From Lachnospiraceae bacterium (lineage in GTDB: Bacteria > Bacillota > Clostridia > Lachnospirales > Lachnospiraceae), in the NCBI GenBank assembly GCA_017473905.1, contig JAFUJA010000020.1, positions 1 to 52,560 on the forward strand: a stretch of DNA of 52,560 bases, in the 5' to 3' direction. Of the stretch, positions 1 through 52,560 are shown in pieces. The notes below the pieces were generated by a model. That model was given only the letters and a program-made list of their open reading frames with translations, had not been told where the DNA came from and did no database searches. Each line of letters begins with the position of its first letter. Within the stretch, counting starts at the first letter, position 1. A program made the position numbers and the translations under genes.

Positions 1-245
1 AACTTCTTCTGCTACGGGCTCTTCCGCAACTTCTTCAATTACAGGCTCCTCAACAGTTTCTTCTGCCACGGGTTCTTCCGCAACTTCTTCGATTGCAGGC
101 TCCTCGACAGTTTCTTCCGCTACAGGCTCTTCAACAGTTTCTTCCGCTACCGGTTCTTCCGCAACTTCTTCAATTACAGGCTCCTCAGCAGCCTCTTCAA
201 CTACAGGCTCCTCAGCAGTTTCTTCTGCCACGGGTTCTTCTTCCG
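1..245 (-). repeat. 27-bp tandem coding repeats (EEPVAEETV-type units)
   Basis: On the minus strand this stretch encodes successive 9-residue units of the form EEPV-A/I-EE-V/T-A/V, with no spacers. It is part of the oxidoreductase tail and runs off the window edge, so copy number is unknown. Neighbouring regions carry a 15-bp repeat (SEEVA, about 832-912) and a 36-bp repeat (SPVPPxR, about 1576-1755) in the same reading frame. Such arrays can change length by slippage or recombination. Confidence 0.85.
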
Positions 246-3200
246 GAATATCTCCTCTCTGCTGCATCGCACTCATCATCTCTTCAATCGGCGACCTTGC
301 AAAGTTCACAGGTTCTTTATACTCGGCTGCAACTTCATCAACAGTAATACTTTCCGGTGTAGCTTCTACTTCTCCTGCAGTATTCAACACACGCTCCGAC
401 TGTCTTACTGCTGACATTTTATCCGTAAACAGCGGTGTTGATTCAACCGGTGCATTCTTAGCAATTTCCTCTGCTGTCATAACAGAAGGAGATGCAGATA
501 TATTACCGTCTCCACCCACTTCTTCAGCAGTCGGAATCGGGCTCGAACTCTTCTCTTTTTTAACGATAAGAGTCTGTGTCACCTCATTAGCAGGTTTAAT
601 ACCTCTTAAAAGAGGATGTATTTCTTTCTCTTCCTCTTGTTTCACAGGTTCTTCTGTTTTCACAGGTTGAGAAACAGGATAACGTCTTAATAACCGTCTG
701 GGAGAAGCAGGCACTTCCTGAACAGCAGGTTTAACGGTCGGGAATTCAACAACCTTACCTACAGCTTCATCTTTTAAAGGTATGGATTCTGCTCCGACAA
801 CAAGTTCTTCCGCAAGTTCCTCCGTCACAACTTCCTCACTTGCAACTTCTTCACTTGCAACTTCCTCACTTGCAACTTCTTCACTTACAACTTCTTCACT
901 TGCAACTTCTTCAGTTACATCCTCTTCAATTACAGATTCTTCTGCAAGGTCTTCTGCAATCTCTTCTGTTATAGTTACTTCCACAGTCTCTGCATTTTTA
1001 TCTGCTCCCGGAATTTCTTCCTCCGGGAAACAGGAAACCACGGAAAACATTGTAGAAGAAGCTCCAAGGCTTTCGTATTGCTCTTCTTCATTACTCATCT
1101 GTGCCACAGGATGCAAATCAAGAACGGATACACGATTCTGAATTTCATCATTGTTATGAATCCGGGTATACTGTTCTTCAAATTCACATTCCGGTATATG
1201 TGTTGTAGGCCGGAACCGATATGATTTTGAGGGTTCTGCGGGCACTTCTTCCGTTGTTTTTATACTTTCTTCCGTATCTTTTTCTACTACAGGAAGCTCT
1301 ACAGAAGGCTCTACAGAAGGCTCAACATAAGCTTCAGAAGAAACTTCGTTGGGCTCTTCCTTATTTTCGGTATCCTTTATTGCAACCTCATCTGCAGTCT
1401 CAACAGGAACTGTGGAGCCGGTTTCTTCTTTTACTTCCGCAGGCTCTGCCGAAACCATAGAAACCGTTTCTTCTTTCTTTTCTACGGGCTCTACTGAAAC
1501 CATGGAAATCGTTTCTTCCTTTACCTCAACAGGCTCTGCCTTCACTTCTGCCACAGGTATATCCTGTACAGGAACAGAAGGAGCAGGAGGTACAGGTGAT
1601 GCATTCCGCACAGACCGTACGGGAGGCACGGGTGACGCAGTCTGCATGGGGCGTGCAGGAGGCACGGGTGATGAAGTCTGCATGGGTCGCGCCGGAGGTA
1701 CAGGCGATGCACTCTGCATGGAGCGTACGGGAGGTACAGGTGATGAAGTCTGTCTTACCTCCTCCTCTTTTGCAACCTCTTCCGGCTTTTTCTCATCCTG
1801 AATTTCCTGTTCATTGCGAACATTCCAAAGATTTGTTTTATCGGTCACATGATTAATAATATTATGTACTGCTTCAAATGCAGTCATTATGGAATGTCCC
1901 ATGTTGTTATATTTGTGCTGACCATTTCTGCCGACACAATATAAATTTTTAAATTGGTTTACATAATCTACAACATCTCCAATTTTTTCGTAAGAACCGA
2001 AATACGCGGGACATGCATTTTTAGACCGTTCTTTATGACCCTCTAAAATAGGTGTACTGGCTGAAATAATGCGTAACTGGACAAGTTCCTTCACAGCAAG
2101 GTTAATCCATTCATCCTCGCTCATTTCCCAGAATCTGTCACCTTCATTACAGAAATATTCCGCACCGATCCACACACTCTTATCAGGTTTTTCCAGCATA
2201 TAGGGTGACCAGTTATTATAAATCTGTAATTTACTCATTTTAATATCTGCATCCTGAATACAAATCCATGTATCCGGTGTCAGTTCGCCCAAGGATTTCG
2301 AATGAGGGGGTTTTTTAATATTCAGTGAAGGAACCTGAATTCCAACATACACAAGTTCACGATAAGGAAGCTTTTCCGCAATCCCTTTTATGTTCTCAGG
2401 AACATTATTCATACCGCAAACCATATCTTTCATAGGCATGGTTGAAATAAATTCATCGCCATAAACCTCAATGGACTCTCCGTCAATGACACCAACCAGA
2501 GAAGTGACACGGCTTCCTTCCGTATTCACTTTTACTACTTTGCAGTTTTTGTGAATCTTGCCGCCCATTTCTTCAATTTTGGCAGCTACACATTCCCACA
2601 TCTGGCCGGAACCATACTTGGGATAATAATAAGGATTCTCATATCCGGAAGTCTTCTTACCGTTCTTTTTGGATGAATCTTTATCCTCAGAGGTTACAGT
2701 AAGTCCTTTTAATTTCTGTGCCCCCCAGGAACCATCGATTTCATTGGGATGTCTGCCCCATAATTTCTGTGTGTAATTTTCGAAAAACATACTGTATATC
2801 TGTTTTCCGTATTTATTGATATAAAAATTCTCCAACGAATTTTCTTTTCTTCGTGCAACTGAACTGCCCACAAAACTGATACCGGCTTTCAAAGTAGAAC
2901 CGATACCCATATTACGCAAAGTACTCATATTCATGGTAATGGGATAATCATAATACTTCCCATCCCTGTAAACCTGTGCTACCCTGTCACGCACAAGAAG
3001 AACATCGTTTTTATATGCGGGATCGGGACCGCCCTCTTTTGTGGGCACAAAACGCATACATCTGGCATCATCAAATGCAGGTTCTCCCTGGAGGGGCATA
3101 ATTTCTTCCCACCAGTCCATAACCCTTTTTTCCTTGGAAAAATAATGGTGTCCGCCCAAATCCATATAAAAATTCTTATACTTAACGGTTCTTGCCAAAC

Positions 3201-3318
3201 CACCGATTTCATTTGTTGCTTCAAGTATTGTAACGTTATAATCCTTACTCTGTTTCAGCAATTCGTATCCGGCTGCCAGACCCGCGGGCCCTGCACCGAT
3301 AATTATTACATTTTTCAT
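1..3318 (-). CDS. FAD-dependent oxidoreductase (UDP-galactopyranose mutase/protoporphyrinogen oxidase-like) with long acidic repeat tail, 3' truncated by window
   Basis: The frame is open from an ATG at 3318 to the window edge (1106 codons, no stop), so the C-terminus is missing. The ATG follows AAAGGAG at 7 nt. Residues 1-13 carry the FAD-binding Rossmann motif IIIGAGPAG, followed by an E-x(n)-GGLARTV segment typical of flavin amine oxidase and mutase-like enzymes; the enzyme-like part ends near residue 500. The substrate cannot be read from the sequence; a sugar-nucleotide mutase or a desaturase-like oxidoreductase are both possible. From about residue 510 the protein is low-complexity, rich in Glu, Val and Pro, and holds three repeat types: 12-residue SPVPPxR units, 5-residue SEEVA units and 9-residue EEPVAEETV-like units. 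No membrane segment or signal peptide is seen. It lies 33 nt behind the DUF1836 gene and is probably co-transcribed with it. The oxidoreductase class is fairly sure; the function is not. Confidence 0.75.
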   Translation of the reverse strand, partial: MKNVIIIGAGPAGLAAGYELLKQSKDYNVTILEATNEIGGLARTVKYKNFYMDLGGHHYFSKEKRVMDWWEEIMPLQGEPAFDDARCMRFVPTKEGGPDPAYKNDVLLVRDRVAQVYRDGKYYDYPITMNMSTLRNMGIGSTLKAGISFVGSSVARRKENSLENFYINKYGKQIYSMFFENYTQKLWGRHPNEIDGSWGAQKLKGLTVTSEDKDSSKKNGKKTSGYENPYYYPKYGSGQMWECVAAKIEEMGGKIHKNCKVVKVNTEGSRVTSLVGVIDGESIEVYGDEFISTMPMKDMVCGMNNVPENIKGIAEKLPYRELVYVGIQVPSLNIKKPPHSKSLGELTPDTWICIQDADIKMSKLQIYNNWSPYMLEKPDKSVWIGAEYFCNEGDRFWEMSEDEWINLAVKELVQLRIISASTPILEGHKERSKNACPAYFGSYEKIGDVVDYVNQFKNLYCVGRNGQHKYNNMGHSIMTAFEAVHNIINHVTDKTNLWNVRNEQEIQDEKKPEEVAKEEEVRQTSSPVPPVRSMQSASPVPPARPMQTSSPVPPARPMQTASPVPPVRSVRNASPVPPAPSVPVQDIPVAEVKAEPVEVKEETISMVSVEPVEKKEETVSMVSAEPAEVKEETGSTVPVETADEVAIKDTENKEEPNEVSSEAYVEPSVEPSVELPVVEKDTEESIKTTEEVPAEPSKSYRFRPTTHIPECEFEEQYTRIHNNDEIQNRVSVLDLHPVAQMSNEEEQYESLGASSTMFSVVSCFPEEEIPGADKNAETVEVTITEEIAEDLAEESVIEEDVTEEVASEEVVSEEVASEEVASEEVASEEVVTEELAEELVVGAESIPLKDEAVGKVVEFPTVKPAVQEVPASPRRLLRRYPVSQPVKTEEPVKQEEEKEIHPLLRGIKPANEVTQTLIVKKEKSSSPIPTAEEVGGDGNISASPSVMTAEEIAKNAPVESTPLFTDKMSAVRQSERVLNTAGEVEATPESITVDEVAAEYKEPVNFARSPIEEMMSAMQQRGDIPEEEPVAEETAEEPVVEEAAEEPVIEEVAEEPVAEETVEEPVAEETVEEPAIEEVAEEPVAEETVEEPVIEEVAEEPVAEEV
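1576..1755 (-). repeat. 36-bp tandem coding repeat (SPVPPxRxMQ units)
   Basis: About five units of 12 residues each (A/S-S-P-V-P-P-A/V-R-S/P-M/V-Q/R-T/S/N) lie in frame inside the tail of the FAD oxidoreductase, just after the enzyme-like domain. Copies differ by a few codon changes, so the array is not a very recent duplication. The Pro-rich character suggests an extended linker or a binding surface. Confidence 0.85.
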
Positions 3319-3351
3319 CCCAATACTCCTTTCTTTTACACAAACCCCTAT

Positions 3352-4065
3352 TTATATTTTCCCTTCTTTTTCTTTCTCTTTTTCTTTGCTTTTTTCCTTA
3401 TCTTTAACCTTTTCTTTATCCTTCCGCTTTGCCTCTTCTTTTTTAGCCTCCTGTTGCTGTCTGAGATTATCTCCGACCTCATCCAAAAGACGTTCTATCA
3501 GCATTTTTTTAACGAAAATATCATAACTAAGGAAACAGATATAAGAAAATAATCTTAAGTATTCCGCCTCTTCTTCAGGTAAATTTTCATCCTGAAAAGT
3601 TTTCCCGGAGGCCTGATACTTGTCTTTCAAATCCTGTTCCAGCAAATCAAGCCGGTCTTCTCCGGCACGAAAGACCTCCTCATAAATTGAAACCATATTT
3701 AACGCATCATCATTTCCGAAATAATTCTCTGTAATTGGCTCCAATAAGGTTCTTACATCGTTAATGGTAAGGAAATTCTTAAAATAATAAACAAAAATAA
3801 GAACCATCATATGTTCCCTGTTATATTTCTTTTTATAAGGAGCAGGCAGCAAATCATTCTTCGCATAATTGTTAATCATGGTTTTGGTCAGAATCTTTTC
3901 TTCTGTCTCACCTTTACGGACGGTATAACGTAATTTCTCGTCCATAAAAGTGGTAACCTGATCCATATATAAATCAATATTGGGAAAATCTCCGGTTCTG
4001 ATTTTCATAATATCCCGCATTTTATCCAGGATTTCGTCTAATATTTCTTCTGTATTAATATTCAT
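3352..4065 (-). CDS. DUF1836 family protein, putative HTH-type regulator
   Basis: The 237-residue protein matches the DUF1836 family of Firmicutes: an N-terminal helical region with the pattern KTMINNYAKNDLLPAP near residue 65, resembling a MerR-like helix-turn-helix, then an all-helical middle. The last 40 residues are an extreme Lys/Glu tail that is probably unstructured. The ATG at 4065 has AAGGGG 8 nt upstream. The gene is first in a likely two-gene operon with the FAD oxidoreductase. Its promoter (-35 TTTACA, 17 bp, -10 TATAAT) holds a perfect TAGTAT-GGG-ATACTA dyad, which fits control by a small dimeric regulator, possibly itself. The family's function is not established; DNA binding is an inference. 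Confidence 0.75.
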   Translation of the reverse strand: MNINTEEILDEILDKMRDIMKIRTGDFPNIDLYMDQVTTFMDEKLRYTVRKGETEEKILTKTMINNYAKNDLLPAPYKKKYNREHMMVLIFVYYFKNFLTINDVRTLLEPITENYFGNDDALNMVSIYEEVFRAGEDRLDLLEQDLKDKYQASGKTFQDENLPEEEAEYLRLFSYICFLSYDIFVKKMLIERLLDEVGDNLRQQQEAKKEEAKRKDKEKVKDKEKSKEKEKEKEGKI

Positions 4066-4104
4066 TCCGTTTACCCCTTTTGTATCTTAACGATACGCCC
4101 TTTT

Positions 4105-4133
4105 ATTATATAGTATCCCATACTACTTGTAAA
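4105..4133 (-). promoter_or_regulatory. Promoter with internal dyad for the DUF1836-oxidoreductase operon
   Basis: On the minus strand the -35 is TTTACA (4133-4128) and the -10 is TATAAT (4110-4105), with a 17-bp spacer. The spacer contains the perfect inverted repeat TAGTAT-GGG-ATACTA (4125-4111). A protein bound there would sit between the two boxes. The transcript start would be near 4098, leaving a leader of about 33 nt with a small GTATC/GATAC hairpin. Confidence 0.75.
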
Positions 4134-4213
4134 GCCAAAATAGACGAAAAACAAACCTTTTGGCCGACTTTTTTATACATTTTGACGAAGTTGTTTTTCA
4201 AAAAAATCCCTTC

Positions 4214-4242
4214 TTTACCAAAACACTTTAGTGTGGTAAAAT
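4214..4242 (+). promoter_or_regulatory. Promoter with overlapping dyad for the TrpR-like gene
   Basis: The -35 is TTTACC (4214-4219) and the -10 is TAAAAT (4237-4242), with a 17-bp spacer. An outer inverted repeat TTTACCA/TGGTAAA (4214-4220 and 4234-4240) overlaps both boxes, and an inner ACACT-TT-AGTGT lies between them. This is the layout of a repressor operator. Autoregulation by the downstream TrpR-like protein is inferred. Confidence 0.65.
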
Positions 4243-4302
4243 TATTAAATCTTAAAGCGTTAAAATTTTACAGTATAACAATTCTTTCGGAGGACAGAAC
4301 TC

Positions 4303-4608
4303 ATGAATAAAAAATTAAAAAACGATGCAGTAGACCAGCTGTTTGATGCCATTCTCTGCCTTGAAAAAAAAGAGGAATGCTATAATTTCTTTGAAGACTT
4401 GTGTACCATCAATGAATTACTGTCTCTTTCCCAGAGACTTGATGTTGCCATCATGCTCCGTCAAAAGAAGACATATATGGAAATAGCGGAGAAAACCGGA
4501 GCTTCCACCGCTACTATCAGTCGTGTAAACCGTTCTTTAAACTACGGTTGCGACGGCTATGATTTGATTTTTGAACGCATGGGCGTAGACTCGGAAGCCC
4601 AGGTCTAA
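4303..4608 (+). CDS. YerC/YecD-type TrpR-related DNA-binding protein
   Basis: The 101-residue protein has the hallmark TrpR-superfamily core: a helical N-terminus ending in LLSLSQRLDVAIMLRQKKTY, then a helix-turn-helix (AEKTGASTATISRVNRSL, about residues 66-83). It matches the YerC/YecD group of Firmicutes, relatives of the E. coli Trp repressor whose ligand is not known. The ATG at 4303 is preceded by CGGAGGA. The gene faces the end of the aromatic amino acid operon, and its TAA overlaps by two bases the TAG of the convergent LytM-like gene, with no terminator between. A 27-bp dyad overlaps its promoter, so it may control itself. A link to aromatic amino acids is suggested only by location and family. 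Confidence 0.85.
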   Translation: MNKKLKNDAVDQLFDAILCLEKKEECYNFFEDLCTINELLSLSQRLDVAIMLRQKKTYMEIAEKTGASTATISRVNRSLNYGCDGYDLIFERMGVDSEAQV

Positions 4609-5261
4609 CCATTGATTTGAAGTAGTGTCATAGGGTCTACAAATACCCCGTCCAAAGTAATTTGGAATGCACACTTACTGTTATTGGAAGTGATTTCATA
4701 AATGAGAGTCCCGGGGATTACCTCTGCGGACTCTTTTACTTTCGGACTTCCTTTTCCGAAATAAATGGATTTGTAACCGTTCCCATGATCAATTACTACT
4801 TTATATCCATATTTGGAATCAGTAAAAACACCTTCCACAACACCTGCTCCGGCTGCAACCATCTGGGTATTTTTATCCAGCTGAAAAACAATAACCGGCT
4901 CTTCCTGATTGGCATCGTTCCCGGGTTCTTCTTCAATAACGGCTTTTCCCACAACAGGTAAGGTTGTGGGCATTTTTTTAGCCTCATCAGCTTCATTTTT
5001 TACAATATTGGATGCAACCTGTGAGCTGAGAAGGGCAAGTGTTTCTTCATACTGCCCCCGCTCTCTCTCCATTTGCTTCTGCATCACAAGATTGTCCTGC
5101 TGTGAAAGAGCAAGTTCTGCCTTAGCATTTTGAAGTTTTCCGTTTACAATCAATAATCCCACCAGAAATCCAAGAGCTAAAATCCCAAAGATCCCCGAAA
5201 GAATCATCCAGAAGGAACTTTTTAGTTCCGGCATTTTCATTTTTACTGACCCGTCAGACAT
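4605..5261 (-). CDS. Membrane protein with coiled coil and degenerate LytM (M23-like) domain
   Basis: The 218-residue protein has a cytoplasmic start, one membrane segment at about residues 17-40 (FWMILSGIFGILALGFLVGL), a Glu/Gln-rich coiled coil at about 42-90, a linker, and a C-terminal domain (about 125-217) resembling the M23/LytM fold (AAGAGVVEGVF, then VVIDHGNGYKSIYFG). The metal-binding H-x-H of active M23 peptidases is missing: the usual histidine region reads KSIYFG. A catalytically dead scaffold, as in SpoIIQ- or EnvC-like regulators, is plausible. The ATG lies 1 nt after the aroQ stop and uses an AGGGGG site inside the aroQ 3' end, so translation is coupled. Why an envelope protein ends an aromatic operon is unclear. 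Confidence 0.65.
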   Translation of the reverse strand: MSDGSVKMKMPELKSSFWMILSGIFGILALGFLVGLLIVNGKLQNAKAELALSQQDNLVMQKQMERERGQYEETLALLSSQVASNIVKNEADEAKKMPTTLPVVGKAVIEEEPGNDANQEEPVIVFQLDKNTQMVAAGAGVVEGVFTDSKYGYKVVIDHGNGYKSIYFGKGSPKVKESAEVIPGTLIYEITSNNSKCAFQITLDGVFVDPMTLLQING

Positions 5262-5262
5262 T

Positions 5263-5712
5263 TTATACCCCCTGCTTTGTTTCGGTACTGTGTTTTTTTA
5301 ATGCCTGAATTGCCATAAGATATCCGTCAAATCCGTATCCGTAAAAAGTAGCAATGCAAGCTTGTCTTACATAAGATATTTTACGGAATTCTTCACGGCT
5401 GTCAACATCTGAAAGATGAACTTCCACCGTAGGAATGGACACTGCTTTTACCGCATCCAAAATTGCCACACTGGTATGCGTATATGCCGCAGGATTTATT
5501 ACAATGCCGTCATATACATCATATGCTTCCTGAATGGCATCTACAATTGCCCCTTCATGGTTAGACTGGAAACAATCCACATCCACACCTTCCTTTTCAC
5601 CACACTCTTTGCAAAAAGACACAAGGGCATTATAATCTCTGTTTCCGTAAATATGCTTTTCACGGATTCCCAGCATATTTAAATTCGGTCCGTTGATTAC
5701 GAGAATTTTCAT
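5263..5712 (-). CDS. aroQ: 3-dehydroquinate dehydratase, type II
   Basis: AroQ removes water from 3-dehydroquinate to give 3-dehydroshikimate in the shikimate pathway. The 149-residue product has the family length and motifs: NGPNLNMLGIRE with the catalytic Tyr region (IYGNRDY), the NHEGAIVD segment, NPAAYTHTSVAI, and VHLSDVDSREEFR (substrate and partner-subunit loops). I chose ATG 5712 because TAAAAAGGAG sits 8 nt before it; a GTG nine bases further upstream overlaps the Shine-Dalgarno itself. It lies next to last in the aro operon, 15 nt after aroEK, with the LytM-like gene coupled directly behind. Confidence 0.95.
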   Translation of the reverse strand: MKILVINGPNLNMLGIREKHIYGNRDYNALVSFCKECGEKEGVDVDCFQSNHEGAIVDAIQEAYDVYDGIVINPAAYTHTSVAILDAVKAVSIPTVEVHLSDVDSREEFRKISYVRQACIATFYGYGFDGYLMAIQALKKHSTETKQGV

Positions 5713-5727
5713 AGGTTTCACTCCTTT

Positions 5728-6993
5728 TTAAAAGAATCTCTGAATTTCTTCCACCGCACGATAAGGATTTCCTTCGGATACCTTAATCCGTAAGTCTGCC
5801 ATAGACTCATAGATAGGCTTTCTCACCTCATACAGGCGTTTCAAAGCCTCGTCTGAGGCTGATAACGGTCTTCCGCTTCTCTCTAAAAGCTCCATATCCC
5901 GTTGCAAAAATACAATGATACCGTTCTGGTGCATCGCCTGACGGTTTTCTTTCCGTAAAATGCTTCCGCCGCCGGTTGCAATTACAACACCGGTTTTTTT
6001 ACATACTTCTGCTACAACTTCTGCTTCTTTTATTCGAAAAGCTTCTTCTCCGTAGGTTGTGATATAATCACCTGCTTTCATTTCATGGATACGTAAAAAT
6101 TCCTCATCCGTATCAATAAATGCAAAGCCAAGCCGTTTCGCCAATTCACTGCCCACAGTAGACTTTCCGCATCCCGGCATACCCACCAGACAAATATTAC
6201 TTACACTTTTACGAAGAATCTCAATTGTTTTTTCCATGTCGGAAATATCATTATCATCCGGCTCCATATTTTTATGAAAAAACAATGCTTCCGCATACCA
6301 TGCCTGGGCAACAAGCATGGGAAGTCCGTCCGTATATTTCAGACCCTTTTCTTCTGCCTGTAAAAGAAGTGCCGTACGCATGGGATTGTATACAACATCC
6401 ACAACAGACTCTGCTTTCGGAAAATCATTCAGGGAAACGGGTGAAGCACCGTTATTCGGATACATTCCCACAGGAGTGGTGTTAACAATAATTTCTACAT
6501 CTTTGAACTCATCCTTATCCTGATAAGAAATCACACGGCACCCGGGGAACCCAAGTCTTGTTTCCTCAGGTCTTCTGCTCAGAAGAATAATCTCCCCTGC
6601 TTCTTCTTTTTGCAATGCGTATACTGCGGTTTTTGCAGTTCCTCCGTTTCCGAGAATTACCGCTTTTTTCCCTTTAAAAGAAATTCCGGCTCTTCCTGTC
6701 ATGTACAGAAATCCAAGATAATCCGTATTGTAAGCATAAAGACCATCATCTTCTTTTACAATGGTGTTTACACTGCCGATACGGCTGCATACCTCATCCA
6801 TATGACAGTAATCCATAACCGCCTGCTTGTAGGGAATGGTAACATTCAAGCCTTCAAAATCCGCTGCTTTCATAAAAGAATCCAGCTCTTCCCGGGGAAT
6901 TTCCCTCAGGCAATAGGAATCATTTCCGAAACATTGATGAATTTTAACGGAGAAGCTGTGCCCCAGCTTCTCCCCGATCAATCCGTATTCCAC
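5728..6993 (-). CDS. Bifunctional shikimate dehydrogenase/shikimate kinase (AroE-AroK fusion)
   Basis: Two consecutive pathway enzymes are fused in one 421-residue chain. Residues 1 to about 255 are AroE: GEKLGHSFSV (shikimate binding), NVTIPYK with the catalytic Lys, NTDYLGF with the catalytic Asp, and the NADP loop GNGGTAKTA. After a linker (EPDDNDISDMEKTI), the rest is shikimate kinase: Walker A GMPGCGKST, DTDEEF, ATGGGSILR and the lid RSGRPL. The product converts 3-dehydroshikimate to shikimate 3-phosphate. The start is non-ATG: GTG 6993 lies 7 nt from AAGGA and is preferred to TTG 6996, which is only 4 nt away. The gene sits between pheA and aroQ. Confidence 0.93.
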   Translation of the reverse strand: MEYGLIGEKLGHSFSVKIHQCFGNDSYCLREIPREELDSFMKAADFEGLNVTIPYKQAVMDYCHMDEVCSRIGSVNTIVKEDDGLYAYNTDYLGFLYMTGRAGISFKGKKAVILGNGGTAKTAVYALQKEEAGEIILLSRRPEETRLGFPGCRVISYQDKDEFKDVEIIVNTTPVGMYPNNGASPVSLNDFPKAESVVDVVYNPMRTALLLQAEEKGLKYTDGLPMLVAQAWYAEALFFHKNMEPDDNDISDMEKTIEILRKSVSNICLVGMPGCGKSTVGSELAKRLGFAFIDTDEEFLRIHEMKAGDYITTYGEEAFRIKEAEVVAEVCKKTGVVIATGGGSILRKENRQAMHQNGIIVFLQRDMELLERSGRPLSASDEALKRLYEVRKPIYESMADLRIKVSEGNPYRAVEEIQRFF

Positions 6994-7010
6994 CAAATTG
7001 TCCTTCTTTC

Positions 7011-8147
7011 TTAATTCTCGTTATAGCATCCCATAAATTCAAAGCTCTCCATACCGTTTTCCAACTGGGAGAACAGGTTGAATACCGCCTTATCATAAAC
7101 GGATACATCAAGATCAAAATAGAACATGAATTCAAAATCACGATTGGGAATCGGACGGCTTTCCAATTTGGTTAAGTTAATTCCCAAAGCAGTAAATTTT
7201 GCCATTAATTCGTACAAAGCACCGGGCTTATGAGGAAGTGTCAGCATAAGACTGATTTTTTTAGCGCCGGGATAAATTTCAAGTTTCTTTGAAATACATA
7301 CGAATTTGGTGTAGTTATTTTCATTATTCTGAAGATTTTCCTCAACAATGGAAAGATTGTAAAGTTCTGCACACTGGCGTGAAGAAATTGCTGCCACTCC
7401 GGGGTCATTGCTTTCAGCAACTTTTTTTGCAGCAATTGCTGTATTTTCACAGGGAATTACTTCCACATTCATACTCTTTAATAACTCGCTGCACTGTCCG
7501 ATTGCCTGTTCATGGGAATAAACAACCTTAATATCTTCCTTTTTGGTTCCGGGTTTTGCAAGAAGAAAATGATTAATTTTAATCTTAATACTGTTAACGA
7601 TATAAAAATGATGCTTATTCATCAAATCATAGTTTTCGATTACAGAACCGTGAAGGCTGTTTTCAATGGGAAGAATACCATACTGGCAAAGTCCTTTTTC
7701 CACTGCTGCAATAACGCCCTCGAAATTGTTAAAGTATAAAATGGAAGGACGGGCAAACATTTTTTCACATGCAATTGTGGAATTTGCGCCTTCAATACCC
7801 TGACATGCAACGGTTGCACTCTTAGGGAATAATTCAGGAGTTTCTTTCAATGCCTTCTCTATTTTTTCGCCGATTACAGAATGTTTTTTCATACACTCTG
7901 CCTGATGTGCTCTGGAAAGGTCAAACAGGGTTGTGTATAAAATCTTCACATATCCCGCCATTTCATCATCCAGCTCCTGTGTAAGTCTGTTTACAATTTC
8001 ACGTTCTCTGGCTGAATTTAAAATAGGCAGTCCCTGCGCCTCTTTTGCTCTTGCCACCTCTGTTGCAATGTCCAGTCTTTTCTTGAACAGTTCCACAAGC
8101 TGGTCATCAATTCCATCAATCTGAACTCTTAAATCTTTTAAATCCAT
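7011..8147 (-). CDS. pheA: Bifunctional chorismate mutase/prephenate dehydratase (P-protein)
   Basis: The 378-residue protein makes phenylpyruvate from chorismate by way of prephenate. It has an N-terminal chorismate mutase helix bundle (DLRVQIDGIDDQLVELFKKR, residues 4-23, to about 90), a prephenate dehydratase domain (about 105-285, with GIEGANS, LPIENSLHGSV and the Thr-bearing NYTKF motif), and a C-terminal ACT domain (about 297-378) whose LESRPIP matches the Phe-binding ESRP motif. Feedback inhibition by phenylalanine is therefore likely. ATG 8147 is used because GAGGAG lies 7 nt upstream; the in-frame extension to 8162 lacks a site. The gene follows aroC by 34 nt. Confidence 0.95.
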   Translation of the reverse strand: MDLKDLRVQIDGIDDQLVELFKKRLDIATEVARAKEAQGLPILNSAREREIVNRLTQELDDEMAGYVKILYTTLFDLSRAHQAECMKKHSVIGEKIEKALKETPELFPKSATVACQGIEGANSTIACEKMFARPSILYFNNFEGVIAAVEKGLCQYGILPIENSLHGSVIENYDLMNKHHFYIVNSIKIKINHFLLAKPGTKKEDIKVVYSHEQAIGQCSELLKSMNVEVIPCENTAIAAKKVAESNDPGVAAISSRQCAELYNLSIVEENLQNNENNYTKFVCISKKLEIYPGAKKISLMLTLPHKPGALYELMAKFTALGINLTKLESRPIPNRDFEFMFYFDLDVSVYDKAVFNLFSQLENGMESFEFMGCYNEN

Positions 8148-8181
8148 TTTTAGTCTCCTCATTCGATAATTTTATGTAAAC

Positions 8182-9252
8182 TTATTTTTGTAACAATAAA
8201 TCATATAATACAACTGCCGCTGCAGCTTCCACACAAGGAAGTGCCCGGGGAACAATGCAGGGATCATGTCTACCCTGTATTTGAAGCATGGCATCTTTTT
8301 TACCATAAAAATCCACGGTGCTCTGCTCTTTATAAATTGACGGAGTAGGTTTAAAAGCCACCCTGAACACTACAGGCATTCCATTGGTAATTCCACCCTG
8401 AATTCCACCGGAATGATTGGTCGCCGTTACTACGGAATCCCCCTGCATGGTAAAAGAATCATTTACTTCACTGCCTTTTTTCAGACAACCTTCAAATCCC
8501 ATACCAAACTCAATACCCTTTACGGCAGGAATTCCAAAAACCACATGGGACATACAGCTTTCCACGTTATCATAAATAGGTTCGCCAACTCCACAGGGAA
8601 GGCCGGTTACCGCAATTTCAACAATACCGCCCACGGAATCGCCTTCTTCCGCAATCTGCTCCATATAGGCTACCATCTGTTTTCCAACTTCTTCACGCAA
8701 AACCGGAAAGGCACCATTCTCATGTTTCTTTTTAGTTATGTCAACCAAATCAAAGGGTTCCTCTTTTACATCACCGATAGCCAGAATATGAGAAAAGATA
8801 TCAATTCCTTCTTCCTCAAGCAACTGCATGCACACAGCTCCGGCAAAACATAAAGGTAACGTAAGTCTGCCCGAAAACTGTCCGCCGCCGCTTCTGTCCT
8901 GAAAACCATCGTATTTTATCCATGCAGTGTAATCTGCGTGGGAAGGTCTTAAAAGTGCCTCTGTCTTTGAATAATCCGAAGAACGGGTATTGGCATTTCT
9001 GAAAATCGCACAAAGCGGGGCCCCACAGGTCATGCCGTCTTTTAAACCGCTTAAAATTTCGGGAGTATCTGCTTCCTTTCTGGCTGTGGAGTATTTATTC
9101 TTTCCACCGGCACGACGGTCTAAAAAGGACTGCACCTTTTCCAAATCTACTTTTTTACCTGCCGGCAGGCCGTCAATTACAACACCCAATCCTGCCGAAT
9201 GAGACTGTCCGAAAATCTGCACTTTTATTTTTGTTCCAAACTGAGATGCCAT
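8182..9252 (-). CDS. aroC: Chorismate synthase
   Basis: AroC eliminates phosphate from EPSP to give chorismate, using reduced FMN. The 356-residue sequence shows family signatures GQSHSAGLGVVIDGLPAG (residues 15-32, with the conserved His), LDRRAGGKNKYST, RPSHADYTAW, the basic/Gly-rich DRSGGGQFSGR, and GIQGGITNGMP. The last motif is ATNHSGGIQGG, where many homologues have SNHAGGI. Length is normal. The ATG at 9252 follows GAAAGGATGTATA. The gene lies between aroA (20 nt upstream) and pheA. Confidence 0.96.
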   Translation of the reverse strand: MASQFGTKIKVQIFGQSHSAGLGVVIDGLPAGKKVDLEKVQSFLDRRAGGKNKYSTARKEADTPEILSGLKDGMTCGAPLCAIFRNANTRSSDYSKTEALLRPSHADYTAWIKYDGFQDRSGGGQFSGRLTLPLCFAGAVCMQLLEEEGIDIFSHILAIGDVKEEPFDLVDITKKKHENGAFPVLREEVGKQMVAYMEQIAEEGDSVGGIVEIAVTGLPCGVGEPIYDNVESCMSHVVFGIPAVKGIEFGMGFEGCLKKGSEVNDSFTMQGDSVVTATNHSGGIQGGITNGMPVVFRVAFKPTPSIYKEQSTVDFYGKKDAMLQIQGRHDPCIVPRALPCVEAAAAVVLYDLLLQK

Positions 9253-9272
9253 TATACATCCTTTCCCGGTTG

Positions 9273-10577
9273 CTACATTTCAAACGCAATATCAACCTGT
9301 TCAAATATTCTTCTGTAATCTTCGAAAAAGCCGGGGTAGGATTTATCTACCGCTTCCACTCCGATGATTGTTATTTCACAACCGCTGCCTACTGCTGCAG
9401 TTGCTGCAGACATTACGATTCTGTGGTCTTTATATCCGTCCACACATCCGCCGTGTAAAAAGCCGGACGCTGAAGATTCCCTGCCCTTTACAATCAATGT
9501 GGTATGACCGTCCGCTTCCTCTCTGTCAATCATTTCACATCCAAGATTCCTTAAAAGTTCCTGCATGGAAACAATTCTATCGCTTTCCTTGATACGAAGG
9601 CGTTCCGCTTTATGAAACTCTGTATCGCCTGTTGCATGCGCTGCCACTACGCATAAAACGGGAACCAAATCGGGAATTTGTGAAACATCCAGTACAATTC
9701 CCTGTAACGGACCGGGGAGTACTTCTATCCCCTCTTCCGTAATGTGCACATCCGCACCAAATTTCTTCAAAATATCTACAACGGCTCTGTCTCCCTGCAA
9801 ATCGTCCTGATTTAACCCGGTTAACATAACGCCTTCTCCCAAAGCTCCCATACAAAGGAAGAATGCCGCATTCGACCAGTCTCCCGGTGCATGAATAATT
9901 CCGGGTGAGCAATAGGTCTGATTTCCGGGAACAAAATAACCATAATCCGTTTCTTCAACATGGATACCAAATTCTTTTAAAACGGAAATGGTAATATCGA
10001 TATATCCTTTTGACTCCAGCTTACTGGTTAACATAATCTTACTATCATCCTCTAAAAGAGGAAGCGCAAACAAAAGCCCGGTAATATACTGTGAGGACAC
10101 ATTTCCAGAAATGGAAAATGTACCGGCTTTTAACCTTCCCTGTACATACATAGGAAGATAATTGCCACTGGTTTCCACACCGTTTTCTTTTAAAGCTTTA
10201 CAAATCGGTGCAAAGGGACGATTGGGCAACCTCCCCTCTCCTTCCATGCAAAAAGCCGGGAACAGTGCCGACATAACAGGAAGCATAAAACGGGCTGTGG
10301 AACCGCTTTCCCTGCACTTTAATGTAGGTTTACATAATTCAGAATCTTTCCGCATAGGTACAATTCTGATTCCGCCTTTGATTCGCATAGCGGATGCTCC
10401 GATTGCGTTTAAACAATCCATTGTTGCAAGCATATCTTCAGAAAGAATATCCGTATATAACGTAGTTACCTCTCCGGAAAGCGCTGCTGCTATGAGATAA
10501 CGATGCACATACGACTTTGAAGCAATCGCCTGCATTTTTTCATATTTTCTTTTACCGGGACTGATTTTTGCTTTCAT
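9273..10577 (-). CDS. aroA: 3-phosphoshikimate 1-carboxyvinyltransferase (EPSP synthase)
   Basis: AroA joins shikimate 3-phosphate and PEP to give EPSP. The 434-residue protein has the conserved N-terminal SKS motif (IASKSYVHRYLIAAAL), the RESGSTARFMLPVMSAL segment, GRLPNRPF, a QYITGLLFALPLL-like stretch, and the C-terminal ERLRIKESDRI and DHRIVMSAA motifs. The ASKSYVHR loop is a slight variant of the usual SKSxxxR. ATG 10577 has AGGGGG 7 nt upstream and begins 2 nt after the aroB stop, suggesting translational coupling. Confidence 0.96.
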   Translation of the reverse strand: MKAKISPGKRKYEKMQAIASKSYVHRYLIAAALSGEVTTLYTDILSEDMLATMDCLNAIGASAMRIKGGIRIVPMRKDSELCKPTLKCRESGSTARFMLPVMSALFPAFCMEGEGRLPNRPFAPICKALKENGVETSGNYLPMYVQGRLKAGTFSISGNVSSQYITGLLFALPLLEDDSKIMLTSKLESKGYIDITISVLKEFGIHVEETDYGYFVPGNQTYCSPGIIHAPGDWSNAAFFLCMGALGEGVMLTGLNQDDLQGDRAVVDILKKFGADVHITEEGIEVLPGPLQGIVLDVSQIPDLVPVLCVVAAHATGDTEFHKAERLRIKESDRIVSMQELLRNLGCEMIDREEADGHTTLIVKGRESSASGFLHGGCVDGYKDHRIVMSAATAAVGSGCEITIIGVEAVDKSYPGFFEDYRRIFEQVDIAFEM

Positions 10578-10579
10578 CC

Positions 10580-11623
10580 CTATACCCCCTTGTTTACATA
10601 ACTATTCCATTCTTCCATGGTCATGGGGACAATTTTTACCTCTCCGATGCATTCAGGTAAAATAACACTGATGGTACTTCCTGCCCGCTTTTTATCAGAA
10701 ACAGCCTGCAATGCCAAATCATTTGCAGAGTATTCGCATGAGACGGGAAGGTTATACTGCTCCAATACCTTTAACAACCGGTTTGTCATGGTTTTGTCTT
10801 CCAACTCAGATTCCATTGCTCTGGTAACAATCACCATGCCGATTGCAACTGCACTTCCGTGAGGAATTTCGTAGTTACTGAGCTTTTCAACTGCATGCCC
10901 TACGGTATGTCCGAAATTAAGGATTTTTCGTAAGCCTTTGTCAAATTCGTCTTCTCCGACAACTTCCGCTTTGATCTCCACACATCTTTTACAAATCCTG
11001 TTAATATCAAAATCGCCTTTTTCAAAGGTTTCAAAAAGTTCCTTATCTTTTATCATACCATATTTTACCGCTTCTGCCATCCCATCGGCAAAAACTTCTT
11101 TGGGTAAAGTTGAAAATGTATCCGTATCACAAAGAACAAGAACAGGCTGATGGAAAGAGCCGACAAGATTTTTACCGGTCTTTAAATCCACCGCAGTTTT
11201 ACCGCCTACGGAAGAATCAATTGCTGCCAAAAAAGTGGTAGGCAACTGAACAAATTCCATTCCTCTAAGGTAGGTTGCCGCAACAAATCCGGTCAAATCA
11301 CCGGTCACGCCGCCTCCCAGTGCAACGAACAAATCGCTGCCGGAAATACCCTTTTGGGCACAGAATTCATATAACTCCGCCGCCGTGGTCAGATTTTTTG
11401 ATTTCTCACCATTCGGAAAAACATAAGAAAAAACATCAAAGCCGTATTCTTTTAATTCTTTTTCGGTTTTCTCTCCATATAATCCATAAACGATATCATC
11501 GCTGACAAGAACCACTTTACAGGGTTTTCGTACTGCAGCAATTCTTTCACCGTAATGAATTCCGTTACCGATAATTACCTGATAATCCTTTGTTCCCGTT
11601 TTAACTTCTACGATGTACTCCAT
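10580..11623 (-). CDS. aroB: 3-dehydroquinate synthase
   Basis: AroB cyclises DAHP to 3-dehydroquinate using NAD and a divalent metal. The 347-residue protein has the usual length and the motifs FPNGEKSKNL, GGGVTGDLTGFVAATYLRG (NAD-binding glycine-rich turn), PTTFLAAIDSSVGGKTAVD, and the metal ligands in LRKILNFGHTVGHAVE and IPHGSAVAIGM. The ATG lies 4 nt after the tyrA stop. It belongs to the aro operon. Confidence 0.96.
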   Translation of the reverse strand: MEYIVEVKTGTKDYQVIIGNGIHYGERIAAVRKPCKVVLVSDDIVYGLYGEKTEKELKEYGFDVFSYVFPNGEKSKNLTTAAELYEFCAQKGISGSDLFVALGGGVTGDLTGFVAATYLRGMEFVQLPTTFLAAIDSSVGGKTAVDLKTGKNLVGSFHQPVLVLCDTDTFSTLPKEVFADGMAEAVKYGMIKDKELFETFEKGDFDINRICKRCVEIKAEVVGEDEFDKGLRKILNFGHTVGHAVEKLSNYEIPHGSAVAIGMVIVTRAMESELEDKTMTNRLLKVLEQYNLPVSCEYSANDLALQAVSDKKRAGSTISVILPECIGEVKIVPMTMEEWNSYVNKGV

Positions 11624-11627
11624 AGTA

Positions 11628-12497
11628 TTATGCCTGCCTTTTTTTCTGTTCTGCTTCTTTCTTATTGTCCGTATCTTTACAGATTCTTCCTTCTTTTAAA
11701 AGACTTCGAAGCCCTTCTCTGTCCTCTTCCGCCAAGGCTTTTCTGTATTTATGTAATTCATCAATAAAAATATCAAGTTCGGACAAGAGAGATTCCTGAT
11801 TTAAAAGGAACAGTTCCGTCCACATGTCTTCATTTAAATAAGCAACTCTGGTTAAATCCTTAAAACTTCCTGCCGAGAAACCATAACGTTTTTTGCAGGT
11901 AGGACTCTTGATATATGCGCTGGATACAAGATGAGCCATCTGTGAGGTATAAGCAATAACTGCATCATGTTCTTCATAATCAGATTCTTTGATACTGCCA
12001 AATCCTAAGGAAAGAAAGAACTCTTTCGCAGTTTGAAAAGCCTCTTCGTTGGTATGCTCATCTCTGCACAAAATCATGGTTGCGCCTTCAAACAAACCAT
12101 AAAAGGAATTGGAAAAGCCTGACTTTTCAATACCGGCCATGGGATGACCGCCAATAAAATGAACCCCTTTTAGTTTACATAACTCTGACAAGTTTTTACA
12201 TACCGATGTTTTTACACCGGCGCAATCCACAACAATGGTGCCTTTTTTTATGAAGGAAAGATTTTCTTCCATATAGGAAATAATTCCTCCCGGATACAGT
12301 GCCAGAAGAATCACATCACATGCTCCAATCTGTTCCTTCGTCAGAGGACCTGCAACACAACCTTCTTCCATGGCTGCGGCAAGCACTTCTTCATTGGCAT
12401 CAGCTGCATAAACATGATACTGTGTTTTTTCTTTTACGGTTTTCGCAAGACAACCTCCGATTAAGCCAAGTCCCACAAGACCGATATTTTTTAACAT
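11628..12497 (-). CDS. tyrA: Prephenate dehydrogenase
   Basis: TyrA oxidatively decarboxylates prephenate to 4-hydroxyphenylpyruvate, the tyrosine branch. The 289-residue protein opens with the NAD-binding GLVGLGLIGGCLAK and has the family's IGGHPMAGIEKSG motif with the catalytic His; the helical dimerisation part follows (AYTSQMAHLVSSA). No ACT domain is present, so feedback must come from elsewhere. ATG 12497 overlaps the aroF stop by seven bases (ATGTTAA), and the longer upstream reading lies inside aroF. AAGGA is 12 nt away, so coupling to aroF translation is likely. The C-terminal 20 residues are very basic and polar. Confidence 0.93.
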   Translation of the reverse strand: MLKNIGLVGLGLIGGCLAKTVKEKTQYHVYAADANEEVLAAAMEEGCVAGPLTKEQIGACDVILLALYPGGIISYMEENLSFIKKGTIVVDCAGVKTSVCKNLSELCKLKGVHFIGGHPMAGIEKSGFSNSFYGLFEGATMILCRDEHTNEEAFQTAKEFFLSLGFGSIKESDYEEHDAVIAYTSQMAHLVSSAYIKSPTCKKRYGFSAGSFKDLTRVAYLNEDMWTELFLLNQESLLSELDIFIDELHKYRKALAEEDREGLRSLLKEGRICKDTDNKKEAEQKKRQA

Positions 12498-13501
12498 AAT
12501 GAAAGAATATCCTTTCTGATTAACTGAACACCTTTGTTGATTTCGCGGAATGCATCGGGAGTAATGGACTGCTGTCCGTCGCACCATGCTTTTGCAGGGT
12601 CGTTGTGAACTTCAATAATCAAACCATCGGCACCTGCTGCGGTTGATGCATAGCACATGGATTTTACATATCTGGAATATCCGGTGGAATGGGAAGGGTC
12701 AATTACAATGGGAAGATGTGTTCTTTCCTTCAAAACAGGTACCGCTGAAATATCAAGAGTATTTCTGGTTGCGGTTTCAAAGGTTCTGATACCTCTTTCG
12801 CAAAGAATAATATCCTCATTTCCGCCTGCCATAATGTATTCAGCACTCATCAGGAATTCCTGAATGGTATTTGCAAGACCTCTTTTTAAAAGAATCGGTT
12901 TTTTGATTTTACCCAGTTCTTTTAAAAGCTGGAAATTCTGCATGTTACGTGCACCTACCTGAATTACATCCACATCATCAAACAAAGGAAGCTGTGAAAG
13001 ATCCATAATTTCGGTAACAATGGGAAGACCGGTTTCTTTCTTTGCCAATAATAAAAGCTCAATACCGTCACCGCCAAGACCCTGGAAAGCATAAGGTGAA
13101 GTTCTGGGTTTAAATGCACCGCCTCGAAGCATGGTTGCACCGGCTTCTTTTACAGACTTGGCAATTCCAACAATCTGCTCTTCCGTTTCAACGGAACAAG
13201 GTCCCGCAATCATTGCAAACGCACCTGCACCGATTTTAGCTCCTTCCACATCAATCTGAGTGTCTAAAGGATGGAATTTACGGTTTGCGGCCTTATAAGG
13301 CTCCTGAATACGTTTTACGTTCTCTACAATATCCATTGCAGAAATCATATCAATATCTACTGTAGAAGTATCACCTACCAGACCTAAAATGGTAGAATGC
13401 TGACCTTCTGATATGTGTACATCAAGTTTCATTTCCTTCAGCCAATTCTGAAGATGTTCGTACTGTGCCTGGTCGGGGTTTTGTTTTAATACAATAATCA
13501 T
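12491..13501 (-). CDS. aroF: 3-deoxy-7-phosphoheptulonate (DAHP) synthase with N-terminal regulatory domain
   Basis: This enzyme condenses PEP and erythrose-4-phosphate, the entry step of the shikimate pathway. The 336-residue protein has an N-terminal ferredoxin-like domain (about 1-70, MIIVLKQNPDQAQ...), as in Thermotoga-type enzymes where it mediates feedback by aromatic acids. The KDO8P/DAHP synthase barrel follows, with IAGPCSVE, GGAFKPRTSPYAFQG, QVGARNMQNF, LLKRG and IVIDPSHSTG. It is the first enzyme gene of the operon, about 425 nt behind the transcript start, after a Phe/Tyr attenuator and two GC-rich repeat units. AGAAAGAAGGATAAAAAA precedes the ATG. The symbol aroF is used by convention. 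Confidence 0.95.
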   Translation of the reverse strand: MIIVLKQNPDQAQYEHLQNWLKEMKLDVHISEGQHSTILGLVGDTSTVDIDMISAMDIVENVKRIQEPYKAANRKFHPLDTQIDVEGAKIGAGAFAMIAGPCSVETEEQIVGIAKSVKEAGATMLRGGAFKPRTSPYAFQGLGGDGIELLLLAKKETGLPIVTEIMDLSQLPLFDDVDVIQVGARNMQNFQLLKELGKIKKPILLKRGLANTIQEFLMSAEYIMAGGNEDIILCERGIRTFETATRNTLDISAVPVLKERTHLPIVIDPSHSTGYSRYVKSMCYASTAAGADGLIIEVHNDPAKAWCDGQQSITPDAFREINKGVQLIRKDILSLC

Positions 13502-13752
13502 TTTTTTATCCTTCTTTCTTTATGATTTCATGATAAGTTATGAAACGCGCGCGACCGCTTGCATTTTCATACAAGCTCGAGATTTGCTTCGCAATCTCTC
13601 GCTGATTAGCAGTCGGCAAATGGTCGCCCGCGTAAACGCGGTTCCTTGCAACTCCTGCATCAGCTATGAGATTTGCTTCGCAATCTCCCGCTGATAGCAG
13701 AAATTGCAACCGCATAAATGCGGCGACCGCTTGCCTCGTTGCCATAACAAAA
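13502..13752 (-). repeat. Two tandem GC-rich hairpin repeat units in the aro leader
   Basis: Between the attenuator terminator and aroF lie two related units. Each starts with the same 20-base palindromic block (plus-strand 13579-13598 and 13668-13687, GAGATTTGCTTCGCAATCTC), continues with CGCTGAT-(T)AGCAG, and carries a small hairpin of the form CCGC-G/A-TAAA-C/T-GCGG (about 13629-13642 and 13709-13723). GCGACCGCTTGC occurs at both ends. A 79-codon open frame covers the region, but the two repeat copies fall in different frames, which argues against coding. Base composition is clearly more GC-rich than the neighbours. Confidence 0.7.
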
Positions 13753-13782
13753 AACCTGCGTTTCTCTGTTGAAACGCAGGTT
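13753..13782 (-). terminator. Attenuator terminator of the aro operon
   Basis: In the minus-strand RNA a perfect 12-bp stem (AACCUGCGUUUC / GAAACGCAGGUU, loop AACAGA) is followed by a run of U. It lies just behind the leader peptide gene and well before aroF, so it would stop transcription before the operon. The loop and 3' arm include ACAGAGAAAC, which is complementary over 10 bases to a segment inside the leader peptide gene (13834-13825); that pairing would prevent the terminator stem. Confidence 0.9.
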
Positions 13783-13813
13783 AAAACACATTTTTAAAAC
13801 TTACATACCCTAC

Positions 13814-13900
13814 TTAATTGCTCGACAGAGAAACCTTATTAAATTGCTTAATAAAGTAAAAGTAAAAGTATGCAAAATAAAAGTTCTTAAGCATATTCAT
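13814..13900 (-). CDS. Phe/Tyr-rich leader peptide of the aromatic amino acid operon
   Basis: A 28-codon ORF (ATG 13900, stop TAA 13816-13814) follows GGGAAAGGAG at a good distance and begins about 27 nt after the predicted transcript start. Its product reads MNMLKNFYFAYFYFYF and continues IKQFNKVSLSSN. Between residues 7 and 20 there are six Phe and four Tyr, and no Trp. The last third of the ORF contains GUUUCUCUGU, which can pair with the terminator loop and 3' arm. This is the classical design of a ribosome-mediated attenuator. Stalling at Phe or Tyr codons would free the segment for antitermination; complete translation would cover it and let the terminator form. The specificity fits an operon with pheA and tyrA but no trp genes. 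Confidence 0.9.
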   Translation of the reverse strand: MNMLKNFYFAYFYFYFIKQFNKVSLSSN

Positions 13901-13933
13901 TTTGGTTTCTCCTTTCCCAAAAACTCTGAACCC

Positions 13934-13961
13934 ATTATAGCACTTGAACTTTGGATGTCAA
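13934..13961 (-). promoter_or_regulatory. Consensus promoter of the aro operon
   Basis: The minus strand reads TTGACA (13961-13956), a 16-bp spacer, then TATAAT (13939-13934). Both boxes match the sigma-A consensus perfectly. The expected start near 13927 gives a leader of about 425 nt before aroF that includes the leader peptide, attenuator and repeat units. A strong promoter with downstream attenuation is a typical arrangement. Confidence 0.9.
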
Positions 13962-14006
13962 TATTTTTTTTAAATTTTCCTTTAAAATCAAACTTTGGGG
14001 CACATT

Positions 14007-15074
14007 TTAATCGTCTAATTTCATATCTCCGTCCTTGATTAATTTCATTTTACGCATCAATTCCGCAATCCCGTAAGAAAGCAATCCCGGCAAAATAAAG
14101 CAAAGAAGAAGAATCTCAAGAATAATGAGTGCCGGTTCAAGCCCTGTTTCCAGCATGGTATTATACGCATTAATCGGGCCTACAAGGCCTGAAGTTCCCA
14201 TTCCGGAACCTGTCGCATTGTTTTGAAAATGAAATAACATGGTAGATATCGGTCCCATGATTGCACTGGTTATAATTGCAGGTAACCAGATGATGGGTTT
14301 TTTCACAATATTGGGCATCTGTAACATACTGGTACCGATTCCCTGGGCAAACAAACCGTTCCACTTATTTTCTTTGAAACTTGCAACCGCAAACCCAACC
14401 ATATTTGCACAACATCCTACCGTTGCCGCACCGGCTGCAATTCCGGACAGATTTAAAATAACACCAAGAGCTGCAGAACTGATTGGAAGGGTTAATGCCA
14501 TTCCCATAACCACGGACACAATAATTCCCATAAGGAAGGGCGCCTGTTCCGTTCCAAAACCAATCAATTCTCCTATCTTATTCATAAAATTACTAATTGG
14601 CGTCCCAAGGAATAAGCCCACGGCACCACCGGGCAAAATACACAAAAACGGCGTTACCAAAATATCCATTTTAGTCTTTCCTGCAACAAATCTGCCGATA
14701 TAAATTCCGGTAATTGCCGCCAGAAAAGCTCCCAAAGGTTCCCCCGGTGCCGAAATCACAAATTGTCCGTTTACCATAATGGTTCCCGCAAGAATTGCTT
14801 TTGCATAAGCTCCGATAAGGCCGGCAACCGCAGCAGACAACGTGACCAGAGGTGCCGCTTTTAACTTCATTGCAACACCGCAGCCAATTCCTGCCCCGGT
14901 CAGTAACTGGGCAATTTTACCCATGTAAAATATATAATCTCCGAATGTACCGGGAATCCAACTTCCAATCTGGGCCACAATTGTACCGATAATCAGCGTT
15001 GCAAATAATCCCTGTGCCATACCTGATAAGCCATCAATAAAAAATTCCTGAAGAAATTCCAAAATTTTTTTCAT
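14007..15074 (-). CDS. PTS EIIC-like membrane permease (PTS_EIIC_2 type)
   Basis: The 355-residue protein is almost entirely hydrophobic with about nine to ten membrane segments and glycine-rich loops (GAGIGCGVAMKLKAAP, GGAVGLFLGTP, PHGAG-like motifs absent). It resembles the PTS_EIIC_2 family of Firmicute transporters that occur without their own IIA or IIB domains; neither is encoded nearby. The substrate is unknown. ATG 15074 is preferred over the ATG at 15095 because GAAAGG lies 9 nt before it. A weak promoter (TTGAAT, 17 bp, TATTTT) precedes it. No terminator is evident behind it, so some read-through into the aro promoter region is possible. Confidence 0.7.
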   Translation of the reverse strand: MKKILEFLQEFFIDGLSGMAQGLFATLIIGTIVAQIGSWIPGTFGDYIFYMGKIAQLLTGAGIGCGVAMKLKAAPLVTLSAAVAGLIGAYAKAILAGTIMVNGQFVISAPGEPLGAFLAAITGIYIGRFVAGKTKMDILVTPFLCILPGGAVGLFLGTPISNFMNKIGELIGFGTEQAPFLMGIIVSVVMGMALTLPISSAALGVILNLSGIAAGAATVGCCANMVGFAVASFKENKWNGLFAQGIGTSMLQMPNIVKKPIIWLPAIITSAIMGPISTMLFHFQNNATGSGMGTSGLVGPINAYNTMLETGLEPALIILEILLLCFILPGLLSYGIAELMRKMKLIKDGDMKLDD

Positions 15075-15129
15075 ATATTCATGCCTTTCCTTCATAAAAC
15101 CTGTTTTTTATAAAACTGTTCTTTCTGAA

Positions 15130-15158
15130 AATAACATATTTTCCCATTTCATTCAAGG
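15130..15158 (-). promoter_or_regulatory. Possible promoter of the PTS-like permease gene
   Basis: On the minus strand TTGAAT (15158-15153) and TATTTT (15135-15130) are 17 bp apart. The -10 is a moderate match. Its position 55 nt before the chosen ATG is reasonable. Confidence 0.4.
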
Positions 15159-15189
15159 GAATAACCAGTTCAATTTTGGCAATTTTTAC

Positions 15190-15218
15190 TTTACTTTTTT
15201 CTCCTTCTATGCTATTAT
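15190..15218 (+). promoter_or_regulatory. Promoter of the cold-shock gene
   Basis: TTTACT (15190-15195) and TATTAT (15213-15218) have a 17-bp spacer, and the -10 carries an extended TGC. The leader to the ATG is only about 45 nt, shorter than the long cold-shock leaders of enterobacterial cspA genes. Confidence 0.6.
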
Positions 15219-15271
15219 TTCATTGTTGCAGTAACCGCTGTAACGATATTATTTTTTCGGAGGTATCTATA

Positions 15272-15472
15272 ATGAACAAAGGTACAGTTAAATGGTTTAA
15301 CAACCAGAAGGGTTACGGTTTCATTTCTGATGAGGCTGGAAACGATGTATTCGTACACTACTCAGGACTTAACATGGAAGGCTTCAAGTCTTTAGAAGAA
15401 GGCGCTGCTGTTGAATTCGAAGTAGTTAACGGAGAAAAAGGACCTCAGGCAGTAAACGTAACCAAGTTATAA
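15272..15472 (+). CDS. Cold-shock protein, CspA/CspB family
   Basis: The 66-residue protein is a single cold-shock domain that binds single-stranded RNA and DNA. Both RNP motifs are present: RNP1 KGYGFIS (residues 14-20) and RNP2 VFVHYS (about 27-32). The start [14 protein letters not shown] is typical; the longer open frame upstream is only the leader. TCGGAGG lies 9 nt before the ATG. Codon use is strongly biased to favoured codons, as expected for a highly expressed gene. A bidirectional terminator follows. RNP2 has Tyr-Ser where VFVHFS is common. Confidence 0.95.
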
Positions 15473-15558
15473 TTAATCAGTTTTTTCGATGTGCCTTTTC
15501 TTAAATATAAAATGTTTTTTATTTAGAAATAAGCAATATTGTTTGACAGATTAAAAGT

Positions 15559-15587
15559 AAAAAGAACCGGTTTTTCCGGTTCTTTTT
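15559..15587. terminator. Bidirectional terminator between the cold-shock gene and hisA
   Basis: A perfect 12-bp stem AAAAAGAACCGG / CCGGTTCTTTTT with a five-base T loop has A- and T-tracts on both sides, so it can end transcripts from both the cold-shock gene (plus) and the dapA-dapB-hisA operon (minus). Confidence 0.9.
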
Positions 15588-15616
15588 ATATGCTTAACGA
15601 TATAAATTCAAATCTT

Positions 15617-16393
15617 TCAGTCATTACAGAATGCTACAATTTCTTCGAAAGGAAGCGTTCCTCCGAACAAATCAAGAGCACTTCCGATTGTGGCATGTAC
15701 TCTGTTATTGCCGTATTCCTTAAGGAGCTTTAAATCTTCCATACAATGAATACCTCCGGCGTAAGTCACCTTATTGCCGGTGTACTCTCCCAGAAGTTTA
15801 ACCAGTTCCGTTTCTATTCCGGAAGCCTTGCCCTCCACATCTACCGCATGAATCAGAAATTCATCGCAGTAAACCTCCAGTTCTTTTAAAAGTTCCAGGG
15901 TTACATACTCATCCGTTTCTGTCTGCCATCTGTTGGTCATGATACGGTATCCGGATTCCGACTTTTTACAACTCAGATCAAACACCACATGCTCTTTTCC
16001 CACTGCATTACGCAACGCAACCATTTTATCTCTGGAAAGAACTTTTCCCTCAAACAAATAGGAAGTAACGATTACGTGAGTGGCACCGTCTTTGATGTAA
16101 CCGGAAGCATTGTCTGCATTAACGCCTCCCCCAATCTGCATTCCGCCGGGGTATGCCTGTAATGCCTTGCGTGCTTCTTCTCTGGTCGCTTCATAGAAAG
16201 GACTGTCCTTTCCGTTTAAAAGAATAATATGACCGCCCTTTAACCCGTTTTTACGGTATAAAGAAGCATAAAACTCGCTTCCTGCCTGTGAAACGAAGTT
16301 TTCACTGGCACTGTCACCTTCATCTTTTAAGGTACTGCCTACAATCTGTTTTACTTTACCGTTATGAATGTCAATACAAGGTCTGAACTCCAT
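15617..16393 (-). CDS. hisA: Phosphoribosylformimino-AICAR ribotide isomerase, eukaryotic (HIS6) type
   Basis: HisA catalyses an Amadori rearrangement in histidine synthesis. The 258-residue protein is closest in motifs to the fungal and plant form (yeast HIS6-like): RPCIDIHNGKVKQIVG, a FVSQAGSEFYASLY block, QIGGGVN, HVIVTSYLF, VFDLSCKK, NRWQTETD, EFLIHAVDVEG, YAGGIHCMEDLKLL and IGSALDLFGG. Catalytic Asp residues are present in CIDIHNGK and DLSCKK. ATG 16393 with GGAG 6 nt upstream is preferred to the TTG four codons earlier. No other his gene is in the window; it lies 21 nt behind dapB. Presence in a bacterium suggests old transfer or a separate bacterial branch of this type. Confidence 0.88.
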   Translation of the reverse strand: MEFRPCIDIHNGKVKQIVGSTLKDEGDSASENFVSQAGSEFYASLYRKNGLKGGHIILLNGKDSPFYEATREEARKALQAYPGGMQIGGGVNADNASGYIKDGATHVIVTSYLFEGKVLSRDKMVALRNAVGKEHVVFDLSCKKSESGYRIMTNRWQTETDEYVTLELLKELEVYCDEFLIHAVDVEGKASGIETELVKLLGEYTGNKVTYAGGIHCMEDLKLLKEYGNNRVHATIGSALDLFGGTLPFEEIVAFCND

Positions 16394-16414
16394 CCTAAAC
16401 TCCAATCCCTGTCA

Positions 16415-17173
16415 TTACTGTTCAATAACGTTCTGCATATTATAAAGTCCGGGCTGCTTTCCTGCCAGGAATTTTGCCGCCTGAATGGCACCCTTACCGA
16501 GAATTGCCTTGGAATGGGCTGTGTGACGGAACATAACAACTTCATCTTCACCAATAAACATAACATCATGTTCCCCTACCAGCGTTCCGCCGCGCACTGC
16601 AGAAATACCGATTTCATTTTCATTACGGGATTCTCTTCTTCTGCTTCTGTCATAAACATATTCATAGCGGTTATCAAGTTCTTCATTGATGGAATCAGCC
16701 AATGCAAGAGCAGTTCCGCTGGGAGCATCCTTCTTTAAATTATGATGCTTCTCAATAATTTCTATATCATAACCTGCAGGCGCAAGTGCACCGGCAGCCT
16801 CTTTTAACAGTTTCAATAAAAGATTTACACCCAAGGACATGTTGGCAGATTTAAGGATTGCAACCTTCTCGGATGCTTCTTCCACGTTTCTTACCTGGGC
16901 ACCGCTCAAACCTGTGGTACATAAAACCAACGGTGTCTTTGTATCCACTGCATATGCAACCAAATCATCCACTGCGGGTGCTGCCGCAAAATCAATGATA
17001 ACATCTGCAGGAATTACACAATCTTTAATATTCTTATACACGGGATACGCATTTGGGATTCCGTCAAAGGGATCTACTCCTGCTACAATTTCCATATCCT
17101 TTTCCTGTTCTACCAGTCTGGTTACAACCTGACCCATTTTTCCGTTGCATCCGTGCATTATTACTTTTACCAT
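16415..17173 (-). CDS. dapB: 4-hydroxy-tetrahydrodipicolinate reductase
   Basis: DapB reduces the DapA product with NAD(P)H to tetrahydrodipicolinate, toward diaminopimelate and lysine. The 252-residue protein has the nucleotide-binding VIMHGCNGKMGQVV, DFAAAPAVDD, CTTGLSGAQ, ANMSLGVNLL, and the substrate-binding EIIEKHHNLKKDAPSGTAL. The ATG follows ATAGGAGGGTATACAG. It lies 100 nt behind dapA; a hairpin with a short T run occurs in that gap and may lower expression of dapB and hisA relative to dapA. Confidence 0.95.
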   Translation of the reverse strand: MVKVIMHGCNGKMGQVVTRLVEQEKDMEIVAGVDPFDGIPNAYPVYKNIKDCVIPADVIIDFAAAPAVDDLVAYAVDTKTPLVLCTTGLSGAQVRNVEEASEKVAILKSANMSLGVNLLLKLLKEAAGALAPAGYDIEIIEKHHNLKKDAPSGTALALADSINEELDNRYEYVYDRSRRRESRNENEIGISAVRGGTLVGEHDVMFIGEDEVVMFRHTAHSKAILGKGAIQAAKFLAGKQPGLYNMQNVIEQ

Positions 17174-17233
17174 CTGTATACCCTCCTAATTCTATATCAT
17201 GTACTTCGATTGTAATCCCCGTCTAAAAATCTG

Positions 17234-17258
17234 AAAGGCAGAGGTAGACTCCGCCTTT
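17234..17258 (-). terminator. Hairpin in the dapA-dapB gap, possible weak terminator
   Basis: The minus-strand RNA can form a 10-bp stem (AAAGGCGGAG / CUCUGCCUUU, one G-U pair, loop UCUAC) followed four bases later by UUUUU. It may partly stop transcription or act as an RNA-processing or stability element between dapA and dapB. Confidence 0.4.
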
Positions 17259-17273
17259 GATGACTTATCAGGA

Positions 17274-18158
17274 TTATAACAAACCGAATTTTCTCATTTC
17301 TTCTTCCAGTTTCTTTGCATTATCCTCTTCCATTTCAGTAAGAGGACGTCTGTAAAATCCACCGTTATCTCCCATTAAGTTTAATGCTTTTTTAACAGGA
17401 ATGGGATTTACTTCGCTAAAAAGCGCTTCAATCAGAGGAATTGCTTTTAACTGCATGCGACGGCTTTCCTCCAGATTTCCTTCCAGGTAGTTTTTACATA
17501 ATTCATGTGTCTCCAAAGGAGCGATATTTGACAATACGGAAATAACACCCTTTGCGCCAAGAGACATGAAAGGTAAAATTTCAGCGTCATCACCACAATA
17601 AACATCAACCGCACCATCTGCAAGGTGAAGAAGTCTTGCTGTCTGGGATAAGTTTCCGGTAGCTTCCTTTACACCCACGATATTGGAAACTTCTTTGCAA
17701 AGTTTCACAGTAGTCTGAGGCTGGATATTTACGCCTGTTCTTCCGGGAATATTGTAAAGAATGATAGGAATTTTAACGGAATCCGCAATCATTTTAAAAT
17801 GCTCATACAAGCCTTTCTGTGTTGCCTTGTTGTAATAAGGAGCAACCACAAGAAGGGCATCCGCACCTCTTTTTTCCGCTTCTACGGAAAGGTAAATTGC
17901 AGTCTCTGTACAGTTAGAACCGGTTCCTGCAACAACAGGAATTCTGCCTGCAACTTTTTTTACACAAAACTCAATAACATCCAAATGTTCTTCATGGGTC
18001 AGGGTAGATGCTTCACCGGTAGTACCGCATACAATAATGGCATCTGTCTTTCCCTGAACCTGAAATTCTATATTTCTTTCAAATTTCTCGTAATCCACTT
18101 CACCGTTGGCTTTAAAGGGCGTAACAATCGCAACACCTGCGCCTGTAAAAACTGACAT
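17274..18158 (-). CDS. dapA: 4-hydroxy-tetrahydrodipicolinate synthase
   Basis: DapA condenses pyruvate with aspartate semialdehyde, the first committed step to diaminopimelate and lysine. The 294-residue barrel enzyme has GAGVAIVTPFK, CGTTGEASTLTHEEH (active-site Thr-Thr), YYNKATQKGLYEHF, YNIPGRTGVN (catalytic Tyr) and VGVKEATGN with the Schiff-base Lys. AGGAGG lies 7 nt before ATG 18158. It is the first gene of dapA-dapB-hisA and has its own strong promoter. The leader of about 50 nt has no room for a lysine riboswitch. Confidence 0.96.
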   Translation of the reverse strand: MSVFTGAGVAIVTPFKANGEVDYEKFERNIEFQVQGKTDAIIVCGTTGEASTLTHEEHLDVIEFCVKKVAGRIPVVAGTGSNCTETAIYLSVEAEKRGADALLVVAPYYNKATQKGLYEHFKMIADSVKIPIILYNIPGRTGVNIQPQTTVKLCKEVSNIVGVKEATGNLSQTARLLHLADGAVDVYCGDDAEILPFMSLGAKGVISVLSNIAPLETHELCKNYLEGNLEESRRMQLKAIPLIEALFSEVNPIPVKKALNLMGDNGGFYRRPLTEMEEDNAKKLEEEMRKFGLL

Positions 18159-18212
18159 ATCTTTTCCTCCTAATCAGCTCATCCTTAATATGTAAGGCAA
18201 ATTCTGCGTATA

Positions 18213-18241
18213 ATAATATCACTACGCACCAATTATGTCAA
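18213..18241 (-). promoter_or_regulatory. Promoter of dapA-dapB-hisA
   Basis: The minus strand has TTGACA (18241-18236), a 17-bp spacer, and TATTAT (18218-18213). The -35 box starts 19 nt after the stop codon of the upstream SSB-like gene. Confidence 0.85.
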
Positions 18242-18259
18242 CGCACTGTGAGTTAAAAA

Positions 18260-18889
18260 CTACTCTTCTATTTTTTCCAATTTACTAACGGAAACCTCAA
18301 ATGCCACACGTTTTTCGGCTTCTGTTTCGGAGATTTTTTTCATATATTCCCTGCTCTGGATTCTTCCCCAGATCAAACATCTGGTACCAACTTCAAAATC
18401 TGCAGTATAATGAGCGTTTCTTCCCCAGCAGATACAGGGAATATAGTCTGATTTTCCATAGGGACGGTTTACCGCCAGCAACACATCTGCAATTTCTCTG
18501 CCCAAAGGGGTTTTACGATAAATAGGTGCCTTGCAAATATATCCGTCCAGAAAAATCTGATTGGTTTTGCTGCTTTCACCAATTTCTTCCACAAACTCAA
18601 TTTCTCTTACAAATACGGATAAAACAAGCTTGTTACGAAGTTCTTCATGTCTGTTATAGGAACGGAACTGTCCTATAACGGAAATTTTCTGTCCCTTATA
18701 GTCTTTTGTTACATCCAACAATCTTTCAGAAATCATAAGAGGAATTACATCAGAAGCATCACTCAATCTGGGAACAAGAACATCTACCATATAAAATCCT
18801 TCCCCATAAATTTCGTGGCTAAAAGAAAAATCGCTGATGATTTCTCCCATAATGGCTACCTGATTGTTTTCAATTACCTTATCTGTCAT
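18260..18889 (-). CDS. Single-stranded DNA-binding-like protein with two OB-fold regions
   Basis: The 209-residue protein appears to have two OB-fold-like halves. The first (about 8-100) has NQVAIMGEIISDFSFSHEIYG and VIGQFRSYNR. The second (about 112-205) resembles bacterial SSB more closely: NQIFLDGYICKAPIYRKTPL, ADVLLAVNRPYGKSDYIPCI, WGRNAHYTADFEVGTRCLIWGR. It lacks the acidic C-terminal tail with DDDIPF of canonical SSB, ending in KLEKIEE. ATG 18889 is chosen because GGGAG lies 9 nt upstream. A role in DNA metabolism is likely but not certain. The dapA promoter starts just behind it. Confidence 0.7.
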   Translation of the reverse strand: MTDKVIENNQVAIMGEIISDFSFSHEIYGEGFYMVDVLVPRLSDASDVIPLMISERLLDVTKDYKGQKISVIGQFRSYNRHEELRNKLVLSVFVREIEFVEEIGESSKTNQIFLDGYICKAPIYRKTPLGREIADVLLAVNRPYGKSDYIPCICWGRNAHYTADFEVGTRCLIWGRIQSREYMKKISETEAEKRVAFEVSVSKLEKIEE

Positions 18890-19118
18890 TTTTAAGTTCT
18901 CCCTTCTTTGCTTTGGCAAAAGAATTTTTTCTATCACTTACTACATGTTATGCTTTTAAAAATCGTGATATGAATGTTTTTTCTCGCCTTTATTTTTTTC
19001 TTTTGCATAATTCATTTTATTCTTTTTTTTACATTTTTGAACCCGTCCAATAGTCCTAATTTAGTTTCAAAAACCAATGGGTGAACCCTTTGCTTTTGTA
19101 TAATACTATAATTATCCC
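18890..19118. other. AT-rich intergenic region, nothing further recognised
   Basis: Between the SSB-like gene and the ilvE terminator the sequence is strongly AT-rich with long T and A runs. No ORF with a ribosome binding site, no RNA gene and no convincing promoter boxes for the SSB-like gene were found, although TATTAT-like strings occur on the minus strand near 19105. Confidence 0.5.
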
Positions 19119-19167
19119 AAAAAAACGCAAAGCGGTCGCTTGCAACACCTCCGTTGCAAACAACCGC
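19119..19167 (-). terminator. ilvE terminator, long GC-rich hairpin
   Basis: In minus-strand RNA GCGGUUGUUUGCAAC pairs with GUUGCAAGCGACCGC over 15 bp (two G-U pairs, loop GGAGGU), followed by GCG and a run of seven U. The stem shares the GCGGTCGC core seen in the aro leader repeats. Confidence 0.85.
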
Positions 19168-19194
19168 CCTTATTGTTTTATTAATGATGAGTGA

Positions 19195-20262
19195 TTATTC
19201 TACTACTACAACCCATCCTTCAGGACCTTCAATCTTGCCCAACTGAATTCCTGTTACCGTATCATACAGCTTCTGGCTTAATTCCCCAATTCCGCCATCT
19301 CCGATCTGTACAACGGCATCGTCTTTTCTTAAGTGTCCTACAGGAGAAATAACTGCTGCGGTACCGGTTCCCCATACCTCCTCAAGGGTTCCGTTCTGTG
19401 CTGCTTCAAATAACTCATCTGCAGAAATCTTTCTTTCCTCCACAGGATATCCCCATGACTGACAAAGTTCAATACAGCTTCTTCTTGTTACACCGGGTAA
19501 AATACTTCCGTTTAACGCAGGAGTTACAACGGTTCCGGCAATCTTAAAGAAGATGTTCATAGCGCCAACTTCTTCAATATACTTACGCTCAACACCGTCT
19601 AACCACAATACCTGTGAATAGCCTGCATCATGAGCTTTTACCTGCGCTTTTAAGCTTGCTACGTAGTTTGCGCCTGCCTTGGCTTCACCGAGACCACCGC
19701 GTACTGCTCTTACATATTCGTCCTCAATCCATATTTTTACGGGATTAAGTCCTTCAGGATAGTACGCTCCTACAGGAGAAAGAATAATAACAAACTTATA
19801 TGTAGAAGAAGGACGTACGCCAAGGAAAGGGTCTGTTGCAATAATAAAAGGTCTGATGTAAAGAGAGGTTCCGGGCTTGGTAGGAATCCAATCCTGATCT
19901 GTCTTAACAACCGCCTTGATTACCTGAAGGAAATCTTCCTCAGGAATAGTAGGAATACAGATTCTTTCGTTGGTGTTGTTTGCTCTTTCGATGTTCTTGT
20001 CAGGACGGAACAATAAAACTCTTCCGTCTTCTGCCTTGTATGCTTTCATACCTTCGAACATTTCCTGTCCATAGTGGAATACCATAGCAGAAGGTTCAAG
20101 CACGAGAGGTGCGTAAGGAACGACTCTTGCATCATTCCAGCCGTCTGTAGGGTTATAATCCATTACAAACATATGGTCAGTAAAAATAGTACCGAATGTA
20201 AGAGGATTATCTGCTGTAGGTTTGTTCTTAGGGTTTTTTGTTAATTCATATCTGATATTCAT
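19195..20262 (-). CDS. ilvE: Branched-chain amino acid aminotransferase
   Basis: IlvE transfers amino groups between glutamate and the keto acids of Leu, Ile and Val, using PLP. The 355-residue protein is of the longer (eukaryote/Firmicute-like) BCAT type: VFHYGQEMFEGMKAYK, RPDKNIERAN, YIRPFIIATDPFLGV, GGLGEAKAGANYVASLKAQ (with the PLP Lys near its end), EVGAMNIFF, LPGVTRRSC and GTGTAAVISPVG. The ATG has GAAGGGAGAACGAA in front. It forms a single-gene unit with its own promoter and terminator. Confidence 0.96.
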   Translation of the reverse strand: MNIRYELTKNPKNKPTADNPLTFGTIFTDHMFVMDYNPTDGWNDARVVPYAPLVLEPSAMVFHYGQEMFEGMKAYKAEDGRVLLFRPDKNIERANNTNERICIPTIPEEDFLQVIKAVVKTDQDWIPTKPGTSLYIRPFIIATDPFLGVRPSSTYKFVIILSPVGAYYPEGLNPVKIWIEDEYVRAVRGGLGEAKAGANYVASLKAQVKAHDAGYSQVLWLDGVERKYIEEVGAMNIFFKIAGTVVTPALNGSILPGVTRRSCIELCQSWGYPVEERKISADELFEAAQNGTLEEVWGTGTAAVISPVGHLRKDDAVVQIGDGGIGELSQKLYDTVTGIQLGKIEGPEGWVVVVE

Positions 20263-20313
20263 TTCGTTCTCCCTTCATAAAATGAAACTTTTCGTCACAT
20301 TTTTTACTTTTTA

Positions 20314-20341
20314 ATTATATTCTTCTAAAATAAAAAGTCAA
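20314..20341 (-). promoter_or_regulatory. ilvE promoter
   Basis: The minus strand has TTGACT (20341-20336), a 16-bp AT-rich spacer and TATAAT (20319-20314), about 50 nt before the ATG. No T-box or other long leader is present. Confidence 0.8.
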
Positions 20342-20353
20342 CCTTCTTTTCTA

Positions 20354-20383
20354 TTGGCATATTTCTTTGTCCTGTGTTAAAAT
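20354..20383 (+). promoter_or_regulatory. Promoter of the diguanylate cyclase gene
   Basis: TTGGCA (20354-20359) and TAAAAT (20378-20383) are 18 bp apart, about 40 nt before the TTG start codon. The promoter diverges from that of ilvE. Confidence 0.55.
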
Positions 20384-20421
20384 AACTTTATATAGAATAA
20401 AAGCCGAAAGGAGGCCGTAAA

Positions 20422-21513
20422 TTGAATCGTTTTTTTACCCGCTTTAAAGCATTAATTTTAAAGGACGTATCCAATGAAAACGAAACAAAAGACCTTGCCG
20501 TATTATTACGTGTACTGTGTATTGTTTTTACGGCTTTCAATTTATGCAGTTCGGTAGCCCTTGCATGCATCAACTATTTCACCCTGGCGATTGCAGCATT
20601 GTTATGCGCCGGCTTGTATATCGGACTTTTTATCTGTACATATGACAATAAAACCAAAAGTGCCCTGACAGGTTTTCAGGTTGTAACCACCTTTAATGCC
20701 ATTTTGCTTACACTTGGAACCGGCTGGAAAATGAACTTCCAATGGGAAATACTGGTTTTGATACTTATTATTTTTTATACCCTCGAGAAAGAAATTAAAA
20801 CAAAACTTAAAAATGCCGGTATCTATTTAACAATTCTGGTTGCACTGGGTATTCTTGCCCATCTTGCACCTTTAGGGAAAGATGTTTCACCGCTTTTCTC
20901 TTTTATCTTCCAGACCCTGACAAGCTGCTTTTATGGTGTAACGATTTGTTGTATCGCCTTCTGCTACAGCACAAAATTTAACCAGGCCGAGGCAAAGCTC
21001 CGTAAATCCAACAGCAAACTGATGGAAATGGCCTCTTTAGACGCCCTGACCCAGCTTCCAAACCGGCGAAATATGACAGAACATCTTACCATGCTGGTAT
21101 ATCAGTATAACCGTACCGGTAAGCCCTTCTGTATTGCTATTGCAGACGTGGATTTTTTTAAAAGAATCAATGATAATTACGGACATGATGCCGGTGACTA
21201 CATCCTTACCTCACTTGCAGATATATTCCGCACAACCATGCGTGGCCGCGGCATGGTGGCACGATGGGGCGGCGAAGAATTCCTCTTCTGCTTCGAAGGA
21301 ATGAACGGTTCCCAGGCCTACAGTATGCTGGAAGTACTTCGTAACCAGATAGAAAAGAAACGCTTCACGTATAAAGAACAGAATTTAAATGTTACCGTCA
21401 CCTTCGGTTTAGAGGAATTTTCACAGATTATCGGTGTGGAAGCTACCATCTCCAAAGCAGATGCCAAGTTATACGAGGGCAAATCCACCGGAAGAAATAA
21501 AACCGTATTTTAA
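20422..21513 (+). CDS. Membrane-bound diguanylate cyclase (GGDEF domain)
   Basis: The 363-residue protein would make cyclic di-GMP from GTP at the membrane. The N-terminal half (about residues 25-190) holds about six hydrophobic segments with no recognised sensor domain, followed by a short coiled coil (FNQAEAKLRKSNSKLMEMA) and the GGDEF domain (about 205-360): DALTQLPNRR, ADVDFFKRINDNYGHDAGD and the active-site loop RWGGEEF. The product-inhibition RxxD site five residues before GGEEF is absent. The start is TTG at 20422 with a very strong AAAGGAGG 7 nt upstream. It is a lone gene between ilvE and folA and ends at a shared terminator. Confidence 0.9.
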   Translation: MNRFFTRFKALILKDVSNENETKDLAVLLRVLCIVFTAFNLCSSVALACINYFTLAIAALLCAGLYIGLFICTYDNKTKSALTGFQVVTTFNAILLTLGTGWKMNFQWEILVLILIIFYTLEKEIKTKLKNAGIYLTILVALGILAHLAPLGKDVSPLFSFIFQTLTSCFYGVTICCIAFCYSTKFNQAEAKLRKSNSKLMEMASLDALTQLPNRRNMTEHLTMLVYQYNRTGKPFCIAIADVDFFKRINDNYGHDAGDYILTSLADIFRTTMRGRGMVARWGGEEFLFCFEGMNGSQAYSMLEVLRNQIEKKRFTYKEQNLNVTVTFGLEEFSQIIGVEATISKADAKLYEGKSTGRNKTVF

Positions 21514-21536
21514 TTTTTATCTATCAAACAGGATAA

Positions 21537-21569
21537 AAGGGAATGCACCTGATACGATGCATTCCCTTC
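21537..21569. terminator. Bidirectional terminator between the GGDEF gene and folA
   Basis: A 9-bp stem GGGAATGCA / TGCATTCCC with a 10-base loop is flanked by TTCTTCT on the plus strand and by TTTTATCC on the minus strand. The minus-strand reading, which ends the yigZ-thyA-TIR-folA operon, is the better terminator. Confidence 0.7.
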
Positions 21570-21591
21570 TTCTATGTTCATATACAAATCA

Positions 21592-22080
21592 TTATTTTCT
21601 TTTATATACAAGAAAAGCATAGGTAATATCAAAATAAGTCTGCTCTTCTCCTTCTTCCGCAAGTTCCCATTCCGGATTCTCGTCCAAATTCGGGAAATAC
21701 GCATCAGCCTCATATTTACGGTCAATCTTAGTCACATACGCAGTATCGCAGTAAGGAAGGAACTGACGGTAAACACTGTCACCTCCGGCAACATAAATAT
21801 CCAGTTCCGGATATTTTTTTATCTCTTCCAGGGCTTCTTCCGGACTGTTAACGTAGATTTCACCACCCCTGCTCTCTCTTTTTTCTTTGGTAAGAACAAT
21901 ATTTACCCTATCTTTCAAAGGTGTTCCACCGGGAAAAGAATCCAGCGTTTTACGACCGATTACAATTACGTTTCCCGTGGTTTTCTGACGAAACATTCTC
22001 TGGTCCCCGGGAATTCGTATCAAAAGCTGGTTATCCTTACCGATACCCCAATTGGCATCTACCGCAACAATAAGATTCAT
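21592..22080 (-). CDS. folA: Dihydrofolate reductase
   Basis: FolA reduces dihydrofolate with NADPH, regenerating the folate used by thymidylate synthase. The 162-residue protein has MNLIVAVDANWGIGKDNQL, PGDQRMF with the active-site acid at about D26, GRKTLDSFPGG, VLTKEK and YVAGGDSVYRQFLP. The usual LPW motif reads LLIRIPGD, so the conserved Trp (E. coli W22) is absent. This could affect antifolate binding, but that is inference. It is the last gene of the yigZ-thyA-TIR-folA operon. An 8-bp hairpin abuts its Shine-Dalgarno AAAAGGA. Confidence 0.92.
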   Translation of the reverse strand: MNLIVAVDANWGIGKDNQLLIRIPGDQRMFRQKTTGNVIVIGRKTLDSFPGGTPLKDRVNIVLTKEKRESRGGEIYVNSPEEALEEIKKYPELDIYVAGGDSVYRQFLPYCDTAYVTKIDRKYEADAYFPNLDENPEWELAEEGEEQTYFDITYAFLVYKRK

Positions 22081-22091
22081 ATTTTTTCCTT

Positions 22092-22115
22092 TTCATCCGT
22101 ATAAAACCGGATGAA
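22092..22115 (-). other. Hairpin directly upstream of the folA ribosome binding site
   Basis: The minus-strand RNA forms a perfect 8-bp stem UUCAUCCG / CGGAUGAA with an 8-base loop that ends 2-3 nt before the AAGGA of folA. It has no U tract, so it is not a simple terminator. It could influence translation or RNA stability. Confidence 0.5.
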
Positions 22116-22139
22116 TCCTTTCTCCCTTAGTAAAAGGGC

Positions 22140-23474
22140 TTATTTTTCACCTGATATATCAATGGTCATAGCAGGACGGATACCAAAGCTTTCCACGCCT
22201 ACTTCCCAGGGATATATATTTTCATCAGAATATCCGTTTCCTACAAGGTAACATTTGGAAGATGAGCCTTCGTAAGGTTCACGGAGCCACCATGCAATGG
22301 CATCTATGCCAAGTGCAAGGCAATACTCCTCATACCAGTAAGTACTGTTTGCTTCCACTGCTGCAGCCGTAGGTACGCTGATCAAAGAAACATCAGCTTC
22401 ATCAAACCATTTTAATTCGTCCATGGATAAAAGGAAAACCTTATCCGAGGTAATCACTTCGCCGCCGTCCGTAAGGACATTTCCCTTTGTTACCACTTCA
22501 GTATCTTTTATAAAAGAAAGCTCTTCTTCGTTAAAACTGCAAAGGAAGCCTTTTTCATGGTTGTATCCGTTTAAAGTGTCCGCCATTGCCGCAGATACCG
22601 GCGCCTGCCCCTCGTATTTTACAATTTCTTCATCAGAGTTAAGCCATGTCCTGATATTGGAATTTTCCCAACTGTTGTTTCCTCTGACATAAGCCTGAAG
22701 TTCCAGGTCGGTTTCAAGTATCTCATCGTCGAAACTGTAATTTACCTTGCCGTCATGGTTATATTTTCCGGAATCCGGCGCATCGGGGGCTTTTATGGTC
22801 AGTACATCCCTTGACACAACCACCGCTTCCTTTCCGTCTTCTGAAATGTGAAGAACACACCATGTTATGGGTTCACCGTTATAATTACCCATAATAAATT
22901 CATCTCCGGTTTTAAGTTCCTCAACCGTCATTTCCAGTTCGGATTTGCCGAATTGAAACTCTTTATTGGAAAGGACAAAATACCCCATTGCCGCAAGCAA
23001 CAATCCTCCAAAAAGAAGTGCCGCAATTGCTAAAATACGATTTCCGCCTTTCTTCTCTTTGGTTTCCGGCTTTTTATTTACATTTACATTTTTTTCTTTC
23101 ATGCCGGAAATACATTTGATTACATCCCCGTAACTCTCCCTTCCCGCAACCATCCACTGTCTGGTCATCAGGAAGTATTCCATGGACTTGGTCAGTTCCA
23201 CATTCTCCAGCTGATAAACCACAACGGGAATGGATTTGGTTACCGCACGCTCAATTTCGCGGAGCACATGAGGGGATTCATTGGATGCTTTGGATAAAAG
23301 AAGCAACACAAATTCCGAATTATCGATTCCGTTGGCTATTTCCTCCGCATATTCAAAGCCGGAACGAATGTCCCTGGGCGCAATAAAACACGTCAGATTC
23401 TTTTCTTCAAGTGCTTCACACAATTCATTGGCGATCACCGCTTCTTTTGAAGCATGTGATATAAAAATACTCAT
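22140..23474 (-). CDS. TIR domain-TM-DUF6273 membrane protein
   Basis: The 444-residue protein starts with a TIR domain (about 1-125): MSIFISHASKEA (box 1), the BB-loop-like APRDIRSG (32-39) and LLLLSKASNESPHVLREIE (57-75), where E73 sits where TIR NADases have their catalytic Glu. A charged Lys-rich linker leads to one membrane segment (about 147-168, ILAIAALLFGGLLLAAMGYF). The outer part (about 185-440) matches the DUF6273 pattern: GEPITWCVLH near 207, NSWENSNIRTWLNSD, and a C-terminal WLREP...FGIRPAM. TIR inside and DUF6273 outside is predicted. It lies 19 nt behind thyA and 59 nt before folA in one operon. NADase activity, signalling or defence roles are inference only. Confidence 0.82.
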   Translation of the reverse strand: MSIFISHASKEAVIANELCEALEEKNLTCFIAPRDIRSGFEYAEEIANGIDNSEFVLLLLSKASNESPHVLREIERAVTKSIPVVVYQLENVELTKSMEYFLMTRQWMVAGRESYGDVIKCISGMKEKNVNVNKKPETKEKKGGNRILAIAALLFGGLLLAAMGYFVLSNKEFQFGKSELEMTVEELKTGDEFIMGNYNGEPITWCVLHISEDGKEAVVVSRDVLTIKAPDAPDSGKYNHDGKVNYSFDDEILETDLELQAYVRGNNSWENSNIRTWLNSDEEIVKYEGQAPVSAAMADTLNGYNHEKGFLCSFNEEELSFIKDTEVVTKGNVLTDGGEVITSDKVFLLSMDELKWFDEADVSLISVPTAAAVEANSTYWYEEYCLALGIDAIAWWLREPYEGSSSKCYLVGNGYSDENIYPWEVGVESFGIRPAMTIDISGEK

Positions 23475-23493
23475 TTCTTTTGTCTCCTAATCG

Positions 23494-24342
23494 TTAAATT
23501 GCAATTGGAATATTCTCAATCTGAGGTCCCGTAATGTAGTTTTCTACTTTTACGTCATCTCTTGTAAAAGCATAAAAATCCTTAATTTCCGGATTCAACC
23601 AGAATTTCGGTGCATCATAGACAGGTCTTGATATCAATTCCTCGATCAAAGGCACATGTCTGTCATAAATATGTGCATCCGCAATCACATGAACCAGTTC
23701 CCCCACCTTCATGTCGCAGACCTGGGCAAGCATATGCAACAGTACGGAATACTGTACCACATTCCAGTTATTTGCCGCAAGTACATCCTGGGAACGCTGG
23801 TTTAAAATACCATTTAACGTCAGTTTATCGTCACCTTTTTTCTGGGTTACATTAAAAGTCATACTGTATGCGCAAGGATACAGATTCATTTCGCTTAAAT
23901 CCTGATGTACATAAATATTAGTCATAATTCGTCGGCTGAAAGGGTTGTTTTTTAAATCATAAATCACCCTGTCTACCTGATCCATCATACCTTCTTTGTA
24001 TTTATGTTTTACACCGAGCTGATACCCGTATGCTTTACCGATGGAACCGTCTTCATCCGCCCATTCATCCCAGATATGGCTGTGTAAATCGTTAATGTTA
24101 TTGGATTTTTGCTGCCAGATCCAGAGAATTTCGTCGGTTGCACTTTTCAAAGCCGTTCTGCGCAATGTAATCAAAGGGAATTCCTTGGATAAATCATACC
24201 TGTTTACCACACCGAATTTTTTAATGGTATAAGCACTGGTTCCGTCTTCCCATCTGGGTCTCACCTTTTCACCCTCCGTGCTGGTGCCGTTTTCAAGAAT
24301 ATCCTTACACATATTTATAAAAATCTGATCTGCGTAACTCAT
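23494..24342 (-). CDS. thyA: Thymidylate synthase (divergent ThyA-type)
   Basis: ThyA methylates dUMP to dTMP using methylene-tetrahydrofolate. The 282-residue protein has a complete fold with FPLITLRRTALKSATDEILW, SHIWDEWADEDGSIGKAYGYQ, RRIM, and an active-site Cys at C157 in LYPCAYSMTFNV. The usual PPCH reads YPCA. The second conserved block reads NQRSQDVLAANNWNVVQYSVLL instead of RSxDxxLGxPFN, and the C-terminus is IENIPIAI. Such divergence occurs in a Firmicute subgroup, so activity is still expected. It lies 15 nt behind yigZ and is followed by the TIR gene and folA. Confidence 0.9.
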   Translation of the reverse strand: MSYADQIFINMCKDILENGTSTEGEKVRPRWEDGTSAYTIKKFGVVNRYDLSKEFPLITLRRTALKSATDEILWIWQQKSNNINDLHSHIWDEWADEDGSIGKAYGYQLGVKHKYKEGMMDQVDRVIYDLKNNPFSRRIMTNIYVHQDLSEMNLYPCAYSMTFNVTQKKGDDKLTLNGILNQRSQDVLAANNWNVVQYSVLLHMLAQVCDMKVGELVHVIADAHIYDRHVPLIEELISRPVYDAPKFWLNPEIKDFYAFTRDDVKVENYITGPQIENIPIAI

Positions 24343-24357
24343 ATTGTCTCCTTTCCG

Positions 24358-24987
24358 TTATGCCAAGGTACTGTTTATAAAAAAACTGCAGCCTTCTTTC
24401 TCTTTTATTTTAACCTGTCCGTTTGTTACATTAATCAGCTCGTCTTCCACTTTTCCGAGAAGTTCTTCCCGAAACCGGAGTTTTAGGATTACATTCTGCT
24501 CATAAACCGAATCCACGGTTTCCACCTGCAACTGGGCAAGAGAATACTGCACTTTGCCAAGCTGGGTATATTCCACTTCAATGGTTAACATAATACCTTC
24601 TATTTCTTCCCCGATTTCACTGTTTAACAGGGCTTCTTTCACAGCCTGTCCGTATGCCCGGATTAATCCGCCGGTTCCCAGTAAGGTTCCTCCGAAGTAC
24701 CGGGTTACAACTACCGCCACGTTTCTCACTTCCGAATGAAGAAGTACCTCCAGCATTGGAAGACCTGCAGTTTGTGCCGGTTCTCCGTCATCATTGCAAC
24801 GGGTAAAAGAAGCATCCTTACCGATTACATATGCGGTGCAGTTATGTCTCGCATCCCAATACTGTTTTTTGATTCCTTCAAAGAAGGCATTTGCCTCTTC
24901 CGGTGTGGATACACTGGCAAGGTGGGCAATAAAACGGGATTTTTTCTCTACTATTTCCGCCGTTCCGGGTTTTAATAAAACTTTCAT
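24358..24987 (-). CDS. YigZ/IMPACT family protein
   Basis: The 209-residue protein belongs to the YigZ/IMPACT family (UPF0029-type fold), whose eukaryotic members bind the GCN1 translation regulator; the bacterial role is unclear. Seen here are EIVEKKSRFIAHLASV, YWDARHNCTAYVIG, NDDGEPAQTAGLPMLEVL, VTRYFGGTLLGTGGLIRAYG and a C-terminal EF-G-like domain (about 135-205). ATG 24987 is preferred because AAAGGAG lies 8 nt upstream; a GTG three codons earlier is too close. It is the first gene of the yigZ-thyA-TIR-folA operon and diverges from the penicillin-binding protein gene. Confidence 0.93.
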   Translation of the reverse strand: MKVLLKPGTAEIVEKKSRFIAHLASVSTPEEANAFFEGIKKQYWDARHNCTAYVIGKDASFTRCNDDGEPAQTAGLPMLEVLLHSEVRNVAVVVTRYFGGTLLGTGGLIRAYGQAVKEALLNSEIGEEIEGIMLTIEVEYTQLGKVQYSLAQLQVETVDSVYEQNVILKLRFREELLGKVEDELINVTNGQVKIKEKEGCSFFINSTLA

Positions 24988-25092
24988 AAAATCCACTCCT
25001 TTGAAACGTATCCATTATAGCATAATATATCACGAAAAAAACAATCTTTTCTGCATAAAATGAGGTGAAAATGTGAACAATAAAGAAAAGCC

Positions 25093-25121
25093 TTTATTTA
25101 CCATGGAAATTTTGGTATAAT
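25093..25121 (+). promoter_or_regulatory. Promoter of the class A PBP gene
   Basis: TTTATT (25093-25098) and a perfect TATAAT (25116-25121) are 17 bp apart, about 28 nt before the ATG. Confidence 0.6.
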
Positions 25122-25148
25122 ATTCGTGTTTTATGAGGAGGCAATCAT

Positions 25149-27782
25149 ATGAATTACGGAATAAAAGGTGTCAAGAAAAAACAAGAGGCACTGAATTCAA
25201 AGAATACAAAAGTGAAAAAAATGGGTTCCGTTCTTTTTCTGAAGGTGCTTTTTACCTGTGCAATCGCAGGATGTATCCTGCTGTGTTGCGTGGGTATCGG
25301 TATGTTTAAGGGAATCTTAAGCTCAGCTCCCGACATTTCGGAATTGGACGTGGTTCCCGTAGGATATGCAACGGTTGTATATGACTGCGAAGGAAATGAA
25401 ATGACCAAACTCGTAGCCCAGAATTCCAACCGTACCTACGTTTCCATGGATAAAATTCCGCAGAATCTTGCAGACGCATTCGTTGCCATCGAAGATTCCC
25501 GTTTTTATTCCCACAACGGAATTGATATCAAAGGTATCTTCCGTGCCGGCGTGGAAGGAATCCGTAACGGTTTTAAATTTAATCAGGGTGCAAGTACCAT
25601 TACCCAGCAGCTTTTAAAGAACAACGTATTTGAAGGCTGGGTTACGGAAGAAGATGACATGGAAAAGGTAAAACGTAAAATCCAGGAACAGTACCTTGCC
25701 ATTGAAATCGAGAAAAAACTTGAAAAAGAAGAAATTCTTGAGCTTTATATGAACTCAATCAACTTAGGTCAGAATACCTTAGGTGTCCAGGCAGCTTCCA
25801 TGCGTTATTTCGGCAAGCCGGTTTACCAGTTAAATCTTTCCGAATGCGCGGTAATTGCCGGTATTACCCAGAATCCTTCCAAGTTTAATCCTATTTCACA
25901 TCCGGATAAAAATGCGGAACGTCGTGAAAAGGTATTAGACGATATGAAGAAAGCCGGTTTTATTACCCAGCAGGAATATGACGAAGCTCTTGCAGACAAT
26001 GTTTATGAAAGAATCCAGCTTGTAAACGAAGAAACCGATACCAACACCGTCTATACATATTTTGTAGACGAGTTAACAGAACAGGTAATTGAGGACCTTC
26101 AGGAAGTGTGCGGCTACGACTCTCAGACAGCCAACCGTCTTCTTTATTCCGGTGGTCTCAGCATTTTTACAACCCAGGATCCCCAGATTCAGGCAATCTG
26201 CAACGAAGTATTTAACAACGAAGAAAACTATCCCGATGGGGCTGAATGGTTATTAAGCTATGCTTTAACCATTGAAAAAGCCAACGGAGATTTGGAAAAT
26301 CACAGTAGCGAAATGTATCAGGCTTATTACAAGCAAACAAATAAAAACTTCGATATGCTGTATGATTCACAGGAAGAAGCCTATGCTGCCATCGAAGCCT
26401 ACAAAGAAGCCCATATGGCTACCGGAGATGATGTCCGTGCTGAAAACATCACACTTACCGTTCAGCCTCAGGTTTCCATCACTATCGAAGACCATTCCAC
26501 CGGTTATGTTGTTGCAATGGTGGGCGGACGAGGTGTAAAAACCGCAAGCCGTACCTTGAACCGCGCTACCGATACCAAGAGACAGCCCGGTTCCACCTTT
26601 AAGGTTTTATCCACCTTCGCTCCTGCCCTTGATACCGCAGGAATGACCCTTGCAGACATTCAGGTAGATGCTCCTTTTAACTATGCAGACGGTCGTCCGG
26701 TTTCCAACTGGTACTCTGCATCTTCTTATAAAGGAATTTGCAGTATGCGATACGCAATTGAGCAGTCCCTGAATATTTGTACCGTAAAATTTATGACCAT
26801 TATTACTCCCCAGGTCGGATTTGATTATTTACAGAATTTTGGTTTTACAACACTTGTAGACCGTGAAATTACTCCTGACGGCCGTGTTTTAACAGATGTC
26901 GGTCAGTCCCTTGCATTAGGCGGTATTACCTATGGTGTTACCAATATGGAATTAAATGCTGCATACGGTGCCATTGCAAATAGCGGTGTTTATCTTGAAC
27001 CTACCCTTTATACTAAAATTTTAGACAGTGAAGGCAACGTACTGATTGACAAAACAAACCGCGAAGGCAAGCAGGTTATTCAGGAAACCACAGCTTATCT
27101 TCTTACAAGTGCCATGATCGACGTAGTTACCAAAGGTACCGGCGGTTCCGTAAACTTCGGCAACATGGCCATTGCAGGTAAAACAGGTACCACACAGGGC
27201 TATAACGATGTATGGTTTGCCGGATATACTCCCTACTATACGGCAACTGTATGGACCGGATTTGACAACAACAAGAAGTTAAATACTTCTCCCGAGAAGA
27301 ATTTATCCAAAACATTATGGCGTGCGGTAATGTCCAGAATTCATGAAGAACTTCCCAATAAGTCCTTCTCCATGCCAAACGGAATTGTGACTGCTACCGT
27401 TTGTTCCCGTTCCGGCAAATTACCTATCGCAGGTTTATGTGACCACACACTTACTACAGAATACTTCACGCAGGACACCGTTCCTACGGAAACCTGTAAT
27501 ATCCACTATGCAGGCATTGTTTGTGAATACAGCGGCTTATGTGCATGTGAAAACTGCCCCTTCGCAGTAAACGGCACCGCAGAGCTTCCCGTAGTAGAGC
27601 ATCCTTCTCTCCAAAGCGGTTCTCTGGTTACCGATGCAAACGGAAATATTGTATATCAGGGCTCTGTTACCAACATGTGTCCTCACAATGTAGAATTCTT
27701 CCTGCAACCCAATTATATGGAGATTTTACAACAGCAAATGTATGAATTGGAACAGCGACGTGCAGCCGCTGCCGGATACTAA
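25149..27782 (+). CDS. Class A penicillin-binding protein (transglycosylase/transpeptidase)
   Basis: The 877-residue protein polymerises and cross-links peptidoglycan outside the membrane. It has a basic N-terminus, one membrane anchor (about 29-55, VLFLKVLFTCAIAGCILLCC), a GT51 glycosyltransferase domain (about 75-270; EDSRFYSHNGID with the catalytic Glu, GASTITQQLLKN, NSINLGQNTLG), and a transpeptidase domain (about 440-720) with GSTFK (catalytic Ser and Lys), EQSLN (SxN) and GKTGTT. The C-terminal 120 residues are Cys-rich (CSRSGKLPIAGLC, CEYSGLCACENCP), suggesting an extra extracellular module. The ATG has GAGGAGG 7 nt upstream. It stands alone and ends at a strong terminator. Symbol choice (ponA/pbpA-type) is left open. 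Confidence 0.93.
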   Translation: MNYGIKGVKKKQEALNSKNTKVKKMGSVLFLKVLFTCAIAGCILLCCVGIGMFKGILSSAPDISELDVVPVGYATVVYDCEGNEMTKLVAQNSNRTYVSMDKIPQNLADAFVAIEDSRFYSHNGIDIKGIFRAGVEGIRNGFKFNQGASTITQQLLKNNVFEGWVTEEDDMEKVKRKIQEQYLAIEIEKKLEKEEILELYMNSINLGQNTLGVQAASMRYFGKPVYQLNLSECAVIAGITQNPSKFNPISHPDKNAERREKVLDDMKKAGFITQQEYDEALADNVYERIQLVNEETDTNTVYTYFVDELTEQVIEDLQEVCGYDSQTANRLLYSGGLSIFTTQDPQIQAICNEVFNNEENYPDGAEWLLSYALTIEKANGDLENHSSEMYQAYYKQTNKNFDMLYDSQEEAYAAIEAYKEAHMATGDDVRAENITLTVQPQVSITIEDHSTGYVVAMVGGRGVKTASRTLNRATDTKRQPGSTFKVLSTFAPALDTAGMTLADIQVDAPFNYADGRPVSNWYSASSYKGICSMRYAIEQSLNICTVKFMTIITPQVGFDYLQNFGFTTLVDREITPDGRVLTDVGQSLALGGITYGVTNMELNAAYGAIANSGVYLEPTLYTKILDSEGNVLIDKTNREGKQVIQETTAYLLTSAMIDVVTKGTGGSVNFGNMAIAGKTGTTQGYNDVWFAGYTPYYTATVWTGFDNNKKLNTSPEKNLSKTLWRAVMSRIHEELPNKSFSMPNGIVTATVCSRSGKLPIAGLCDHTLTTEYFTQDTVPTETCNIHYAGIVCEYSGLCACENCPFAVNGTAELPVVEHPSLQSGSLVTDANGNIVYQGSVTNMCPHNVEFFLQPNYMEILQQQMYELEQRRAAAAGY

Positions 27783-27811
27783 AAAAAACCCCTCATTGAG
27801 GGGTTTTTTTA
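27783..27811. terminator. Bidirectional terminator behind the PBP gene
   Basis: A compact A-rich/CCCCTCATTGAGGGG/T-rich hairpin starts right at the PBP stop and would also end the minus-strand transcript of the SH3-domain gene. Confidence 0.9.
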
Positions 27812-27836
27812 TGTCATCACATATCTGACTTTTAAA

Positions 27837-28274
27837 CTATTCAGGAATGTACTGTTCATATGTGCCGTCTTCATTTTGAATCATTTCAACAATTTCCACA
27901 TATTCGCTGTATACATATGCTTCCTTCCCGTTAAAAATGATTTTTGTCCATTCCTCTCCTTCTTCAACCAGATCATAGTCAAAACCGCTATACACGGAGC
28001 CAAGTCTCTCATAATCCGTTCCCGGACCGGTCCGCACATTAATATTGTCAGATAAAATGCGCACTCTTTTTACAATAACAAGTTCTGCTTTCTCTTCCGA
28101 AGGAGTTTCCTGCGCAAAATGAGATTCTCCCTCAGAAGGGGTCTCAGAAACAGGATTATCTGCTACAAGTTCAGGCTCCGGCCGCACCATCAATGAAATA
28201 CTTGCGACAATGATTCCGATTACCAGAACAATCATAACTCCATACATAATGGCATTTAACGTACTTTTTTTCAT
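27837..28274 (-). CDS. Membrane-anchored bacterial SH3 domain protein
   Basis: The 145-residue protein has an N-terminal membrane segment (about 10-30, IMYGVMIVLVIGIIVASISL), an acidic Ser/Glu/Pro-rich linker, and one SH3b-like domain (about 70-130) with VRILSDNINVRTGPGTDYERLG and a WTKIIFNGKEAYVYSEYV end. Such domains bind peptidoglycan peptides or protein partners; no catalytic domain is attached. ATG 28274 has GGAG 6 nt upstream; the ATG four codons earlier lacks a site. It lies 38 nt behind the zinc-ribbon repeat protein and is likely co-transcribed with it. Confidence 0.8.
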   Translation of the reverse strand: MKKSTLNAIMYGVMIVLVIGIIVASISLMVRPEPELVADNPVSETPSEGESHFAQETPSEEKAELVIVKRVRILSDNINVRTGPGTDYERLGSVYSGFDYDLVEEGEEWTKIIFNGKEAYVYSEYVEIVEMIQNEDGTYEQYIPE

Positions 28275-28312
28275 TTCCGTCTCCATTCTTTTTATAAAAC
28301 AAATTAAAAGTT

Positions 28313-29497
28313 TTAGTCTCTCTCTAATGTAAGCTCATAGGTACGGGTATATACTTCTTCCATTTCACCGTACTCCAACATCATGGTAAAGGTTCCTGTC
28401 AGAACATCTTCATTATCCGGTGAAATTTCCAAATCAAGATATAAGGAATATCCGCCATCATTTGCCACGGCACTTCCATCTTCGATACCAAAGAAAAGAA
28501 CCGCATAATCTCCGTAAACATCTGCCACGGTAATATTAAGAGAATCACTGGAATCCTGTGTCAAAGTACAATATCCGTTTTCATATCTTCCGTTCTCATA
28601 ATCTTCGTAGCTGATAAAATCATAATTGGTCCAGTCTATATAACCGAAGAAACTGCCCATATCTGTTTCCAGTTCCCAGCTGCCATCCTCATAAAGGGTA
28701 AAATAGCAATCTCCTTCCGTATCTGCGTCACCAAGTCCGTCAAGTTCTTCCTGTGTCAGGGAACGTTCGTATAATGCAGTAAGATATTCTTCCATAGAAT
28801 CCTCTCCGCTTACATCCTGAAGACTCATTGTTCCGCTCCAGAGAGAATCAACTTCCCCTGTTTCATCATCATAATTATAATCCGTATCATCGTAGCTGTA
28901 CTCCGTATCAGGATCACCATCAATAATTCCGAACATTTCCATCAAAATAGGGGAACCGCAGCAACAGCAGCCAAGTAACAGCACAACAACTGCCACAATA
29001 ATAAGCAGGATAATCGGCAGCTTACTTTTTTTCTTTTTTTCAGGCTGGTAATAAGAAGCATTATACGCCGCACCGGCATTTGAATTTGCTGCATACATAT
29101 CATCAAACTGATTGGAAGATGCTGCATTATCACCATAAAAGTTTCCGCTTCCCGGATTAGGGTTCTCACTGTACATACTTGTCTGACCAAATCCCGTATT
29201 CTCCGTATACATTCCGGAAGATGCATTTACATTGCTTTCCGTGTACATTCCTGCAGATGCGTTTACATTGCTTTCCGTGTACATTCCCGCAGATGCGTTT
29301 ACATTGCTTTCCGTATACATTCCCGCAGATGCATTTACGTTACTTTCCGTGTACATTCCTGCAGATGCATTTACGTTATTTTCCGTATACATTCCTACCG
29401 AAGTGTTATTCTCAGGTTCTCTGACAACAGGAGCACCGCAATTCGTACAAAATTTCATAGAATCATCTATTAAGCTTTGACAATAAGGACAATTCAC
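28313..29497 (-). CDS. Zinc-ribbon membrane protein with 12-residue repeats
   Basis: The 394-residue protein starts with a zinc ribbon (CPYCQSLIDDSMKFCTNCG, residues 3-21). Then come about six copies of a 12-residue unit (S-A-G-M-Y-T-E-S-N-V-N-A), a Ser/Asn-rich stretch, a basic KKKKSK stop and one membrane segment (LPIILLIIVAVVVLLLG, about 161-179) ending in CCCCG. The acidic C-terminal outer domain (about 200-394) has no recognised family. GTG 29497 is chosen because GAGG lies 8 nt upstream. The ATG at 29533 touches the -10 box of the promoter and has no ribosome binding site. The function is unknown; a stress or envelope sensor is only a guess. Confidence 0.78.
   Translation of the reverse strand: MNCPYCQSLIDDSMKFCTNCGAPVVREPENNTSVGMYTENNVNASAGMYTESNVNASAGMYTESNVNASAGMYTESNVNASAGMYTESNVNASSGMYTENTGFGQTSMYSENPNPGSGNFYGDNAASSNQFDDMYAANSNAGAAYNASYYQPEKKKKSKLPIILLIIVAVVVLLLGCCCCGSPILMEMFGIIDGDPDTEYSYDDTDYNYDDETGEVDSLWSGTMSLQDVSGEDSMEEYLTALYERSLTQEELDGLGDADTEGDCYFTLYEDGSWELETDMGSFFGYIDWTNYDFISYEDYENGRYENGYCTLTQDSSDSLNITVADVYGDYAVLFFGIEDGSAVANDGGYSLYLDLEISPDNEDVLTGTFTMMLEYGEMEEVYTRTYELTLERD
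29212..29412 (-). repeat. 36-bp coding repeat in the zinc-ribbon protein
   Basis: About six in-frame units encode GMYTE-S/N-NVNA-S-A. Four internal copies are identical in protein and nearly so in DNA, with only third-base differences, so they were probably amplified recently or are kept homogeneous. There are no unique spacers, so this is not a CRISPR array. Confidence 0.9.
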
Positions 29498-29533
29498 TTT
29501 TATAACCTCACTTTCAAAAAAACATTTCGACAT

Positions 29534-29563
29534 ATTTTATCATGTAATCACTATATGAATCAA
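29534..29563 (-). promoter_or_regulatory. Promoter of the zinc-ribbon/SH3 gene pair
   Basis: On the minus strand TTGATT (29563-29558) and TAAAAT (29539-29534) are 18 bp apart. The -10 abuts the ATG at 29533, which therefore cannot be the main start codon. Confidence 0.6.
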
Positions 29564-29612
29564 GAGTTAAGCCTTCTTTTCATAAAATATCTGATTTTTA
29601 TGCATATTTTCG

Positions 29613-29642
29613 TTGACAAAGCAATTCAATATATGGTAATAT
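29613..29642 (+). promoter_or_regulatory. Promoter of tRNA-Thr
   Basis: A perfect TTGACA (29613-29618) and TAATAT (29637-29642) are 18 bp apart, 34 nt before the mature tRNA 5' end. Confidence 0.75.
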
Positions 29643-29676
29643 AGCATTCGGTGATACGCAACAGAGCGTAAAACTT

Positions 29677-29749
29677 GCTGCTGTGGCTCAGTCGGTAGAG
29701 CGTCGCATTGGTAGTGCGGAGGTCACGGGTCCGATTCCCGTCAGCAGCT
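29677..29749 (+). tRNA. tRNA-Thr (anticodon GGT)
   Basis: A complete 73-nt cloverleaf is seen. The acceptor stem GCTGCTG/CAGCAGC is perfect. The D arm is GCTC/GAGC, the anticodon stem TCGCA/TGCGG has loop TTGGTAG (anticodon GGT), and the T arm is ACGGG/CCCGT. The discriminator base is T, as in many Firmicute threonine tRNAs. CCA is not encoded. A promoter lies upstream and a terminator downstream, so it is a single-gene unit. Confidence 0.95.
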
Positions 29750-29799
29750 TTTTTTATTACATAAAATGATAAGAAAACACCTCTCTTATCAAAACATCG

Positions 29800-29822
29800 G
29801 AGCCTGTAAGGCTCTTTTTTTA
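29800..29822 (+). terminator. Terminator behind tRNA-Thr
   Basis: A short GAGCC-TGTAA-GGCTC hairpin is followed by a run of seven or more T on the plus strand, 50 nt after the tRNA. Confidence 0.75.
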
Positions 29823-29888
29823 TGCCGGAAACTTCCGACATTCTCTAATCTTCCTATCCCCCGCCAACTCCGATATAAAAAAATAAAA

Positions 29889-29923
29889 TGCACCTTAAAT
29901 GCGTTTTCTGCATCCAAGGTGCA
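29889..29923 (-). terminator. Terminator of the mnmA-to-metallopeptidase operon
   Basis: Minus-strand RNA forms a TGCACCTT / AAGGTGCA stem, extended by ATGC/GCAT after an internal loop, followed by UUUUAUUUUUUU. It lies 38 nt after the metallopeptidase stop. Confidence 0.8.
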
Positions 29924-29960
29924 CTATAGTCTTATTTTACCTATAAAAACCACTTACCGC

Positions 29961-31943
29961 TTATTCATAGATAATTCTCTGCATTTCCCAATAAACATCC
30001 GGAAAACGCTCTTTCAGCTCTTCTTTATGGGCACAATAGAAATAAAAACTGTCTGCAAAGAATTCTGCTGGTTGTGAGAAGGAATAATACCTGTATCCGC
30101 CATCTTCATACTCATAATAAAGCTTATCGTAATTATTAACGGTAGACCTCCACTCATCCATAAATTCTTCCGTTATATGATAGGATTCCATTGCCTTATT
30201 TTTGGCATCCGTCATGACTTTACCATTACTTCTATAGTTATAAAAAGCAGAATCCACAAAATGTCCGAATTCATGAATTGTAGTAGTTCTCTGCCACTCA
30301 GTCCCTCCGCAATCTGAGGTAATATGTATGGTTTTTTCACCATAGTATGTTATACCTGCACATTCCATGTCACCTAAATATAACTTGTCCTCACAAAGAC
30401 GTACTGTCCATTGCAGACTGTCATATTTGCGCAAAACCTCTTCCGGCATAAGCCCAAGCCCTGCATAAAAGCCCACAAGTTCCTCTCCGTACCAGGCCGC
30501 ATCTTCAATATCAATATTATCCAACAGACCACAATAATATGCGTTTTTATATCCTTTAACAGCTTCAGCCAGAACCTGTTTTGCCTCTTCCAGGCTATCA
30601 TAATAAAACAAGTTCATAATAAGCTCGTCTTCGGAAACTCCGCTTCTTATGTATTCGCGAATCCATCTCACTTCTTCCTCGGGAGCCTCAGCATAAAAGA
30701 ACTGATACCATTCCGGCATATCCCCGTTTGTAATAACATCAAAAACAAGTTCCGTTTCAAGACTGTTTCCCTGTGCATCCGTAACAATAACCGGAATGGA
30801 AGCTTTACCGTTTGCCATAAGGGCATCGCTAACGGTGATTTCATCCTTCGCGGAAAGAATTTTGAATTCAACAGGTTCTGAGGCATCCTTTACTTCACAA
30901 AGTCCCATGAGCAACTCTGTCGAAATAATATCTCCATAAAAGAGCTTCATGTCAGAAGTTTTTTTCAATGTGGGAGCCTTGGTATCCTGCACTGTAACCT
31001 GATGGATAAATTCCCGGTCACCGCAGGTAATTTCCAGTTCATAGGTTCCCGGAACATCTAAATCCACCTGATAGGTATTCCACTCGCATTTGGCAAGAAA
31101 ATACGGACTTCCCTCCACATAATCTTCCAGGCGGAGTTTTGTCATGCCGTCATCCATTTCAATTACGGACTCCTCCGCAATCATACGAATCGCTTCTTCC
31201 GGACACTGCAGACTTTCCGCTGTTTTTAACGCACGGTTGGCGCTGTAAACATCCTGATTTTCAACATAAAGGAACCGATACATTAAATGTTTGTCATAAT
31301 CAAGTATGATTTTAACATATCCGTGTTCTTTCAGATTCTGCACTTCAAAAATAACTTCCGTTAATTCATCCGTTGAAGAGTGGTGAAAGTATCCGTCCTT
31401 TTTATAAGGAATAATCGGATCTGCCATGGAAGTCCATCTCATTTTCGAAAAAGAGTCCGTAAACTCTTTTCCAAGGAATCCACCCGGCATTACTCTTGCG
31501 TAAAGCTGATGTTCCTCTTCTGCGTCAGAAATCATGATAAGACTTCCAAATCGTCCGATTTTTTCTCCCAAAGATGAAATACCGGTCCATTCCACTAATA
31601 TTGGTGCATTAGGAGCCATGTAAAACTCTCCCAGACTGGCTACCATATTATTTTCTTTGTAAAAAATCTGGTAGATTTCATCCTGAATATAATTGTCGGT
31701 GCTTCTCTGTCCGCTACCGGAATATTCCTCTAAACTCTGATATTCCAAAGTTCTCTTCCATGGCATAGGCTCATACAATTTCGACGGCAATAACACACCA
31801 AAATCATATAAGGTTAAAACCAGAAAAAGGTTTACATAAATTATCGGCAATCCGATTGCTGCCAAAACACCTAAAACAGTTTTAATAAAAAGTCCAAGAA
31901 TCAACTTACCGTTTTTTTGCTTCTTTTGTTTCTTACGGCTCAT
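29961..31943 (-). CDS. Membrane-anchored zinc metallopeptidase-like protein (HEFGH, PPEP/ATLF-like C-terminus)
   Basis: The 660-residue protein has a basic N-terminus and one membrane segment (about 15-50, LGLFIKTVLGVLAAIGLPII...), a large outer region of unknown fold, and an Ig-like domain (about 295-410, PGTYELEITCGDREFIHQVTV...). The C-terminal domain carries the zinc motif HEFGH (about 557-561) and, 69 residues on, AEFFADSF, where the third ligand is expected. The HEFGH-to-EFFA spacing and sequence resemble the Pro-Pro endopeptidase/anthrax lethal factor-like (M34-like) fold. The ATG follows AAGGGGG. It lies 27 nt behind ddh and closes the operon. Cleavage targets are unknown; surface-protein processing or wall turnover is an inference. 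Confidence 0.72.
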   Translation of the reverse strand: MSRKKQKKQKNGKLILGLFIKTVLGVLAAIGLPIIYVNLFLVLTLYDFGVLLPSKLYEPMPWKRTLEYQSLEEYSGSGQRSTDNYIQDEIYQIFYKENNMVASLGEFYMAPNAPILVEWTGISSLGEKIGRFGSLIMISDAEEEHQLYARVMPGGFLGKEFTDSFSKMRWTSMADPIIPYKKDGYFHHSSTDELTEVIFEVQNLKEHGYVKIILDYDKHLMYRFLYVENQDVYSANRALKTAESLQCPEEAIRMIAEESVIEMDDGMTKLRLEDYVEGSPYFLAKCEWNTYQVDLDVPGTYELEITCGDREFIHQVTVQDTKAPTLKKTSDMKLFYGDIISTELLMGLCEVKDASEPVEFKILSAKDEITVSDALMANGKASIPVIVTDAQGNSLETELVFDVITNGDMPEWYQFFYAEAPEEEVRWIREYIRSGVSEDELIMNLFYYDSLEEAKQVLAEAVKGYKNAYYCGLLDNIDIEDAAWYGEELVGFYAGLGLMPEEVLRKYDSLQWTVRLCEDKLYLGDMECAGITYYGEKTIHITSDCGGTEWQRTTTIHEFGHFVDSAFYNYRSNGKVMTDAKNKAMESYHITEEFMDEWRSTVNNYDKLYYEYEDGGYRYYSFSQPAEFFADSFYFYCAHKEELKERFPDVYWEMQRIIYE

Positions 31944-31970
31944 CCAAATTCCCCCTTACAGATAAACCTT

Positions 31971-32954
31971 TTACAACATGTGTTTTCTAAGTTCTGCTCC
32001 GCTTAAAGGACTTAAATATGCAGGCGGAATATCAAACACGGTTTTACATCCGCTCATGCCTTCCTGCTTCATTCTGTATGCAGCTCTTGCATATGCAACA
32101 ATAACAGAGGATGTGAATTCCGGATTGGAATCCAGCTTCAAACTGTATTCAATTACATGATTATTCTCTTTATTCAAGCCGGTCTTTCCGGTGCGGATTA
32201 CAAATCCACCGTGAGGAATGCCGCTGTGATTTTTATCCAATTCTTCCTGACTGATAAAATGTACAATCGTATCATAGTCTGCAAAATAATTGGGCATGGT
32301 TTTGATTTCATTTTCAATTCGTGCCAAATCGGCACCTTCTTTTGCCACAACAAAGCACTCTCTGATATGCTTTTCACGTGTTGTAAGGGTAGGATTTTCA
32401 CAATTACGAACAGATGCAAGTGCCGCTTCCACGGGAATTGTATACTGCTTTGCATCCGCTACACCTTCTATTCTTCTGATAGCATCGGAATGTCCCTGAC
32501 TAACACCTTTTCCCCAGAAGGTATAATCATTTCCCTCAGGCAAAACCGCATTTGCATATAAACGGTTCAAGGAAAACATACCCGGGTCCCAGCCGCAGGA
32601 AATCACAGCAATATTTCCGGCTTCCTTCGCAGCTGCATCCACATTATCAAAATGTTCGGGAATTCTCGCATGTGTATCGAAACTGTCAATTACATTGAAA
32701 TACTTTGCATATTCGGGAGTCTGTACGGGTAAATCCGTTGCACTGCCTCCGCAAAGAATCATAATATCAATTTTATCTTTCATTGTTACCGCATCTTCCA
32801 CTGAGCATACCATAACGCCTTCCGTTAACGTTTTAACGCTGGAAGGATCTCTTCTGGTAAAAACTGAAACGAGCTCCATATCAGAGTTCTGTTTCAAAGC
32901 ACACTCAATGCCTCTTCCTAAGTTTCCGTAGCCCATAATACCTACACGAATCAT
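31971..32954 (-). CDS. ddh: meso-diaminopimelate D-dehydrogenase
   Basis: Ddh aminates tetrahydrodipicolinate in one step to meso-diaminopimelate with NADPH and ammonia, bypassing the acylated intermediates. The 327-residue protein begins MIRVGIMGYGNLGRGIE (NADP-binding turn) and has FTRRDP, LCGGSATDLP, SFDTHARIPEH, SCGWDPGMFSLNR, GKGVSQGHSDAIRRI and HGGFVIRTG. The ATG at 32954 has AGGAGGAG 7 nt upstream, so the 11-codon extension that overlaps sigH is not used. With dapA and dapB at 16-18 kb it completes a route from aspartate semialdehyde to DAP in this window. Confidence 0.95.
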   Translation of the reverse strand: MIRVGIMGYGNLGRGIECALKQNSDMELVSVFTRRDPSSVKTLTEGVMVCSVEDAVTMKDKIDIMILCGGSATDLPVQTPEYAKYFNVIDSFDTHARIPEHFDNVDAAAKEAGNIAVISCGWDPGMFSLNRLYANAVLPEGNDYTFWGKGVSQGHSDAIRRIEGVADAKQYTIPVEAALASVRNCENPTLTTREKHIRECFVVAKEGADLARIENEIKTMPNYFADYDTIVHFISQEELDKNHSGIPHGGFVIRTGKTGLNKENNHVIEYSLKLDSNPEFTSSVIVAYARAAYRMKQEGMSGCKTVFDIPPAYLSPLSGAELRKHML

Positions 32955-32976
32955 TTTTTCACTCCTCCTGTTTGGT

Positions 32977-33579
32977 TTACATAACATATGATAAATAGCC
33001 CTTCAGCTTATTTCGGATACGCTGCATGGCATTATCAATCACTTTTTCTTCCCGTTCCAAAACCCGGGCAATTTCTTTGTAACTCATACCGATTCTTCTA
33101 TATTTTAAAACATCCTGCTCCAATCCGCTTAATTCCTTTTCAATGGCATCCTCCAACATTTCACGGTTTTCTTTGCCAATGATGATATTCTCCGGATTTG
33201 CGGTATCATTTCCCAATTCGTGATGCTGTACCGTTTCATTATCATCTCCATAAATGGAAACATACGAATTTAACGGAATATGTTTTTTTCTGTTGGACTT
33301 CTGAATGGCAGTATAAATATTTTTGGAAACACACATTTCCGCAAACGTATAAAAAGATGCACCTTTTTCAGGTTTAAAATCCCTTACCGCCTTATACAGG
33401 CCAATCATGCCTTCCTGAACCAGGTCCTGATTATCCCCTCCTAAAATAAAAAGGGACTCTGCAGATTTTCTGACAAGATTTTTATATTTCATCATGATAT
33501 ATTCAGCAACCTGGGTATCACCTTCATGATATAGGGAAACCAGCTCTTCATCGGTCAACACTTCGTAATCTGTTTTCAA
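32977..33579 (-). CDS. sigH: RNA polymerase sporulation sigma factor SigH
   Basis: SigH directs early stationary-phase and sporulation transcription. The 200-residue protein is a sigma-70 family member with region 2 (YIMMKYKNLVRKSAESLF, DLVQEGMIGLYKAVRDF, FYTFAEMCVSKNIYTAI) and region 4 (LSGLEQDVLKYRRIGMSYKEIARVL with its helix-turn-helix). The start is TTG at 33579, with AGGAGG 5 nt upstream that overlaps the rlmB stop; coupling is likely. The rlmB-sigH neighbourhood is the one known from Bacillus and Clostridia. It supports a sporulating organism. Confidence 0.93.
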   Translation of the reverse strand: MKTDYEVLTDEELVSLYHEGDTQVAEYIMMKYKNLVRKSAESLFILGGDNQDLVQEGMIGLYKAVRDFKPEKGASFYTFAEMCVSKNIYTAIQKSNRKKHIPLNSYVSIYGDDNETVQHHELGNDTANPENIIIGKENREMLEDAIEKELSGLEQDVLKYRRIGMSYKEIARVLEREEKVIDNAMQRIRNKLKGYLSYVM

Positions 33580-33588
33580 AGCTGCCTC

Positions 33589-34335
33589 CTATTTCTTCCC
33601 CATACGCTGGCGTACAATTTCATACCCAAGCACACCTGCTGCAACAGAAGCATTTAAGGAATCAATTTTACCCATCATGGGAATAGATGCAATAAAATCA
33701 CATTTTTCTTTTACAAGACGTCCCACACCTTCTCCTTCACTTCCGATTACAAGACCGATTGCTCCGGTTAAATTCAAATCATACATTACCGTGCCACCCA
33801 TATCCGCACATACAAACCACAAGCCCTCTTTTTTCAGGTCTTCAATGGTTTTTGCAAGGTTGGTCACCTTGGCAACGGGAATATAATTTAATGCACCTGC
33901 GGATGTACGTGCAACGGTAGCGGTAAGCCCTACTGCACGGTTTTTGGGAATGATAACCCCATGAGCCCCCGCAAGATGGGCTGTACGAATCATTGCTCCC
34001 AGATTATGAGGGTCTTCAATATTATCAAGAAGCCAGATAAAAGGATCTTCTCCTTTCTCTTTGGCAAGTGCCATAATATCTTCCACTTCTGCATATTCGT
34101 ACGCGGCGGCATAGGCAATTACACCCTGATGCTTTCCGGTTTCGGAAAGCTGGTCGAGACGTTCCTTATCCACATAGCGGATCAGGGTATCCTGTTTTTT
34201 TGCCTCTCTTTTAATACTTAAAACCGGCCCATCCTGACAACCGTCCAGGACAAAAAGCTTATCAATACACTTTCCGGAACGGAATGCCTCCATAACCGCA
34301 TTTCTTCCTTCGATGGTAAACTCATGATATCCCAT
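33589..34335 (-). CDS. rlmB: 23S rRNA 2'-O-methyltransferase, RlmB/TrmH (SpoU) family
   Basis: RlmB-type enzymes methylate a 23S rRNA guanosine ribose using SAM. The 248-residue protein has an N-terminal substrate domain (EFTIEGRNAVMEAFRSGKCI) and a SpoU trefoil-knot domain with DNIEDPHNLGAMIRTA (motif 1), GAHGVIIPKNRA, VIGSEGEGVGRLV (motif 2) and IPMMGKIDSLNASVAAGVLGYE (motif 3). The ATG lies 1 nt behind the mrnC stop. Members of this family are also annotated as antibiotic-resistance-type methyltransferases, but the motif set fits RlmB. Confidence 0.92.
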   Translation of the reverse strand: MGYHEFTIEGRNAVMEAFRSGKCIDKLFVLDGCQDGPVLSIKREAKKQDTLIRYVDKERLDQLSETGKHQGVIAYAAAYEYAEVEDIMALAKEKGEDPFIWLLDNIEDPHNLGAMIRTAHLAGAHGVIIPKNRAVGLTATVARTSAGALNYIPVAKVTNLAKTIEDLKKEGLWFVCADMGGTVMYDLNLTGAIGLVIGSEGEGVGRLVKEKCDFIASIPMMGKIDSLNASVAAGVLGYEIVRQRMGKK

Positions 34336-34336
34336 T

Positions 34337-34795
34337 TTAACTCTCTTTCCGACACGTTTTCGTGTCCCGGTATCTTTCCAAAACCAGCTTCACTAACTCT
34401 AAAAGTCTGTCTTCCTCACCATTTAAATACAGATATCCCAGCAGGGCTTCAAAACCTGTTGCTTTGCGGTAATCGCTTAAACCTGCATTCTTGGCGTGGG
34501 AAGCCGTTTTGGTGTTTCTTCCCCGACGATAAATTTCCTCTTCTTCCGGTGACAGATACTCCTTCATAATCTCTGCCATGGCCGCCTGTGTCTGGGCTTT
34601 TACAAGGTTGCTTTTATCTTTATGTAAACCATCTACCCCACGGTTTCCTTTTCCCGTCAGAATAGTACGAATTACAAGGTCATAAACACAATCTCCCACA
34701 AAGGCAAGCGTCTGGGGCGAGTACGTTTTTATGTCAACCTCTTGAACAGAAAATTCCCGTCTGATTTTATCTAAAAAACTTATGCTCTCTTCCAT
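34337..34795 (-). CDS. mrnC: Mini-ribonuclease III
   Basis: Mini-III matures 23S rRNA ends in Firmicutes. The 152-residue protein has only the RNase III catalytic domain, with SPQTLAFVGDCVYDLVIRT (catalytic Asp) and KATGFEALLGYLYL (catalytic Glu). It lacks the double-stranded RNA-binding domain. The ATG overlaps the cysS end by 16 nt, consistent with coupling. The cysS-mrnC-rlmB order is conserved in Firmicutes and supports the call. Confidence 0.94.
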   Translation of the reverse strand: MEESISFLDKIRREFSVQEVDIKTYSPQTLAFVGDCVYDLVIRTILTGKGNRGVDGLHKDKSNLVKAQTQAAMAEIMKEYLSPEEEEIYRRGRNTKTASHAKNAGLSDYRKATGFEALLGYLYLNGEEDRLLELVKLVLERYRDTKTCRKES

Positions 34796-36189
34796 TTTAC
34801 ACCTTCTCTGGTATCTTCCAGAACAATGCCCTTCTCAAGAAGAAGATTTCTGATTTCATCCGCCTTGGCAAAGTCTTTTGCCTTTCTTGCAGCCTGTCTG
34901 TCCACAATCAACTGTTCGATTTCTTCATCCAGAATTTCTTCCTTCTTCTCAACAATAATACCCAGAACATCCGTCATGGAATAAAAACTTGCATAAACCT
35001 GATCCAGAAGTGCTTTGGAAGAATTTTCGTTTAAGTTTGTATTCATAAACTTAACCAGTTCAAAAATTGCGGAAATAGCATCTGCAGTATTGAAATCATC
35101 ATCCAGTGCTTCTTCATACTTGCTTACATATTCTGCAGATTTAGCAAGAAGTTCCGCTTCTCCTTCTGCAAGTGCATCTCCGGAAGCAAGTTTACATAAC
35201 TCCTGCATTCTGGACGCTGCATTTAAAATACGCTCTAAAGAATTCTTTGCAGCTGCCATTAAATCAGCACTGAAATTTAACTGACTGCGGTAATGTGCTG
35301 ACAACATGAAGAAACGAAGCACCTGCAAATCATACTTTGCTGCAATATCACGTACGGTAAAGAAATTACCGAGAGACTTACTCATTTTCGTTCCGTCAAT
35401 ATTTAAGAAGGCATTATGCATCCAGTAACGGGCAAAGGTCTTACCGTTTGCTGCTTCACTCTGGGCAATTTCATTTTCATGATGAGGGAAAACAAGATCC
35501 TCGCCTCCGGCATGAATATCGATTTCCTCACCAAGATATTTTTTACTCATAACGGAACATTCAATATGCCAGCCGGGGCGACCGTCACACCAGGGTGAAC
35601 ACCATGCAGGCTCGCCTTCTTTTTTCGGTTTCCAGAGAACAAAATCCAGAGAATCTTCCTTCTGGTCTTCTCCGCTTACAAGAAGAGAACGGTTTCCGCC
35701 CTGCAAATCATCCAGATTTTTATGGGAAAGCTTGCCGTATTCCTTGAAGCTTCTTGTACGGAAATAAACCGTACCGTCAGCTGCAGTATAGGCATGACCC
35801 TTCTCAATCAGGGTCTGAATCATATCAAGCATACCCTGAATTTCTTCCGTAGCCTTGGGATGGGTTGTTGCAGGCTTTACATTCAATGCCTGCATATCCT
35901 TTTTACATTCTTCAATATAACGTTCTGAAATAACGGTAGCATCCACTCCTTCCGCAATGGCTGCTTTGATGATTTTGTCATCCACATCCGTAAAATTGGA
36001 AACATAGTTTACTTCCATTCCCTTGTATTCCAAATAACGGCGAAATGCATCAAAAACGATCATGGGACGGGCATTTCCGATATGAATCAAATTGTAAACC
36101 GTGGGGCCGCACACATACATGCGCACCTTTCCTTCTTCAATGGGCACAAATTCTTCTTTGCGTTTGCTTAATGTGTTATAAATCTTCAT
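34780..36189 (-). CDS. cysS: Cysteinyl-tRNA synthetase
   Basis: CysS charges tRNA-Cys. The 469-residue class I enzyme has MYVCGPTVYNLIHIGNARP (zinc Cys and HIGN signature, beginning near residue 24), FTDVDDKII, GGEDLVFPHHENEIAQSEA and KMSKSLGNF (KMSKS). Length is standard. AAGGAG lies 6 nt before ATG 36189. It follows cysE by 10 nt, joining cysteine synthesis and charging. No T-box leader precedes this pair. Confidence 0.96.
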   Translation of the reverse strand: MKIYNTLSKRKEEFVPIEEGKVRMYVCGPTVYNLIHIGNARPMIVFDAFRRYLEYKGMEVNYVSNFTDVDDKIIKAAIAEGVDATVISERYIEECKKDMQALNVKPATTHPKATEEIQGMLDMIQTLIEKGHAYTAADGTVYFRTRSFKEYGKLSHKNLDDLQGGNRSLLVSGEDQKEDSLDFVLWKPKKEGEPAWCSPWCDGRPGWHIECSVMSKKYLGEEIDIHAGGEDLVFPHHENEIAQSEAANGKTFARYWMHNAFLNIDGTKMSKSLGNFFTVRDIAAKYDLQVLRFFMLSAHYRSQLNFSADLMAAAKNSLERILNAASRMQELCKLASGDALAEGEAELLAKSAEYVSKYEEALDDDFNTADAISAIFELVKFMNTNLNENSSKALLDQVYASFYSMTDVLGIIVEKKEEILDEEIEQLIVDRQAARKAKDFAKADEIRNLLLEKGIVLEDTREGVKWKRA

Positions 36190-36199
36190 ACTCTGCTCC

Positions 36200-36865
36200 T
36201 TACTGATTTTTCAGATTTTTAATTTCTTCTTCCAGTTCTTCCAACCGTTTGCATAATGCTTCATTTGCTTTCTGCAAACCGGTAATATCTTCTTTTACGG
36301 GGTCGGGTAAATGAACCTGATCCAAAGTTTCTCTGGGGATGGCAACATTATCTCTTTTTACCACACGCCCGGGGACACCCACAACGGTACAATTGGGAGG
36401 CACTTCTTCCAGTACCACGCTACCGGCACCGATTTTGGAATTTTCTCCCACGGTAAAAGAGCCTAAAACCTTGGCACCTGCACTAATCATAACATTATCA
36501 CCGATGGTTGGGTGACGTTTGCCGTGTTCTTTACCGGTTCCGCCCAGAGTCACTCCCTGATACAGGGTTACATTGTTACCGATGATAGTGGTTTCACCGA
36601 TAATAACACCGGTCCCGTGGTCAATAAACAACCCTTCACCAATTGTAGCTCCGGGATGGATTTCAATTCCTGTTTTACGCACTGCCCGTTGTGAAACATA
36701 GCGGGCAAGAAAATACATTTTATGCTGATAAAGCTTGTGTGCCACCCGATAGTGTAACATAACGCTGAAGCTTGGGTAAAGCAAAACTTCCAGCGCAGAG
36801 TGAATTGCCGGGTCACGTTCCCGTACAATGGCTATTTCATTTTTAATACTTTTTATAATACCCAT
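36200..36865 (-). CDS. cysE: Serine O-acetyltransferase
   Basis: CysE acetylates serine with acetyl-CoA, giving the precursor of cysteine. The 221-residue protein has the short Firmicute form: a helical N-terminus (ERDPAIHSALEVLLYPSF) and left-handed beta-helix hexapeptide repeats (IHPGATIGEGLFIDHGTGVIIGE, VTLYQGVTLGGTGKEHGKRHPTI) with the catalytic His region, then a C-terminal coiled tail (LQKANEALCKRLEELEEEIKNL). The C-terminal Ile that docks cysteine synthase is not seen; the chain ends NLKNQ. ATG 36865 has AAGGA 8 nt upstream. Confidence 0.95.
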   Translation of the reverse strand: MGIIKSIKNEIAIVRERDPAIHSALEVLLYPSFSVMLHYRVAHKLYQHKMYFLARYVSQRAVRKTGIEIHPGATIGEGLFIDHGTGVIIGETTIIGNNVTLYQGVTLGGTGKEHGKRHPTIGDNVMISAGAKVLGSFTVGENSKIGAGSVVLEEVPPNCTVVGVPGRVVKRDNVAIPRETLDQVHLPDPVKEDITGLQKANEALCKRLEELEEEIKNLKNQ

Positions 36866-36879
36866 AAAAAATATCCTTT

Positions 36880-38022
36880 TTATACAATTTCATTTATGAA
36901 TACCCTGTCATATTTTTTCAGGGAATCAAGTTTATTCCACACATCTGCTTCTTTTGAATTCTCGCAGACTTTGAAGCATTCTGCGGCTTTTTTATATCCG
37001 AACAAAAAAGCAGTCAAATCCTGTACATTCGCTTCACAACAGGTTTCAAAGGCTTCTCTGCATTCCCGGAAACCGCACTTCTCCGGGTTTACGGTTACAT
37101 GACTGCCGGAAGGACCGCAGCACAACCGATAAACACCCTCATTATCCCGTATGATTTCATCCGTAACTTTTATGGCAATTTTAAATTCTTTTTCACTTTC
37201 CAATACAGAAAGCATCTTTTTTACATCCAGAATCCTTGCCATTATAATGGGCTTTTTACCGTTTTCATGAAACAAATCCCTTGGGACAAGTTCCTCCGCA
37301 AATAAAACCTCCTGAATTCCCGCTTTCTCCTCCTCATAGGTAAAAGAAAGCAATCCCAAAAGCTTCCCTTCTTTTTCCATCGTAAAAAGTCCGCCGTTTT
37401 GTGCCGCAAGTTCTTTTATCATAATATGATAATAAGATTCGTTGCGTTTCATAAAACAATCAAAACGGGACGCCAGAAAAGAATTGGCGAAATCCGCTAT
37501 CCGGACACAATCTGCATCTTTTACAATCCGAAAGGTCAAATTGCCGGATTCATTTCCGGAAAGGTTTAAACATTCCTGCCTGTCACAGGCTTCTTTCAAA
37601 AGACGAGGTGATAAGGAATCTTCATTGAATTCATACAAAGTTTTATCATAAATATAAGTGAAACCGTAAGGCGTATAAATTTCAGGTTTGGCAGGCATCA
37701 GAAAAGTAAAAGGTTCTCCCTGCTTCTTCATATACCGGAAAGCTTCTCTCAAAAGTCCGTCCATCAGTCCCCTGCGCCGATGACTTTCTTGTGTACCGAC
37801 ACCGACCACATAACTGACGTTGTCGCCTTTATTTGTCCTATAAGGCGTCAGGTGAACCATACTGAATACTTCTCCCTGTTCCGTCTGTACCGGGGTAATA
37901 TTGCCACCTGCTTTATTTTCAAAATAGTAGTCCGTAAAAATTTTAGTTTCTTCCGGAAAACAGGCCTCCCACAACGGACGAAGTTTTTTTACGTCATTTC
38001 CCGTGAAAAGTTCCACTTTCAT
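36880..38022 (-). CDS. GNAT family N-acetyltransferase (Eis-like, with C-terminal SCP2-like region)
   Basis: The 380-residue protein has a GNAT domain in the first 160 residues (acetyl-CoA loop VGVGTQESHRRRGLMDGLLREA), a second GNAT-like half, and a C-terminal region resembling the SCP2 fold seen in Eis-type acetyltransferases (MARILDVKKMLSVL, near 275, is typical). The substrate is unknown; amines, peptides or aminoglycosides are known for relatives. ATG 38022 is preferred because AAAGGA lies 7 nt upstream; the 19-codon extension overlaps ispF. It lies 4 nt behind ispF and 14 nt before cysE. Confidence 0.8.
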   Translation of the reverse strand: MKVELFTGNDVKKLRPLWEACFPEETKIFTDYYFENKAGGNITPVQTEQGEVFSMVHLTPYRTNKGDNVSYVVGVGTQESHRRRGLMDGLLREAFRYMKKQGEPFTFLMPAKPEIYTPYGFTYIYDKTLYEFNEDSLSPRLLKEACDRQECLNLSGNESGNLTFRIVKDADCVRIADFANSFLASRFDCFMKRNESYYHIMIKELAAQNGGLFTMEKEGKLLGLLSFTYEEEKAGIQEVLFAEELVPRDLFHENGKKPIIMARILDVKKMLSVLESEKEFKIAIKVTDEIIRDNEGVYRLCCGPSGSHVTVNPEKCGFRECREAFETCCEANVQDLTAFLFGYKKAAECFKVCENSKEADVWNKLDSLKKYDRVFINEIV

Positions 38023-38026
38023 GTCT

Positions 38027-38566
38027 CTATCCTTTTCTGCAACCCTTGCAGCCTTCACAGGTCTCTTCCATATAGGCAAGACCTCCCATTTGTTCCGGAG
38101 TCGTCAGCAGACAAACCGCATTGGCACTGATGCCTTCTTTGCTTCCTGTAAAACCTAGACCTTCCTCGGTTGTTGCTTTTACATTGACTCTGTTCACCTC
38201 AATTTCAAGGGCATCCGCAATATTTTGCCGCATGATATCAATATATCCACGCATTTTAGGTGCCTGGGCAATAATGGTTGCATCTATATTCTCTACGAAA
38301 AAGAAATTCTCCTCCAGAAGCACTTTTACATGTTCCAAAAGCTTCAGACTGGAAATTCCCTTGTATTTATCATCCGTATCCGGAAAATGTTTTCCGATAT
38401 CTCCCAATGCTGCCGCACCTAAAAGTGCATCCATAATCGCATGAAGTAACACATCCGCATCTGAATGTCCTAAAAGGCCGGTTTCATGAGGGATTTCCAC
38501 TCCGCCGATAATCAGGGGACGCCCTTCTACCAGACGATGTACATCATATCCCATACCGATTCTCAT
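38027..38566 (-). CDS. ispF: 2-C-methyl-D-erythritol 2,4-cyclodiphosphate synthase
   Basis: IspF closes the cyclodiphosphate ring in the MEP isoprenoid pathway. The 179-residue protein has GYDVHRL (metal ligands), [25 protein letters not shown], and [17 protein letters not shown]. It carries an extra C-terminal segment of about 20 residues ending [13 protein letters not shown] with three Cys, beyond the usual 155-160 residues. Its ATG overlaps the tcdA stop (ATGA). No ispD is next to it. Confidence 0.95.
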
Positions 38567-39333
38567 GACTTATCTCCTTTTATAATATCCTTCATTACTT
38601 CTCCCGCTATAATAAGTCCTGCCACACCGGGCACGAAAGCCACGGAGCCGGGAGCTTTTTTTCTTCTTACCTCATTATCTTCTTTTTCTCCGGTAAAAGC
38701 TTCCTCCGGCAAAGGTGTCAAGGCTTCTTCCCTGGAATACACCACCTTAAGGGAAGGAATCCCCCGCTGTTTTAGTTCTTTACGCATAACCTTGGCAAGA
38801 GGGCATACGGAAGTTTTATAAATATCTGTCACCTCAAAACGTGTGGGATCTAATTTATTACCGGTTCCCATGGATGAAATAATGGGTACGCCTGCTTCCT
38901 GTGCCGCTTCCACAAGGGCGATTTTGGCAGTAACCGTATCCACGGCATCCATAATATAGGAATATTCCGCAAAATCAAATTTATTTTTTTCTTCCGGCAA
39001 AAAGAAACATCTGTGCTCGGTTACTTTTATATCCGGATTGATGGATGCAATGCGCATTTTCATGGCTTCGGTTTTATACATCCCTATTGTATCTTTTGTG
39101 GCTATAATCTGACGATTCAGATTACTTGCGGCAACCGTATCATTGTCAATCAAATCAATGGCTCCCACACCGCTTCTTGCAAGGGCTTCTGCCACATGTC
39201 CGCCCACACCGCCGATACCGAATACGGCAACCCGGGCATTTCGTAACGCATATAATCCCTCTTCACCGAAAAGCATTCCCGTGCGGATTAATTCTTCTTT
39301 CACTTTTGGTTTACATAATTCTTCCGCCGCCAA
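38563..39333 (-). CDS. tcdA: tRNA threonylcarbamoyladenosine dehydratase (TcdA/CsdL family)
   Basis: TcdA cyclises t6A37 in ANN-decoding tRNAs, using ATP. The roughly 256-residue E1-like protein has [69 protein letters not shown] and [14 protein letters not shown]. The start is uncertain. TTG 39333 is preferred (GAGGAGG 9 nt upstream); it lies 23 nt inside the 3' end of mnmA. Longer readings overlap mnmA more and lack a site. It follows mnmA, another tRNA-modifying enzyme. A C-terminal membrane-like segment ([17 protein letters not shown]) is typical of the family. Confidence 0.85.
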
Positions 39334-40369
39334 GTACAATGTCCTCCTCATAAAATACAACCGCCTGACCGGGTGTAATCCCTCTTTGTGGCTCCGTAAA
39401 AACAACTTTTACGGTTCCGTCAGGTAACGGCTCCACATAAGCATCCGCTTCTTTCTGTTTATAGCGAACCTTTGCCTTACAGTGAAAAGCTTCTTTTGGA
39501 GCATCAAAGGCAATCCAGTTTAAAGCTTCCGCATACAGGGTATCCGTAAACAATTCTTCGTTGGAACAAAGCACCACCTGATTGGTATCCATACGCTTCT
39601 CGCATACATAGAGAGGCGCCGGCAGAGAAAGTCCCAATCCTTTCCGCTGACCGATGGTATAACGGATAATGCCTTTATGGGTTCCCAGAACAGTACCGTC
39701 TCCGGTGACAAATTCACCCTCCGGAAATGACTTTCCGGTATATTTTTCTATAAAAGATGCGTAATCCCCGTCGGGAACAAAGCAAATATCCTGACTGTCC
39801 TTTTTCTTTGCATTAAAAAGACCTAAATTTTCTGCAATTTCCCTGATTTCACTTTTACTGTATTTCCCCAAAGGAAATCTGATAAAAGGTAAATCTTCTG
39901 CTTTTAAACGATACAATACATAACTCTGGTCTTTTGTTTCATCCAGTCCTTTTTTCAGAAGATAACGGCTCTTTTCTTCATCATATTCTACTCTGGCATA
40001 GTGACCGGTCACCAGACAATCACAGTCTTTTTTTGCCCGGCACTCCATCAACCTGCCGAATTTCATGGTGGCATTACATTCAATACAGGGATTGGGAGTT
40101 TTACCTGCCATGTACGTTTCTGCAAAACTGTCCATTACCTCACAACGGAATGCCTCGGAATAATCAAGCACTTCAAAGGGAATTCCAAAGTGAGCCGCTA
40201 CCGCCGCCCCGTCATTTGCCGCACTGCTGCTGGCACATCCGGACTCGATTTCATATAATTTCATGGTAACGCCCAAACAGTCAAAACCTTCTTTTTGCAT
40301 CAAATGCAATGCAACGCTGGAATCCACGCCGCCGCTCATTGCAATCAATGCCTTGGCATTCTCTTTCAT
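39311..40369 (-). CDS. mnmA: tRNA-specific 2-thiouridylase
   Basis: MnmA thiolates U34 of Lys, Glu and Gln tRNAs, taking sulfur from a cysteine desulfurase relay. The 352-residue protein has the PP-loop AMSGGVDSSVALHLM (residues 10-24), TPNPCIECN with the catalytic Cys, TGHYARV, KDQSYVLYRL and DSQDICFVPDGDY with the second Cys, and a TIGQRKGLG loop before a beta-barrel end. It is the first gene of the large operon down to the metallopeptidase gene. A moderate promoter (AAGACA, 17 bp, TATACT) lies about 50 nt before the ATG. Confidence 0.96.
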   Translation of the reverse strand: MKENAKALIAMSGGVDSSVALHLMQKEGFDCLGVTMKLYEIESGCASSSAANDGAAVAAHFGIPFEVLDYSEAFRCEVMDSFAETYMAGKTPNPCIECNATMKFGRLMECRAKKDCDCLVTGHYARVEYDEEKSRYLLKKGLDETKDQSYVLYRLKAEDLPFIRFPLGKYSKSEIREIAENLGLFNAKKKDSQDICFVPDGDYASFIEKYTGKSFPEGEFVTGDGTVLGTHKGIIRYTIGQRKGLGLSLPAPLYVCEKRMDTNQVVLCSNEELFTDTLYAEALNWIAFDAPKEAFHCKAKVRYKQKEADAYVEPLPDGTVKVVFTEPQRGITPGQAVVFYEEDIVLGGGRIM

Positions 40370-40416
40370 TTGCTCCCACCCTTCGTATGAATTTTAAATA
40401 CAAAAAGCCATTTGAT

Positions 40417-40445
40417 AGTATAACACAATTCTTTCCGTTTGTCTT
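40417..40445 (-). promoter_or_regulatory. Likely promoter of the mnmA operon
   Basis: On the minus strand AAGACA (40445-40440) and TATACT (40422-40417) are 17 bp apart, about 48 nt before mnmA. Confidence 0.5.
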
Positions 40446-40533
40446 TATACGAAACGATATAATTTCATATAAAAGTGTACCCCTGTTTTGTAATTTTCAT
40501 CAGAATAAAAATGTATATAGGGAGTTCCCACGT

Positions 40534-40570
40534 AAAAAAACACAGGAGAAACAGTTTGTCTCTCCTGTGT
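40534..40570 (-). terminator. Terminator of the pectate lyase gene
   Basis: Minus-strand RNA forms a perfect 10-bp stem ACACAGGAGA / UCUCCUGUGU with an 11-base loop, followed by seven U. It starts 10 nt after the stop codon. Confidence 0.9.
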
Positions 40571-40579
40571 AAATTCATT

Positions 40580-43500
40580 TTATAAACCGAATAAATCTTT
40601 TAAAAGTTCTGGTAATGACTTCAGATTCTTGGCAACAATTTTAAATTTTGCATTCTTGCTACCCGTACAATCATCAGTAATACCTGTTACCACAACCGTG
40701 GCTGTACCCTTCTTCACATTGTTGGTGTAAGTAAGTTCATACTTGGAAGCATCCACAGTTACCCACTGCATCTTACCATCCACTTTCTGTTTTACTTCTA
40801 CCACAACATTGGGTTCAAGCTCTTTGCCGGTATATACCATCTTGGAAAGCTTGTTTCCGTCTCCGTCAACGAAGGTCACTTTTGCCTTGGATATATCAAT
40901 CACCGCTTTTTTAACTACCTGATACTCTGCGGTTGCATACTCACCATTTACAGGTGCATAGCAGCCCTTACCGGTAATTTTAACATATACGGTTGCCGAA
41001 GAAGCGTTCTCTGCAATTTCTACTTTATTTTTAGAGGTCATTTCTTCTGTCATGGCAGAATCAGTATAGTATTTTACGATATAATTGGACGCTTTTAAAA
41101 CAACACCGTCGATGGTAACTATAGGAGCAGATTTGTATACATTCGCTTTGGTATAAATCTTATCTGCTGCCACAATTTTAATTCCGTCCATATCATCACT
41201 CAAAGGCTGGGAATTGATTACAAAGGTTCCCGTGATTGCCTTGCTTCCCTTATAGTTTCCAATAAAGTTAACGGTAAACTTGGCAGGAGCTTTTTCCGTG
41301 CTGATTTTTTTGTTATTCGCGTAAGTTACCTTGTAATCTTTACCCTGTACAAGAGTGATATCCCCGTATTTTACGATAATGTCTTCATCAATCTTAACGC
41401 CACCGTTTACATAGGAATAACCGGCTGCATCGATTGCAGACGCATCGTAGGTGATAAGACCGGCTTCTTTGATTGCCAAAGGCTTAATTGTATAAGCTTT
41501 TAAAACACTTCCCGTATATTCGCCGATACCGATAACCGTAAACTTCACGGAGCCGGCATTGACCGTACTGTAAGAACCGAAATCAATGATATAATCCTGA
41601 TCAAGGGTAAGAATCTTTGTCTTATCTTTGCTGTCTTTTACCGTAATGGCAGGAATCTGCTCTTCACCGTTATAAATAATAGGTGTTTTTGTATCTACAG
41701 TAACGGTAAATTTCTTAAGTTCTTTTTTATCAACTACTTTTACATCAAGACTTCTGCTTCCCGTAAAGTTTCCTTTACCGGTGATTTCCAGAACTCCATC
41801 CTCTGCATACTTGGTATTTACAGGCGGAACTTTGGTGTAATCCTTTGCAGAAAGCTTCTTGTTGTTGTAGATTAATACAGGTGCCGGAACAGTGTTCTTG
41901 GCAATGATGATTTCTCCTGCCACCACATCCTCGTCTGCAATATTCTTAGGAAGAATATCGAAGGTTGCAGAAGTACTTCCTGTCAGATTACCTTTACCCG
42001 TAACCGTAATTTTAGCTTTCTTTTTGTCTGTAGATGCATTTACATTACCGGAATATTTTACAACATAATCAACACCTGCAGTTAACTCTTCACCATTGTT
42101 GTAAACAATAATTTCAGGTTTTATTGCGCTTCCGGTATAAATATACTCTTCATCCGGATTTGCAAGTTCTACATAGAGGCCGTCGGGCTTGGGAATGACT
42201 GTTTGTTTTTCCACAGCAATGTAGTAAATATTAACACCACTGTCTGCAGAATAAACATACCATGTACCTGCTGCCAGTTCCTGTGTAAACTTAGCTACTC
42301 CGTCAATGTTGGCAACCGTATAAGAAGTTGTGCCGTTTGTAACCGTCAAAGCTCTGGTAACCCCTGAACTTCCGCTTGCCGCTACAAGAGTCAACACGGA
42401 ATTTTCCGTAACGGTAAAAGCAATACTTCTTACGGACGTACTTCCTGTACCGTTTAATTTCAGTCTCTTTGTATAAGCTACGCCATCCACTTCTGCCGCA
42501 CTTCCGTCAACAGACATATGTTTGCTTTCGCTTGCCTGGAAGGTAAAACCATTCTTACTGAACTGTTCTTTATAATCTCTGGCCGGTAAATCTTTCATAT
42601 CCAGCACAAGATGCGTATATCCGGTTTCGCCCTCTGTCCACTTGGCAAAAAGTGTAATATTCTGTGTAACCGGCGTTGCGAAATCGTAAGGTACTGTGCA
42701 ATTATAATCCGAATACCATCCTGCAAAGGTGTATCCTGCTCTTAAGGAATCTGCGGGTTTGCTGCATGCATCACCATAATTAACGGTCTGGGGATCTACG
42801 GAAAGACCGCCCATTGCGTTAAATGTTACGGTACACTGAGGTGCATCCACACCATTTTCATAAATCAGATTGAGGAAGTAGAAATTAATTCCGCCTCCCT
42901 TACTGTAAATGTAATAGGTTCCTGCTGCCGGAATTGCCACGGTTATATATTTTCCGCTATCTCCCGCAACATCCACACCTTCAGAATAAGTTGCAGCTGC
43001 ACCATTGATTGTATACCCCTCTGTAAGGTCTACAAAATTGCCTTCTGCATCCAGTGTAGCCACACCCATTTTACGTGTTGCTGAGGAACTTGAAGAAATA
43101 CATCCGATTTCCAAAGTTGCCGCTTCCTGAGCTGTAAAATAAATGCTTCTGTAATCTTTGGTTCCCGTTCCGCTTGTTTTAAGACGATATGAATAGCTGA
43201 CGCCATTGATTGTTTTAGCAGAACTTGAATCAACGGCTACCGTATTAATTTCATCTGCGGTTACCGTAAAACCATTCTTTGTAAAAGGTGCCGTATAGGT
43301 GCCTGCCGGAATATTTTCAGCCTTCAGTGATAAGTTATACAACGCATCCGGATCGGTTTCACTTCCTCCGCCGGACTCCTGCTGCCAGGTCGCATTAATC
43401 GTCATATTACCGGTAGGTGTATAGGGAAGTACAACCGCATTTCCTTTGCTGTCAACCCATCCGGTGAAAATATAGCCTTCTCTTTCGGGCGTGGGCAACA

Positions 43501-46500
43501 TTTCAGAAGTAATTGCTGTACCTGCTGATACGGTAAAGGATGTGGTTGCAGAACCATCCGCTTTATCAACCGTAATGGTATATACGGTACCGGTTCCGGG
43601 GTCCACATTCTCTCCTGACATACCACCAATGGAAATCACACCGGAAGTATAGTTAGCAAGAGCTGTTTTTAATCCGGTAATTACCTCGTAGTTGGTATCT
43701 TCTGAAGCAGCACTGAAATCCCAGCTGAAATCACCACCGTTTACACGGCCGGCATAATTTTCTACGGTTGTTTTTGCCGCTGCTGCAGTCTGAGCTGTAT
43801 ATGTATAGAATCCTTCAGCAGTATCGAAATTGGAGTATGTATTTCCGCCAACCAAAGTAACATAAGAATCGGGTACAACTTCATCTCTTGTTGTTGCTTC
43901 ATAACAGTCAAAATCAGTTGCAGAAGTCTTATGTGTAACCGGTGCCGTGGTATTGTCATATACATTACCGTAAGACTTAATCATACCACCGTTATCATCG
44001 GTTGAAATCGGCTTACCGTCTGCCATATCCGTACCCTGCTGTGAAATCAGCATCGGTTCTTTGGTATCTTTAAAATAATTTGCTTCCGAGAAAATGGAAC
44101 TTGCAAGTCTTGCAATCATACCATATTTGGAAACACCGTCATACAAGTTGTTATAAACGTGCACCGCTGAAGAACAACGTACCAGCGGATGACGTGAATC
44201 GGAATGATCGTACCAGTTATGGTGATAGGTAAGATAATTCACGACTTCATCTCCGTTACCGTTTAAGTGTGTCTTTCCGGTATCCCAGAAATGATTGTAA
44301 GAATGAGTAACATGTGTTGATTTCTTTGTATCAAGAGAACCGTCTCCTTTTACCTGATCGGCATCGGAACCTGCTGCACCATAAAAGAAGTCATTATCGT
44401 GAACCCATACATGGTCATTTGAATTCTCTAAACTGACACTGTCCCCTTCATTACTGTCACAGTTCATAAAACCTAAGTTTCTGATTTCCACGTTTGATGC
44501 ATAATTCAAGCGAATTCCCCAACCGTTACAGGTCGCATCTTCACCGATACCCTCAAAGGTGATACCGCAGGAAAGTCTCTTATCCGAACTGTTTCCTTTG
44601 ATTACAATGTCACCGCCGTCCAGCGTTGCCGGATCGGTAACATTTCCGATCAAACGGATAGCCAGAGGTCTGGAATCATATCCTTTTTTATATGCATATA
44701 AAATATTCTGAAGCCCTGTGGTTTCCGTAGTTGAACCATTTGAAGAGGTAACCACGTCCAGAGTCACGGTATCTTTTGTATTCTCTGTGATGTAAAGCAC
44801 AATCGCATCACTCTTAAGCGTACCGTCTTCGTTATATGCACCGGAGGCAGTTCCGTCTACCCACGCATAACCGCTTCTGTCATAAGCAATCACAGTAAGT
44901 CCGGTTACTTCTTCATAGATAGAACCATTGCTCATTACCGCTTCAATCTTCATGCTGTATGTGCCTGCTGCCAGACCCACCGCATCTGCTCTCCAGTAAC
45001 TTGCATACTGTCTGATTAACTGATTATCAAGCTGTGTATAACTTCCGCCATTCTTTGCAACATATGCCTTGTAACCGATTGCACCGGAAACAGGTTCCCA
45101 TTCCACATAGGCACTTTCCTGATATCCTTTGCTCTCGGTAACAGTAATCTCTTCGTCAACCTCACCGCCGTTTTCGGCACTGATTGCAACCGTAACCAAA
45201 CATGTAGCAGTTTTGCTTCCGTCTGCAGTAGTTACGGTAATAGTTGCCGTACCATTTGCCACAGCTGTCACAACACCATTGTCTACCGTAGCCACCCCGG
45301 TATTGTTACTTCTCCATTCTACTTCTTTATTTGTTGCTGTTTCAGGTAAAACAGTTTCTTTCAATGTAACCGTTGCACCGGCCTCTGTAAGTGTTGCACT
45401 TGTTTTGTCAAGGCTTACACCGGTTACGGGAACAGTTGTTTCCTCACCGGATTCACCGCCTGCAGGAATAAATTCCATATAAAAGCAGTTCGTATCAGAG
45501 GATTTTTTCGCAATCGTATGAGTACCTGTTGTTGTAATATCAACCGTAACCACTCCATTTACAGCTACTTTTTCAACACCATCTACCTTCACGGAATTTG
45601 CGGAATTTGCATCCAGCACAAGAATCAGTGTACCGGTAGAACCATATGTAAAACTAACATTTGTTTCACTTTCCATCTTCAGACACTTTGTCAATGTCAA
45701 TCCTGCATAGGAAGTACTTCCCTTACTGTTTGAAGTAGAACAATTTGTAAAAGTATAGAAACTGCTTGTCAATTCACTTTCTGTAAAATTATGTACATAC
45801 CCGGTTCCGCCGGATGTGGAATATTCCTTAAACAAAGCTCTTACCACAACATCATTTGCAGGCATATTAAACTTGTTTGAAGTAATTGTTACTCCACCTG
45901 ATACAACTTCCCATGAATCAAAAATGTATCCCGAATTCGGAGTTGCCGTAAGTGTAACCGCAGTACCTTTTGTCGCTTTTGATACATTCGCACTTGCGGT
46001 ACCGTTTCCGTCATTCTGGACGGTAATGGAATATTCAGGCGCATCCGGATCATAAGCCTCAATTGTAAGTGAAGATATTTTCGCTTCTTTAAACGCAGCA
46101 CTACCCACATCATATCCGCCGGACTGGATGAAATATACACCTGCAGGAAGATTCTGTGCGGTACCGCCACCGTTAAGTACGCTGATTCCCGCTTCATTAC
46201 AAAGAACAGGTACATAGGTGCCGGAAACAACTTCCATTGTAACGTTTACTGCTGTATCCACCTTAAAAACAATATCCTGACCGATAGCATTTCCGCCAAC
46301 CGTCAAACTGTCATTGTTTAACTTAGAAACATTAAATACAATATTGTCTACCGTTGAACTTGCAGCAGTTACATAGGTTTTATTCAAAGATTTATTGTAA
46401 GGAAGTGAAACAGCCGCAGCCGGCATTCTTCCTTCCTCAATAACAGAGGTATCCACGTCTTCCGAAGAAATGGGATTTTCTGCCAAAGGGCCGGTTTTTG

Positions 46501-48052
46501 CCGTAATTACAGTCTTTGCCACTGCCAAATCAGTCTGTAACTGATAATTTCCCGAAGGAATATAGCTTAAGCTGCTGTTTGTATCAAAATTTGCATATGT
46601 ACAGTCGGAACTAACAGTTTCACTCTTATCGGAAACCTGAGTTGCCTGATTATTTCCCGTACAGCTTGTAAAAGCATCCTTGTAACTCTTTACAACACCA
46701 CCGGATTCAATTTCTACCGGATTTTTACAATTAATAAATGTATTATACTCAGAGAAAATAAAAGCATTTGCTCTGGGATTCATACAGTAGCTTGTCTGGC
46801 CTTCGAAGAGGTTATTATACATGTGAATATTCGCCTGACGTGCCAGGGGCCCTCTGGATTCACAATTTTTCCAATAATTATGATGATAGGTAATGTGGAA
46901 CTGTAAATTATCGTCACTTGCACCTACCAGATTGGTCTTATGATATCCTTCATAATAGCAATAGCTGTTTGTAAAGTACTGTCCGCGTTTAAAATCGCAT
47001 GCACCGTCACCGCCGGCCTTATCGGATTCTGCCGGATCGGCAATATTGGGGGCATAAAAAGCACAGTCATGAACCCAGCATCTCTCTACGGGTGCACTGA
47101 GAGTTGTACCATCCTGTACCCCTTCCATTCCCACACAGTCTTCCGGAACATTTCTGAATGTAATATTTCTTACTTCAAAACTTTTACCGGAATTCGTGTC
47201 TGATGACTGACGGATAAAATGAATACCCCAGCCGTCAATTGTTGCATCAGATCCGATACCTTCAATGGTAATGTCTTTACCGGACTGCATTCTTGCCATA
47301 TATCCGTTGTCACCGATTGAACCGCCGTAATCAACAGAATCATATGCGGTCACGCCTTCCGGTGCGGTTACGGTACCGATAATACGAACAACGAGGGGAG
47401 TGCCGTCTTCTGCAAGCTTTCCGATGATACCCTGATTGTTATTTGCAGCTCCACCTTTACCGTTCTGACCTGAACCCTTATCCTGACCTGAAGAATTCAG
47501 AATATGTCCGATACCTTCAACTGTTGTACCATCCTTAGAGGTAACGGAAACCGTATTTTTGTTTGCATCGGTAACATAAAGAACAATCGCATTGTCCTTT
47601 AATGTACCATCATCTTTGTATGCACCTACACCATCAGTGTAATTAAAATGTGCATACCCGGAACGATCATAATTTGTTACGGTAAGAGTATCGGTCGTTG
47701 CAGTAGCAATCACTTCACTTCCCGAAAGAGCCTCCACCTTAATCGTATAGCTTCCTGCCGCAAGACCCACTTCATCTACTCTGTAGTAGTCTCCCGACTT
47801 TCTAACCATGGCGCTGTTTACTTCTTCATAAGCACCACCGTTTGAAGACACATACGCCTTGTAATTGTCAGCACCTGTTACCTCTGACCACTTGGCATAC
47901 ACACCCTCTTCATAGCCCTTACTGTCCGCAATGCTTAAGTCAGCCGCATGTACCTTCAATGCACCTACGTTTGACAACGGAGAAAGGACCATGAGCAATA
48001 CCATAAGCATTGCTGCCACTCTTTTAAAATGGCTTTTTTTCAGTCTTTTCAT
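40580..48052 (-). CDS. Giant secreted multidomain pectate lyase (two PL1-like domains)
   Basis: The 2490-residue protein has a signal peptide (MKRLKKSHFKRVAAMLMVLLM..., cleavage near VHA-AD, residue 37). Two FN3-plus-pectate-lyase units follow: FN3 about 40-125 with PL1 about 130-455, and FN3 about 975-1055 with PL1 about 1060-1440. Both lyase domains show WVHD and the SR-x-PL-x-R...YNN motif (about 399 and 1285). Between them are an InlB-like repeat (about 665-735), a beta module and a Big_2 domain (about 870-957). After the second lyase come InlB-like repeats, two further copies of a 130-150-residue module (about 1570-1730 and 1811-1950), and a chain of Ig-like units (about 1965-2480, YTGSAIKPEI type). 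No sortase motif or membrane anchor is seen. It would cut pectate in plant walls. AAGGAG lies 8 nt before the ATG. Confidence 0.93.
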   Translation of the reverse strand: MKRLKKSHFKRVAAMLMVLLMVLSPLSNVGALKVHAADLSIADSKGYEEGVYAKWSEVTGADNYKAYVSSNGGAYEEVNSAMVRKSGDYYRVDEVGLAAGSYTIKVEALSGSEVIATATTDTLTVTNYDRSGYAHFNYTDGVGAYKDDGTLKDNAIVLYVTDANKNTVSVTSKDGTTVEGIGHILNSSGQDKGSGQNGKGGAANNNQGIIGKLAEDGTPLVVRIIGTVTAPEGVTAYDSVDYGGSIGDNGYMARMQSGKDITIEGIGSDATIDGWGIHFIRQSSDTNSGKSFEVRNITFRNVPEDCVGMEGVQDGTTLSAPVERCWVHDCAFYAPNIADPAESDKAGGDGACDFKRGQYFTNSYCYYEGYHKTNLVGASDDNLQFHITYHHNYWKNCESRGPLARQANIHMYNNLFEGQTSYCMNPRANAFIFSEYNTFINCKNPVEIESGGVVKSYKDAFTSCTGNNQATQVSDKSETVSSDCTYANFDTNSSLSYIPSGNYQLQTDLAVAKTVITAKTGPLAENPISSEDVDTSVIEEGRMPAAAVSLPYNKSLNKTYVTAASSTVDNIVFNVSKLNNDSLTVGGNAIGQDIVFKVDTAVNVTMEVVSGTYVPVLCNEAGISVLNGGGTAQNLPAGVYFIQSGGYDVGSAAFKEAKISSLTIEAYDPDAPEYSITVQNDGNGTASANVSKATKGTAVTLTATPNSGYIFDSWEVVSGGVTITSNKFNMPANDVVVRALFKEYSTSGGTGYVHNFTESELTSSFYTFTNCSTSNSKGSTSYAGLTLTKCLKMESETNVSFTYGSTGTLILVLDANSANSVKVDGVEKVAVNGVVTVDITTTGTHTIAKKSSDTNCFYMEFIPAGGESGEETTVPVTGVSLDKTSATLTEAGATVTLKETVLPETATNKEVEWRSNNTGVATVDNGVVTAVANGTATITVTTADGSKTATCLVTVAISAENGGEVDEEITVTESKGYQESAYVEWEPVSGAIGYKAYVAKNGGSYTQLDNQLIRQYASYWRADAVGLAAGTYSMKIEAVMSNGSIYEEVTGLTVIAYDRSGYAWVDGTASGAYNEDGTLKSDAIVLYITENTKDTVTLDVVTSSNGSTTETTGLQNILYAYKKGYDSRPLAIRLIGNVTDPATLDGGDIVIKGNSSDKRLSCGITFEGIGEDATCNGWGIRLNYASNVEIRNLGFMNCDSNEGDSVSLENSNDHVWVHDNDFFYGAAGSDADQVKGDGSLDTKKSTHVTHSYNHFWDTGKTHLNGNGDEVVNYLTYHHNWYDHSDSRHPLVRCSSAVHVYNNLYDGVSKYGMIARLASSIFSEANYFKDTKEPMLISQQGTDMADGKPISTDDNGGMIKSYGNVYDNTTAPVTHKTSATDFDCYEATTRDEVVPDSYVTLVGGNTYSNFDTAEGFYTYTAQTAAAAKTTVENYAGRVNGGDFSWDFSAASEDTNYEVITGLKTALANYTSGVISIGGMSGENVDPGTGTVYTITVDKADGSATTSFTVSAGTAITSEMLPTPEREGYIFTGWVDSKGNAVVLPYTPTGNMTINATWQQESGGGSETDPDALYNLSLKAENIPAGTYTAPFTKNGFTVTADEINTVAVDSSSAKTINGVSYSYRLKTSGTGTKDYRSIYFTAQEAATLEIGCISSSSSATRKMGVATLDAEGNFVDLTEGYTINGAAATYSEGVDVAGDSGKYITVAIPAAGTYYIYSKGGGINFYFLNLIYENGVDAPQCTVTFNAMGGLSVDPQTVNYGDACSKPADSLRAGYTFAGWYSDYNCTVPYDFATPVTQNITLFAKWTEGETGYTHLVLDMKDLPARDYKEQFSKNGFTFQASESKHMSVDGSAAEVDGVAYTKRLKLNGTGSTSVRSIAFTVTENSVLTLVAASGSSGVTRALTVTNGTTSYTVANIDGVAKFTQELAAGTWYVYSADSGVNIYYIAVEKQTVIPKPDGLYVELANPDEEYIYTGSAIKPEIIVYNNGEELTAGVDYVVKYSGNVNASTDKKKAKITVTGKGNLTGSTSATFDILPKNIADEDVVAGEIIIAKNTVPAPVLIYNNKKLSAKDYTKVPPVNTKYAEDGVLEITGKGNFTGSRSLDVKVVDKKELKKFTVTVDTKTPIIYNGEEQIPAITVKDSKDKTKILTLDQDYIIDFGSYSTVNAGSVKFTVIGIGEYTGSVLKAYTIKPLAIKEAGLITYDASAIDAAGYSYVNGGVKIDEDIIVKYGDITLVQGKDYKVTYANNKKISTEKAPAKFTVNFIGNYKGSKAITGTFVINSQPLSDDMDGIKIVAADKIYTKANVYKSAPIVTIDGVVLKASNYIVKYYTDSAMTEEMTSKNKVEIAENASSATVYVKITGKGCYAPVNGEYATAEYQVVKKAVIDISKAKVTFVDGDGNKLSKMVYTGKELEPNVVVEVKQKVDGKMQWVTVDASKYELTYTNNVKKGTATVVVTGITDDCTGSKNAKFKIVAKNLKSLPELLKDLFGL

Positions 48053-48194
48053 GTTTAAAGCTCCTTTCCAAATTATCCATTCCTATCCATGTTATATAAT
48101 AGCACAAATATATAAAAAATAAAAGAAATAAAGCATGGTTAAAATTGTCCATTCTGACATACCTTTTATATTTTTGAACATAGCCAAACAACAT
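48053..48194. other. Upstream region of the pectate lyase gene
   Basis: This AT-rich stretch holds a possible -10 (TATTAT on the minus strand near 48100) but no clear -35. I found no catabolite-responsive element or long leader. The repeated ATGGATA near the Shine-Dalgarno is noted without a role. Confidence 0.35.
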
Positions 48195-48228
48195 AAAAAA
48201 AACGAAACTCTGTAAAAGAATTCCGTTT
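48195..48228 (-). terminator. Terminator of the lipoprotein gene
   Basis: Minus-strand RNA pairs AAACGGAAUUC with GAGUUUCGUUU over 11 bp (two G-U pairs), followed by a run of U. It lies about 118 nt after the lipoprotein stop. The region between (48229-48345) is AT-rich with nothing else recognised. Confidence 0.65.
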
Positions 48229-48345
48229 TTTGGCTTTTATATGGTTTATATATGTATTATTTTGATAATATAAAAAGTTCACATTATTCCTTGTTTTCCT
48301 ACGACAACTGACTAACAGACCATGGTGTATCCGAAGCATTTATTT

Positions 48346-49725
48346 TTATCGGACTCTTCGTGTTACCACCGGTTCCCAAAAACGCGGGTCATAGTAAAAA
48401 AACACTACACCTGTTCCGGAAAGGTAATAATCCCATTCTTCCATGGTGGCAGGATGTTCCAATCCCAATACGGCTTGTAACCGTTCCGCAATTTCTTCAT
48501 CCGTATCATCCAGAAATTCCTGTACTTTTACAATCTTGCCGGTTGCACAATCAATTGTGATTCCATCCATTGCCGAATAAGGATGTGCCCCACCCATATA
48601 GGAAACATTATTAAATACCAGACTGACATAATCATCTCCCACATAAGTGAAATATTGAAAAATCAGACTGTTATATGGTGTATTTACACTTCCTTCAGAA
48701 GAATCTTTATATACTTTGGAATCTTGTATATATTCTTTTTCCACTGAATCGTAATATGTTTGAAGTGCATTGTTTAATTTGGCAGGATAGGTATCATCGA
48801 AATAAAAACACTCCATATCATAATAAAAAGTATCTTTTCCGTCAGCATCCTGAAAATCTTTATGAACCGCTTGTATTTCACCGTATTTCTCCGGGTCATT
48901 TTCTATGCTTTTCTCATATAAAATCTGATAAGAAGATGACTCGTCCAATTCGTAAGGTGTTGCCCCGTAAACCGAAAGAACACCATAATATTTAGCCACG
49001 GTTCCTCCATCATGGGTGTAGATTCCCACATCTTCGATTCCGTATCGTAAAAGAAAATAATCCATGTCATGAAGTATTTTATAAACCTGATTCGCATACT
49101 CCATCTCATGAGTTACTTCTGCCATATATGTCAGATCAATTAACTGTTGCAAATCGGTACGTAGCATCTCATTTTTAACAGAATCCTGCATTTCTTCAAT
49201 CAATGCAATAAAATTTGCCGCATCGAAACGGTTATACACCATGCCCGGCTCATATCCCCGTTCGTAAAATGCAGTTTCATCAATTCCTTCTACCTGCATA
49301 ATCCCATCTTTGGCAACGATTTGTCCGTTGTACCACCACCCCAGCTGTATATCACCTTTTTTATTAAAATACTGCCAGTAGGGGCTGTCAGGATCTGATA
49401 ATTCACCAAAAATATTATCATTCAGATATGCATCTTCCATGATCAGATTCGCAACTTTAATGTTCTCTGTAAGCCGTTCAATCTCCTCGTCATTCATCCC
49501 TTCCAATACCACAGAACGCATGGCAGTTACATCCTCTTTTGAAGGGGTATCGGTTCCCCCGGATTCCATTTCCGAACTTTCATTCTCACTGTTGTTTTCC
49601 GGTTGTGAAACGAGAACCGTATCAGAATTTATCTCTTTTTCTTCCACGGAATCGCAAGCAGAACAACACAAACCGGCGCATATCATAAAACACAAAAGGA
49701 TAACGCTTTTATTATTTTTTCTCAT
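48346..49725 (-). CDS. Putative lipoprotein with DUF3298-like C-terminal domain
   Basis: The 459-residue protein has a signal sequence ending in a near-lipobox (GLCCSAC-DS, Cys at about 24), a Ser/Glu-rich linker (about 30-65), a middle region of unknown fold (about 70-320), and a C-terminal segment with FNNVSYMGGAHPYSAMDG and IDCATGKIVKVQEFLDD. The latter matches the DUF3298 pattern found in RsiV-like and PdaC-like extracytoplasmic proteins. No enzyme residues are recognised. It stands alone, with a weak promoter region and a terminator behind. An envelope-sensing role is possible but not shown. Confidence 0.7.
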   Translation of the reverse strand: MRKNNKSVILLCFMICAGLCCSACDSVEEKEINSDTVLVSQPENNSENESSEMESGGTDTPSKEDVTAMRSVVLEGMNDEEIERLTENIKVANLIMEDAYLNDNIFGELSDPDSPYWQYFNKKGDIQLGWWYNGQIVAKDGIMQVEGIDETAFYERGYEPGMVYNRFDAANFIALIEEMQDSVKNEMLRTDLQQLIDLTYMAEVTHEMEYANQVYKILHDMDYFLLRYGIEDVGIYTHDGGTVAKYYGVLSVYGATPYELDESSSYQILYEKSIENDPEKYGEIQAVHKDFQDADGKDTFYYDMECFYFDDTYPAKLNNALQTYYDSVEKEYIQDSKVYKDSSEGSVNTPYNSLIFQYFTYVGDDYVSLVFNNVSYMGGAHPYSAMDGITIDCATGKIVKVQEFLDDTDEEIAERLQAVLGLEHPATMEEWDYYLSGTGVVFFYYDPRFWEPVVTRRVR

Positions 49726-49823
49726 AAATAACCCCTCATTTTATATCAGTTATCTTTTATACGTTTACAGGTTATACATTTATTGGAAATAAACAAAAAC
49801 ATTATACCATCTTTTTTCACAAA

Positions 49824-50063
49824 TCAACACATAAAAATGGATTTTACCACCAGAATATCATCGACTTTTACTCCTAAAACAGCAGCCAGTACAATCAGGT
49901 TATCAATCGTGGGCATGGCAGTGCCGTGCTGCCACTTGTAAATTGCCTGCGGCGTGCTGAAGCCGAATACATCCTGCAAATCTTTTACGGAGATTCCGGC
50001 AGCCTGTCTCAAGTTATTGATATTCTGTCCTGTTCCGACCATATCAATTGTTGGCATATTCAT
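49824..50063 (-). CDS. XRE/Cro-type helix-turn-helix regulator
   Basis: The 79-residue protein is a single HTH domain: TGQNINNLRQAAGISVKDLQ, then FGFSTPQAIYKWQHGTAMP (recognition helix) and LIVLAAVLGVKVDDIL. ATG 50063 is chosen because AGAGGAG lies 8 nt upstream, and the eight-codon extension is not supported. A perfect 6-bp hairpin (50078-50094) abuts its Shine-Dalgarno. It lies 41 nt behind rtcB with no terminator between, so it is probably co-transcribed. It may repress the rtcB promoter, which carries inverted half-sites; that is inference. Confidence 0.85.
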   Translation of the reverse strand: MNMPTIDMVGTGQNINNLRQAAGISVKDLQDVFGFSTPQAIYKWQHGTAMPTIDNLIVLAAVLGVKVDDILVVKSIFMC

Positions 50064-50077
50064 AGTTTTCTCTCCTC

Positions 50078-50094
50078 TCCGGCACAAAGCCGGA
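50078..50094 (-). other. Hairpin between rtcB and the XRE gene
   Basis: The minus strand has UCCGGC-UUUGU-GCCGGA, a perfect 6-bp GC-rich stem immediately before the GAGGAG of the XRE gene. It has no U run, so it is more likely an RNA stability or translation element than a terminator. Confidence 0.5.
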
Positions 50095-50104
50095 AAGATT
50101 AAAA

Positions 50105-51340
50105 CTATCTTGCGTTTTTACCAAATCTTACCGGCTCTGATGCCTTAAAATTATAAATAGGTTTTATTACTTCTATAACGTCTACGGTTTCCGCAATAAC
50201 ATCAATAATGTCATCTAAGGATTTATATGCCATAGGCGCCTCATCCAGAGTATCTTCGTTGACAGAGGTGGTATAAATTCCCTCCATCGCTTTCTTATAT
50301 GCTTCCATTGACAAAGTTTCCTTTGCTTTGCTACGGGACATTACCCTTCCGGCACCGTGGGGTGCAGAATAGTTCCAGTCCGGATTTCCCTTACCGACAG
50401 CCAGTACGCTTCCATCCCTCATATTAATCGGAATCAGCACTTTTTCACCTTTGTGGGCCGCAATTGCCCCTTTTCTCAAAATCATTTCATCTGTATTGAT
50501 ATAATTATGAATGGTATGAAATGCTTCTACTGCAGTAAGACCGCATCTGTTTAAAATCACTTCCGCAATCAACTCACGATTTCTCTTTGCAAACTGCTGA
50601 CAGATTTCCACATCTGCCATATAGTCCTCAAAATACGTTCCGTACAGGAAGCATAAATCCTCCGGTATGGAGGTAGGACCATTTGCCTTTTTCCATGCAA
50701 TCTCTTTTAAAGCAGCCTGGATTTCATTACGTCTTCCCTGCTCCTTATAAGTACGGATAATTTCATCCCTCATTTTAAAATAATCTTCCATGCCACGATC
50801 TAATTCCACGGCAAGCTTCTGATAAATTTCAGCCACCTGTTTCCCCAGATTACGGCTTCCTGTATGTATTACAAGATACTTCGTACCGTCCGAGGCCGCA
50901 TCCACCTCAATAAAGTGGTTTCCGCCCCCAAGGGTTCCCAAGCTTCTTTCTAATCTTTTACTGTCCTTTAATTCCCTATAACAGTGAAGCTTCTCCAAAT
51001 CAAAACGCTCCTGTCTTCCCTCCCATACATTCATTCCTGAGGGAATATAGTGACATGCTTCATCCAGCTTCTCCAAATCCGGTTCAATCTTCCCGAGGTT
51101 TACGGTATACATACCGCACCCAAGGTCAACACCTACAATATTGGGGACTGCTTTATCAATTACCGTCATCGTGGTTCCGATTGTACAACCTTTACCGGCA
51201 TGAACATCCGGCATAATTCTGATTTTAGAACCCTGTGTAAAATCGTAATCACACATTCTGCGAATCTGTTCAATTGCCTCATCCTCAATAATGTTTGCGT
51301 AACAAATTGCTGTATTTACTTTTCCTTTGATTTCCAACAT
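50105..51340 (-). CDS. rtcB: RtcB family RNA-splicing ligase
   Basis: RtcB joins RNA 2',3'-cyclic phosphate or 3'-phosphate ends to 5'-OH ends with GTP and Mn. The 411-residue protein has the metal and guanylate sites: MPDVHAGKGCTIG, GVDLGCGM (Cys ligand), TLGGGNHFIEV, VIHTGSRNLG, FHTIHNYI and APHGAGRVMSR with the His that accepts GMP (near residue 340). Its length fits the shorter bacterial RtcB group. The ATG follows GGGAAAGGAG. A terminator hairpin lies 36-68 nt upstream, between it and a small ORF, so expression may depend on read-through. An XRE gene follows. Confidence 0.94.
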   Translation of the reverse strand: MLEIKGKVNTAICYANIIEDEAIEQIRRMCDYDFTQGSKIRIMPDVHAGKGCTIGTTMTVIDKAVPNIVGVDLGCGMYTVNLGKIEPDLEKLDEACHYIPSGMNVWEGRQERFDLEKLHCYRELKDSKRLERSLGTLGGGNHFIEVDAASDGTKYLVIHTGSRNLGKQVAEIYQKLAVELDRGMEDYFKMRDEIIRTYKEQGRRNEIQAALKEIAWKKANGPTSIPEDLCFLYGTYFEDYMADVEICQQFAKRNRELIAEVILNRCGLTAVEAFHTIHNYINTDEMILRKGAIAAHKGEKVLIPINMRDGSVLAVGKGNPDWNYSAPHGAGRVMSRSKAKETLSMEAYKKAMEGIYTTSVNEDTLDEAPMAYKSLDDIIDVIAETVDVIEVIKPIYNFKASEPVRFGKNAR

Positions 51341-51375
51341 TTTGTTTCTCCTTTCCCAATCAAAGTTCTATGCAT

Positions 51376-51408
51376 AAAAAAACCGCCTACCCATCAAGAG
51401 TAAGCGGT
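51376..51408 (-). terminator. Terminator in front of rtcB
   Basis: Minus-strand RNA ACCGCUUAC pairs with GUAGGCGGU over 9 bp (one G-U), followed by seven U. It lies between the small ORF and rtcB, 36 nt before the rtcB ATG. Either it ends a small-ORF transcript or it acts as an attenuator for rtcB. Confidence 0.8.
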
Positions 51409-51440
51409 ACGTTTAAACATGTTTATATCAATACTCACAG

Positions 51441-51593
51441 TCAACAACTGCAATGGGTATCCATAAAACAATTTCCTCGTCTATGCTTATCCAATGATGA
51501 GTGCACAAAATAAGAGCCCTTCTCGAACGCGTCGAGACCAGCCTGTTCATGACTTTTACGATATTCAGCATACCAACGATTTATTGTTCTCAT
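51441..51593 (-). CDS. Small ORF (50 codons) between the regulated promoter and rtcB
   Basis: On the minus strand an ATG at 51593 follows GGAAAGGAAAAGAC. The ORF runs 50 codons to TGA (51443-51441): it begins MRTINRWYAEYRKSHEQAG and ends MDTHCSC. It is basic and hydrophilic in its first half and has three Cys near its end. No family was recognised. Support comes from the strong ribosome binding site, a promoter about 50 nt upstream, and a terminator just behind. It could encode a small protein or be part of an rtcB leader. Codon use does not decide. Confidence 0.5.
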   Translation of the reverse strand: MRTINRWYAEYRKSHEQAGLDAFEKGSYFVHSSLDKHRRGNCFMDTHCSC

Positions 51594-51606
51594 GTCTTTT
51601 CCTTTC

Positions 51607-51624
51607 CGGAACTGTTTCGTTCCG
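51607..51624 (-). other. Hairpin in the small-ORF leader
   Basis: CGGAAC-GAAACA-GTTCCG, a perfect 6-bp stem, lies just before the GGAAAGGA ribosome binding site of the small ORF. Confidence 0.45.
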
Positions 51625-51647
51625 CTTTTTCTTCCTAAGTTATCGTC

Positions 51648-51690
51648 ATCTTACCACGAAAAGTTTAGTTTGTAAATTATACTCGTGGTA
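51648..51690 (-). promoter_or_regulatory. Promoter with flanking inverted half-sites before the small ORF/rtcB
   Basis: The minus strand has TTTACA (51676-51671), a 17-bp spacer and TAAGAT (51653-51648). A perfect 8-bp inverted repeat TACCACGA (51690-51683) / TCGTGGTA (51659-51652), 23 bp apart, places one half upstream of the -35 and the other over the -10. This is a typical operator geometry for a repressor, possibly the XRE protein encoded behind rtcB. Confidence 0.65.
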
Positions 51691-51695
51691 TAAAA

Positions 51696-51965
51696 CTACA
51701 TCCCCTTATTTCTTTTCGCGAAACATGAACTGCAAAAAACGGGGATGTCCCCTTTGGGTTCGAAGGGAACCTGTCCCTCACCGCCGCATTCACTACAAAT
51801 AATGGTGTACTTCATACCCCTTTTTTCTTTTCTGGCCTTGATGCAGCTTTTACATCTCTTCGGTTCATTTGTAAATCCCTTCTTTGCATAATATTCCTGC
51901 TCACCGGCCTCAAACACAAATTCTTCTCCACATTCGATACAAACTATTTTCTTATCCTCGTACAT
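51696..51965 (-). CDS. Small zinc-ribbon protein (zf-trcl type)
   Basis: The 89-residue protein has paired CxxC knuckles: CIECGEEFVF near 9, then CKSCIKARKEKRG near 38, followed by CSECGGEGQVPFEPKG and CSSCF. The pattern with GEQEYYAKKGFTNEPKRC matches the probable zinc-ribbon family found in many Clostridia, of unknown function. The ATG has AAGGAGAAGATGAA upstream. It precedes the rtcB module, but the small-ORF promoter lies between them, so it is a separate unit. Confidence 0.8.
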   Translation of the reverse strand: MYEDKKIVCIECGEEFVFEAGEQEYYAKKGFTNEPKRCKSCIKARKEKRGMKYTIICSECGGEGQVPFEPKGDIPVFCSSCFAKRNKGM

Positions 51966-52177
51966 TTCATCTTCTCCTTAAGTATCTTTTTCATAATCCT
52001 TAAATCTTTATTGATTGTCCACTCCTCTTATCTCACACAATTGCTTTATATGATATTCATATTCCGAGCGGTTATTCATCTCGATTATACTTTTTATAAT
52101 CAGAAATAACAATCCCATGTTTTTAGAATTTATTTAAAAATCTCAAGCCAAAACGGAATAAGGACATGCCTGGCAAC
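51966..52177. other. Intergenic region, nothing recognised
   Basis: Between the zinc-ribbon gene and the duplicated tRNA-terminator block I see AT-rich sequence without an ORF that has a ribosome binding site, and no RNA gene. It presumably holds the zinc-ribbon gene promoter, but no clear boxes were found. Confidence 0.4.
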
Positions 52178-52210
52178 AAAAAAAGAGAATCCGTTTGGAT
52201 TCTCTTTTTT
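52178..52210. terminator. Duplicated copy of the tRNA terminator
   Basis: The hairpin AAAAAAGAGAATCC-GTTT-GGATTCTCTTTTTT is identical to the one directly behind tRNA-Met (52337-52368). It lies 158 bp further downstream in the tRNA transcription direction. Confidence 0.85.
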
Positions 52211-52390
52211 ATCGTAGCGAGAGGGGGATTCGGGTCTCCGCTTCGCTCCGGTCGGCGCAAAACCGAGGTCCCCCGGACCTCGTGCGCCCTCTCCACCACT
52301 CCGTGGTGTCTCGGGTTCATTTTCTTTCTATACGCCAAAAAAGAGAATCCGTTTGGATTCTCTTTTTTATCGTAGCGAGAGGGGGATTCG
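52179..52390 (-). repeat. 54-bp direct repeat of the tRNA-Met 3' end and terminator, flanking a GC-rich hairpin segment
   Basis: Positions 52179-52232 and 52337-52390 are identical over 54 bp. Each copy holds the terminator hairpin and the last 18 or so bases of tRNA-Met. The downstream copy is not part of a full tRNA. The roughly 100 bp between (52233-52336) are GC-rich and highly folded: CGAGGTCC/GGACCTCG nested in GGCGCA/TGCGCC, and CACCAC/GTGGTG. The structure looks like an inserted small element or a duplicated tRNA end. Confidence 0.8.
52337..52368. terminator. Terminator of the tRNA-Val/tRNA-Met unit
   Basis: A perfect 14-bp stem AAAAAAGAGAATCC / GGATTCTCTTTTTT with loop GTTT starts 5 nt behind the tRNA-Met 3' end; it works in both directions. 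Confidence 0.9.
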
Positions 52391-52446
52391 AACCCTCGAC
52401 ACCACGGGTATGAACCGTGTGCTCTGGCCAACTGAGCTATCTCGCC
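52373..52446 (-). tRNA. tRNA-Met (anticodon CAT), elongator type
   Basis: A complete 74-nt cloverleaf lies on the minus strand. The acceptor is GGCGAGA/TCTCGCT (first pair G-U), the D arm GCTC/GAGC, the anticodon stem CACGG/CCGTG with loop TTCATAC, and the T arm GAGGG/CCCCC with loop TTCGAAT. The discriminator is A and CCA is not encoded. The anticodon stem lacks the three consecutive G-C pairs of initiator tRNA, so it is elongator Met; a lysidine-modified tRNA-Ile cannot be fully excluded. The T stem has one A-C mismatch (50-64). Confidence 0.9.
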
Positions 52447-52451
52447 ATGAA

Positions 52452-52524
52452 TGGGACCAATAGGGCTCGAACCTATGACCCTCTGCTTGTAAGGCAGATG
52501 CTCTCCCAGCTGAGCTATGATCCC
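52452..52524 (-). tRNA. tRNA-Val (anticodon TAC)
   Basis: A 73-nt cloverleaf on the minus strand begins GGGATCATAGCTCAGCTGGG. The anticodon stem TCTGC/GCAGA encloses loop CTTACAA (anticodon TAC); the T arm is ATAGG/CCTAT with loop TTCGAGC. The acceptor stem 3' side GGTCCC leaves a G-U/T-T type imperfection at its inner end. CCA is not encoded. It lies 5 nt upstream of tRNA-Met in the same transcript. Confidence 0.93.
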
Positions 52525-52560
52525 ATAAACATGTCCTCGTAACGAGTACATGAGACATTA

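Follow-up and report, generated by a model that had tools for sequence, protein, structure and literature searches.

A probable Phe/Tyr leader-peptide attenuator before a Lachnospiraceae shikimate-Phe-Tyr operon and its apparent relatives in Clostridia

Background

The control of amino-acid genes in Clostridia is usually described in terms of T-boxes. In the genome of a Lachnospiraceae bacterium (assembly GCA_017473905.1), an operon for shikimate, phenylalanine and tyrosine synthesis is preceded by a promoter, a small open reading frame rich in Phe and Tyr codons, and a terminator. Do these parts form a single regulatory device and, if so, what does it sense? We addressed this question in the 52,560 nucleotides of contig JAFUJA010000020.1 (positions 1 to 52,560, hereafter "the window") and in related genomes. 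An earlier note on this DNA had read the region as a Phe/Tyr transcription attenuator, a reading which is well supported by sequence. We consider it very probable that the leader is a ribosome-mediated transcription attenuator sensing charged tRNA-Phe and tRNA-Tyr.

Results

Parts of the leader element

The features of the locus are collected in Table 1. The consensus promoter, the leader ORF of 28 codons (six Phe, four Tyr, no Trp) and the 12-bp terminator described in the earlier note are correct to the base, and all the Phe and Tyr residues fall within residues 7-20. The segment GTTTCTCTGT of the leader ORF (13834-13825), which we call region 2, is the exact reverse complement of ACAGAGAAAC (13769-13760), that is, of five bases of the terminator loop followed by five bases of the 3' arm. 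These ten bases had been taken for a complete antiterminator. Their perfect complementarity is exact, but they are probably only the core of a longer pairing: RNAduplex adds GAG (13823-13821) facing TTC, and GTAGG (13813-13809) facing CCTGC of the 5' arm.

Table 1. Features of the leader element, the operon and its neighbours in the window
Feature	Positions	Strand	Remarks
Sigma-70 promoter TTGACA-16-TATAAT, TG before the -10	13934..13961	-	12/12 matches, read directly and scanned; -35 starts at 13961, -10 ends at 13934, 16-nt spacer
Shine-Dalgarno AAAGGAG, 8 nt before ATG	13909..13915	-	Read directly
Leader ORF, 28 codons, MNMLKNFYFAYFYFYFIKQFNKVSLSSN	13814..13900	-	ATG at 13900, TAA at 13816-13814; Phe/Tyr run kept in 6/6 genus loci
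Sensor run, codons 7-16, FYFAYFYFYF (putative stall site)	13853..13882	-	Order of residues varies, composition does not
Antiterminator segment (region 2) GTTTCTCTGT, inside leader ORF	13825..13834	-	Invariant in 6/6 genus loci
Second antiterminator segment GTAGG, 3' of the stop codon; predicted partner CCTGC (13780-13776) of the 5' arm	13809..13813	-	RNAduplex; nascent fold
Intrinsic terminator AACCTGCGTTTC-AACAGA-GAAACGCAGGTT with U-tract TTTTGTT	13746..13782	-	Hairpin 13782-13753, 12 bp, 6-nt loop, U-tract to 13746; 2 pairs with both sides changed in genus
aroF, DAHP synthase	12491..13501	-	TIGR01361 above cut-off
tyrA, prephenate dehydrogenase	11628..12497	-	14 hits, all below curated cut-offs
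aroB, 3-dehydroquinate synthase	10580..11623	-	TIGR01357 above cut-off
aroA, EPSP synthase	9273..10577	-	TIGR01356 above cut-off
aroC, chorismate synthase	8182..9252	-	TIGR00033 above cut-off
pheA, chorismate mutase/prephenate dehydratase	7011..8162	-	Best hits below curated cut-offs
aroE-aroK fusion, shikimate dehydrogenase and shikimate kinase	5728..6996	-	Best hits below curated cut-offs
aroQ, type II dehydroquinase	5263..5721	-	TIGR01088 above cut-off
TrpR-family DNA-binding protein gene	4303-4608	+	PF01371, E=2.5e-32; convergent with the aro operon end
PTS EIIC gene, upstream of the element	14010-15095		Same direction as the operon

The gene order 3' of the leader is aroF-tyrA-aroB-aroA-aroC-pheA-aroEK-aroQ, after which comes an M23-peptidase gene, and the gaps between these genes do not exceed 20 nt (gene calls by NCBIfam models with their curated cut-offs). 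The terminator and aroF are separated by a spacer of about 244 nt which contains repeats. Between 13551 and 13734 a 28-nt sequence is directly repeated (13579, 13668), and its palindromic 20-nt core has just these two occurrences in the window; a 12-nt repeat, GCGACCGCTTGC, is also present. Finally, a "protector" pairing between regions 1 and 2, of GAGAAACC (13911-13904) with GGTTTCTC (13835-13828), is not claimed here, because, as judged by eye, the full match is confined to the window among the genus loci.

The layout of the parts is not due to chance

Taken singly, the parts of the element are not rare in this DNA. A scan found one terminator-like site, against a mean of 0.7 in shuffled sequences. 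A bare run of six F/Y-type triplets was rejected as a genome-wide sign of a leader, since overall it was no more frequent than the reversed-pattern control: the own genome gave 16 matches, the control 32.

We describe the combination by one fixed rule: an ORF of at most 50 codons, with at least six F, Y or W in 14 residues and a terminator 0-90 nt after the stop codon, within 450 nt of aroF. This layout is found in 101 of 186 aroF upstream regions, in none of their 186 reverse complements and in none of 930 block shuffles, with kinship uncorrected and one contig counted twice in the 186 (L006/L037). The figure of 101 is a lower one, as the rule misses leaders recognised by eye or with other rules in L012 (by its length), L052, L058, L103 and L107, while a few picks are possibly wrong ORFs; the rule finds no leader in the other 85 of the 186 regions. 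An earlier version of the rule, which also required a Shine-Dalgarno site, gave 78 of 128 regions, none of 128 reverse complements and none of 1280 dinucleotide shuffles. Weak matches (L020-L025) and a locus with 139 bases upstream (L048) were left out of the locus set, and loci with less than 400 bases upstream (L054, L064, L100, L167, L185) were dropped before the count of 186. Since the layout occurs in 101 of 186 regions and in neither control, the combination of the parts is not chance.

These counts bear on two other explanations. According to one of them, the hairpin is simply the terminator of the upstream PTS gene, next to an unrelated small peptide gene, and the pairing is a coincidence. 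The PTS EIIC gene does point in the direction of the operon, and single elements are common by chance, but a promoter matching the consensus at 12 of 12 positions stands between that gene and the terminator, the element is kept in L002, L003, L005 and L006 despite a different upstream coding DNA (by eye), and the layout is found in 0 of 930 shuffles; we regard this explanation as almost inconceivable. The other one invokes premature termination by a DNA- or RNA-binding protein, such as the product of the TrpR-family gene which adjoins the operon (Table 1), the leader ORF being incidental. HisR of Firmicutes is a member of the TrpR family (PMC9413887), and such a protein could also add a second layer of control. 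As the sole explanation, protein control would leave unexplained the conserved Phe/Tyr ORF, the complementarity of region 2 and their joint presence in 101 of 186 regions, and is extremely unlikely.

Conservation within the genus

This AroF (E<=1e-50) is present in 6 of the 31 genomes of the genus; the other 25 are without it at the same threshold. Close relatives keeping the terminator without a Phe/Tyr ORF, which would speak against an attenuator, were sought and none was found: leader ORF, complementary segment and terminator are kept in all six aroF loci. Both promoter hexamers and their spacing are identical in the six, each of which has an SD-like site. The retention of Phe/Tyr codons, which the earlier note proposed to look for, is observed as well. 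The run takes the forms FYFAYFYFYF, FFFAYFYFYF, FFFTYFYFYF and FAYFYFYFYF, with an F/Y swap at codon 8 and a longer run in L002, while its character stays constant; codon 20, Phe in the window, is Val or Ile in two relatives. Upstream of the promoter, the DNA of L002, L003, L005 and L006 codes otherwise than that of the window (by eye). Within the genus, the stop codon and aroF are 97 to 312 nt apart.

Compensatory changes had been expected in both hairpins and were found in one of them. The genus terminator is 98.6% paired and has two double-changed pairs at its base (UA to GC in one, CG to UA in the other), although with six sequences its covariation exceeds that of shuffles only modestly (118/500 for double-changed pairs, 18/500 for the covariation score). 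The antiterminator is 96.6% paired in the genus and changes through wobble only, save for the outermost pair, missing in four loci; it shows no double compensatory change within the genus or within a second lineage, and its shuffle control (500/500 in both) is uninformative. While the base of the terminator changes in compensation, GGTTTCTCTGTCG is invariant at every base across the genus, synonymous positions included. This behaviour is expected if one stretch has to serve both hairpins.

The second lineage (19 rows) repeats this split: the terminator is 100% paired with four double-changed pairs, a number reached by 0 of 500 shuffles, and the antiterminator is 99.6% paired.

Pairing and folding of the leader RNA

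We compared the pairing of region 2 with the terminator apex to that obtained after shuffling synonymous codons and spacer. The authentic pairing is stronger at p<=0.05 in 50 of 83 loci and at p<=0.01 in 33 of 83, and all six genus loci have p<=0.017, while 33 of 83 failed to beat the shuffles at 0.05; synonymous codons were drawn uniformly, base composition is only partly controlled, kinship is uncorrected and L037 repeats L006. Measured back from the end of the stop codon, the start of region 2 lies at a median distance of 14 nt (range -1 to 63) in the 50 loci that pass at p<=0.05. The 5' part of the antiterminator is predicted to be accessible to a ribosome that has arrived at the stop codon and not to one in the sensor run.

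Folding was computed for 12 chosen loci, with a ribosome stalled at codon 16 (A site) and masking a further 12 nt, these footprint sizes being assumptions. As long as the last 6 nt of the 3' arm are missing, the RNA behind this ribosome folds into the antiterminator in 12 of 12 loci (-19.4 kcal/mol in the window). When the RNA is masked to 9 nt past the stop codon, the terminator forms in 12 of 12. On the finished transcript with a stalled ribosome, 11 of the 12 loci have the terminator as their minimum-energy fold. Therefore antitermination would have to be kinetic, the antiterminator forming first, and in this model the mechanism would depend on the order of folding.

The position of a TTTTGCTGC-type motif, identified by pattern match only, differs among lineages: it can occupy any of the three frames of the leader ORF, or follow the stop codon. 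Frame 0 is seen in L065, L067 and L085, frame 1 in 10 loci and frame 2 in L072 and L136, while in 12 loci the motif begins after the first bases of the stop codon. The frame-0 count is to be read with care, as 10 of its 13 entries come from one lineage in which the motif precedes the aromatic run and is not region 2; moreover, not all the loci with the motif are significant in the shuffle test (for example L009 and L058). Because the frame varies in this way, selection seems to act on the RNA.

The same observations bear on the idea that the leader encodes an arrest peptide, whose nascent chain, perhaps with a small molecule, would stall the ribosome, the aromatic residues acting in the exit tunnel and not as codons. 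Some lineages do share a recognisable peptide core (FFSWGYFYFSAGYFCC and similar). But within the genus F and Y replace each other and the runs differ in length, and it is the TTTTGCTGC-type motif that encodes the shared FCC end, a motif found elsewhere in other frames or past the stop codon. We hold an arrest peptide to be very unlikely.

Which amino acids would be sensed

The sensor codons match the products of the operon, which contains tyrA and pheA. The earlier note had pointed to this agreement and to the lack of trp genes in the operon. The trpE-type family PF00425 has no match and trpD none above the cut-off in any of the six genus genomes with this locus (71-97% complete). Weak matches to the trpD model in five of them are below the cut-off and are read as another family. 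A genus without a trpE-type enzyme fits a leader without Trp.

A similar relationship appears over the order. Of the 18 genomes whose leader contains Trp, 15 have a PF00425 match, against 12 of the 31 whose leader lacks it (Fisher p=0.003, kinship uncorrected although many of the rows are kin); a genome outside the 184 listed matches was counted as being without the family. The family also covers PabB and isochorismate synthases. The exceptions are G055, G080 and G140, with Trp and no PF00425, and the 12 genomes with PF00425 and no Trp; two of the leader ORFs without Trp, those of L118 and L178, are likely wrong picks. In G055, a DAHP synthase gene (L019) is preceded by a tandem pair of aromatic leader ORFs, with one terminator for each; these leaders contain Trp, in a genome without a PF00425 match.

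T-boxes (RF00230) are another way to sense tRNA. There is no T-box match in the window at the gathering score and none upstream of this aroF, and the core motif occurs in 0 of 78 leader-positive regions (first set). L010 has an exact T-box core in place of the leader layout, L062 and L110 have a core with two changes, and L177 one with at most one change. In the own genome there are six T-box matches, three of them above the cut-off, and among the six are matches before pheS and trpB (neighbouring genes were named from translations, the identity of trpB being confirmed separately). Rfam confirms the pheS match, in whose specifier region UUC can be read by eye; the match before trpB is below the cut-off and absent at the gathering score in an Rfam recheck. 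The T-box match L032 lies upstream of an apparent helix-turn-helix/AMP-ligase fusion protein.

Wider relatives

Besides the genus, the layout is found in 53 of 75 named loci (from the best 80 of at least 594 stretches) and in 41 of 104 other loci; of the matches listed in the scan of the order, the higher-ranked ones were used and roughly 48 lower-ranked ones left out. It is found in none of 27 more distant loci of the order (L192-L218). The leaders of Clostridia hold up to 11 aromatic residues in 14. Examples of cultured and named carriers include Oscillibacter valericigenes (L053), Angelakisella massiliensis (L047), Bittarella massiliensis (L095) and Ruminococcus sp. zg-924 (L109).

In L066, L087, L092 and L107 (4 of 85 loci with a promoter-like pair) the leader ATG follows a -10-like box by 6-7 nt, and these leader peptides look leaderless. 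L009 is a fifth such case by rule, with a poor promoter and a doubtful start. In bins assigned to Victivallales, Kiritimatiellae and Lentisphaerae (L042, L086, L088), a similar AroF is found together with a terminator and an ORF that resembles an aromatic leader, pointing either to gene transfer or to mis-binned contigs.

Discussion

Proposed mechanism

At the sequence level, all the parts, their conservation, the non-random complementarity and the gene content were observed. From these we infer that the leader is translated, where the ribosome stalls and what it covers, that the hairpins compete kinetically, and that Phe and Tyr are what the element responds to, as follows. When both amino acids are plentiful, the ribosome would pass the FYFAYFYFYF codons and reach the stop codon, where its footprint would extend over GTTTCTCTGT and probably over GTAGG just past the stop. 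With GTTTCTCTGT covered, the terminator would form and transcription would end before aroF. A shortage of Phe or Tyr would stall the ribosome in codons 7-16 and leave free the segment about 20 nt downstream. Region 2 could then pair with the emerging loop and 3' arm of the terminator and, together with GTAGG, also with the 5' arm, and with this antiterminator formed, RNA polymerase would read through into the whole shikimate-Phe-Tyr operon. Besides the preference of the finished transcript for the terminator, a further point against this reading is that a stall at codon 20 (Phe) would partly cover region 2, because that codon is so close to it.

Relation to known systems

Enterobacterial pheA and pheST are controlled by leader-peptide attenuators with a Phe-rich leader ORF and alternative antiterminator and terminator hairpins. 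The present element resembles them in these features and in the control of Phe genes, but differs by its mixed Phe and Tyr run, by the whole shikimate-Phe-Tyr operon that it precedes, and by an antiterminator core placed on the loop and 3' arm. It is like T-box leaders in that uncharged tRNA would be sensed to control transcription, whereas T-boxes bind tRNA directly and have no translated leader.

The contrast drawn in the earlier note, between enterobacteria using leader peptides and Firmicutes relying mostly on T-boxes or RNA-binding proteins, is too strong. PMC2965389 and PMC9413887 describe histidine leader-peptide attenuators before hisS/hisZ and his operons in Bacilli, Peptostreptococcaceae, Lutispora and Erysipelotrichales. 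Those leaders share with ours leader-peptide attenuation with terminator and antiterminator hairpins, and differ in having histidine codons and his genes (his operons, hisS/hisZ) as described there. The hisZ and lysQ leaders are also mentioned in PMC4833913, and a leucine-rich attenuator peptide precedes ilv-leu in S. aureus (PMC5794164). Another close case concerns the same gene: PMC8632094 proposes, before aroF of Acholeplasma, the motif uORFC-13-1, which combines a promoter, an RBS and a terminator with a predicted uORF holding at least one Phe; its 24 representatives are described as confined to Acholeplasma and environmental sequences. The present leader has all these parts upstream of aroF as well. 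As compared by description only, the leaders reported here differ in belonging to Clostridia, in having up to 11 aromatics in 14 and in their defined antiterminator.

A search of Rfam with positions 13500-14000 returned no amino-acid leader family even at E<=10, and nine weak matches at that threshold, all far below gathering scores. We recognised no description of a Phe/Tyr leader attenuator in Clostridia in the open-access literature searched, subscription papers being outside the scope. The mechanistic kind is already known; what is new is its breadth and evolutionary behaviour in Clostridia.

Significance for the Clostridia

We think it likely that the element belongs to a large family of attenuators with aromatic leader peptides, apparently uncatalogued so far, which would be the main control of AroF, the entry step of the shikimate pathway, in much of the class Clostridia (records titled Lachnospiraceae, Oscillospiraceae, Ruminococcus and relatives, with a few Kiritimatiellae, Lentisphaerae and Victivallales bins). 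In this family the antiterminator motif would have been kept as RNA while the leader frame slid over it, the codon run would have been retuned between Phe/Tyr and Phe/Tyr/Trp as Trp synthesis was lost or kept, and a few members would be leaderless; within one cell it would work beside T-boxes that sense the same tRNAs.

In many Clostridia, what is apparently classical ribosome-mediated attenuation would govern the first step of aromatic biosynthesis. With an attenuator at aroF and T-box matches at pheS and trpB, one cell would therefore read tRNA charging in two ways. The family may offer a simple code, the aromatic codons present telling what each species senses, and a natural experiment in which an RNA switch keeps its pairing while the coding frame shifts.
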